39,098 bases of DNA from Fidelibacterota bacterium (GTDB lineage: Bacteria; Fidelibacterota; Marinisomatia; SCGC-AAA003-L08; TS1B11), in NCBI GenBank assembly GCA_022574435.1, contig JACZSB010000001.1, forward strand, positions 1-39,098, written 5' to 3'. Every line of letters starts with the position of its first letter. Position 1 is the first letter of the stretch. This document shows, piece by piece, positions 1 to 39,098 of the stretch. Under the pieces are notes generated by a model that was given only the letters and a program-made list of their open reading frames with translations, was not told the origin of the DNA and searched no databases. Both the position numbers and the translations under genes were made by a program.

Positions 1-222
1 ATTAAGGACGATGAACCGACCAGGTACCTGGAGCTGCTAAAGGATACAGTTAAATCCCATGAGGGTGATATATTCCTCCTCAGTCGTCAAAGATTCCTGC
101 GGAAAGATATGAATTATCTGCTAAATTTTGGTTTGCGCTTAGCTGAACGCCGGGAAATGCCGATCAATTCCGCCCATGAACCGCCGGGTCTATTTCTGGT
201 TAGGGTGCAAAAAGTACGGTGA
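1..222 (+). CDS. 3' end of an unidentified protein (partial)
   Basis: Frame 1 is open from the first base to TGA at 220-222, giving the last 73 residues of a protein that begins outside the window. The tail is basic and mixed (it contains DDEPTRYLELL, GDIFLLSRQRFL and a final LFLVRVQKVR). It has no membrane segment and no motif I recognise. A soluble C-terminal domain of a larger enzyme or membrane glycosyltransferase is possible, but nothing visible decides this. It points away from the accessory stretch that follows. The reading frame is clear; the function is unknown. Confidence 0.6.
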   Translation: MKDDEPTRYLELLKDTVKSHEGDIFLLSRQRFLRKDMNYLLNFGLRLAERREMPINSAHEPPGLFLVRVQKVR

Positions 223-306
223 ACAGTGATCTGGAGCAGCCGGCACTCAATTATATTATCCTTGTCCCTCCCTGTGGTTGCGCACCAAGCGAACGACAGG
301 GGGAAT

Positions 307-341
307 TGATGATTGACGACTGACGACTGACGATTGACGAT
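307..341. repeat. Five-copy 7-bp tandem repeat
   Basis: Units of TGACGAC or TGACGAT are at 314-320, 321-327, 328-334 and 335-341. A degenerate TGATGAT precedes them at 307-313. The array is non-coding and lies between the end of the first gene and a decayed gene fragment. Such short arrays vary in copy number by replication slippage; no function is visible. Confidence 0.85.
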
Positions 342-379
342 TGGGGAGAAGTTCCGGGTTTCCAGTTTCGAGCGTTCGA

Positions 380-411
380 CAAGCCTGTGCTGAGCGTAGC
401 GAAGTGCTCAG
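380..411. repeat. Extragenic repeat-like motif with inverted arms
   Basis: The stretch contains GTTCGACAAGCCTGTGC followed by TGAGC (391-395), GTAGCGAAGT and GCTCA (406-410), so it can fold into a small hairpin. Very similar CTGAGCGTAGCGAAG strings recur between genes in many environmental bacterial genomes, from memory. Only one copy is visible here, so calling it an interspersed repeat is inference. Confidence 0.35.
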
Positions 412-473
412 GCCAAGGTTACGAGTTTCTTTCTTCCTTAGCGTTCCATCCCCGCCATCGGCCGGGGTTCGCG

Positions 474-715
474 CCCCGGTTAACCCTGCCGGCTAGCGGC
501 TGGTGAGCAGCCTGCGGGGAACATTGCGCGGTTGCCCACCACGGCGAAGTGGACGTTGCGCACATTCTTGCGCATTACCAACTGCACCTGTGCCGGCCGG
601 ACTGTCTGCGGCTTTGTCGCGTTCTGTTCAAGTGGCTCCCAATTCTCACCGACGGTATTCCAATGGGCCAATTAGTCTCGGGCACCGGGGGCGCCGGCCA
701 GCCGGCGTTAAAGCG
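474..715 (-). pseudogene. Decayed copy of the 3' end of the M16 gene
   Basis: On the minus strand this stretch encodes a relic of the last ~75 residues of the M16-like protein at 1916-3208. The shared core includes TVRPAQVQLVMRK and VHFAVVGN, against TVRPEQVQLVMRK and IHFAVVGN in the intact gene. By eye the DNA is about 85% identical over ~228 bp, with an offset of 1423 bp. A 1-bp deletion relative to the intact copy (GCGCGG against GCGGGGG) shifts the frame after VVGN and destroys the natural C-terminus. No N-terminal part of an M16 gene is present, so this is a truncated duplicate and not a gene. Confidence 0.85.
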
Positions 716-841
716 CGCATCTGAATCACGTCTCTTACTGGAGCAAGGAACGAGCGCTAAGAAAAGTTCGACCCCGAACGCCTCGTTAGGCCGAATCTGT
801 CTGTGACTGCTACTTCTCCAATCGATCAACAATATTGACAG

Positions 842-1723
842 TTATAAATCCTGAAACCATTTTGCCAGTTCTTCGCCAATTAAATGTGGATTGTCTTCCT
901 GTATGAAATGAATTCCATCGCCAATATCGACTACTTTTAGATTCTTTAGATTTTGCCGGCACCAATCAACCGTTTTGGAATCAATGATGCCTCCCGGTGT
1001 TGCGAAGAAAAGTAATTTTGGTACTACCGATTCCTGAAGTTTTTGACTGTAATTCGATATCACCTCGTACACGTCCGCCGGCTTGCCTTCTATGGGGATT
1101 TCGCAAGGCCACTGTCGTATCGGTTTGCGGCTTCCAACTGTTTTGTAGGGACCCCCGTAATAATCCTTTTCTTCGGCGGACAATTTTCGGACAATCGCTT
1201 GCGGCAACATTTTGGTAACAAATACATTCATAACACTGATCATGAGCCAACCAATGCCTGAGGAACGAAATAGTTTGAAACCTATTCTGAATCCGCCCGG
1301 GAAGTCCTCCCACTTCATGGGCTTTAACATTGCTTCCATAAAGGCAATTCCTTTAATGTTGTTCTCATGCCTCATGGCGTAATGGAATCCGAGCGCGGAG
1401 CCCCAATCGTGGATGACCAGGGTGAGGTTCGACAGATCTAATTTCTCAATAAATCCTTCCACATATTTTGAATGGTCAAAAAAACGGTAGTCGAGATCAG
1501 GCTTATCAGATTTACCCATGCCGATCAGATCGAGTGCAATGCAACGCCCGTGAGGCACCAGGTAAGGAATAATATTGCGCCACAAATAGGAAGAGGTTGG
1601 ATTTCCGTGTAAGAACAGAATGGGATCACCTGAACCTTCATCGACGTAATGGATTTTGGAACCATGTACCTCAACATATTTTGATTCAAATGGAAAGTCG
1701 GCTGAAATTGCTTTTGGTACCAT
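842..1723 (-). CDS. dhaA: Haloalkane dehalogenase (DhaA-like, subfamily II)
   Basis: An alpha/beta-hydrolase of 293 residues, the length of Rhodococcus DhaA. Every active-site residue of that family sits at the DhaA position: N41 in HGNPTSS, nucleophile D106 and halide-binding W107 in VIHDWGSALG, catalytic acid E130 in FMEAMLKP, and H272 in GDGIHFIQEDNP. The family hydrolyses carbon-halogen bonds of haloalkanes to alcohol and halide, in the cytoplasm. A strong Shine-Dalgarno (GGAGG, 7 bp upstream) fixes the ATG at 1723. The gene is clearly AT-richer than its neighbours and lies between a full and a truncated copy of the same M16 3' end, which suggests acquisition by transfer. The natural substrate cannot be read from the sequence. 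Confidence 0.92.
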   Translation of the reverse strand: MVPKAISADFPFESKYVEVHGSKIHYVDEGSGDPILFLHGNPTSSYLWRNIIPYLVPHGRCIALDLIGMGKSDKPDLDYRFFDHSKYVEGFIEKLDLSNLTLVIHDWGSALGFHYAMRHENNIKGIAFMEAMLKPMKWEDFPGGFRIGFKLFRSSGIGWLMISVMNVFVTKMLPQAIVRKLSAEEKDYYGGPYKTVGSRKPIRQWPCEIPIEGKPADVYEVISNYSQKLQESVVPKLLFFATPGGIIDSKTVDWCRQNLKNLKVVDIGDGIHFIQEDNPHLIGEELAKWFQDL

Positions 1724-1779
1724 TGTTTACCTCCAAAAAATAATGTTCAACAGGTTGTACTAGATATAAATGGAACTCG

Positions 1780-1807
1780 AATTTAGGGGTATAGCTTATA
1801 GTTTCAA
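1780..1807 (-). promoter_or_regulatory. Candidate promoter of the dehalogenase gene
   Basis: On the minus strand, TTGAAA (1802-1807) is followed after 16 bp by TAAATT (1780-1785), about 57 bp before the ATG at 1723. This resembles a housekeeping -35/-10 pair (5/6 and 4/6 matches). The region is AT-rich, so chance matches are possible. Confidence 0.4.
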
Positions 1808-1896
1808 CGCCGAACTACTGTTTAAATGGTTTCCAGATAATCCCGCTTTCGGGTCTTGCTTCCAGATATTACTCCGGCCACAAGACTTCTTAAGTA

Positions 1897-2124
1897 CCCC
1901 GGCTAACCCTGTCGGCTAGCGGCTGGTGAGCAGCTTGCGGGGAACCTTGCGGGGGTTGCCCACCACGGCGAAGTGGATGTTGCGCACGTACTTGCGCATG
2001 ACCAACTGCACCTGCTCCGGCCGGACCGTTTGCAGCTCAGGGGCGAACTGGTCCAGCTGTTCCCAACTCTCACCGACGATCTTCCAATGGGCCAATTGGT
2101 CGCGGGCGCCGGCGGCGCCGGCCA
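1897..2124. repeat. Intact partner of the M16 3'-end direct repeat
   Basis: This segment, the last codons of the M16-like gene plus ~20 bp downstream, is repeated in the same orientation at 474-701. Homology starts abruptly at CCCCGG in both copies (474 and 1897) and fades beyond GCCGGCCA (near 701 and 2124). The repeats bracket the dehalogenase gene, so recombination between them would excise or circularise a ~1.4 kb unit. Confidence 0.8.
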
Positions 2125-3208
2125 GGCGGCGGTGGTGGCGGGTCAAGGCCACGGCGATGCGGCCCTGCAATACGGTTACCGGCAGCAGGTTGACGGTCAG
2201 TCGTTCCAGCACCTCGAACACTACCTGCAGGGCCTCCCGGGGCCGGGCGCTTGATAGGCTGATCAGGCCATAGTTGAAGAAGCGGTCGCCGGCGCGGGCC
2301 ATGGGATGGTAGGCCAGCTGGCGGCTGGTGTGCAATTCATCATAGAGCAAATCCTCCAGCATGATCAGGGCCACGGTAAAGGCCGGAAAGTCGGGATGTC
2401 CCGGCCGCGGCGCTCCGAACAGGCCGGTGATATGTTCGCGTGACAGCGATCGCCGGCTGACCTTCAGCGCCGATTTGCCCGGATCAAATGTCAGGGCGGG
2501 CGGCAGCATGTCCGGCCCCAGCGGCAACTGCTTGGCCAGCCGGCGGGTATGGCTGGTGAGCTCCTCCAGGTCCAGGTCACCCACCACCACCAGCAGCGCC
2601 CGGTTCTTGGTCACATCGCCCCGGTAGTACTGCACCAGGTCCCTGCGCTTCAGGCGGCTGAGCGATTCCAGGCTGCCCCAGGGGCGCCGGCTGTAATGGT
2701 GGCGGCTGTAGTAGAGCTGGTTGGCATTGCGGGCGGCGTCCTGCTCAGGCCCGGTGGGGGCGGTAATGCGGCTGCTGATGATCCGGTCTCGCACGCGCTC
2801 CAGGTCCACGGGGTCCAGGCGGGGGTGCAGCAAAATATCACTGAGCAACTCCCAGGCCGCCGGCCAATGTTCTATTGGGAAGCTGATGGTCAGGCCGGAA
2901 TAGTCATACTCGGCCACCACCTCCAGGGTTGCGCTGAGGGCATCCAGCCGCGAGTGGACTTCATCCAGGCGGAGAGTCCCCTCCATCATGGTAGCCAGTA
3001 GCAGCGGCTCCAGCCCCGCCTGCTCGGGATTGCCGTAGCTGAGCCCGCCCCTGAGGTAAAAGCCGGCGGCTACCAGCGGCCGGCCGGGTGTCCGCTTGAA
3101 CACCACTTCCAGGCCGTCGATAATAAAGCCGGTGGTGTCGCTACGAGGCGTTTTCTGGCAACCCAGTGCCAGCACTATCAGGAGGCTGCCGTAAAGCCGC
3201 AGGTTCAC
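1916..3208 (-). CDS. M16-family lipoprotein lacking the zinc motif
   Basis: A 430-residue protein with an N-terminal signal and lipobox (LALGC, C17), so probably lipid-anchored at the envelope. The remainder has the M16 (insulinase/PqqL) fold pattern: a central repeat including RALLVVVGDLDLEEL and a C-terminal half ending IHFAVVGNPRK. The inverted zinc motif HxxEH should follow G65. Instead P68, L71 and A72 occupy the two His and the Glu (GLEPLLLATMMEGT), so it cannot be a normal metallopeptidase. Single-domain M16 proteins often work as pairs of one catalytic and one non-catalytic subunit; the partner is probably the overlapping upstream gene. The GTG start at 3208 overlaps that gene's stop as GTGA. 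Confidence 0.82.
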   Translation of the reverse strand: MNLRLYGSLLIVLALGCQKTPRSDTTGFIIDGLEVVFKRTPGRPLVAAGFYLRGGLSYGNPEQAGLEPLLLATMMEGTLRLDEVHSRLDALSATLEVVAEYDYSGLTISFPIEHWPAAWELLSDILLHPRLDPVDLERVRDRIISSRITAPTGPEQDAARNANQLYYSRHHYSRRPWGSLESLSRLKRRDLVQYYRGDVTKNRALLVVVGDLDLEELTSHTRRLAKQLPLGPDMLPPALTFDPGKSALKVSRRSLSREHITGLFGAPRPGHPDFPAFTVALIMLEDLLYDELHTSRQLAYHPMARAGDRFFNYGLISLSSARPREALQVVFEVLERLTVNLLPVTVLQGRIAVALTRHHRRLAGAAGARDQLAHWKIVGESWEQLDQFAPELQTVRPEQVQLVMRKYVRNIHFAVVGNPRKVPRKLLTSR

Positions 3209-4569
3209 GGAACCAGCACTTCGCGCAAGATGATACTTTTACCTGTGCCTTCATCCACCATCACCGCCGTGACCAGCGGCTGCCCGATGAGGTAGTTACT
3301 CAAGCATTTGCGTACGTCGGCGGGTGTGACGGCCTGCAAGCTGTCAGGGTAGGAGTCAACGTAATCCAGTCCCGCCAGGGCCCAGCCGGCGGCCATTTGG
3401 CCTACTTCGATCCAGATATCGTCCTTCCAGGAGGCGACCTGGACCTGCAACCCGGCGCCGGCATGCTCGTAGTCCCGCCGTGAAAAGTAACTCGGATCAG
3501 CCAACAGTTCGATCTCGGCCTGCAGTAAAGCGACGGCTTGTTGGGCATTCTCCATGAGGGCTGTCGCCCGGATAGTGAAAGGACCGATGCTCCGTTGCGG
3601 ATGGTAACTGGCGGTGGCCTGCAGTAGCGGTCCGTTGGTCACCAAGCGGGACTGGAACCGGCCGGCCCGCAGGTTGAGCAGGGCGGCGCAGACGCTGGCG
3701 GCAGATACCCCTTTAGGGTCCTCCAGGTAGCCCGGACCCTGCCAGGTAAGGAATATTTCGGCTGAGGCCACCGGCTTTACCAGTACCGTATCACGGTTTT
3801 CCATAAGATGGATATGGCCTGGCAGAGGATGGGTCCTGAAGGGGTCATAGCCCCGCTCCCAAGCCCCGAATATTTCCTCCACCTGCGCCACGGCCTCTTC
3901 CCGGTCAATATCCCCGGCCACGATCAGTAGGGCGTTGTTGGGAATTATATAGCGCATCTGGAGCAGACGTAGCTGCTCGACCGTAGCCCCGTCCAAGCTT
4001 TCCCGGTTACTAAAACGGCCCTGGCGGCGGTAGCTGCTGCCCCATAACAGGTGGCCCGCGGCGCGACGCAGTTGAGACTCAGTTGTGGATTCCAGCTGAT
4101 CCATGCGCTCCAGCAGCATAGCCCGTTCCTGGGCGATTTCATCCTTCTCCAGGAGCGGCTGCCGGACGGTACGCAGTAGAAATTCCAGCCCTGCCTCCAG
4201 GGAATCATCGGCCAGGCTGATAAGCACCGCCGTCCATTCCTCCCGCGACAGGCTGCTATACTCAATGCCCAGCTCCCGGGCCCGTTCGCGATAGGAGAAC
4301 TGCGAAGGCGATTCTTCCTGAGAGCGAAAAAACATCTGGGCGTGCAGCTGGGTCCAGCCGTTCTGGCCGGGGACCTGGACGTTTGCGCCATAGCGGAATA
4401 CCAGCTCCAGGATAACTACCGGTGTGTCCCGGCCGGGAAGCAGGACCAATTCCAACCCGTTTTCTAAAATAGTAGACTGGTATCGGTCCTCCTCGGCGGC
4501 TGTGAGCGGCCAGCACCAAAGGATCGCAATCAAGGGGAGCATCCAACCGCGTACCATGACCGCCATCAT
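3205..4569 (-). CDS. Secreted M16-family protein, catalytic motif lost
   Basis: A 454-residue protein with a hydrophobic export signal ending near LTAAEE. It shows the M16 organisation: NGLELVLLPGRDTPVV, a GxxxxxxxF helix at 71-81, NNALLIVAGDIDREEA in the middle, and a second domain with SAEIFLTWQGPGY. The zinc motif is gone: the GWTQLHAQMFF segment puts Q74, A77 and Q78 where His, Glu and His belong. Its overlapping neighbour also lacks the motif, so this is a pair of apparent pseudoproteases. A chaperone, peptide-binding or scaffold role in the periplasm is possible but inferred. Several in-frame ATGs lie at the start; the first two are closest to the GGGAG upstream. Confidence 0.8.
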   Translation of the reverse strand: MMAVMVRGWMLPLIAILWCWPLTAAEEDRYQSTILENGLELVLLPGRDTPVVILELVFRYGANVQVPGQNGWTQLHAQMFFRSQEESPSQFSYRERARELGIEYSSLSREEWTAVLISLADDSLEAGLEFLLRTVRQPLLEKDEIAQERAMLLERMDQLESTTESQLRRAAGHLLWGSSYRRQGRFSNRESLDGATVEQLRLLQMRYIIPNNALLIVAGDIDREEAVAQVEEIFGAWERGYDPFRTHPLPGHIHLMENRDTVLVKPVASAEIFLTWQGPGYLEDPKGVSAASVCAALLNLRAGRFQSRLVTNGPLLQATASYHPQRSIGPFTIRATALMENAQQAVALLQAEIELLADPSYFSRRDYEHAGAGLQVQVASWKDDIWIEVGQMAAGWALAGLDYVDSYPDSLQAVTPADVRKCLSNYLIGQPLVTAVMVDEGTGKSIILREVLVP

Positions 4570-4862
4570 ACTCCCAAGTTAGCCTGTAGCATTTGAAAAA
4601 TAGGCCTAAATCAGCCCAGCCGAATTAAATTAGGATGTCTATACCTTGAATGTTAGAACACCGTGTTCTAAGTTCGGTTGCCGGCAGCACCAAAGACGAG
4701 TTCCCTTTCGTACTTGGAATGTCTGGTACGAATTCCGGAGATTTCGCCGGGCACACATGGATGGTGTGTAACCCCGTCTGGCAATAGCAGTCCCAGGTGG
4801 GAATGTCGAGCCGGTTTCATACGGCGCCCGCAGCGGTTCTATAGATCAGTGAAGGTTCAGCT
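4570..4862. other. Divergent intergenic region between M16 and etf operons
   Basis: This gap separates the minus-strand M16 pair from plus-strand etfB. It contains the palindrome-bearing promoter at 4646-4674 and then a leader of roughly 180 bp before the etfB ATG. An open frame from TTG 4678 to 4866 overlaps the etfB start as ATGA, but its composition does not look like a protein and it lacks a Shine-Dalgarno. I see no other structure. Confidence 0.5.
4646..4674 (+). promoter_or_regulatory. Promoter with 19-bp palindromic operator in its spacer
   Basis: TTGAAT (4646-4651) and TAAGTT (4669-4674) are 17 bp apart. TTAGAACACCGTGTTCTAA (4653-4671) fills the spacer: a perfect inverted repeat with 9-bp arms around one central base. 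A dimeric repressor bound there would block RNA polymerase, the layout typical of TetR-family control of fatty-acid oxidation genes. The palindrome is certain; its role as operator of etfBAD is inferred. No regulator gene is seen in the window. Confidence 0.6.
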
Positions 4863-5642
4863 ATGAAAATTTGCGTGCTTATTAAGCAAGTACCCGATGC
4901 AGGATCGGTGCTCAGGATTCGAGACGATGAATCCTGGGTGGAGGAGGATAAACTGGTTTTCACTGCCAATGAGAGCGACAGCTATGCCCTGGAGGAGGCG
5001 CTTTTGCTGAAAGAGGCTCATGGGGGTGAGGTCATCGCCTGCACCCTGGGCCCGGAACGTTCCCGCCAGGTTTTAAAGGATGCCCTGTCCAAGGGCGCTG
5101 ACCGGGCCATCTTCCTGCACGACGAAAGTTTTAACAACCTGGACTGCAACGGCTTGGCGAAGGTGTTCGCAAAGGTCCTGGAAAAAGAACATTGCGATCT
5201 GATACTCTGTGGGTTGCAGGCTGATGACACCGGGGAGGCGGCAGTGGGTCCCATGCTGGCCCAGGAGCTCCATCTGCCGCATGTGACCATGGTGGTGCAA
5301 ACCGAGCTGCTGGATGGCGGCCTCAAAGTCAAGCAGGAGCTGGAGGGGGGCTGGTTCCGGCAGGTGGAGACCAGCCTGCCGGCCCTGCTCACTATCCAAT
5401 CGGGAATCAACAAACCGCGCTATGCTTCCCTGAGGGGCATAATGGCCATGAAGAAAAAAGAGCTACGGGAACTCAGCGCCACCGACCTGGGCGTACCGGC
5501 AACGGAGTTGGCCCCCATGCAGACCCTCCAACGAATATACGTGCCGGTCAAGACGAAGGAAACCGTTTACCTGGAAGGCGCACCGGAAGAGGTGGTGGCA
5601 CAGCTGGTGGATAAATTGGCCAACGAAGCGAAGGTGCTGTAA
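4863..5642 (+). CDS. etfB: Electron transfer flavoprotein, beta subunit
   Basis: A 259-residue EtfB of normal length. It starts with MKICVLIKQVPD, carries NESDSYALEEAL, and has the ETF-beta core LICGLQADDTGEAAVGPMLA-type segment near residues 117-137 (read here as LILCGLQADDTGEA). The C-terminal half contains the usual KPRYASLRGIMAMKKKEL arm that wraps the partner. With EtfA it forms a soluble flavoprotein that takes electrons from acyl-CoA dehydrogenases. A GAAGG lies 7 bp before the ATG. etfA follows 2 bp after the stop, and a membrane oxidoreductase completes the operon. Confidence 0.95.
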   Translation: MKICVLIKQVPDAGSVLRIRDDESWVEEDKLVFTANESDSYALEEALLLKEAHGGEVIACTLGPERSRQVLKDALSKGADRAIFLHDESFNNLDCNGLAKVFAKVLEKEHCDLILCGLQADDTGEAAVGPMLAQELHLPHVTMVVQTELLDGGLKVKQELEGGWFRQVETSLPALLTIQSGINKPRYASLRGIMAMKKKELRELSATDLGVPATELAPMQTLQRIYVPVKTKETVYLEGAPEEVVAQLVDKLANEAKVL

Positions 5643-5644
5643 CG

Positions 5645-6610
5645 ATGGGCAAGATACTGGCATTCATCCAGCTGGACGACGGCCAACCCAACCGCAACGC
5701 ATTGGAAGCCCTCCAGGGGGGCCAGCAACTGGCCGCAGATATGGGCCACCAGCTGATTGGGGTGGTATTCAGCGCCAGTTCACCGCAGCAGCTCCAGTTC
5801 AAAATGGATGAGATCATCACCGTGGCGGCGCCGGAACTGGAGCATTATTCCGCCGATACCTATGTGGCGGCCATGGCGCAGATCATTGCCGCTGAACAAC
5901 CGGATCTGCTAATAGCGGGGCACACCTATCAGGCTCGGGACTGGCTGCCCCGTCTGGCCGCACAGATCAGCCGGCCGCTTATCAGCGATTGCATCGGCTT
6001 CCAAAAGGGGGCTCAAATCACCTGGGTGCGGCAAGTTTTCCAGGGCAAGGTGCATGCCGACGTGACGACTGGCGAGGGGCTGGCCATAGTATCCTTTCAA
6101 GCCGGAGCATTCCGTCATGACCGGCTGGAATCCGGCTCACCGGCGATCCGCAGCCAGGAGGTGGACTTATCGGCGGTCGAGGTCCAGGTGCGGGCTGGGG
6201 AACCATTCCAGGACACCAAGGCAGCCGTGGACTTGAGCCGTGCGGAGCGGATCGTGGCGGTGGGGCGCGGTATCGGTGATGAGGAAAAGCTGGCCCTGGT
6301 GCGGGAGCTGGCCGAGGCGCTGGGCGCGGAGCTGGGCTCCTCCCGTCCGGTGGTGGATTACGGCTGGTTGAGCCACGATCGCCAGGTGGGCTCATCCGGG
6401 CAGACTGTGGCCGCCAAACTCTACTTGGCCGTGGGGATTTCCGGGGCGATTCAGCACCAGGTGGGTATGAAAAACTGCGGCTGCATCGTGGCCATTAATA
6501 AGGATGCCAACGCCCCTATTTTTGAAATCGCCGACTATGGCATTGTAGCCGACCTCTTCGAAATCGTGCCCCGATTGACCGCCGCCATCAAGGAGCATCG
6601 GAGTGCCTGA
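5645..6610 (+). CDS. etfA: Electron transfer flavoprotein, alpha subunit
   Basis: A 321-residue EtfA. The N-terminal domain has the EtfA pattern (LIAGHTYQARDWLPRLAAQ), and the C-terminal FAD domain is complete. FAD-domain motifs visible include SSRPVVDYGWLSHDRQVGSS, the conserved GQTVAAKLYLAVGISGAIQH and NKDANAPIFEIADYGIVAD. It holds the FAD of the ETF heterodimer and docks on its electron acceptor. It sits between etfB and etfD in one transcription unit. Confidence 0.95.
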   Translation: MGKILAFIQLDDGQPNRNALEALQGGQQLAADMGHQLIGVVFSASSPQQLQFKMDEIITVAAPELEHYSADTYVAAMAQIIAAEQPDLLIAGHTYQARDWLPRLAAQISRPLISDCIGFQKGAQITWVRQVFQGKVHADVTTGEGLAIVSFQAGAFRHDRLESGSPAIRSQEVDLSAVEVQVRAGEPFQDTKAAVDLSRAERIVAVGRGIGDEEKLALVRELAEALGAELGSSRPVVDYGWLSHDRQVGSSGQTVAAKLYLAVGISGAIQHQVGMKNCGCIVAINKDANAPIFEIADYGIVADLFEIVPRLTAAIKEHRSA

Positions 6611-6646
6611 CCTGACCACCCTGAATACAATTTTTGCTAACGGGCC

Positions 6647-8662
6647 ATGAGCGGCCAGGAGCTGCATATCCCGGGCTTGTTCTACCTGTGTGCCGCAGCG
6701 GCCTTACTATCATTTGTTTACCAACTGCGAAGGGCGTTCGTCGCTCGCATCGGCCAGCCGGAACCGAGGACTCTAAGTCTGGCTGAAGTGTTGCGTAATG
6801 CCCTGGTTTACGGACTGGCCCAAAAAAAAGTATCCTCCCGGCAATTTGGCTACGCATCCATTATGCACTTGCTGTTGGGCTGGGGCTTCATGGAACTGTT
6901 CTTCGCGACCACCGTCGATTTCCTGGTGGAGCGGAATCTGTTGGTGGCATTACTGCCCGAAAAGGACACCCCTTGGTTTGCTGCTTTAAACGAGGTGGGG
7001 GGGTTAATGCTTCTAGGGGGCGTGCTCATGGCTCTATTCCGTCGCCATAGTGGTATGCGCCCGCCAATACTGCCGCATAATGCCTTTGCCGGCCGGGGCA
7101 ACTTCTTGGGGGATACGGGAATCCTGCTGGTATTGCTATTCCTGGCCGTCGGCGGCTTTTTGGCCGAAGCCGCCCGATTGGCGCTGGAAGCACCGGCCAC
7201 GGCCAACGCTTCCTTCGTGGCCTGGCCCATCAGCTTAGCATTCTCTTATCCTACCTGGGTTGTGTGGCAACCGTGGCTGTGGTGGAGCCACGCCCTCCTG
7301 GCGTTGGCCTTCATCGCCCTGTTGCCCCAAACCAAAATGTTCCATGCTTTGATCGCCGTGGCAAACGTGGCCCTTACCGACAGGTCCCAGCAAGGCCAGT
7401 TGCGGCCGATGAACATCACAGCGCTAATGGAGGATCCCGATGCGGCCCCCGATGATCTGGTCCTCGGCGCAGCCCGGGCAGAAGATTTCACCTGGAAGCA
7501 GCTGCTGGACGCCCAAGCCTGCACCGAATGCGCCCGGTGCACCTCAGTCTGTCCGGCCCATGCGGTGGGATCGCCACTATCGCCCATGAAGATCATCCTG
7601 GATATACGCAACGATCTGTACGCCCGCACGCTTGGCGATGGGGATGTTCGGCCGCTGGTGGATGGTGTCATTACTGCGACGGAGCTTTGGGCTTGCACTA
7701 CCTGCCGGGCCTGCATGGAGGTCTGCCCGGTGCTCATCGATCACATCCCGGCTATTGTGGACCTGCGGCGAAACCTGGTTTTGTCGGAAGGCCGGCCGCC
7801 GGAAGAGGCGGCGCCCGTACTGGAGAAGATCGCCAAGCAGGGCAACCCCTGGGGATTTCCCCGTGAACAGCGGCTCAAATGGGCTGAGGACGCCGGCTTG
7901 GAGTTACCACTGATGGCGGATAAGGGCCAAACCGACATACTGTATTGGGTGGGGTGCGCCGGGGCCTACGATCCGCGTAATCAGCAGGTCAGCCGGGCCA
8001 TGGTGGCCATCATGCAGGCGGCGGGGGTAGATTTTGCCGTACTGGGCCCCGAGGAGAACTGCACCGGCGATTCCGCCCGCCGGCTTGGGGATGAGTATGT
8101 CTACGAAACTGTGGCCCACCAGAACCTTAAAACCATGGGACAATACCGCTTTAACAAGATTGTGACCGCCTGCCCCCACTGCTTCCATACCTTGGGCACC
8201 GACTACCGCCAGTTAGGCGCTGAGTGGGAGGTAGTGCATCACAGCCAGTTCATCAACCAGTTGATGGAAACGGGCAAACTCACAGTTTCAGGTAATGTCA
8301 CTGAGACGGTCACCTACCACGATGCCTGCTATTTAGGTCGGCATAACGGTATTTACGATGCCCCGCGTGAAGTTATCACCCGGGCGTTGGGTCCTGAGGC
8401 GAATCTGGTGGAGGCTGATCCCTGTCGCGAGCAAGGGGTCTGCTGCGGCGCCGGGGGCGGCAATATGTGGTATGAGCTGCCCACTGAGGAGCGTATCAAT
8501 TTAATGCGCTTCGATCAACTGGCGGCCACGAAGGCCAGTACGGTGGCCACGGCCTGCTCTTTTTGCCTGATTATGCTCGACGACGCCTGTAAGGTGCGGG
8601 ACCGGGAAAACAGCATCCAGGTCAAAGATATCGCTGAAATTGTGGCGGAAGGGATCGGTTGA
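6647..8662 (+). CDS. etfD: Membrane Fe-S oxidoreductase, ETF:quinone type (EtfD/EMO)
   Basis: A 671-residue protein in three parts. The first ~250 residues contain several membrane helices with His and Trp, resembling nitrate-reductase-gamma-like haem-b domains. Around residue 290 (CTECARCTSVCP) and residue 349 (CTTCRACMEVCP) are two ferredoxin-type 4Fe-4S sites. The rest carries two heterodisulfide-reductase-like CCG domains, with ACPHCFHTLG in the first and CCGAGGGNMW and ACSFC in the second. Relatives next to etfBA, such as mycobacterial EtfD and the syntrophic FeS oxidoreductases, pass electrons from ETF to the quinone pool during fatty acid oxidation. The stop overlaps the ATG of a 41-residue membrane ORF (TGATG). 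Confidence 0.9.
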   Translation: MSGQELHIPGLFYLCAAAALLSFVYQLRRAFVARIGQPEPRTLSLAEVLRNALVYGLAQKKVSSRQFGYASIMHLLLGWGFMELFFATTVDFLVERNLLVALLPEKDTPWFAALNEVGGLMLLGGVLMALFRRHSGMRPPILPHNAFAGRGNFLGDTGILLVLLFLAVGGFLAEAARLALEAPATANASFVAWPISLAFSYPTWVVWQPWLWWSHALLALAFIALLPQTKMFHALIAVANVALTDRSQQGQLRPMNITALMEDPDAAPDDLVLGAARAEDFTWKQLLDAQACTECARCTSVCPAHAVGSPLSPMKIILDIRNDLYARTLGDGDVRPLVDGVITATELWACTTCRACMEVCPVLIDHIPAIVDLRRNLVLSEGRPPEEAAPVLEKIAKQGNPWGFPREQRLKWAEDAGLELPLMADKGQTDILYWVGCAGAYDPRNQQVSRAMVAIMQAAGVDFAVLGPEENCTGDSARRLGDEYVYETVAHQNLKTMGQYRFNKIVTACPHCFHTLGTDYRQLGAEWEVVHHSQFINQLMETGKLTVSGNVTETVTYHDACYLGRHNGIYDAPREVITRALGPEANLVEADPCREQGVCCGAGGGNMWYELPTEERINLMRFDQLAATKASTVATACSFCLIMLDDACKVRDRENSIQVKDIAEIVAEGIG

Positions 8663-8787
8663 TGCGCAGCCCATTCTCCTACGTGGCGGAGCACCTGGTA
8701 ACCACTACCTTCCCCATAGCGCTGGGGATCATCATCTTGCTGTTTACGCTCAGGCGTTGGCTGACCCGGAGAGAGGAAGATAAATAG
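8662..8787 (+). CDS. 41-residue single-helix membrane protein after etfD
   Basis: An ATG overlapping the etfD stop by one base opens a 42-codon frame ending in TAG at 8785-8787. The product begins MRSPFSYVAEHL, has one hydrophobic helix (about residues 14-30, with FPIALGIIILLF), and ends with a positively charged tail (RRWLTRREEDK). This fits a membrane segment with a basic cytoplasmic end. The start overlap, operon-end position and clean helix argue for a real gene, perhaps a small accessory subunit of the EtfD complex. I do not recognise the family and its function is inferred only from position. Confidence 0.65.
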   Translation: MRSPFSYVAEHLVTTTFPIALGIIILLFTLRRWLTRREEDK

Positions 8788-8832
8788 AGAGTGTGCGACC
8801 GAGGCTCAGGACAATAATACTGGTCGCTGCGC

Positions 8833-9159
8833 TCAGTTGGGCAAGTGGTCCTTAGGCGCCTTAAAACCGAATTCTTTAAGCCACTCCTCCTGCGACACCT
8901 TAATCTCGCCAAAGCGCGCCTCAAATTTCCGTACGTTATCCATCAGGGCCCGGGCGAAGGATTTGGCGTGCAGAGGAGCCATAATTATCCGGGAGCGCAC
9001 CCGGGCCTTGGGCATGCCGGGCATCACCTGGGTAAAATCGATTACAAACTCAGCGGCGGAATGGGTCACGATGGCCAGGTTGGCATACTCCCCGGAACCC
9101 ACTTTTTCATCCAGTTCAATTTGGATCTGCTTGGTTTTAGGTCCTTTTTCCTCGGTCAT
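8833..9159 (-). CDS. DUF3467 family protein
   Basis: A 108-residue protein with the DUF3467 pattern: an N-terminal IQIELDEKVGSGEYANLAIV strand set, the HSAAEFVIDF segment, PGMPKARVRSRIIMAP, and a helix with AKSFARALMDNVRKFEARFG. Members are small cytoplasmic proteins of unknown function, widespread in bacteria. It follows the zinc-ribbon gene on the same strand after 31 bp, so the two are probably co-transcribed. It ends 45 bp from the convergent etf operon without a clear intrinsic terminator between. Confidence 0.88.
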   Translation of the reverse strand: MTEEKGPKTKQIQIELDEKVGSGEYANLAIVTHSAAEFVIDFTQVMPGMPKARVRSRIIMAPLHAKSFARALMDNVRKFEARFGEIKVSQEEWLKEFGFKAPKDHLPN

Positions 9160-9190
9160 AGCTGCTTGCCTTAATAAATCCGTAGGGGTG

Positions 9191-9589
9191 TTATTCAGAA
9201 TCCCTCATATCCTGCCGGCGGTTGAATTCCTCCCAGTCGTCCTCCAGCCCTTCCCATTGGCGAAATTCTTCCTCGTCGGTAGTGACCTCGTTCAATTCGA
9301 TGTCTTCATCCAGATTACGAATCTGCCGTTCGATGCGTTCAAATTCATTGGGGTCGGTTTCGTCCTGGGCCTCAATATCCTGTTCAAACACCGCATCCGC
9401 GCCGTAGAGAGCCTGATCGAAGAAATCCATGTCGGTCACGATTCCCTGGGTCATGAGAAATTCCACGAAGTCCAGGTACTTGCGATTCTTTAGATTGGTT
9501 CGGCATTTCGGGCACACCAAGGACTTGGCGAGCTCCTCTTCCTTGAGAGGCTCGTTGCATTCCGGGCACACAATACCTTCCAATTTCAA
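9191..9589 (-). CDS. Zinc-ribbon protein with acidic C-terminus
   Basis: About 132 residues. The N-terminus has two CxxC pairs (VCPECNEPL and VCPKCRTNL) that would bind one zinc. It is followed by a short helix (YLDFVEFLMTQG) and a strongly acidic, Glu/Asp-rich tail. The open frame extends upstream to TTG at 9604. A strong AGGAGG lies inside that extension, 5 bp before the TTG at 9589, so I place the start at 9589. It is upstream of the DUF3467 gene in the same unit. No specific function can be read; a nucleic-acid or protein-binding adaptor is a guess. Confidence 0.6.
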   Translation of the reverse strand: MKLEGIVCPECNEPLKEEELAKSLVCPKCRTNLKNRKYLDFVEFLMTQGIVTDMDFFDQALYGADAVFEQDIEAQDETDPNEFERIERQIRNLDEDIELNEVTTDEEEFRQWEGLEDDWEEFNRRQDMRDSE

Positions 9590-9680
9590 TTTTACCTCCT
9601 GCAAAATGCGGCCAAATGTAACTGACAGTTAGGGGACCAACAAGCCATTTCTGGCCCCATAAGCAGCTATTTTCCTTTCA

Positions 9681-11405
9681 TTATAGTGGGAAGTTATACC
9701 ATCCCTGTTGTGCCACGTGAGCCGCCAGTCGGCGTACCGGCCGGTCCTCGTGCCGTCTGATCTGCCGCAGGTTGCGGCGCACCCGGTTCCAGGCGCCCTC
9801 ACAAAAGATCCGGGCCATGTCATGCTCAATTTGCGCCTCCTTGGGGCCCACCTCTTCCAAGCGGCCGGTAACCCGGGAAATCACTGCCAGCATGCCGTAA
9901 ATATCGATGGCGCAGTCGGCGTAGCGCTGGAGCATTAATTGCCGATCCACCACTCTATGACCGAATTTCATAATGGCAGAGTTCACCGACAGGTGCAATT
10001 TCTCCACCGACCGGGTCAAGTAGGCGGTATACTTGCGCAGGGCCGGGTGGGCCCGGGCCAGGTGCGGCCTGGTTACCGCTTCCTTAACCCTGGTAAAAGC
10101 ATAATCGGCCAAAAAGCCGAATCCCTTAATGGGACCTCGCAGGGCATGACCCAGTTGCTTGAGATATTCACCCGGTTCCTGCAATCCAGCCAAAGCAATA
10201 TACAGTCTCAAAATCTCATTAGTTCCCTCAAAAATCTGATTGATACGAGCGTCGCGCATAATCCGTCCGAACGGATACTCCTGCATGTAGCCCAGGCCGC
10301 CCATCATCTGCATGGTATCGTTGATCGATTGCCAGCCGGTTTCGCTGGCAAACACCTTGCAGATGGCCGATTCCAGGGAATAATCCACGTCGTCGCGGTC
10401 AACCAGCGCCGTAGTTAAATATACCATACTCTCAGCCACGTAGGTATTCACGGCCACCCGGCTGATTTTCTCCTTGATCAGCTCGAATTCCACCACTGGC
10501 CGGCCGAATTGGCGACGTTGTTTTACGTGCTCGATGGCTACCTTAAGTAAGGCCTTGGAGCCTCCCACTACCCCGGCCGCCAGCCCCAGCCTGCCCGAGT
10601 TAAGCACATGCATGGCCACCTTGAAACCTTTACCCACTTCGCCCAATAAATTCTCCGCGGGCAGAACTACATTGTCGAAATAGATCGGCGTGGTGCTGGA
10701 GGCCTTGATTCCCAGTTTGTGCTCTTCGGGCCCCCGGGAGAATCCCTCCCGGTCCGCCTCGATGATGAAGGCGGTGATTTTGTCCTTGGTCTCGCCGTTA
10801 ATTTCCACCGCGGTATTGGCGAAAACGGTGAAAAACCCGGCATAACCGCCATTGGTGATCCACATCTTTTGTCCATTGAGCAGCCAGGTGCCGTCGGACT
10901 GTTTTTCAGCCCGAGTCTGGATGGCGGCGGCGTCGCTTCCCGCGCCCGGTTCCGTGAGGGCGAAGGCGGCGATGGTTTTGCCGCTGGCCAGATCCGGCAG
11001 ATACTTTCGTTTTTGCTCCGGGGTGCCGTAGAGCAGCAGCCCTTTGAGACCGATCGAGGCGTGAGCCCCCAGAATCACCGGCAGGGAACCATCCAGTTCG
11101 GACACGGTTGAGTAAATCCGGGCAAAGCCGGTCATGCTCAGTTCCAGGCCGCCGTATTCTTCGGGGATATTCCAACCGAAAAAGCCGAGCTCGGCCAATG
11201 CCTCGAAAGTGCTATCGGGATACTTACCCTCGGCGTCGGCCCGAGCCGCATCGTGGTGTTCCGCGCCCCAGCGCAGCAAATTCTCCTGGATGATCCGCAC
11301 CATGTCAGCCTCATCAGGGTCAATCCGGGGGTAGGGGAAAACCAGTTGTTCCGGTATCTCTCCCCTGAAGATCGATTTCATTAAAGATTCCGGCATTTCA
11401 CTCAA
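9681..11405 (-). CDS. Acyl-CoA dehydrogenase, VLCAD-like with C-terminal extension
   Basis: A 574-residue FAD enzyme for the first step of fatty acyl-CoA beta-oxidation. The dehydrogenase core is complete: FALTEPGAGSDA at 148-159, KMWITNGG near 180, the RRQFGRPVVEFELI helix, MMGGLGYMQEYP, and the catalytic Glu in IFEGTNEILR (E393). About 170 further residues follow the core, as in very-long-chain dehydrogenases (VLCAD/ACAD9), where this extension packs on the membrane or dimer. TTG at 11405 has AGGAGG 5 bp upstream and fits better than the ATG three codons on. It should donate electrons to the EtfBA-EtfD system encoded nearby. Chain-length preference is inferred. Confidence 0.92.
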   Translation of the reverse strand: MSEMPESLMKSIFRGEIPEQLVFPYPRIDPDEADMVRIIQENLLRWGAEHHDAARADAEGKYPDSTFEALAELGFFGWNIPEEYGGLELSMTGFARIYSTVSELDGSLPVILGAHASIGLKGLLLYGTPEQKRKYLPDLASGKTIAAFALTEPGAGSDAAAIQTRAEKQSDGTWLLNGQKMWITNGGYAGFFTVFANTAVEINGETKDKITAFIIEADREGFSRGPEEHKLGIKASSTTPIYFDNVVLPAENLLGEVGKGFKVAMHVLNSGRLGLAAGVVGGSKALLKVAIEHVKQRRQFGRPVVEFELIKEKISRVAVNTYVAESMVYLTTALVDRDDVDYSLESAICKVFASETGWQSINDTMQMMGGLGYMQEYPFGRIMRDARINQIFEGTNEILRLYIALAGLQEPGEYLKQLGHALRGPIKGFGFLADYAFTRVKEAVTRPHLARAHPALRKYTAYLTRSVEKLHLSVNSAIMKFGHRVVDRQLMLQRYADCAIDIYGMLAVISRVTGRLEEVGPKEAQIEHDMARIFCEGAWNRVRRNLRQIRRHEDRPVRRLAAHVAQQGWYNFPL

Positions 11406-11451
11406 CGCGACCTCCTACAACGATTTTGGCGCCTAATTTTGGTCCCGCCAT

Positions 11452-11480
11452 ACTATACAAACGCCGGAAGCGAAATGCAA
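11452..11480 (-). promoter_or_regulatory. Promoter of the acyl-CoA dehydrogenase gene
   Basis: On the minus strand TTGCAT (11475-11480) and TATAGT (11452-11457) are exactly 17 bp apart, about 45 bp before the TTG start. The -35 lies inside an inverted repeat, CGAAA (11471-11475), six bases, TTTCG (11482-11486), which could be a repressor site. It differs from the palindrome before etfB, so the two units need not share a regulator. Confidence 0.5.
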
Positions 11481-11526
11481 GTTTCGTTTTAAAATTGCTA
11501 TTTACAGGTTTGGGAGGCGGTGGAGG

Positions 11527-12084
11527 TTATCCCTCAACCGCGGCCATTTCCTGAGGGGTGCCCAGGTCGCACAGGGCCAGTATCTGGTCGTATGAGCCGG
11601 CTAACAGTTCCGGCTCCTCCGGATCAATTTGGATGTTGTAGATGTCATCCGCCCCGGGGCCTGAAAAACCGATCCGCTTGGGAGCGTCAATGGTGCGGAT
11701 TACCCGGGCCATGTGGCGGGATAGCTCCGGGTCCAGATTAACCACCGCATCGAATGATTCGTCCCGATAGCGAGCCCGCAGCACCGCCACATCCACCTTG
11801 GGTGGTTTGGCTTTCATAAGGGGGAAAAAGAAAATCTCGTGCCGAGAGGCAGGTATTAATTCCTGAAAAATGATTGGAATGGCCAGTTTAAAAGCGCCGC
11901 CATTGGGATAGCGTTCCAGTTCTTGGAGTACTGGCAGGCTCTCCAGCAACCGTGGCTGGTCCACCGGGAAGAGGAATAACAGCTGGCGGGGCTGGGGAAT
12001 GTCGACTGAAAACAGCACTTCCTGCGGTAAATCCGACAGGCGTCCAAGGGTTTTATAAAACCAAAGCCAGGTAGTAGTTTTCAT
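11527..12084 (-). CDS. Uncharacterised protein, GT9/DUF6913-like fold pattern
   Basis: A 185-residue cytoplasmic protein. The segment SFDAVVNLDPELSRHMARV followed by IDAPKRIGFSGP resembles the N-terminal domain of GT9 heptosyltransferases and the related small DUF6913 proteins, in which an Asp-ended strand precedes an RxGF strand. A full glycosyltransferase would need a second nucleotide-binding domain, which is missing. No Shine-Dalgarno precedes the ATG. It stands alone between the acyl-CoA dehydrogenase gene and the divergent M23 gene. The gene is likely real; the family link is weak and catalysis is doubtful. Confidence 0.5.
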   Translation of the reverse strand: MKTTTWLWFYKTLGRLSDLPQEVLFSVDIPQPRQLLFLFPVDQPRLLESLPVLQELERYPNGGAFKLAIPIIFQELIPASRHEIFFFPLMKAKPPKVDVAVLRARYRDESFDAVVNLDPELSRHMARVIRTIDAPKRIGFSGPGADDIYNIQIDPEEPELLAGSYDQILALCDLGTPQEMAAVEG

Positions 12085-12231
12085 GCTGGAAGGGGTTGAC
12101 TCGTAGACATAAGTTAAACGCGGGTATCGGCCAAGGGCAGGGTAAAGGCAGCATTCCTACAAATTATTACCTGGCCCGGTAGGGCTGCACGCCCTTTAAA
12201 TGACCACCTGGAGGGATTAAATTGCCGCCCA

Positions 12232-14505
12232 GTGACTAGTTCCCACCGCAATATTTATTTTCTGCCACTAGGGCTGTTGCTGGCCGTCGTCCCGCTTAAT
12301 GCCCAGGATTACACCTGGCCCACCGAAGCCGGCCGGACAATTACCGCTACCTTCGGCGACATGCGCCCCCGGCGCTACCACTCCGGTTTCGACATCTCCA
12401 CCAACGGTGGACGAGGATACGAAATCTATGCGGTGGACGGTGGATATATCGAGCGGCTATTGGTATCCACCCAAGGATACGGGAAAGTCATTTACTTGCG
12501 GTTACAGGACCGCAGGGTAGTGGTATATGCCCACTTGCAGCGGTTTACCCAGGACCTGGAACGATTGGTTTACTCCGCCCAGCAGCGTAGAAATCGCTAC
12601 ACCCTCGATCTGCGCTTTAAATCCACCGATTTACCAGTACGTCAAGGTGATATACTGGGCTATACCGGCGATACCGGCAGCATTTCGGGGCCCCATCTCC
12701 ATTTCGAGATCCGCGACTCGCGCAACCAACCGATGAATCCCATGCAGAACGGATTCACGGTAGAGGATGACCTGCGACCAGTGATCACTTCCCTGGCGGT
12801 GATGCCCCTCTCGCTTGAGACCGTGGCCCACGGAAGCAGCCTGCCTACAATTTTGGCGGCCGTGCAATCGGGACCGGGGAGCTACCGAATAGCGGATACC
12901 ATCGCAGTAACCGGACCGTTCGGGTTGGCGCTAGAAGCCCATGACCGCATCCCGGAGACGCGCTATAATATGACCGTTTATGGCGTCAGTCTGATGGTGG
13001 ATGGGCGTGTCCGTTACAGTCTGCAGTTCGACCGCTACAAGTTCCAGGAGGGACCGCTGGTGGAGCTGGAGCGAGACTATGGCTTGTGGCGGCGGGACGG
13101 CGATGATTTCCATCGCTTATTCGTCTCACCCGATAGCAAATCCATCTCTTTCATTAAGCCCGGCTCACTAGGGGCGCTGGAGCTATCCCCCGGCTATCAT
13201 CGCTTTGCGGTCAAAACCTGGGACCAGAATGGCAACGTGGCGGTTCTGCGGGGTGTGCTGGCAAATACGCCCTCCAGCAGCCTGGAGGCCAGTCAAGAAT
13301 GGTCCTCCGAAGAACGGGGATGGATCATTACTTTGGATTCCAGCACGCCGTTACGCAAATATGACGTATTCTTCTTCGATATCCGGGGACGCCAGGTGGA
13401 GACCTTCAGCCACCGCTCAGGTCCCGAGGCCGGTAAACGCCAACGGTTTCTGGTACCGAGGCAAAGAGGTCGCAACCGGGTGCTGCAGATTGTGGGGGTC
13501 GACCGCTGGGGAGCCCGGTTGGCGCCGGTGCACGTGAGCCTGATACCACTGGAGGAGATCACCCAACAGCGGACTTTCACGCTCAAGATGGAGCAGCTGG
13601 ATAATGGAGTGGTATTGCAGGTGAGCAGCGACTACTACCTGCCCTTCGGCCCCGAGGTATTGTTGCGCACCGCCCACGGGGTCCGGCATTACCGCACCGC
13701 GATGGTCAGCCCGGTTGATTTCATCACTCGCCCGCTGCGTCCGGCGGAGCTGGTAAACCTGGAGGAGGTGATCGTCAGGGTGCCGCTGGACCCGGTTTAC
13801 GAGGTGCGGCTGCCGCAACACAGTGTGGTGGTACCACCCAACGAGCATCGGGAGCTTCAGGACCCCGAGGGCTATCTGCATGTTGAATTCCGGCCCGGCA
13901 CATTTTACGACAGCACCCTGGTTTGGTACTCGCGATCTAAGGTAAAGCCGCCCCCAGGGACCGAGTTTGTGACGCCACCAGTCCAGATCGGCCCCTTGAA
14001 CCGGCCCTACAAGGGGCCCATGGGGTTGAGTTTGATGGTGCCCCCCAATCAATTATTACCAGCATCAACCGGGATATACTACCTGGACCGTAAGAAGGGG
14101 TGGATTTTCATGCCCCCGGCGGTGGGGGTATCGCGGATGGAACGCATCCGCACCAGGGCCTATAACACCCTGGCCACCAGCGGTGAGATCTTTGCGTTGA
14201 TCAAGGAGACCGATCCACCGGTGATCCAGCCGCTGCGGCCCGGTCCGGGCGGCACCTACCCCCGCCGTGACCTGCGCTCGGTACGATTCAATGTGCGCGA
14301 TGAGGTCTCCGGCCTGAAGGATGAAACCGCTATCTCACTGACCATCGACGGCGTCCCACGTATTTTCGAGTATAATACAAACCGGGAGGTAGTGAATTAT
14401 ACACTACCGGTATTGTTCGACCCGGGGGAGCACGAGCTGGTCATCACCGCCGTGGATCAGGTGGGCAACACCGATACCGTGCGGGTAACTTTTAATATCG
14501 AATAA
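12232..14505 (+). CDS. Secreted M23 (LytM) peptidase-like protein, Ig-like C-terminus
   Basis: A 757-residue exported protein with a signal peptide ending near PLNAQDY (residue 24). The LytM domain covers roughly residues 27-165: H50 and D54 in RYHSGFDIS and H155xH157 in PHLHFE supply the zinc ligands and catalytic His, so it could cleave peptidoglycan peptides. Roughly 500 further residues form beta-rich segments. The last ~90, with SVRFNVRDEVSGL and HELVITAVDQVGN, look Ig-like. GTG 12232 is the only usable start, although the GGAGGG upstream is a long 16 bp away. The stop overlaps the rhomboid start (TAATG). Confidence 0.85.
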   Translation: MTSSHRNIYFLPLGLLLAVVPLNAQDYTWPTEAGRTITATFGDMRPRRYHSGFDISTNGGRGYEIYAVDGGYIERLLVSTQGYGKVIYLRLQDRRVVVYAHLQRFTQDLERLVYSAQQRRNRYTLDLRFKSTDLPVRQGDILGYTGDTGSISGPHLHFEIRDSRNQPMNPMQNGFTVEDDLRPVITSLAVMPLSLETVAHGSSLPTILAAVQSGPGSYRIADTIAVTGPFGLALEAHDRIPETRYNMTVYGVSLMVDGRVRYSLQFDRYKFQEGPLVELERDYGLWRRDGDDFHRLFVSPDSKSISFIKPGSLGALELSPGYHRFAVKTWDQNGNVAVLRGVLANTPSSSLEASQEWSSEERGWIITLDSSTPLRKYDVFFFDIRGRQVETFSHRSGPEAGKRQRFLVPRQRGRNRVLQIVGVDRWGARLAPVHVSLIPLEEITQQRTFTLKMEQLDNGVVLQVSSDYYLPFGPEVLLRTAHGVRHYRTAMVSPVDFITRPLRPAELVNLEEVIVRVPLDPVYEVRLPQHSVVVPPNEHRELQDPEGYLHVEFRPGTFYDSTLVWYSRSKVKPPPGTEFVTPPVQIGPLNRPYKGPMGLSLMVPPNQLLPASTGIYYLDRKKGWIFMPPAVGVSRMERIRTRAYNTLATSGEIFALIKETDPPVIQPLRPGPGGTYPRRDLRSVRFNVRDEVSGLKDETAISLTIDGVPRIFEYNTNREVVNYTLPVLFDPGEHELVITAVDQVGNTDTVRVTFNIE

Positions 14506-15278
14506 TGCTTTTCCCCTATCGCGACGATAATCCCCGGGTGTTGATACCATATGTGACCTACGCTATCATAGCGCTCAATTTAGTAGTTTTCCTATATCAA
14601 CTCACGTTAACGGATTACGTGACTCGCCACTTGTTCTCGCTGCGTTTCGGCCTTATCCCGGCCAATTTCTGGGGCGCTGACGCCGCGGCGGTGCTGCGCT
14701 ATAACCATGATCTTCTGGCTGAATCATTTTCCGGCTTGAGCGTCCAACGGCTGCTGGAGGCTCGGTTGCTGCCGGGTTATATTACCATTTTTACCGCGCC
14801 GTTCCTCCATGGCGGCTGGATGCATTTTCTGGGCAATATGTTATTCCTGTACGTATTCGCAGATAACCTGGAGGGGGCCTTGGGGCATGTGCGCTTCACA
14901 GTTTTTTATATGCTCGCGGCCCTGGCGGCAGGCCTGCTGCAGTTGTCGGTGGAGTCCACCAGTCTGCTACCGGTGATCGGGGCCAGCGGGGCAATTTCCG
15001 GGGTGCTGGGCGGCTATATGGTGCGCTACCCGCGGGTCAAGGTCCATGTGCTGATCTTTATTTTTGTCTTTTTCACCACCGTACGGCTACCGGCTTTCGT
15101 GGTGTTGGGCTGGTGGTTTGTCATCCAAATATTCAGCGGTTTTGTCAGTCTGGGCAGTCCCGGCGGCGGCGGTACGGCTTGGTTTGAGCATATTGGAGGG
15201 TTCGTCGCCGGCTTTTCCTACATGGCAATTGATAAGTACAGCCGTAAATTAGCGCCCGGACATGACCGAGAACGCTGA
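14505..15278 (+). CDS. Rhomboid family intramembrane serine protease
   Basis: A 257-residue polytopic membrane protein with the rhomboid hallmarks: the HFLGN segment after FLHGGWM (oxyanion Asn), the serine motif GASGAISG (S161) and H229 in WFEHIGGFVAG, giving the Ser-His dyad. A loop between the first two helices is enlarged, as in related bacterial rhomboids annotated with a large L1 loop. It cleaves membrane-spanning substrates within the bilayer; none can be named. Its last 17 bases overlap the cytidine deaminase gene, so the unit continues. Confidence 0.92.
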   Translation: MLFPYRDDNPRVLIPYVTYAIIALNLVVFLYQLTLTDYVTRHLFSLRFGLIPANFWGADAAAVLRYNHDLLAESFSGLSVQRLLEARLLPGYITIFTAPFLHGGWMHFLGNMLFLYVFADNLEGALGHVRFTVFYMLAALAAGLLQLSVESTSLLPVIGASGAISGVLGGYMVRYPRVKVHVLIFIFVFFTTVRLPAFVVLGWWFVIQIFSGFVSLGSPGGGGTAWFEHIGGFVAGFSYMAIDKYSRKLAPGHDRER

Positions 15279-15651
15279 ACTGATCAACCAGGCTCGTCAA
15301 GCCCGCCAGCATGCCCGGGCGCCCTATAGCGGCTATACGGTGGGCGCCGCCGTGTTGGGAACTTCCGGCCGCATATATCCTGGCTGCAACGTGGAATCCA
15401 GCGCTTTTTCCACCACCCTGTGCGCCGAACGGGTGGCTATATTCGGGGCCATCGCCGCCGGTGAAGACGGGTTCACAGCATTGGCTGTCGCCACCAAAAA
15501 TGGAGGGACCCCCTGTGGCGCCTGCCGGCAGGTAATCCACGAACAGTGTGGAGAAATCCCCATATACCTGGTTGGCGAGAATAGTGGCCAGCCGGTAAAA
15601 TTCACCACTTCCCAACTATTGCCCCATCCGTTTGGTCCCGATGAAATCTGA
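15262..15651 (+). CDS. cdd: Cytidine deaminase
   Basis: A 129-residue homotetramer-type cytidine deaminase. The zinc site is complete: C54 and catalytic E56 in TLCAERVAIF, and C85 and C88 in PCGACRQV. NVESSAF binds the ribose. It converts cytidine and deoxycytidine to uridine and deoxyuridine. It overlaps the rhomboid gene upstream and the uridine kinase gene downstream, and heads a pyrimidine salvage set with udk, tdk and a nucleoside transporter. Confidence 0.95.
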   Translation: MTENAELINQARQARQHARAPYSGYTVGAAVLGTSGRIYPGCNVESSAFSTTLCAERVAIFGAIAAGEDGFTALAVATKNGGTPCGACRQVIHEQCGEIPIYLVGENSGQPVKFTTSQLLPHPFGPDEI

Positions 15652-16300
15652 TCTGGCCGCAGTGTTAATCGGACTGGCCGGGGGGACCGGTTCGGGTAAG
15701 ACTTCCATTGCCGAGGCTCTGCAAAATGAAGTGGGGCGTGATGAGGTGGTGGTCCTTGAGCAAGATTCCTACTACCACGATCTTTCCCATCTCCCGCTGA
15801 AAGAGCGGGCCAAAATGAACTTCGACCATCCTGACTCGGTCGATTTCGAGCGCATGCGGCAAGACCTGGAGGATATGCTGAACGGACGCACGGTGGAGAT
15901 CCCGATTTACGACTACGGTACTCACACTCGCCGGAAAGACACCAGGCGCCTGAGCAATTACCGCTTGATCATTCTGGAAGGGATCCTGGTGCTGACCGAT
16001 CCGGCCGTCCGGGAACTGATGGATATCAAGATTTACGTGGATACGGCCGCGGATGTACGTTTCATCCGGCGGATGATGCGCGACGTGAAAAAGCGGGGCC
16101 GGAGCTTTGAATCGGTTGTTGATCAATACCAGAAAACAGTGCGCCCCATGCACGACCAGTTCGTGGAGCCATCAAAGCGCTTCGCAGACTTGATCATACC
16201 CGAAGGGGGGCATAACCGGGTAGCCATCGATATCCTCAAGACCAAAATATTTTCTCTTCTGGACGATCAAAGAGTCAAGGGAGCGGAAATCTCGCCATGA
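15641..16300 (+). CDS. udk: Uridine kinase
   Basis: A 219-residue uridine/cytidine kinase with P-loop GGTGSGKT at 14-21, the uridine-binding DSYYHDLS region, the FDHPDSVDFE motif and YDYGTHTRR. It makes UMP or CMP from the nucleoside and a nucleoside triphosphate. The frame is open from a TTG at 15632, but ATG 15641 places the P-loop at the usual distance and is preferred. It overlaps cdd by 11 bp and tdk by 4 bp (ATGA), so the three are translationally linked. Confidence 0.94.
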   Translation: MKSDLAAVLIGLAGGTGSGKTSIAEALQNEVGRDEVVVLEQDSYYHDLSHLPLKERAKMNFDHPDSVDFERMRQDLEDMLNGRTVEIPIYDYGTHTRRKDTRRLSNYRLIILEGILVLTDPAVRELMDIKIYVDTAADVRFIRRMMRDVKKRGRSFESVVDQYQKTVRPMHDQFVEPSKRFADLIIPEGGHNRVAIDILKTKIFSLLDDQRVKGAEISP

Positions 16301-16848
16301 CCCTGACACCGCGCAACTCAGGCTGGATCGAGGTGATTTCGGGGTCCATGTTCAGCGGCAAATCGGAGGAATTAATCCGGCGACTGCGCCGCGCCCAGAT
16401 TGCCAGGCAAGCGGTGGCCATATTCAAGCCGATCGTCGATACCCGGTATAGTGACAGCGACATAGTCAGCCATAACCAGCAGCGCATCCCTTCCCGGCCG
16501 GTGGAATCTCCCAAACAGATTCTGAAGCTGGCGGCCACCGCCCAGGTAGTCGGCATTGACGAGGCCCAATTTTTCCCTGACGATATAGTGTCCGTCGTGA
16601 AACAACTGGCCCATGCCGGCAAGCGCATCGTGATCGCCGGCCTGGATAAGGACTATCGGGGCTTGCCTTTTGGTCCCCTGCCACAACTGATGGCTGAGGC
16701 GGAATACGTCACCAAGACGTTGGCAATATGCATTCAGTGCGGCGAGCCGGCGGCCTTCACTCAAAGACTCACCAAGGACGAGGAACAGATAATAATTGGC
16801 GAAACCGACATCTATGAAGCCCGGTGCCGCCAGTGCTTTGATCCTTGA
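16297..16848 (+). CDS. tdk: Thymidine kinase, type II
   Basis: A 183-residue bacterial-type thymidine kinase. P-loop GSMFSGKS is at 16-23, with catalytic E89 in IDEAQFF. The lasso region contains the thymidine-binding GLPFGPLPQLMAEAE stretch. Two cysteine pairs, CIQCGEPA and CRQC near the C-terminus, form the structural zinc site. It phosphorylates thymidine and deoxyuridine, and so can use the product of the neighbouring deaminase. Confidence 0.95.
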   Translation: MTLTPRNSGWIEVISGSMFSGKSEELIRRLRRAQIARQAVAIFKPIVDTRYSDSDIVSHNQQRIPSRPVESPKQILKLAATAQVVGIDEAQFFPDDIVSVVKQLAHAGKRIVIAGLDKDYRGLPFGPLPQLMAEAEYVTKTLAICIQCGEPAAFTQRLTKDEEQIIIGETDIYEARCRQCFDP

Positions 16849-16883
16849 ATCATCCAGTCCAGACCGAACGCGAAAGGAGCTAA

Positions 16884-18509
16884 ATGAGATTCATCAGTGT
16901 CCTCGGTATGATAACCCTGCTGTTGGTGGCTTGGGCCATATCTGCCAAGCGCCGCGAGGTACGCCTGCGCCCCGTGGTCTGGGGGCTGGCCCTCCAGTTC
17001 CTTTTTGCCGTGATTATTCTCCAGGAGAACGTGTGGAGTTTCGTTGGCATGGCCCTGTTGGGTCTATTGCTGATAGTCTACCTGCTGCAGCAAGATATAA
17101 AGGCTTCCGCCAATGGCAATCTGCTGACAGTGCTGTTGGTCGCCGCTGCTATCGGCGGCGGGGCTCTGTTGGCATTCCTGGGCCAATGGGTGAACCTGAA
17201 ATGGCTGCTCGTCCTGTTGGCAGGCGTCATCGTGATCAATGCCTGGAAGATCCGTCTCGCTCCCCTGAGCCGTTACCTGGGTTCCGCCTTGGTCGTAACC
17301 CTGGTGGCATCGGCCGTAGCCTACGGACAGTACGGCAAGATAATTTTTCGTTCTTTCTCCGATAAAATCGCTGCTTTCTTAGACCTGGCATATTTCGGCG
17401 CAGCCTTCCTCTTCGGCAACCTGGTGGATCCCCAGTACTTTTTCCCCGGAAGCAGCAGCTGGCCGGGGTTCGGCTTCCAATTCGCCTTTAAGATTCTACC
17501 GACCATAATCTTTTTCGGCGGTTTCATGGGGGTCCTTTACCACCTGGGAATCATGCAGCGGGTGATACTGGCTTTAAGCCGGTTCATGCGCTGGACCATT
17601 GGTACCAGCGGTGCCGAGACTCTGGCCGTCTCGGCCAACATTTTCGTCGGGCAGACCGAGGCGCCCCTGCTGATTAAGCCTTTCCTGCCCGAAATGACCA
17701 CGTCGGAGCTGTCTACAATCATGGTGGGGGGCTTCGCCACCATTGCCGGGGGGGTGCTGGCGGGCTACATCGCCATGGGCATCAGTGCCGGGCATTTGGT
17801 GGCAGCCTCGGTCATGTCGGCCCCGGCGGCCCTGGCGGTGGGCAAATTGATCTATCCGGAGACCGAGCACTCCCCCACCGCCGGTGATATGGAGATGCCA
17901 CCTATAGCCGGCAGCGCCAACGTCATTGACGCCGCCTCCACCGGTATCATCGATGGGCTGAAACTGGCGGTAAACGTGGGGGCCATGCTGGTGGGCTTTA
18001 TCGCCCTCATCGCCGTGGTAGACGTAATCCTCAACTGGATGGACAGCTTGATCGACGGCGCCCTCCTGGGTGGCGAGCTGCTGAAATACAGCACATCCTC
18101 CGGCCTCTCCCCTATCAGCCAGGAGTACAGCGGTATATTCCCTGGTTCCCTGAAAACTCTATTCGGCACACTGTTGCGGCCAGTGGCCTGGCTCATGGGG
18201 GTCCGTTGGGAATTTGCAGATGAAGTGGGTAATCTGCTGGGGATCAAAATTTCCCTCAACGAATTCGTGGCCTACGGCACTCTGGGCACCTATATCCAAA
18301 CGGGAGCCCTGGATGAACGAGCCCAGATCATCGCCACTTATGCCTTATGCGGGTTCGCCAACTTCTCGTCCATCGGTATCCAGCTGGGTGGGATCGGGGC
18401 ATTTATCCCCCAACGGCGCGGGGAGCTGAGCCGGATTGCCCTGAGGGCTCTGGGCGGCGGAGTGATCGCCTCCTTTCTCACTGCCACCATAGCCGGGATG
18501 CTTTTATAA
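16884..18509 (+). CDS. nupC: Concentrative nucleoside transporter (NupC/CNT family)
   Basis: A 541-residue polytopic importer. The CNT core is clear: LFGNLVDP, FAFKILPTIIFFGGFMGVLY, the SANIFVGQTEAPLLIKPFL signature, and the GFANFSSIGIQLGG repeat motif near the end. CNTs bring in nucleosides with protons or sodium. An AAGGAG 6 bp upstream fixes ATG 16884. The protein is ~140 residues longer than E. coli NupC. The extra length is mostly a hydrophobic insertion around residues 55-150, between the first helices and the core, which may add two or three helices. Placement after cdd-udk-tdk supports pyrimidine nucleoside uptake. Confidence 0.92.
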   Translation: MRFISVLGMITLLLVAWAISAKRREVRLRPVVWGLALQFLFAVIILQENVWSFVGMALLGLLLIVYLLQQDIKASANGNLLTVLLVAAAIGGGALLAFLGQWVNLKWLLVLLAGVIVINAWKIRLAPLSRYLGSALVVTLVASAVAYGQYGKIIFRSFSDKIAAFLDLAYFGAAFLFGNLVDPQYFFPGSSSWPGFGFQFAFKILPTIIFFGGFMGVLYHLGIMQRVILALSRFMRWTIGTSGAETLAVSANIFVGQTEAPLLIKPFLPEMTTSELSTIMVGGFATIAGGVLAGYIAMGISAGHLVAASVMSAPAALAVGKLIYPETEHSPTAGDMEMPPIAGSANVIDAASTGIIDGLKLAVNVGAMLVGFIALIAVVDVILNWMDSLIDGALLGGELLKYSTSSGLSPISQEYSGIFPGSLKTLFGTLLRPVAWLMGVRWEFADEVGNLLGIKISLNEFVAYGTLGTYIQTGALDERAQIIATYALCGFANFSSIGIQLGGIGAFIPQRRGELSRIALRALGGGVIASFLTATIAGMLL

Positions 18510-18583
18510 TGCCACATGGCAGGCATGCGGATCTCCCCGGGCAGTCAAAAACAACCCCCGGTTTTGGTGGAAAGCGGCTGTAA

Positions 18584-19246
18584 ATGCGTCTGATATTGAT
18601 GGGACCGCCCGGCGCGGGCAAGGGAACTCAGGCCCGGCTGTTGGGGGAACAATTCCGGATTACCCATATATCCACGGGTGAGATGCTCCGGGATGAAATC
18701 CAGGCCCAATCAGAACTGGGCCAGCAGGCTGACCGTTATATGTCGCGCGGCAAGCTGGTACCCGATGCGGTAATGCTGGACATGGTCGCTGTGCGCCTGC
18801 GGTTACCGGACGCCGCCGGGGGCTTTCTACTGGACGGATACCCCCGCACAGTATCCCAGGCGGTTGCCTTGGACAGTCTACTGGAGAAGTCCGATCAGGT
18901 ACTGGATGCGATTGTAGCTCTCATCGTCGATCCGGAGCTATTGGTCAATCGCCTAAGCGCCAGACGCATCTGTGCCGACTGCCAGGCCGTATATAACCTG
19001 GTGGGTAAACCACCGCGCCAGATGGGGATCTGCGACGAGTGCGGCGGAACCAATCTGATCCAGCGCGACGACGATAAACCCAAGACTATTCGGGAACGGC
19101 TGCGGGTATATGAAAAGCAGACCGCACCGCTGCTGTCCTATTACCTGCCCTCCGGCCGATTGAGGGAGATCCCCGGCGAAGATACCATTGAGGCTGTCCA
19201 TAAAAGTATCCTGGCCGCTCTGCCATCGGCGGACCAGTTGGATTAA
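18584..19246 (+). CDS. adk: Adenylate kinase, zinc-lid form
   Basis: A 220-residue adenylate kinase catalysing AMP + ATP to 2 ADP. P-loop GPPGAGKGT is at 7-15, with the AMP-binding STGEMLRDE and DGYPRTVSQA segments. The long lid carries two cysteine pairs (CADC and CDEC) that should bind zinc, replacing the hydrogen-bond network of the E. coli lid. The distal PKTIRERLRVYEKQT segment is intact. coaE follows 12 bp later. Confidence 0.95.
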   Translation: MRLILMGPPGAGKGTQARLLGEQFRITHISTGEMLRDEIQAQSELGQQADRYMSRGKLVPDAVMLDMVAVRLRLPDAAGGFLLDGYPRTVSQAVALDSLLEKSDQVLDAIVALIVDPELLVNRLSARRICADCQAVYNLVGKPPRQMGICDECGGTNLIQRDDDKPKTIRERLRVYEKQTAPLLSYYLPSGRLREIPGEDTIEAVHKSILAALPSADQLD

Positions 19247-19258
19247 TCCGGATTCACC

Positions 19259-19855
19259 ATGCTGCGAATTGGCATAACCGGCGGTTTAGGCTCGGGTAAA
19301 TCGGAGGTAACCGCATTCTTCAAGCAGAAGGGCGCCCGCGTATTCGATGCCGATGTGGAAGCCAAGTTGATTCTACTGCGTTTAGAGGGGGTGCAAAAGG
19401 CGGTGATCGCGGCCTTTGGTGAGACGGTACTCAATGAGGTCGGCGAGCTCGATTTCCAGCGATTGGCCCGCCACGCCTTCGCCAACTCGGATCGTCAACG
19501 CCAACTCAACGAGATCATGCACCCGGAAGTGATATTGGCCGCCGATAAAGCCATGATCCTGGCTGAACAGGACGGCGTGGCAATGTTTATCCTGGATGCC
19601 CCATTGCTGTTCGAAGCCAAATTGGAGGAATACCTGGACTTGACCGTGGTGGTAATAGCCGACCAGCAGGTGCGCATCAAGCGGGCCCTGGAGCGCGGTA
19701 ACCTCACGGAGGAAGACATTCTGCGCCGCATCCAGCTGCAGATGCCCGACAAGGAGAAACTGGCCCGGGCCGACCTGGTGGTCACCAATAACGGCACCTT
19801 GGAGCAGCTCCAGGCTGAGCTGGAAGCCCTCTATAGCAACATCATCTGGGATTGA
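19259..19855 (+). CDS. coaE: Dephospho-CoA kinase
   Basis: A 198-residue CoaE, the last enzyme of coenzyme A synthesis, phosphorylating the 3'-OH of dephospho-CoA. P-loop GGLGSGKS is at 8-15. The family segments VFDADVEAKLIL, the HPEV segment near residue 84, and DAPLLFEAKLEEYLD are present. The stop overlaps the TTG of the next gene (TTGA), implying coupled translation. Confidence 0.95.
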   Translation: MLRIGITGGLGSGKSEVTAFFKQKGARVFDADVEAKLILLRLEGVQKAVIAAFGETVLNEVGELDFQRLARHAFANSDRQRQLNEIMHPEVILAADKAMILAEQDGVAMFILDAPLLFEAKLEEYLDLTVVVIADQQVRIKRALERGNLTEEDILRRIQLQMPDKEKLARADLVVTNNGTLEQLQAELEALYSNIIWD

Positions 19856-20637
19856 CATCGCTGAATTTCTCTAGCGCTATCTTCTCAGATGGTGAGCTGC
19901 CCGAGCCACTACGGCTGGAAGAGCTGCTTGATAGAAAGCGGCTGGCCGAGCTGGCTCGCCAGGTCTATGACCAGCGGACCAACCTGGTTTGCCGGGTGGA
20001 TACCGACCGGGGACCGACAGTGGTAAAATGGTTCGGCTGGCGCCACCCGGGCCACTACCTGCTCAGTCCGACATTTCCTGGTCGCGCGGTCACCAGCTGG
20101 CGGATCGCCCGGGCCATCAGCGCCCTGGGAGCCCGGACACCTGAGCCGTTATTCGTCTACAGCCGGCGTTCTTTCGGCCTGATCCAGGAGAACATTTATG
20201 TCTGCCGGGCCATCCATCCGCACCAGACGCTCAGGGCTTTCCTGCAATCCGATGCGCCCAGGGAGCAGAAGCTGGCCGCGGTTACGGATCTGGCAGGCAG
20301 CATCGCTCGACTGCACGCCGGACATATACTGCACCGCGATCTCACCACCGCCAACTTACTGGTGACCGCCACGGCGGAAGTTTACATCATCGACCTCAAT
20401 CGGGGGCGGCAGGTGGACCGGTTGTCGCGCCACAGGCGGCTGCAGGACCTGGCCCGCCTAAATTTTCATACCGGGGATGACCTGGAATCACAATTGGTGG
20501 CAGCCTTCTTCGGCGAATATAGCTCGGGCGAAAGTGCCGCAGCTGATTGGGTCTCAGACTATGGACAGGCCCGGGGCCGCTTGCTCAATCGCAAGGCCGG
20601 CAAGCGGCGGCTGCGGCAATTACTGGGTGGAAAATAA
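19852..20637 (+). CDS. Kdo-kinase/WaaP-like lipopolysaccharide kinase
   Basis: A 261-residue protein-kinase-like enzyme. The catalytic loop HRDLTTANLL gives H161, D163 and N168; D181 in IIDLNRGR is the metal-binding Asp. VVKWFG near residue 58 supplies the ATP-binding Lys. Spacing and sequence match the Kdo kinase / WaaP branch that phosphorylates inner-core LPS sugars at the cytoplasmic membrane face. A RIO-like role on another substrate cannot be excluded. It starts with TTG overlapping the coaE stop. Its 3' end overlaps the convergent methyltransferase gene by 18 bp. Confidence 0.75.
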   Translation: MTSLNFSSAIFSDGELPEPLRLEELLDRKRLAELARQVYDQRTNLVCRVDTDRGPTVVKWFGWRHPGHYLLSPTFPGRAVTSWRIARAISALGARTPEPLFVYSRRSFGLIQENIYVCRAIHPHQTLRAFLQSDAPREQKLAAVTDLAGSIARLHAGHILHRDLTTANLLVTATAEVYIIDLNRGRQVDRLSRHRRLQDLARLNFHTGDDLESQLVAAFFGEYSSGESAAADWVSDYGQARGRLLNRKAGKRRLRQLLGGK

Positions 20638-21234
20638 ACTGATGTGGTGGGCGTGCACACCAGGCAGGACGGCCACCGATTGAATAAGCGACAGGCCCGC
20701 CTGGGAAGTCTCGGCCAATAACTCCGCCCGCGATTGCATGGTGATCCGCGACGGTTGCCTGAACAGCAGCCGGTGCAGCCGGTGAATGGTAGTTTTCTGG
20801 TAGTGGGAGATTACCACCCACCGGCGGCTAACCCGCTTGAATTCCCGGTAGATGGCCCTGCGCTCAGAAGAATGGTGCATATGCTGCATCAGCCGGAAGG
20901 AAAAAATGACGTCAAAGCTGCGGTCCTGAAACGGTAGTGCTTCAGCCAGGCCGGTGACTGCATCCGAGGCCAAAGCGATCCGCTGGAGCTGGTACAGGGC
21001 GGCATAGTAGTTGAAGTCCAGCGCCTTAACCGTTCCAAATTCATTTAGTAGCTGTTGAAAGCGGCCGTAGCCCACCGGCGCATCCAGGATTTGTCCGCCC
21101 AATCCATGCCTTTTAAACAGCTTCCTAACCAGCCGCTGTTCCCGCTGATTGAGTTGCCGCTGATCCCAATGGCGGTACCGCCGGCGGGCGTAGCGCTCCA
21201 CCTGGTCCAGATTTTCCCAGACGGTGTAGGCCAA
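20620..21234 (-). CDS. SAM-dependent methyltransferase, class I
   Basis: A 204-residue Rossmann methyltransferase. Motif I is ILDAPVGYGRF (variant DxPxGxGR), motif II ends in KALDFN, and post-motifs are FDVIFSFRLMQHM and RWVVISHYQKT. The charged N-terminal region has many Arg and Tyr residues. The substrate is unknown. Convergence with a sugar-kinase-like gene and the nearby envelope genes make a lipid or surface-sugar substrate possible, but this is only context. The two genes share 18 bp at their 3' ends. Confidence 0.8.
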   Translation of the reverse strand: MAYTVWENLDQVERYARRRYRHWDQRQLNQREQRLVRKLFKRHGLGGQILDAPVGYGRFQQLLNEFGTVKALDFNYYAALYQLQRIALASDAVTGLAEALPFQDRSFDVIFSFRLMQHMHHSSERRAIYREFKRVSRRWVVISHYQKTTIHRLHRLLFRQPSRITMQSRAELLAETSQAGLSLIQSVAVLPGVHAHHISLFSTQ

Positions 21235-21543
21235 CTACCAGGTCCTGGAACGTACAGCCAGTGGGCTGTCGAGAATCTCCTTTAGCACCAGCGCCTGCTG
21301 CCAGGGCGTAAGCCTCTCCAGGGAGGCCAGGGGCAAGGCCGGGTAATGCGGCCGGATTTTATCTTTCGGCTGCGGTAATATGGTCGTCGCCTTCCGGTGC
21401 GGCGGTGGCCTCTGAGGCGCAACCAGTGGGATTTCGGCCTCCACCAGTGTGATTTCCGGCTCGGGTGCTGCCCTTAAGGCTCCGAACAACGACGGCCGGT
21501 CCTCCATCCCCAGTTTGTGGAAGATCTCCTGGAGGGGAGTCAC
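21235..21543 (-). CDS. C-terminal part of a split membrane-anchored protein
   Basis: This 102-residue frame begins GTG at 21543, overlapping the stop of the next entry as GTGA. It contains TPLQEIFHKLGMEDRPSLFGAL, a charged and proline-rich middle, and ends LTPWQQALVLKEILDSP. That last pattern resembles the conserved tail (helix, then EIL-x-x-P) of small hypothetical proteins in FCB-related bacteria, from memory. The same reading frame continues upstream through a proline-rich 33-bp repeat and meets the preceding ORF if one base is restored. It is probably the second half of one protein. Confidence 0.55.
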   Translation of the reverse strand: MTPLQEIFHKLGMEDRPSLFGALRAAPEPEITLVEAEIPLVAPQRPPPHRKATTILPQPKDKIRPHYPALPLASLERLTPWQQALVLKEILDSPLAVRSRTW

Positions 21544-21851
21544 CGGTTGGGCGGGGATTGGCTGGGGCGGCGCAACCGGGGTGGGGGGATTGGCTGGGGC
21601 GGCGCAACAGGTGTGGCTGGGATCGGCTGGGGTGGCGCAACCGGTGTGGCTGGGATCACTTCCGGCGCATAGCGCGGGATGCCGGCCGGTTCGCTCTCGA
21701 CCATTTCACTAGGTTCCAGTGGGGCTGTTTCCTCCGGCTCCTGGGCTGCCATTTCCATGGCCGCCCGCCGGCGCTTGCGAGCCTTGGCCCCCAGGAAGGT
21801 GGACACCAGCCACCAGACGAGAATTATCCAGAAGAGGGGTTTGTCAAACAA
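21540..21851 (-). CDS. N-terminal part of the split proline-rich membrane protein
   Basis: A 103-residue frame starting MFDKPLFWIILVWWLV, one membrane helix (about residues 5-21), then a very basic patch (AKARKRRRAAM) typical of the cytoplasmic side. An acidic and proline-rich linker follows with two perfect IPATPVAPPQP units. In the third unit the frame slips and reads a non-repetitive tail to TGA. Restoring one base joins it to the next frame, giving about 205 residues. A sequencing error in the C-run, genuine pseudogenisation or programmed slippage are all possible. It lies 6 bp before floA's downstream end. Confidence 0.6.
   Translation of the reverse strand: MFDKPLFWIILVWWLVSTFLGAKARKRRRAAMEMAAQEPEETAPLEPSEMVESEPAGIPRYAPEVIPATPVAPPQPIPATPVAPPQPIPPPRLRRPSQSPPNR
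21557..21654. repeat. Three tandem 33-bp units, one lacking a base
   Basis: Units lie at 21557-21588 (32 bp), 21589-21621 (33 bp) and 21622-21654 (33 bp). Each encodes IPATPVAPPQP on the minus strand. The 32-bp unit has a G6 run at 21583-21588 where the others read GTGGCTGGG. The missing base causes the frame switch between the two ORFs. Confidence 0.9.
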
Positions 21852-21856
21852 ACCTG

Positions 21857-22879
21857 TTAGCCCTCTTTGGGCGGCTCTGGTCCGGCGCCACCGGCATCTT
21901 CTTCGCCTTTTCCGGGACCGGCGATGGAGTCCCGCATGCCGGTGTCGGCCTGAATATTCTTCATGCGATAGTAATCCATGATGCCCAGGTTGCCTTCCCG
22001 GAAGGCCTGAGCCATGGCCTTGGGTACTTGCGCCTCGGCCTCAATCACCTTCGCGCGCATTTCCTGGACCGTGGCCATGAATTCCTGTTCGGTGGCCACG
22101 GCCATGGCCCGGCGGGTTTCGGCCCGGGCCTGGGCCACCTTGAGGTCGGCCTCGGCCTGCTCGGTCTGCAGGTCGGCCCCGATGTTCTTGCCCACGTCCA
22201 CATCGGCAATATCGATGGAGAGGATCGAAAAGGCCGTCCCGGAATCGAGGCCCCGGTTCAGCACCGCTTTTGAGATGGTATCGGGATTCTCCAGTACCGC
22301 CTTGTAGTCCTTGGCTGAGCCGATGGCGCTGACGATCCCTTCACCCACCCGGGCGATGATGGTATCCTCGGTGGCGCCACCCACCAGCTGCTCGATGTTG
22401 GTGCGTACCGTGACCCGGGCCCGGGACAACAGCTGGATACCGTCCTTGGCCACCGCGCTGATGGTGCCCTTGGCAGGACAATCGATCACCTTGGGATAGA
22501 CGCTGGTCTGCACCGCCTCCTGCACGTCCCGGCCGGCCAGGTCGATGGCGGTGGCGGTGGCGTAGTCCAGGGGGATGTTGGCCTTGTCGGCGGCTATCAG
22601 GGCGTAGATTATTTTAGACAGGGACCCGCCGGCCAGATAGTGGGTCTCCAGGTCCTCCGTCTTGATTTCCTTGAGCCCCGCCCGGTGCAGGTTGATCAAG
22701 CCGTCCACCACCTGCCGGGGGGGGATTTTCCGGATGCGCATAATGATCAACTTCAAGATGGGGATCTGCCCCCAGCCGATGGAGACCAAGGCCTGTATCC
22801 ACAGCCCTACCGGCACCAGGTAAAAAAACAGGAAAAATACGATCAGGACGATGGGGAGAATAAATACGAGACTTTCCAT
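21857..22879 (-). CDS. floA: Flotillin-like protein FloA
   Basis: A 340-residue FloA/UPF0365 protein. A membrane hairpin ([22 protein letters not shown]) is followed by a SPFH-like domain with [21 protein letters not shown] long Ala/Glu-rich coiled-coil region follows ([19 protein letters not shown]), then a short acidic Gly-rich tail. FloA forms membrane microdomains that organise signalling and secretion proteins. The open frame runs upstream to 22939, but ATG 22879 has AAGGAG 10 bp upstream, starts at the family's N-terminus and avoids overlapping nfeD. The nfeD-floA order is the usual pairing. Confidence 0.93.
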
Positions 22880-22886
22880 GGAACAG

Positions 22887-24236
22887 CTACTCCTTTTTTG
22901 CTGGTGGAGCGGGACGCACCAAGGCGGTATTCCCCGCAACCGAAATGATTTCTACCGAGGCGCCTTTATTAAGGTATTCGCCCTGGGTGGTGATGTTCAC
23001 CTGGCGGCCGCCCACTTCGGCTTTCCCGCTGGGCATGCAGGCCGTCAACGTTACGCCTATCTGGCCCACCAGGGAATCCAGGCCGACGGCTATACTATAA
23101 TCTTCGGAGGTCATCGGTACGTGCTTACGGAAAAACTTGCTGGTCACAAGGGCCCTTAGCAGGAGGATCCCGCCGATTATGGCGCCCAGGATGCCGATAT
23201 TCAGCCCCACGAAGGCCCGTTCCACCTGGTCGGGGGTGGGATATTCGCCCAACAACATCTTGTACATGCCCCACAGCATGAGGCCGATCCCCCCGATCCC
23301 CGCCAGACCGAAGCCGGGAATGGCCACTACCTCCACGATCAACAGGGTCAGGCCTCCCACGAAAATGAGCACTTCGGTGAAGGTGGCCAACTGGGCGATA
23401 AAACTGGTACCGAAAAAGAGGGCCAGGGCCACTGTGCCAATGATGCCGCCGACCCCGAAACCGGGCGACTTGACCTCGAAGATCAGCCCCAGGAACCCGA
23501 TGGTCATCAGCAGGCTGCTCACGATGGGATCGGTAAGGAAGCGCACCAGCCGCTCGGACCAGTTGGGCGTGAAGGTGATTACCTCCGCGTCCGCCAGCCC
23601 CAGCCCCACCAGCAGTTCGGCCAGGGAATCGTAGCTGCTGTCAGCGATCCCCAGACGCACCGCCTTCTCGGTGGTGAGCGTGATCAGCTTGCCTTCCCGG
23701 CTGCCTTCCACATCGTCCAGGAAAAGGGTATCGCCCTTGGTGATGATAAAGGGCACCTGCAGCTCCTCATCGACCATAGCCTCGGCAATTTCCCGGGGCC
23801 GGTTGCGGGCCTCGGCGGTGGCGGACATCTCCTCCCGCATGTAGGAGATCACTTTTTCACTGGCTTTCTTGCCCTCCAAGTCGACAGCGGTGGCGGCCCC
23901 GATAGTGGCGCCTTTAGTCATGTAGATCTGCTCACAGGAGAGGGCGATCAAGGCTCCGGCCGAAATGGCCCGGCGGTTGATGAAGGCCACAGTGGGGACC
24001 GTGGCGGACATGATGGCGTCCTTGATTCGAGTGGCCCCGTCGATCCGGCCCCCAAAGGTGTCAATATCCAGAATGATAACAGCGGGTTGCTCCGTAGCGG
24101 CCAGCTCCACCACCCGCTCAATGAACGGCGGCAGGCCCAAATCGATAGTGCCCTCGATAGGTATATGATAAACCACTTGCCCCGAGGTAGTGGCAGCAAA
24201 CAATGAGAGTGCCAGCAGGCAGATGGCTTTGCGCAT
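22887..24236 (-). CDS. nfeD: NfeD, long form with ClpP-like membrane protease domain
   Basis: A 449-residue NfeD. After a signal peptide (ending near TTSGQ) comes a ClpP-like domain: [20 protein letters not shown], catalytic S92 in [11 protein letters not shown] and the probable Lys at 128 in SEKVISYM. Four to five membrane helices follow, including [17 protein letters not shown] and [13 protein letters not shown]. The C-terminus is the NfeD OB-fold ([20 protein letters not shown]). Such proteins partner flotillin-like FloA, encoded next. A consensus-like promoter ends just 6 bp before the ATG and no Shine-Dalgarno is present, suggesting a leaderless mRNA. Confidence 0.92.
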
Positions 24237-24242
24237 GGTAAA

Positions 24243-24271
24243 ATATTAGAATTTCATAGGGCCGAAGTCAA
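24243..24271 (-). promoter_or_regulatory. nfeD promoter predicting a leaderless transcript
   Basis: On the minus strand TTGACT (24266-24271), a 17-bp spacer and TAATAT (24243-24248) make a close match to the housekeeping consensus. The -10 ends 6 bp before the A of the ATG at 24236, so transcription would start at about that base. No ribosome-binding sequence precedes the ATG. Confidence 0.65.
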
Positions 24272-24357
24272 TTGGTTTCCGTCGTAAAAAGTTATCCCGT
24301 TTTCGACTGGAAACGGTAAATTCGCTACCTGGATTTTATCGGTGCTACTGGTTTAAA

Positions 24358-25218
24358 ATGATCTATTGGTTCATTCGTGGTCTGGCCGGAGTATTACGGC
24401 TGCTGCCCCGTTCCTGGGCCCTGGCTTTTGGCAGGGCGCTGGCAATGACTTTGTATTTGGTTTTTCCCCTCAGGCAAGCCGAGGCTAGAAGAAACATAGC
24501 CCGGGCTTTCCCGGAATTGTCCACCAGCCGGCGGCGAGCCATCCTGCGCGGCACATACCGGCATTTCTGCCAGGCGCTCATCGATTTTATCCGGATGCCG
24601 GGGTATTCCGTTGAACGGCTGCCCCAATTAGTGCATCTTGATGAGGACCGCATTGGGGCAGTGCGGGAGTCCGGCCAAGGGCTGGTGCTGGTCACGGGGC
24701 ATCTGGGCAACTGGGAGGTCGCCAACCTTATTTTGGGACGATTGGGATACCCGCTATCGGGTGTGGTGGTTGCCCAGCGCGGCTCCGGAGGACGCTTTAT
24801 CGATGAGGTTCGCCATGATACCGGCGCCGAATTTATCACCCGCAAAACATCGACTCGGACCATGCTGCGGCTGCTCAAGGCGGGGCGTTTCCTGGGGCTG
24901 GTGGCTGATCAGGATGCCCGCCAACGTGGGGTGTGGGTCGATTTTTTCGGGCAGCTCTCCTCCCGGCCGCGGGGCGGGGCCGTATTCAGCATCCAGATGG
25001 AGGTACCGATCTATTTTGCGACCTGCATAATGGACGCCGACCGGCATTATCACGTCGAATTCAAGGCCATTGACAGCAGCAACCTGCCGGCGGATAAGGC
25101 CGCTGCGGTGCAGGAGCTGACCCAACGCTACACCACCGAGCTGGAAAAGATGATCCGTCGTTACCCGGAGCAATACTTCTGGTTCCACCGCATGTGGAAG
25201 ACCAAACCACCGGCGTGA
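24358..25218 (+). CDS. lpxL: Lipid A late acyltransferase (LpxL/HtrB family)
   Basis: A 286-residue membrane-associated acyltransferase of the LpxL/LpxM family. The catalytic pair is H115 and E120 in TGHLGNWE. DQDARQRGVWVDFFG and the final PEQYFWFHRMWKTKP are family hallmarks. It should add a secondary acyl chain to Kdo-lipid A, or an analogous glycolipid such as PIM. Export genes follow in the same run: the tsaC-like gene overlaps by one base and an MsbA-type transporter comes next. Confidence 0.88.
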   Translation: MIYWFIRGLAGVLRLLPRSWALAFGRALAMTLYLVFPLRQAEARRNIARAFPELSTSRRRAILRGTYRHFCQALIDFIRMPGYSVERLPQLVHLDEDRIGAVRESGQGLVLVTGHLGNWEVANLILGRLGYPLSGVVVAQRGSGGRFIDEVRHDTGAEFITRKTSTRTMLRLLKAGRFLGLVADQDARQRGVWVDFFGQLSSRPRGGAVFSIQMEVPIYFATCIMDADRHYHVEFKAIDSSNLPADKAAAVQELTQRYTTELEKMIRRYPEQYFWFHRMWKTKPPA

Positions 25219-25808
25219 TGGAAAGTCTACCTCAGGCTCACCCGGACGCCGGCCGTCGATTCTGGCAAACTATAGCGGCGGGGGGTTTGGTGGCCTACCC
25301 CACCGATACGCTGTACGGCTTAGGCGTTGACGCCGGCAATGGCGTTGCCCTGGAACGGTTGGCCCTCCTAAAAGGCCGGCCAGGACCCTTCAGCGTGATG
25401 GTGGGCCGCTATGAGCAACTGACTGAATATGCTTTGATTCCGCCGCAATTAGCGAACAAATTGTCTCGTATGCTACCCGGTCCCTATACCTTTATACTGC
25501 CTGTGCGGGAGCAGGGCACTCTCCCCCCGAGGCTATCCGGCCCTGACGGGCGTATCGGCTTCCGCGTCCCGGACCATCCTTTCCTGCGGGAAGTTTACCG
25601 CTATCAGAGCGGCCTGGTGGTTACCACCAGCGCCAACCGGGCGGGAGAGCCGCCCATCCAAGACCCACAAGCAATCGCCGAACAGTTCTCTGACGCCGTA
25701 GACCTGCTGATCGATGGCGGCAGTTTACCTGATTCCAAAGGTAGCACAATCATTGATCCGGCCGTCTCCCCGTGGCTGATCATCCGGCAAGGTGACGGGC
25801 GGGTTTAG
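25218..25808 (+). CDS. tsaC: Threonylcarbamoyl-AMP synthase (Sua5/YrdC/TsaC family)
   Basis: A 196-residue YrdC-domain protein. The core motifs are VAYPTDTLYGLGVD, LKGRPGPFSVMV with the conserved K-R pair, PGPYTFILPV, and GFRVPDHPFLR; VTTSANRAGEPP binds the nucleotide. It makes threonylcarbamoyl-AMP for the t6A37 modification of ANN-decoding tRNAs. An ATG exists 24 bp upstream in frame, but ATG 25218 overlaps the lpxL stop as TGATG and leaves a normal N-terminus. It is a housekeeping gene inside an envelope operon. Confidence 0.93.
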   Translation: MESLPQAHPDAGRRFWQTIAAGGLVAYPTDTLYGLGVDAGNGVALERLALLKGRPGPFSVMVGRYEQLTEYALIPPQLANKLSRMLPGPYTFILPVREQGTLPPRLSGPDGRIGFRVPDHPFLREVYRYQSGLVVTTSANRAGEPPIQDPQAIAEQFSDAVDLLIDGGSLPDSKGSTIIDPAVSPWLIIRQGDGRV

Positions 25809-25816
25809 AGGAACCA

Positions 25817-27664
25817 GTGAGTAACCTGCGACGCATATCGGGCTACCTTACCAGATACTGGCCCCTGATCACGATTACCTTGGCACTTTCCATGGTATAC
25901 GTGGCGTTGAATGCCCTCTCGCTTTGGATGGTATCATCCCTGGTCAATACCATACTTGTCAGCCCGGAGGATATCCCTGTTACCTCCAGGGATCTCTCCA
26001 CTGCCGGTACGGTCTACGAGCGGCTTCGTTCCTGGACCGCAACGCTGATCCAGCAGAGCACTCCCCTGAAGACCCTGGCCAAATTATGCTGGATTTTACT
26101 GGCGGTGTTCCTTACCAAGAATGTCGCTCTATATATGAAAAATATGGTGGCCGGCATTATGGAGAACCGCTTGATCAGGGACCTGCGAAACGATCTATTC
26201 CAGCATATCCAATCGCTGTCTCTTTCCTATTTCGACAACCAGAACACAGCAGTGATCTCCTCCATAGTGCTCAACGATGTGTCCCAGGTACGCCGGGCCT
26301 TCACAGTGGGTATTCAAAAGGCGGTGGTGGAGCCGGCCAACCTGCTGGTATTTACCACCATGCTATTTATTATCAGCTGGCAGCTCTCGATGATGGCCAT
26401 ACCGTTGATCCCCCTGGCCGCATTGGCCACTACCCGCCTGGGACGCAGCCTGCGCAAGCGGGCCCGGCGGACTGCGGAACAGATTGCCGGTGTAATGAGC
26501 GTTTTACAGGAGAACCTGCGGAGTATCAGGATTGTTAAGACCTTTGTGCGCGAGGCACGCGAGATAGGCCGCTTCAGTCACGAAAACGACCGCTATTATC
26601 ACCTGGTTTTCCGGCGGATCACCGTCAAGAATCTGAATGCCCCTTTAACCGAAATGATTGGGGTCACGGTAGGGATAGCCATATTGTGGGTCGGCGGGCA
26701 ACAGATATTGCTGGGCCGGGGGGTCGGTCCCGATGAATTCATGAGCTTCATTATATTCATGTTTGCCATGGTTCAGCCCTTGCGCAGTTTGAGTAATGTA
26801 AATGCTGATATACAAATAGGGCTGGCTTCAACCGACCGTATTTTCGGCCTGATGGACGTGCCAGCGGGTATCCCCGAGAAAAATAATGCCATTGAAATCA
26901 CCAGTTTTAACCATTCGATCCGATTCGATAATGTCACTTTCAGCTACAGCGGCGATGACAGACCGGCAGTTCACGAGATCAACGTCGAAATAAAACGGGG
27001 CGAGGTAGTAGCCCTAGTAGGGGCCAGTGGTTCGGGCAAATCCACCTTTGTGGACCTGATCCCCCGGCTGTATGACACCACGGCCGGCAGCATATCGTTG
27101 GACGGCCACGACGTACGAGACCTAAAAATTAAAGCGCTGCGTAGACTGATAGGGGTGGTCACCCAAGAGACCCTGCTGTTTGACACCACTGTCAAGGATA
27201 ACATTCTATACGGTGATCCGCTGGCCTCGGACGAGCAGGTGGTGGCGGCCTTAAAAGCGGCCCATGCCTGGGAATTCGTCGATCAATTGCCCCAGGGTAT
27301 GGAAACTGTAATTGGGGAGCAGGGCACGAAACTATCGGGAGGACAACGCCAACGGTTGGCCATCGCCCGGGCCCTGCTGAAGAATCCACCGATCCTGATC
27401 CTCGATGAAGCTACCTCGGCCCTGGACAGTGAATCGGAAAAACGGGTGCAGGATGCCATTGACCGCCTGGTCCAGGATCGGACGGTAATTGTCATCGCTC
27501 ATCGTCTATCTACCATCCAGAGAGCGGATAAAATCCTCGTACTGGATGATGGCCGGCTGGTTGAATCGGGCTCCCACGAGGAGCTGATTGCGCTTAAAGG
27601 GCGCTATCGGAAGCTGCATGAAATGCAGTTTATCGATACCAATACTGAAGACCTGCCCGCATGA
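25817..27664 (+). CDS. msbA: MsbA-type ABC exporter
   Basis: A 615-residue half-transporter: six membrane helices in the first ~330 residues, then an ATPase domain. The ATPase motifs are Walker A GASGSGKST, Q-loop VTQETLLFD, signature LSGGQRQRLAIARA, Walker B ILILDEATSALD and the switch His in VIAHRLST. The extended loop between the first two helices (residues ~45-80) is polar. With lpxL just upstream and glycan genes downstream, flipping lipid A-core or another glycolipid is the most likely role; drug export is the usual alternative. GTG start with AGAGGA upstream. The stop overlaps the next small ORF (ATGA). Confidence 0.88.
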   Translation: MSNLRRISGYLTRYWPLITITLALSMVYVALNALSLWMVSSLVNTILVSPEDIPVTSRDLSTAGTVYERLRSWTATLIQQSTPLKTLAKLCWILLAVFLTKNVALYMKNMVAGIMENRLIRDLRNDLFQHIQSLSLSYFDNQNTAVISSIVLNDVSQVRRAFTVGIQKAVVEPANLLVFTTMLFIISWQLSMMAIPLIPLAALATTRLGRSLRKRARRTAEQIAGVMSVLQENLRSIRIVKTFVREAREIGRFSHENDRYYHLVFRRITVKNLNAPLTEMIGVTVGIAILWVGGQQILLGRGVGPDEFMSFIIFMFAMVQPLRSLSNVNADIQIGLASTDRIFGLMDVPAGIPEKNNAIEITSFNHSIRFDNVTFSYSGDDRPAVHEINVEIKRGEVVALVGASGSGKSTFVDLIPRLYDTTAGSISLDGHDVRDLKIKALRRLIGVVTQETLLFDTTVKDNILYGDPLASDEQVVAALKAAHAWEFVDQLPQGMETVIGEQGTKLSGGQRQRLAIARALLKNPPILILDEATSALDSESEKRVQDAIDRLVQDRTVIVIAHRLSTIQRADKILVLDDGRLVESGSHEELIALKGRYRKLHEMQFIDTNTEDLPA

Positions 27665-27834
27665 CCTACGACCAACGCCTAGTGGGCGGCGGCAGGGAGG
27701 CGATCTACTGCGCGCCCGAACATTACCCCGGGCACGACCTTTTCGTGAAACTGGCCAAGCTCAAGAATACCCTACGGCATCTGATGGGGGAGACTCTAAT
27801 CACCCACCTGGGCCTGGATAACTACGAGGACTAA
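27661..27834 (+). CDS. 57-residue protein between msbA and the cytidylyltransferase gene
   Basis: An ATG overlapping the msbA stop by 4 bp (ATGA) opens a 58-codon frame ending TAA at 27832-27834; the next gene begins 5 bp later. The product starts MTYDQRLVGGGREAIYC, has a basic middle (FVKLAKLKNTLRHLMGE) and ends with an acidic LDNYED. No membrane helix, cysteine pair or known motif is visible. The tight fit on both sides supports a real gene. Its codons are GC-rich, like those of msbA. Function unknown; a small accessory factor of the exporter or of the next enzyme is a positional guess. Confidence 0.6.
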   Translation: MTYDQRLVGGGREAIYCAPEHYPGHDLFVKLAKLKNTLRHLMGETLITHLGLDNYED

Positions 27835-27839
27835 TTTTC

Positions 27840-28589
27840 TTGAAATTGGTAATCATAGCCGCTGGTGAAGGCTTGCGCATCAGGTCGGTCAGCTCAGCAG
27901 TCAATAAGACCCTGCTGCAGGTCGGCGGCCGGCGCATTCTGGATTACCTCCTGGACAGTGCCATTCTGTCCGGTCTCCATGGGTGCATAGTAGTAACCGG
28001 TTATCAAAGCCAGGCAATCGAAGAGTACCTGGCCGGCCTTGACATCGAGCTCGAGCTGGAAACGGTCTATAATCCCCAATGGCAACAGCCTAACGGCATC
28101 AGCGTTCTAGCGGCCAAACCGTTGATTGAGCCGGGGGAGGATTTTCTGGTCTCCATGAGCGACCATCTATATGATCCGGCGTTACTGGCAAAAATCCAAA
28201 GTAGTGGCCTCGAACATACAGTTGCCAATGTGGGCCTGGATTTCCATATCGACGGCATCTTCGATCTGGACGATGGCATGAAGGTATCGGTGGATCCCGC
28301 CAATCGCCGGCTGATCACCGGCATGTCCAAAAAGCTGTCCAGGTATGATGCCATCGATTGCGGGGTGTTCAAGTGTCGCTACGAGTTCTTTGATGTACTG
28401 GATGAAGCTCAAAAAAACTACTCGGGCTCGCTGTCCGACAGCTGCAACCTGCTGATCCCGGAGCAGAAAATGGGCGGAGTCGATATCGACAAAGGGTTCT
28501 GGATCGACATTGACACTCCCGAGTCTTTAGAGCATTGCCGCCGGTTGGCCGATAGCCGGCCTGGATGGCTGGTAGCGGGCCATGCTTGA
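27840..28589 (+). CDS. Nucleotidyltransferase, inositol-1-phosphate cytidylyltransferase-like
   Basis: A 249-residue sugar-nucleotide-type nucleotidyltransferase. The NTP loop is AAGEGLRIR (7-15) with K23. NPQWQQPNGISVL, SDHLYDP (D108 metal ligand), FDLDDGMKV, YDAIDCGVFKC and FWIDIDTPESL (D223, D225) follow in order. This series resembles the cytidylyltransferase domain of inositol-phosphate CTP transferases more than UDP- or dTDP-sugar enzymes. The fused CDP-alcohol transferase domain seen in di-myo-inositol phosphate producers is absent. A LicC-like phosphocholine or other CDP-alcohol activity is the alternative. TTG start 5 bp after the small ORF; overlaps the next gene by 8 bp. The product would feed the TagF-like transferases that follow. 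Confidence 0.7.
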   Translation: MKLVIIAAGEGLRIRSVSSAVNKTLLQVGGRRILDYLLDSAILSGLHGCIVVTGYQSQAIEEYLAGLDIELELETVYNPQWQQPNGISVLAAKPLIEPGEDFLVSMSDHLYDPALLAKIQSSGLEHTVANVGLDFHIDGIFDLDDGMKVSVDPANRRLITGMSKKLSRYDAIDCGVFKCRYEFFDVLDEAQKNYSGSLSDSCNLLIPEQKMGGVDIDKGFWIDIDTPESLEHCRRLADSRPGWLVAGHA

Positions 28590-29685
28590 TCCCCTGCTCC
28601 GCCAACCTCCAAATGCCCCGGCTTTGCCGATCTATTTCCTGGCCAACCAAGTCTACCAGTTTTCGTATGCCAAGCCGATCTATGAACGGACCGGCGGAAT
28701 CTTTATCGTCCCCAAGCTAAAGAAACTGCTGCTCTTTAAGACAAAGTTGCGTAATACAAACGCCTTCCCCGGCGTGAAGACTTTTCTGAACACGCCTAAA
28801 CTGCTGTACCGGGATATCAAGAGTCTGGGGGACTTTAACGGTATCATCATCTCCCAGTCGGCCACCCGCATTATTCGGGATCGGGCCAAGAGCATCACTA
28901 TCTTCATGGGACACGGCACCGGCGACCGTAAATATGGTGATAATGCCAAGGTGCTGGAGAGCTACGATTATCATTTCATTTCAGGCCCTAAACACGAAGC
29001 GAAGCTCAAAGATGCAGGCCTGAGTATACCTGAGGAGCGCCTGATCCGGATCGGGAATCCCCGCTTTGATGCCTATATCAACGGAGAAATTGATCGGGAA
29101 GCCTGCCTGGATCATCTGGGCGTGATTGACCGGTCGCGCCCAACGATTCTCTTCGCCCCGACCTGGCAAAGCGGCCATGTTAACCTTTTCAGATTTGTAT
29201 TCCGGTTCGGCCGGGAACTAAGTAAGCATTATAATCTCATTATCCGGCCCCATCATTTTGAAATGAAATACCTGCCGCTGGTAAGGGGCTGGGCCATGGC
29301 CAAGGGCCTCAAACACGTGTACTATTCCAATCCCAACGATCTCGTGCACCAGGATACCTTCACGATTTTTGCCTGTTCCGATATTATGATCAGTGATGTT
29401 TCATCCATCCTTTACGAATTCCTGGTTACGCGCAAGCCGATCATCCTGACCACGCATACATATGATGATCTCCATAATATGCCCGAGGAAATGAATGTGG
29501 CCAGTGTTTCGGAACTCTATGATGGCTCACCCGGCACGGATATCGCTCAAATGGTGGCCGATAACCTGGCCAGAAGCGATAACCTGGAAAGATATGAAGG
29601 CCTGCTGGAGAACTGTTTTTACTTCAATGATGGCCGCAACACCGACCGGGCGGTGGATTTTCTCACCAGGCTTGATCACAGATGA
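28582..29685 (+). CDS. CDP-glycerol glycerophosphotransferase-like protein 1
   Basis: A 367-residue protein with the Glyphos_transf/TagF-B pattern: H111 in FMGHGTGDRKYG, RIGNPRFD, ILFAPTWQSG, H224-H225 in IIRPHHFE, and SDVSSILYEF (271-280) followed by KPIILT. In the family these His, Asp and Ser residues bind the CDP-alcohol and transfer a polyol phosphate to a membrane-bound acceptor. It overlaps the cytidylyltransferase gene by 8 bp, which links it to that product. The donor alcohol is not known; glycerol, ribitol and inositol phosphates are all open. It could act as a peripheral membrane enzyme, since no transmembrane helix is visible. Confidence 0.8.
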   Translation: MLDPLLRQPPNAPALPIYFLANQVYQFSYAKPIYERTGGIFIVPKLKKLLLFKTKLRNTNAFPGVKTFLNTPKLLYRDIKSLGDFNGIIISQSATRIIRDRAKSITIFMGHGTGDRKYGDNAKVLESYDYHFISGPKHEAKLKDAGLSIPEERLIRIGNPRFDAYINGEIDREACLDHLGVIDRSRPTILFAPTWQSGHVNLFRFVFRFGRELSKHYNLIIRPHHFEMKYLPLVRGWAMAKGLKHVYYSNPNDLVHQDTFTIFACSDIMISDVSSILYEFLVTRKPIILTTHTYDDLHNMPEEMNVASVSELYDGSPGTDIAQMVADNLARSDNLERYEGLLENCFYFNDGRNTDRAVDFLTRLDHR

Positions 29686-29833
29686 ATCATTCCCGGGTCC
29701 AAGCTGCCGGCCCCTTATCACACAATCCTGTGGCCCAGGTAATTGACCGGAGTTAAAATGAAGACCGATCACAATGGCTTAGCGGGGGTTAAGTTTATCG
29801 CTGATCTGATCTAACGGAATAGTTCACAATGTT
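29686..29833. other. Intergenic gap with an 18-residue ORF
   Basis: The gap contains one short frame, ATG 29758 to TAA 29814, encoding 18 residues (MKTDHNGLAGVKFIADLI). A GGAG lies 5 bp upstream, better than the ribosome-binding site of the glycosyltransferase gene that follows 19 bp later. It could be a leader peptide or chance. No terminator or consensus promoter is obvious. Confidence 0.35.
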
Positions 29834-30781
29834 ATGGCTAAAATCTCACTAACTGTTGTACATTATAGTGCCCACGATCCGCGAACAACGGTCGGCGGTG
29901 TGCAAACGTTCGCCCGGAATCTCACACTGTTATTTGAAGAGGTACAGTTTGCGACCCCGCAGGACTGTGATTTTGACCTGATCGTGAAGCATAATATACC
30001 GGTTATTTGCGACAATCAACATGTTGTCGATTGGCCAAAGGGTCACCCCGTAATTGGTTTCCAGCATGGGGTCGGGGCAGTCAAGTTCAATGTCACGCGT
30101 TCACGTGGCCACCGGCGGCTAGCCCGAGCGCAACGGCGCGCGGCTAAAAGGCAAAATACCCTGTGGGTCGCAAATGCCGAGTGGGTCGCAACAGCCTTTG
30201 GACGACTATACGGCAACCGCGTTGATCACGTTATCTATTATCCCGTTGATCTGGCCCGTTTTGACGCGAAACTGGACGGCAAGGGGTCGCGGCTCATCCT
30301 GCACGATGCACGGACGAAACATAAGGGCCAAGCCCTAATCGAACGGCTCAAAAAGGGATTCCCGCAATGGCAGTTTGAAGCGCTGGATTGCAAGCCGGAT
30401 CTGGTGCCGGATCGTATGCGGCACGCTCGAGCATTCATTCACCTGAGTCGCTACGAAGGCAACAGCCTCGTATGTAATGAGGCCATGGCGATGAACCTCC
30501 CCTGCATGTTCACGGCAGTGGGCCTGATGCAGGACCGCAATCGACCGACCGACGTATATCTTGTGGACCCGGAAAAGATTTATGGAAGCCGCGGATCCTT
30601 GGTCAAAGAGGTCGGCACATTTTTGGAGTCATTGGACAGCCGGATCTACAACCCACGGGAATGGATTTTAGCTAACGCGACGCCGGATATCAGCCTTGAC
30701 GCTTGGAACCGTGTTATGACTCATTTCCAGCAGATGTCGGGTTGGAATCTAGGGATGATGCCTATCGGCGAAGCATCCTGA
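29834..30781 (+). CDS. Glycosyltransferase, GT4-like
   Basis: A 315-residue glycosyltransferase. The C-terminal half has the GT-B donor-site pattern: FIHLSRYEGNSLVCNEAMAM contains the E-x7-E motif, preceded by SRLILHDARTKHKG. The N-terminal acceptor domain begins VVHYSAHDPRTTVGGVQTFA and is shorter than usual (family members are commonly 350-400 residues), with HGVGAVKFNV in its middle. It likely adds a sugar to the surface glycan built by this cluster. Sugar and linkage are unknown. No Shine-Dalgarno is visible, and an out-of-frame ATG 5 bp upstream leaves the start slightly uncertain. Confidence 0.75.
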   Translation: MAKISLTVVHYSAHDPRTTVGGVQTFARNLTLLFEEVQFATPQDCDFDLIVKHNIPVICDNQHVVDWPKGHPVIGFQHGVGAVKFNVTRSRGHRRLARAQRRAAKRQNTLWVANAEWVATAFGRLYGNRVDHVIYYPVDLARFDAKLDGKGSRLILHDARTKHKGQALIERLKKGFPQWQFEALDCKPDLVPDRMRHARAFIHLSRYEGNSLVCNEAMAMNLPCMFTAVGLMQDRNRPTDVYLVDPEKIYGSRGSLVKEVGTFLESLDSRIYNPREWILANATPDISLDAWNRVMTHFQQMSGWNLGMMPIGEAS

Positions 30782-31154
30782 TTGCACAGAGTCGCCTCTG
30801 ATCGTGGTCATCGAGGTAACAGGCACGCCACCTCACTTGCAGTGTGCTAAGAGGTTGGCATTTGAGGCCGCCGGGCTGGCCGGAGAACCTTTCCGGACCG
30901 CCTCAGGATGCGAATCCGTGAACCAACCGGCGAATGCAGAAGGACCCCTGATAGCGCTTCCATTGCCTTCGATTGCAAGAATAACGACCGTGCACCTTAA
31001 GTGATCATTACGCCATTGAGCCATGCGTGCCTGAGTAGTCAGTACCACCGGTCTCCAATGGCAATTGCCGGGGGTTATCTATTGCAGAACTGTATTCCAG
31101 CCGTCTTAGTGTAATTTTATTGCGAGAGTTTCTTCAAACAGCCTTGATGCGCCC
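30782..31154. other. 373-bp gene-free stretch
   Basis: No convincing gene, tRNA or terminator. Frames of 66 codons (plus) and 71 codons (minus) are open in the middle but lack ribosome-binding sites and resemble no protein. The last 60 bp before the GT2 gene are AT-rich and might hold a promoter, though no clear -35/-10 pair stands out. The stretch may be the remains of a lost gene between two glycosyltransferases. Confidence 0.4.
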
Positions 31155-32195
31155 ATGAACCAGTCGTTGACCCACCCTTTTCTTTCGATCCTGATTCGTT
31201 CATACAACCGTTTACCGTCTGTTCTGGAAATCATCGACGTTTGCCTGGCCCAGGATTATGATCACTATGAAATCGTGGTTATGGATCAGAGCGATGAGGC
31301 TCACTGGGAGCAAACTAAGGCCGTCTTTGCCCGGCACGCCGGCCGGGTCCGTGTAATCCGGGCCAGGCCGTTGGGCTCAGCCATGGCGAAAAACCTGGGA
31401 GTGCATTATTGCAAAGGCGACATTGTGCTGTTTATGGATGACGATGACTTGCCATTGGGCACCGGATGGATCTCGGCCCACGCCCGTTGCTACGTGGATC
31501 CGCTATGTATTGGAGTGTCCGGCCGGATAGTCAAAAAACTGGATGAGCCCAACCAATACCGCAATAGGAAGCGCGCCTATCAACGGTGCCTGACCTATTC
31601 ATTTTACAAAAGAGGCCGTGATTTCACCGGGATAGATCAGGTTAAGAAACCGGTTGAATGGCTCCATGGAATGAATTCTTCCATTCGCCGCTCATATATT
31701 CTGGAAATCGGCGGCTGGTATCCACATGTGACCTACTTCGATGAGCATTCATTCAACTTCAAACTCCGCAAGGCCCTGAAGCCTGGTGAATACCTAGTCT
31801 TCGACCCAACGCCTCAAGCCAAACGTCGCTATAATATTCCGGGCGGTCTTGATAAAAGGAACACTAGTTTTAACAGTTTTCTAAAAAGCCAAATGAAATA
31901 TTATCATTGGGTAGTGGCACATCATTTTCCATTTAGATTTTTCCTACTATATCCATTCGTATTATTGGATTCTTTCATTTATTCCGCCCGGTGGCTCCGC
32001 AAGCATTCCCGATATTCCGATAAAATATGGATGCCCTTGTTAGGCACACAAGCCGGCCAATACGTTATTATTATTACCGGCTTCATCATACTACCGCTAT
32101 TGGCCCTTCGGTACCTAATCTCTCCCCGTCCCCAATGGGATGGAAACGTTGAAAATATCGGGGAAGAGATTGATCTAAATGCATTGAAAGTGTGA
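31155..32195 (+). CDS. Glycosyltransferase family 2, membrane-associated
   Basis: A 346-residue GT-A enzyme. The N-terminal fold shows LSILIRSYNRLPSV, the EIVVMDQSD nucleotide site, and the metal-binding DDDD in VLFMDDDDLPLGTGW. GMNSSIRRSYILEIGGW and the FDEHSF acceptor-side acidic motif follow near residues 175-200. The C-terminal ~100 residues are aromatic and basic with at least one membrane helix (YVIIITGFIILPLLAL). It transfers a sugar, probably to a lipid-linked acceptor. The gene is noticeably AT-richer than the housekeeping genes, as is common for surface-glycan loci. Confidence 0.85.
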   Translation: MNQSLTHPFLSILIRSYNRLPSVLEIIDVCLAQDYDHYEIVVMDQSDEAHWEQTKAVFARHAGRVRVIRARPLGSAMAKNLGVHYCKGDIVLFMDDDDLPLGTGWISAHARCYVDPLCIGVSGRIVKKLDEPNQYRNRKRAYQRCLTYSFYKRGRDFTGIDQVKKPVEWLHGMNSSIRRSYILEIGGWYPHVTYFDEHSFNFKLRKALKPGEYLVFDPTPQAKRRYNIPGGLDKRNTSFNSFLKSQMKYYHWVVAHHFPFRFFLLYPFVLLDSFIYSARWLRKHSRYSDKIWMPLLGTQAGQYVIIITGFIILPLLALRYLISPRPQWDGNVENIGEEIDLNALKV

Positions 32196-32265
32196 TGAAA
32201 AAAATCTGGTTAATTAGCGGAATAATAATGCGTCAGCTGATATTAACGGCAACGGTGGCCCACGT

Positions 32266-33393
32266 GTGATCAAGATTCTTTTCAGATTGGACTTCATTTA
32301 TCACAAGGCAGCGATAGAGCCCCTCGTGGAGGAATTTCGTAATGACCGGCGATTTGAAGTAGCTTTGGAAGTAGGTCGAGATCCAAGGAAAATTCTAGGC
32401 CTGTTTACAGTATCACAACGAGCCAAAATGCTGCGCATCCTAGATGCGGATGACATCCGGGTGGCGGACGAGTATGAGCATTTCGATGTCGTCGTAGTGG
32501 GAGACACAATCAAGGATGCGGAGAAATACGGACGAACCTTACTTTGCCTGGTTAACCACGGAACAGGAATCAAGAATGTAATTTATCGGCGGCTAAAGGC
32601 AGACCGGGCCACCAAATACATGTTGTTCGTGGAAGGTGACTACCGGATTGACATGCTGCATAAAACCGGGGCACTGGGAAATAACGAGGTCTATAAAATA
32701 GGGCTGCCTAAAATTGATCCTTATTTCAACAATAGCTTTTCCCGTGAAAAGATTTTACACGGGTATGGCCTGAACCCGGACTTAAAAACTGTGCTGTTCG
32801 CCCCCACCTATAAGCCGACCTGCATTCAATATGTGAAAGATCATATCTTTACTGAAACGGCCGGATATAACTTGATCATCAAGCTGCACCACTATAGCTG
32901 GATGGGACACTATGCCTCACACAGGCACCATCGCATTTTCGAAAAACGCGTGCCCAAATTTGATCATGCGGTCCTGATACCGGCCAATGACTATAATATC
33001 CTTCCGCTCATGTCGGTTGCCGATACCTTGATCAGTGAGGCCTCCAGCACAGTTTTTGATTTTTTGGCCCTGGAGAAATTCGGTATTATTTACAATCTTG
33101 ACTATGACCGTCTCAAACACTCCGATGGTGAGCATATCCTATCGTTGGATAATCGTGAATTTCTCCGGGACGCTTTTATGCACATCAATTCGCCTGACGA
33201 AATCGGAGCAGCTATTCGGCAAGCTTTGCATCCTACAAAAAAAATGAAGCAGGCGGCAGCAGAGTACCGACAATACTTCTTCCATGAACTGGATGGGAAA
33301 GCCTCCGGCAGGTTTAAAAAAATTGTGGAGCAGCTGTTGCTGGAAGGCAACCATCTCAACGAGCCGCATGCCAATGTGACAGTCCGCCGGTAA
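32266..33393 (+). CDS. CDP-glycerol glycerophosphotransferase-like protein 2
   Basis: A 375-residue member of the same family as the proteins at 28582 and 33399, but strongly diverged. Landmarks are H98 in CLVNHGTGIKN, KIGLPKIDPYF, VLFAPTYKPT, H208-H209 in IIKLHHYSW, and SEASSTVFDF (257-266). These correspond one-to-one with the family's donor and catalytic sites, so the enzyme looks functional. GTG start at 32266. AT-richer than average. Different acceptors in a growing chain, such as primer against polymer, would explain several paralogues, but this is inference. Confidence 0.8.
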   Translation: MIKILFRLDFIYHKAAIEPLVEEFRNDRRFEVALEVGRDPRKILGLFTVSQRAKMLRILDADDIRVADEYEHFDVVVVGDTIKDAEKYGRTLLCLVNHGTGIKNVIYRRLKADRATKYMLFVEGDYRIDMLHKTGALGNNEVYKIGLPKIDPYFNNSFSREKILHGYGLNPDLKTVLFAPTYKPTCIQYVKDHIFTETAGYNLIIKLHHYSWMGHYASHRHHRIFEKRVPKFDHAVLIPANDYNILPLMSVADTLISEASSTVFDFLALEKFGIIYNLDYDRLKHSDGEHILSLDNREFLRDAFMHINSPDEIGAAIRQALHPTKKMKQAAAEYRQYFFHELDGKASGRFKKIVEQLLLEGNHLNEPHANVTVRR

Positions 33394-33398
33394 TATCC

Positions 33399-34415
33399 TT
33401 GCGATTCCTCCTATTCGTCACCAAGCCTTATTCTATGGCGGTGCTGCAGCCGGTTGAGCAAGCCATCCGCACGGTTGGTGGGACGGTCCGTTGGTATTTG
33501 GCAGGTGCGGCTAAAGATCACGAGCCTCCGGGAGAAGTTCTACATAGCAGCGCTGAAGTCCAGGCCTTCGACCCCGGCGCAATACTGGTGCCCGGCAATG
33601 TGGTACCCCACCGCTGGGGGGGGCTGAAAGTGCAGATTTTCCACGGCCTGGGTGAGGAGAAACCTGGCCATTACCGGGTCACCGGCTTTTTTGATCTTTA
33701 CTGTACACCGGGGCCGGACATGACCGATCGTTTTGAGGAGCTGGCCCGGCAACATGGCCATTTCCTGGTGCGGGAGACCGGCTGGCCCAAGCTGGACCCG
33801 TTAGCTGCCCCGATAGAGCGGAAGGCGGTCCGGGCTAAACTGGGGCTGGAGCCTGACCGGCCGGTCGTGCTGTATGCTCCCACCTTCAGCCCGCGCTTCA
33901 CGTCGGCGCCAGACCTGTTGGAGACCATCGTTGGCCTGAAGGAGCGCTATCAATGGTTGATCAAATTTCACGACTTGATGGACCCGGCCGTAAAGGCGAA
34001 GTATGAGGCACAGCTAGGTCTCCGTGTGGTGGGATCTGACCAGCCTGATATTTTGCCGCTCATGCAGGCCAGCGACCTGCTGATAACCGACACTTCTTCG
34101 GTAGCTAACGAATATCTTCTCCTGGATCGGCCCATCATCACCTTCCGGGCGGCGGTGCGGCGGGATAAAGGCATCGATATTACCGCAGCCGAAGACTTGC
34201 CGGCCGCCATTGAGCAGTCTCTCCGGGAACCGGACGAATTTGCGGCCCGCCGCCAACAGTACCTCAGCCGGCTGCATCCTTACACCGATGGCAAATCCGC
34301 CCAAAGAGTGGTGGCGGCCGTCACCGATATTCTGGCGACCGACGCGCACCTCAAGCTAAGGCGCAAACCCCGGAACCTGTGGCGTAAATTTCAGCAACGC
34401 AACTTGGTTGAGTGA
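33399..34415 (+). CDS. CDP-glycerol glycerophosphotransferase-like protein 3
   Basis: A 338-residue third paralogue. It keeps H82 in QIFHGLGEEKPG, ETGWPKLDPL, VLYAPTFSPRF, the KFHD motif (189-192, with one His where the others have two) and TDTSSVANEYLL (230-241) before RPIITF. TTG start 5 bp after the preceding gene. It is GC-richer than paralogue 2, which suggests a separate history. The C-terminal tail (LKLRRKPRNLWRKFQQRN) is very basic and could hold the protein at the membrane surface. It overlaps the DUF3108 gene by 4 bp (GTGA). Confidence 0.8.
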   Translation: MRFLLFVTKPYSMAVLQPVEQAIRTVGGTVRWYLAGAAKDHEPPGEVLHSSAEVQAFDPGAILVPGNVVPHRWGGLKVQIFHGLGEEKPGHYRVTGFFDLYCTPGPDMTDRFEELARQHGHFLVRETGWPKLDPLAAPIERKAVRAKLGLEPDRPVVLYAPTFSPRFTSAPDLLETIVGLKERYQWLIKFHDLMDPAVKAKYEAQLGLRVVGSDQPDILPLMQASDLLITDTSSVANEYLLLDRPIITFRAAVRRDKGIDITAAEDLPAAIEQSLREPDEFAARRQQYLSRLHPYTDGKSAQRVVAAVTDILATDAHLKLRRKPRNLWRKFQQRNLVE

Positions 34416-35131
34416 CTACCCCCCGTAAAATATTTTTGCTATTGGTCTGCGGCGCACTTTGGGCTCAGGACCATCCTTTCAAGGTGGGAGAGCAATTAGA
34501 ATACCAGGCTGGGTTCCGCTTGCTTGCGGTAGGTACTATGACCCTGGAAATTACCGGTCTGGACAGCAGCGGACCTGACACCACCCTGATGATAGTCTCG
34601 CAGGTGCGGACCTTGCCTGTTTTTGACCCGCTGTACCGCATCGACGACCGCGTGGATCTGTGGCTGGACCACCGGTCGCTGGAGCTGCGGCGGGTGCGGC
34701 GCAACATTAACGAGGGGCGCTATCACCGGCGCGACTCCGCCCGGGTTGACATCCGGAGCGGACTGATCTACACCGCCAAGGATACCATTAATATCGAAGG
34801 TCCGGTGCTGGACCCCATAGGGGCCATCTACTATTTCCGCTCACTGGCCCTGGAGCTCGGCGATCGAGTGGAAATCACCATATTTGACGGGAAGCGGCTG
34901 CGGGACATCGCGGTGCTAGCCAGCGAGATCACCACCATTAAAGTGCCTGCCGGTGAGTTGGAATGCCTCCTGCTGGTACCCTCGCCGTTGGACGACCGGC
35001 CCATGACCAAAGTGGGCGGCTTCCTGCGGCTGTGGCTCACAAATGACGCAGCCCGGATCCCTGCCCGGGTAGAGCAACAGACCAACTTCGGCACCATGGT
35101 GCTGAAACTGGCGAAGTACCGTTTGGAATAA
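34412..35131 (+). CDS. DUF3108 periplasmic protein
   Basis: A 239-residue exported protein with a short signal (KIFLLLVCGALWAQ). The DUF3108 pattern is clear: FKVGEQLEYQAGFRLLAVG, PLYRIDDRVDLWLD, DPIGAIYYFRSLAL, IKVPAGELECLLLVPSP and LTNDAARIPARVEQ near the end. The domain is a periplasmic beta-structure related to lipoprotein-carrier-like folds; its role is not established. GTG start overlaps the last transferase gene. It ends the cluster, 23 bp before convergent rseP. Confidence 0.85.
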   Translation: MTTPRKIFLLLVCGALWAQDHPFKVGEQLEYQAGFRLLAVGTMTLEITGLDSSGPDTTLMIVSQVRTLPVFDPLYRIDDRVDLWLDHRSLELRRVRRNINEGRYHRRDSARVDIRSGLIYTAKDTINIEGPVLDPIGAIYYFRSLALELGDRVEITIFDGKRLRDIAVLASEITTIKVPAGELECLLLVPSPLDDRPMTKVGGFLRLWLTNDAARIPARVEQQTNFGTMVLKLAKYRLE

Positions 35132-35154
35132 TGCGGCGCCGGTGGCGCGGGCTA

Positions 35155-36222
35155 CTAGAACAGGCGCTGGATGTCGTTGAAGATCACCGCCACCATCAGC
35201 ATTAGCAGCAGGAACATCCCCACCTGCTGAATGGCCAGACGGGCTCGGAGGGAAATGGGCCGTCGCAGAGCAGCTTCAATCAGCACCACCAAGATTTGAC
35301 CGCCATCCATGGCCGGGATGGGCAGGATGTTGATAAATGCGAAATTGACACTGATAATCGCCATCAATCCCAGGAGAGCGGCAAATCCCATCTGGGCCGA
35401 TTGGCCCGCCAGCTGGGCGATCATGATGGGACCGCCAATCTCTTTGAAGCTGGCCTTGCCCGTGACGATCATCGCCAGGGACCGGTAGGTCAAGGAGAGC
35501 CATCGCCAGCTTAGAGTGAAGCCACTGACTATTGATTCTCCGACGCCGGCGGGACGGTGGGTCACCAGGGGGCCAATCCCGATCATGCCCACAGTCTTGA
35601 TCTGGTCATCCACAAAGATTTTCGAGGGACGGGCAGTTATTTCAAGCCTGAATAATTCGCCATCCCGGGTACCTTCCACCACTACTTGCTCACCTGGCTG
35701 GGAGTGGATCAGGGCGGTCAGTCCTGCCCAGGTGTCCACCGGAACCCCATCGATGGCGGTGATGCGGTCACCAATTTCCAGACCGATCTCCTCGGCAGGG
35801 AAATCCGGCACAAGAGAACCAACCACGGCCGCCGGGTCACTCTGAGGAATCCCATTGCTAAAGGTCAACCCGGCAAAGATCACTACCGCTAAAATCATAT
35901 TACCCAATACCCCGGCCGACATCACCCAGATCTTCTCCAGGTTGGTCTTGGACTGAAATTCCCACGGCTGGCCGGTGATTTCCGTGTCCATACTTTCATC
36001 CACCATGCCGGCCATTTTCACGTAGCCACCCAATGGGAAAAGTCCCAGGCCGTACTCAGTGTGCCCGATTTTTTTCTTGATCCCCAAGCCAAATAGGTTA
36101 AAACCCAGGTAGAAGCGCTCCACTCGCACTCCCACCGATCTGGCGGCCAGATAATGGCCCAGTTCGTGGAAGAATACCAATACTAGTAGCAGAAATAGGA
36201 TGGCTAAAATTGTGATTATCAT
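35155..36222 (-). CDS. rseP: Site-2 protease RseP
   Basis: A 355-residue intramembrane metalloprotease. The zinc site is H19 and H23 with E20 in FFHELGHYLAA; the third ligand lies in NILPIPAMDGGQI near the C-terminus. One PDZ domain is seen in the periplasmic loop (AEEIGLEIGDRITAIDGVPVDTW), while E. coli RseP has two, though single-PDZ forms are common. It cleaves membrane-bound regulators such as anti-sigma factors and signal-peptide remnants. It follows dxr on the minus strand after a 108-bp gap. Confidence 0.94.
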   Translation of the reverse strand: MIITILAILFLLLVLVFFHELGHYLAARSVGVRVERFYLGFNLFGLGIKKKIGHTEYGLGLFPLGGYVKMAGMVDESMDTEITGQPWEFQSKTNLEKIWVMSAGVLGNMILAVVIFAGLTFSNGIPQSDPAAVVGSLVPDFPAEEIGLEIGDRITAIDGVPVDTWAGLTALIHSQPGEQVVVEGTRDGELFRLEITARPSKIFVDDQIKTVGMIGIGPLVTHRPAGVGESIVSGFTLSWRWLSLTYRSLAMIVTGKASFKEIGGPIMIAQLAGQSAQMGFAALLGLMAIISVNFAFINILPIPAMDGGQILVVLIEAALRRPISLRARLAIQQVGMFLLLMLMVAVIFNDIQRLF

Positions 36223-36330
36223 TAATGTGTCTTTAATTACTGGTGTACGGCGGGCAGGGGCCTTTTCAGGAGGCCAAATGTAAGCTTAATACCGAATTGT
36301 TCCTAGTGTTCTACAGCCGAAATTACACCT

Positions 36331-37494
36331 TTAGGCCATAACCTCAGAGCTCAAAGTCTTGCTCACGTAGCGCTCGGTCCAGCCCTCGAGTTCCTCCAGG
36401 TCGGCCAAGGTGGGGGTCTCGATAAAGGGATGCTCGCTTAACACCCGTTCGAGCACTCGTGGAATCGACGCGAATGCCAGTTGATCATCAAGGAAGGCTT
36501 GCACCGCCAAATCATTTGCCAGATTAAGGGCCGCCGGCGCCGAGCCACCCCGCCGCAAGGCATCGTAGGCCAGGGTGATGCAAGGGAATTTTTCCAGATC
36601 AGGCTCCTCAAAGGTCAATTCCCCGATGGCAGCCAGATCCAGCCGGGGCCAATCAGCCGGACGGTGGTCCGGGTAGGCCAAAGCATACTGTATGGGAATT
36701 TTCATATCCGGCACACCCAGCTGAGCTTTTATGGAACCGTCGACAAACTCCACCATACTGTGAATGATCGACTGGGGATGAATCACAATATCGATCCGCT
36801 CCGGAGGTATATCGTATAGCCAGCGGGCTTCGATCACCTCCAGCCCCTTGTTCATCATGGTGGCCGAATCGATGGTAACCTTAGGCCCCATATCCCAGTT
36901 GGGATGGCGTAGCGCTTGTTCCCGGGTAACCTGGGACATGTCTTCCAGGGGCCAAGTACGAAACGGCCCACCGGAACCGGTGAGCACCAGCCGCCGTATT
37001 TGGGACCGGTCCTCGCCTGCCAGGCACTGCCAGATGGCTGAGTGCTCGCTGTCAATGGGTAATAGCCTGGCCCCCTTTTCCTGTTGCAGGGCGGTTATCA
37101 GGGCCCCGGCCATCACCAGGCTTTCCTTGTTGGATAGAGCCACATCAACGCCAGCCTCCAGGGCCGCCATGGTAGGGGCCATCCCGCCGCCGCCCACCAA
37201 CCCATTGAGGCACAGGTCGATATCGTCCCGACCGGCGATTTCCAGCAGGCCGGATCGACCGGTATGTATCGCTATCCCGGAGCCGGCCAACATACGGCGC
37301 AGCTCATCGGCGCCCGTAGGATCTGCCAAGGCCACCGCCTCTACCTCGAACTGCCGGGCCTGGTGGGCCAGGAGCTCTATGTTACGGTTGGCGGTGAGGG
37401 CTACTACCCGGAATTCTCCGGGAAGATTCTCCACCACCTCCAGGGTTTGGGTGCCTATGGAGCCGGTGGAACCTAAAATTGTCAGTGCCCGCAT
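36331..37494 (-). CDS. dxr: 1-deoxy-D-xylulose 5-phosphate reductoisomerase
   Basis: A 387-residue DXR, the committed step of the MEP isoprenoid pathway (DXP to MEP with NADPH). The NADPH loop is ILGSTGSIG at the N-terminus. SNKESLVMAG, PIDSEHSAIWQ, GSGGPF and MMNKGLEVIEARWLY make up the active site and flap. The frame extends 31 codons upstream, but ATG 37494 gives the family N-terminus and overlaps the upstream stop as TGATG. Isoprenoids made here supply the lipid carriers used in envelope glycan assembly. Confidence 0.95.
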   Translation of the reverse strand: MRALTILGSTGSIGTQTLEVVENLPGEFRVVALTANRNIELLAHQARQFEVEAVALADPTGADELRRMLAGSGIAIHTGRSGLLEIAGRDDIDLCLNGLVGGGGMAPTMAALEAGVDVALSNKESLVMAGALITALQQEKGARLLPIDSEHSAIWQCLAGEDRSQIRRLVLTGSGGPFRTWPLEDMSQVTREQALRHPNWDMGPKVTIDSATMMNKGLEVIEARWLYDIPPERIDIVIHPQSIIHSMVEFVDGSIKAQLGVPDMKIPIQYALAYPDHRPADWPRLDLAAIGELTFEEPDLEKFPCITLAYDALRRGGSAPAALNLANDLAVQAFLDDQLAFASIPRVLERVLSEHPFIETPTLADLEELEGWTERYVSKTLSSEVMA

Positions 37495-38189
37495 CAGATG
37501 GCCAGGCTCAATTGAGCCCCTCCCGATATGAATTTGGGATGCACTATAACCCGGCCGGCCAGGTGGAAAGTTGGCACAATTTTCCAAGTTGCCGCCAGGA
37601 TCAAAGTATTCAAGCTTGCTTTTAGTTTGCCGCCCACCATTTCATCTCGAAAATCAGCATTGGGGAACATAGAATAACTTAAAACCGCTAGACCCCCACT
37701 AATGTTCCAGATTCCCATATCCAGATTGTAGATCCATTGCAGCTCGTTCCATTTAAGGATGTAGGCCGCCAAACCGTCTATCCGTCCCTGGACCAGAATA
37801 AACTCGGGGATTGCCGCGCCGATGATCAACGCTTCAGGTAGGTAGCGTAACCCGAGTCGGCGCAGCAATACTAACTGCTGCTGGAAATGACCAGACCCCA
37901 GGCCGCCCAGTAATGCCAGATTGGGAGACAACCACCACTGGAGCCCCAAGAAAGGCAATATCGCCAGGTCATACTCTTCGCCTTGAGCACGGATTACTGT
38001 CGGGAACAGGGTTGCTGAGAGCGGGCCAAACTGCGTCAATGGTAACGGAGCAGGGATGCTGGCTGCGGTGACTGTGCGGGCCAGGTCGAGAAAATCAGAC
38101 TCGGTTTGTGGTGGCTGAGCGGGTAGAGGTTTGACCAGCGCCACAACCAGGATGATCGCCCAGGCCGGCAGGGACTTAAATAAGGCCAC
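37494..38189 (-). CDS. Secreted protein of unknown function between lpxA and dxr
   Basis: About 231 residues. GTG 38189 gives a classical signal peptide (LFKSLPAWAIILVVALVKPLPAQ); a TTG at 38204 is also in frame, and both overlap the lpxA end. The mature part is rich in alternating polar and hydrophobic strands (LALLGGLGSGHFQQQL, LQWIYNLDMGIWNISGG) and ends in a strand-like GGAQLSLAI. This suggests a small outer-membrane barrel or periplasmic beta-protein. It sits where lpxB or an outer-membrane assembly gene often lies in other genomes but resembles neither. Function unknown. Confidence 0.6.
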   Translation of the reverse strand: MALFKSLPAWAIILVVALVKPLPAQPPQTESDFLDLARTVTAASIPAPLPLTQFGPLSATLFPTVIRAQGEEYDLAILPFLGLQWWLSPNLALLGGLGSGHFQQQLVLLRRLGLRYLPEALIIGAAIPEFILVQGRIDGLAAYILKWNELQWIYNLDMGIWNISGGLAVLSYSMFPNADFRDEMVGGKLKASLNTLILAATWKIVPTFHLAGRVIVHPKFISGGAQLSLAI

Positions 38190-38952
38190 GGGTGCTGTCC
38201 TCAATGAAAGCGAGAACGGTTTTGACTTCCGGGGTAGGCTCCATATCGTTTTTGATTATCTCCACGGCTTGTGGCAGATTATAAGTCGACCGGTAGATTA
38301 ATTTATAGACCTGCTTCAAGGTTTTTCTAGTTTCGGCCGTGAAACCATGCCGGCGAAGTCCCACTGAATTTATCCCTGTATAATGCAGCGGATTGCCTGA
38401 GGCCAGAATATAGGGGGGCACATCCTGGACCAACCGGTATCCACCGCCAATAAAGGTATGGGTCCCAATATGGCAGAACTGGTGCACCGGGGTTCCGGCG
38501 CCGATGGAGACGTAGTCATGAATATGTACGTAGCCGCCCAGATTGACGCTGTTGGCGACGATCACATGATCCCCGATAATGGAATCGTGCCCCACATGGA
38601 CATAGGCCATCAATAGGGTTTGGGAGCCGATGACGGTGCCCGGCTCCCCAGACTTGGTGCCCCGGCCTACCGTCACAAATTCGCGAATTGTGGTGTTATC
38701 GCCAATCACCAGCCTGGTGTCAGCGCCATCATATTTCAGGTCCTGGGGAATGCCGCCCACCACTGCACCTTGGAATATCCGGCAGTGCGAGCCGACGGTA
38801 GTGCCATAGAGTACACTGGCATGACTCATTATTACGGTGTGGTCGCCGATTTTTGTGCCGCCCTCAATCACGGCGAAGGGGCCAACCTGCACCTCCCGTC
38901 CCAAATCGGCTTGAGGATCTATGATGGCGGTAGGGTGTATTTGGGCGGGAAT
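38176..38952 (-). CDS. lpxA: UDP-N-acetylglucosamine acyltransferase LpxA, apparent ATT start
   Basis: LpxA performs the first step of lipid A synthesis. The left-handed beta-helix hexapeptides are plain (VQVGPFAVIEGGTKIG, TRLVIGDN), with the catalytic His in AYVHVGHD matching E. coli H125 and the GINSVGLRRHGF helix hallmark. Coding homology starts upstream of the first standard start codon: IHPTAIIDPQADLG is in frame before TTG 38904. No ATG, GTG or TTG exists between there and the in-frame stop inside fabZ. ATT at 38950-38952 has GGAG 7 bp upstream and yields 258 residues, close to the 262 of E. coli. A sequencing error is the alternative. Confidence 0.88.
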   Translation of the reverse strand: MPAQIHPTAIIDPQADLGREVQVGPFAVIEGGTKIGDHTVIMSHASVLYGTTVGSHCRIFQGAVVGGIPQDLKYDGADTRLVIGDNTTIREFVTVGRGTKSGEPGTVIGSQTLLMAYVHVGHDSIIGDHVIVANSVNLGGYVHIHDYVSIGAGTPVHQFCHIGTHTFIGGGYRLVQDVPPYILASGNPLHYTGINSVGLRRHGFTAETRKTLKQVYKLIYRSTYNLPQAVEIIKNDMEPTPEVKTVLAFIEDSTRGLI

Positions 38953-38954
38953 TA

Positions 38955-39098
38955 CTATTCTCCGCGCCCTACTATGGAGATCAAAAAGATACTTTCAGCT
39001 ACCAGCACACCATCAACCAAGGCTTTTCCTGAGAATCGGCAGGTGTTCATCCGCATTTTGATCAATTCGATTTCCAGTATGATCTGATCTCCAGGGGT
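38955..39098 (-). CDS. fabZ: 3' end of FabZ (or LpxC-FabZ fusion), partial
   Basis: The last 47 residues of a protein that begins beyond the window edge. The hot-dog-fold tail is recognisable: PGDQIILEIELIK, then CRFSGKALVDGVLVAES and a final IVGRGE before TAG. FabZ dehydrates beta-hydroxyacyl-ACP and supplies the lipid A precursor pool. In several FCB phyla it is fused to LpxC, which cannot be judged here. It is directly followed by lpxA, the common order. Confidence 0.85.
   Translation of the reverse strand, partial: TPGDQIILEIELIKMRMNTCRFSGKALVDGVLVAESIFLISIVGRGE

Follow-up and report, generated by a model that had tools for sequence, protein, structure and literature searches.

A predicted AUU, AUC or AUA start codon of lpxA in a class of Fidelibacterota, probably a selected weak start

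The window analyzed in this study (the whole stretch of DNA examined, 39,098 nt) comprises the entire contig C306 of a Neomarinimicrobiota MAG of 474 contigs. At its end, on the minus strand, are located the 3′ part of a gene encoding a fused LpxC-FabZ protein and, downstream of it, the gene lpxA. The features of this region, in the order of transcription and with the basis of their assignment, are listed below (AUH denotes AUU, AUC or AUA).

38955..39098, minus strand: 3′ end of lpxC-fabZ, with the contig ending inside the gene (sequence; complete fused ORF in the close relative L004)
38995..38997, minus strand: in-frame stop codon TGA, which closes the lpxA frame upstream (sequence)
38960..38963, minus strand: GGAG, putative Shine-Dalgarno core (sequence; Shine-Dalgarno pairing is enriched before the AUH starts of the class)
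38950..38952, minus strand: ATT, predicted start codon of lpxA (no other AUH codon lies at Shine-Dalgarno distance; identity of the homologous codon in relatives)
38902..38904, minus strand: TTG, the first in-frame standard start codon, rejected as the start (a protein starting here would lack residues 1-16, with IHPTAII among them)
38176..38952, minus strand: lpxA, encoding UDP-GlcNAc acyltransferase, 258 aa (TIGR01852 score and alignment to solved LpxA)

The product of lpxA (38952-38176), when read from the ATT, consists of 258 aa and begins with (M)PAQIHPTAIIDPQ.... It exceeds the curated equivalog score for UDP-GlcNAc 3-O-acyltransferase (LpxA) and is full length from the first position: the score against NCBIfam TIGR01852 is 324.5 bits (cut-off 231.05), with positions 1-253 of the 254 of the profile covered, and that against NF003657 is 338 bits (cut-off 226). 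Solved LpxA chains align to the predicted protein from residue 3-5 onward.

The lpxA frame is closed by the TGA at 38997-38995, located 15 codons before the ATT (38952-38950). From this stop to the conserved motif IHPTA it reads AAG TAT CTT TTT GAT CTC CAT AGT AGG GCG CGG AGA ATA GTA ATT CCC GCC CAA ATA CAC, and a search of this segment for in-frame ATG, GTG or TTG codons revealed none, i.e. there is no usable standard start before the conserved N-terminus. The GGAG (38963-38960) is separated from the ATT by a spacer of 7 nt, which is a proper Shine-Dalgarno distance; the junction in the lpxA frame is CGG AGA ATA GTA ATT CCC GCC CAA ATA CAC CCT ACC. Two parts of the original prediction were confirmed by this codon-by-codon inspection, namely that IHPTAII is encoded upstream of TTG 38904 without any standard start back to the in-frame stop, and that GGAG lies 7 bp upstream of the ATT.

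Initiation elsewhere, i.e. at TTG 38904, at the ATA codon of the IHP motif, or in a FabZ-LpxA product generated by frameshift or readthrough, is very improbable. TTG 38904 is the sole standard codon near the 5′ end, but it lies 16 codons downstream of the ATT, within the first part of the fold, and is not preceded by a Shine-Dalgarno sequence. Since the solved chains align from residue 3-5, a protein initiated at this TTG (residue 17) would lack the first part of the LpxA beta-helix, including residues that match the beginning of the family profile. The isoleucine codon of IHP is also an AUH codon; however, it is located 19 nt from GGAG, and the isoleucine is present in the ATG-started outgroup proteins too. 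Another AUH codon, ATA 38958-38956, was rejected as the start, being just 1 nt from GGAG. Judged from sequence, the predicted start of lpxA at ATT 38952-38950 is supported by every test available.

In the frame of fabZ, the junction reads GGG CGC GGA GAA TAG TAA TTC. The fabZ stop codon TAG (38957-38955), which ends 2 nt before the ATT, is followed directly by TAA (38954-38952). In the close relative L004 the LpxC-FabZ fusion is encoded by a complete ORF of 466 aa, which is preceded by an lpxD-like gene (gene names by sequence inspection). The gap between the fabZ stop and the lpxA start amounts to 1 nt (21 loci) or 2 nt (24 loci) in 45 of 53 loci of the class; in the outgroups the gaps are spread from -8 to 12. 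A FabZ-LpxA fusion produced by frameshifting was rejected, because gaps of 1 and 2 nt, both of them out of frame, occur equally often and no single frameshift would serve for both.

It is next to impossible that the ATT arose from an ATG by a sequencing or assembly error, or that an indel cut the frame off from a start further upstream. The window does come from a fragmented MAG, and 146 bases separate the site from the end of the contig, but the same ATT with near-identical flanks is present in contig C232, a strain variant of the same assembly, as well as in JADFMC010000050, a separate MAG belonging to the same genus, whose LpxA is 97% identical; this recurrence excludes a sequencing error. 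Moreover, AUH codons occupy this position in dozens of independent assemblies. The original prediction had proposed to check the conservation of ATT in close relatives, and had named relatives with ATG or GTG at this place, or an indel fusing the frame to an upstream start, as findings that would speak against it: the ATT is conserved in both of these copies, close relatives carry neither ATG nor GTG at the site, and no such indel was found. Each of three alternatives, namely an error in sequencing, a fusion by frameshifting and initiation at the downstream TTG, is excluded or very unlikely. The C232 copy (G000:C232:1-252, L002) is a second, slightly different 5′ end of lpxA (96% aa identity) on a short contig, and probably reflects strain variation within the MAG.

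We also surveyed 133 lpxA loci across the phylum, comprising 102 loci of the class to which the window belongs (families f1-f20) and 31 outgroup loci from other classes. Codon positions were counted before the His of the IHPTA motif, so that the ATT of the window is codon -5. Within the class, 77 of the 102 loci have only an AUH codon, 18 contain a standard start at or near the site, and 7 are ambiguous. Codon -5 is ATT in 49, ATC in 15 and ATA in 8 of the 102 loci, and ATG in none, i.e. the AUH start has been kept in the relatives. A standard start is missing from codons -8 to -1 in 62 of 79 class loci (38 genera, 17 families), as opposed to none of the 31 outgroup loci, and this lack is not due to chance. 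All of the outgroup loci have a standard start, which in 19 of the 31 is an ATG exactly at codon -5, and nearly all lpxA loci of Bacteroidota and Ignavibacteria start with ATG. Codon -5 does not encode a conserved Ile inside the protein, since the residues that separate the start from the motif are variable, and many loci have an in-frame stop a few codons further upstream. These comparisons suggest that the AUH start of lpxA is a class-wide ancestral trait, going beyond the single-genome oddity first noted.

Several loci deviate from the common pattern. In L095 (genome G191) and L105 (G169) the AUH at codon -5 has been replaced by GTG, the sole standard codon found at exactly this position in the class. 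Locus L140 (G065) contains GTC at codon -5, not the ATC of its genus neighbour G067, and has no standard codon in frame nearby; the GTC represents a still rarer start codon or else an error. At the same place, the lpxA genes of KSB1 and of an unplaced bacterium (L007 and L020) start with ATT TTG, the AUH codon adjoining a TTG. In genus g63 (family f23) an lpxA match was obtained in none of the ten genomes (G009-G018), although relatives of the same family have one; this genus may have lost lipid A synthesis.

To place lpxA among other genes, ortholog pairs (at least 50% identity) were counted between 800 kb of G186 and 1.2 Mb of G187, which are single-contig genomes of one genus within the family of the window (approximately a quarter and 40% of the two genomes, respectively). 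Among the 146 pairs, lpxA was the only gene whose conserved N-terminus began upstream of all standard starts shared by the pair. We rejected the possibility that start-codon use is relaxed throughout the lineage: 22 of the 146 pairs passed a crude filter, and inspection showed a compatible standard start a short way downstream in all of them but lpxA. The gene infC, which starts with AUU in E. coli (PMC1780047) and AUA in S. aureus (PMC13009471), begins with ATA, ATC or ATT in the class, with no standard codon upstream in frame in 25 of 30 loci. The method thus detects real AUH starts and leaves ordinary genes unflagged.

The AUH starts of lpxA are preceded by unusually strong Shine-Dalgarno sequences. 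The median energy of the duplex with the anti-Shine-Dalgarno is -6.6 kcal/mol (n=77), compared with -3.3 before the outgroup ATG starts of lpxA (n=27; Mann-Whitney p = 3.5e-6) and -3.3 before the standard starts of other G186 genes (n=114; p = 3.7e-8), both p values being optimistic owing to relatedness. The RNA structure around the start gave little signal (mean unpaired probability 0.55 in the class vs 0.49 in the outgroups). The exact 16S anti-Shine-Dalgarno pattern is present in two genomes of the class; it was not found in four others, including the fragmented assembly of the window.

In a FastTree tree of LpxA, constructed with the leader codons left out, the class forms one clade of 102 sequences with no outgroup inside. 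Parsimony on this tree yields one gain of AUH from a standard codon and nine changes back, and in most losses of AUH the new standard codon lies elsewhere than at codon -5. Within the class, codon -5 changed 15 times among ATT, ATC and ATA (including 5 changes from ATT to ATA), and never to ATG. Nine of the ten class lpxA loci with ATG are found in genomes of 1.7 Mb or less. The lack of ATG among the 15 changes, the displaced position of most losses and the concentration of ATG loci in small genomes argue for selection against AUG at this site, with a later release in some small genomes, as far as a quick tree with few events for parsimony can indicate.

The main rival to a selected weak start, which we regard as rather unlikely, is that the AUH start is real but neutral. 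Coupling to lpxC-fabZ and the strong Shine-Dalgarno would make the codon nearly irrelevant, so that a lost AUG was never restored. The gap of 1-2 nt to the fabZ stop in most class loci and the strong Shine-Dalgarno pairing are compatible with this explanation, as is the free swapping of the three AUH codons. However, free drift should also yield ATG, and none of the 102 class loci contains it at codon -5, despite the 5 changes to ATA. Furthermore, outgroups with a similar operon layout retain ATG. The lack of ATG among the 15 third-base changes speaks against neutrality through coupling, and in the tested precedents with a strong Shine-Dalgarno the codon still cut the yield to approximately 10% (PMC13009471).

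It is probable that the AUH start of lpxA is instead a conserved, selected weak start, which keeps the amount of LpxA low in relation to LpxC-FabZ, encoded on the same transcript. According to this model, lpxA would be translated from AUU, decoded as Met by the initiator tRNA, at a site held together by the strong Shine-Dalgarno and by the lpxC-fabZ ribosome terminating 2 nt upstream; AUH would have replaced AUG once in the class and then been retained. The weak start would lower the synthesis of LpxA in comparison with that of LpxC-FabZ from the same mRNA. FabZ and LpxA share the substrate (R)-3-hydroxyacyl-ACP (PMC6211225), and a low level of LpxA would limit the amount of this compound that leaves fatty-acid synthesis for lipid A. 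Since IF3 discriminates against AUU, AUC and AUA, a shortage of IF3 may increase the yield of lpxA, as it does that of infC. We infer the reduced yield of LpxA, the IF3 dependence and the metabolic purpose by analogy with such genes. The idea that the AUH start throttles lpxA gains support, at the level of sequence comparison, from two observations: the site has undergone 15 third-base changes without becoming ATG, and its Shine-Dalgarno has been strengthened. The 18 class loci with a standard start count against a selected weak start, in that the trait can be lost. It is conceivable, although doubtful, that lpxA and infC form an IF3-gated gene set, in which the ratio of IF3 to ribosomes, acting via AUH start selection, would set the balance of lipid A and phospholipids in the class.

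Bacterial genes known to have retained a start of AUU, AUC or AUA are few. The infC gene resembles lpxA of the class in that an AUH start has been kept over a wide evolutionary distance and AUG avoided, but it encodes an autoregulating translation factor, whereas lpxA encodes a lipid A enzyme and is coupled to the upstream lpxC-fabZ. The lpxA gene of E. coli, likewise located downstream of fabZ, has a GUG start; it shares the non-AUG start, but GUG is a standard start codon. In E. coli, proteolysis of LpxC by FtsH is the main determinant of the lipid A level (PMC6339880). The AUU start of E. coli pcnB limits the expression of this one gene (Binns and Masters 2002, cited in PMC1780047), and a similar limitation may apply to lpxA; pcnB differs in function, and the class-wide conservation with swaps of all three AUH codons is seen for lpxA. 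A parallel in architecture is provided by ccpN (AUA) and cvfC1 (AUU) of Staphylococcus/Bacillus, whose conserved AUH starts are also combined with an unusually strong Shine-Dalgarno. In S. aureus, such conserved AUU and AUA starts with an extended Shine-Dalgarno yield approximately 10% of AUG (ccpN up to 30%, in rich medium). The starts of ccpN and cvfC1 were demonstrated by Ribo-Ret and reporters (PMC13009471), whereas that of lpxA is predicted from comparative sequence evidence. A search of the available literature for lpxA genes starting with AUU, and for studies of start codons in Marinimicrobia, returned nothing relevant and no earlier report of this AUH start.

Annotation limited to ATG, GTG and TTG would shorten or misplace LpxA throughout the class. 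A core lipid A gene with an AUH start across dozens of genera, in which ATG has never come back at the site, offers a natural experiment in which selection for weak initiation can be studied. LpxA catalyzes the first step of lipid A (outer-membrane) synthesis, and a class-wide weak start suggests that its translation is held low on purpose. In this major uncultured lineage, the AUH start of lpxA points to a step at which outer-membrane synthesis is controlled.
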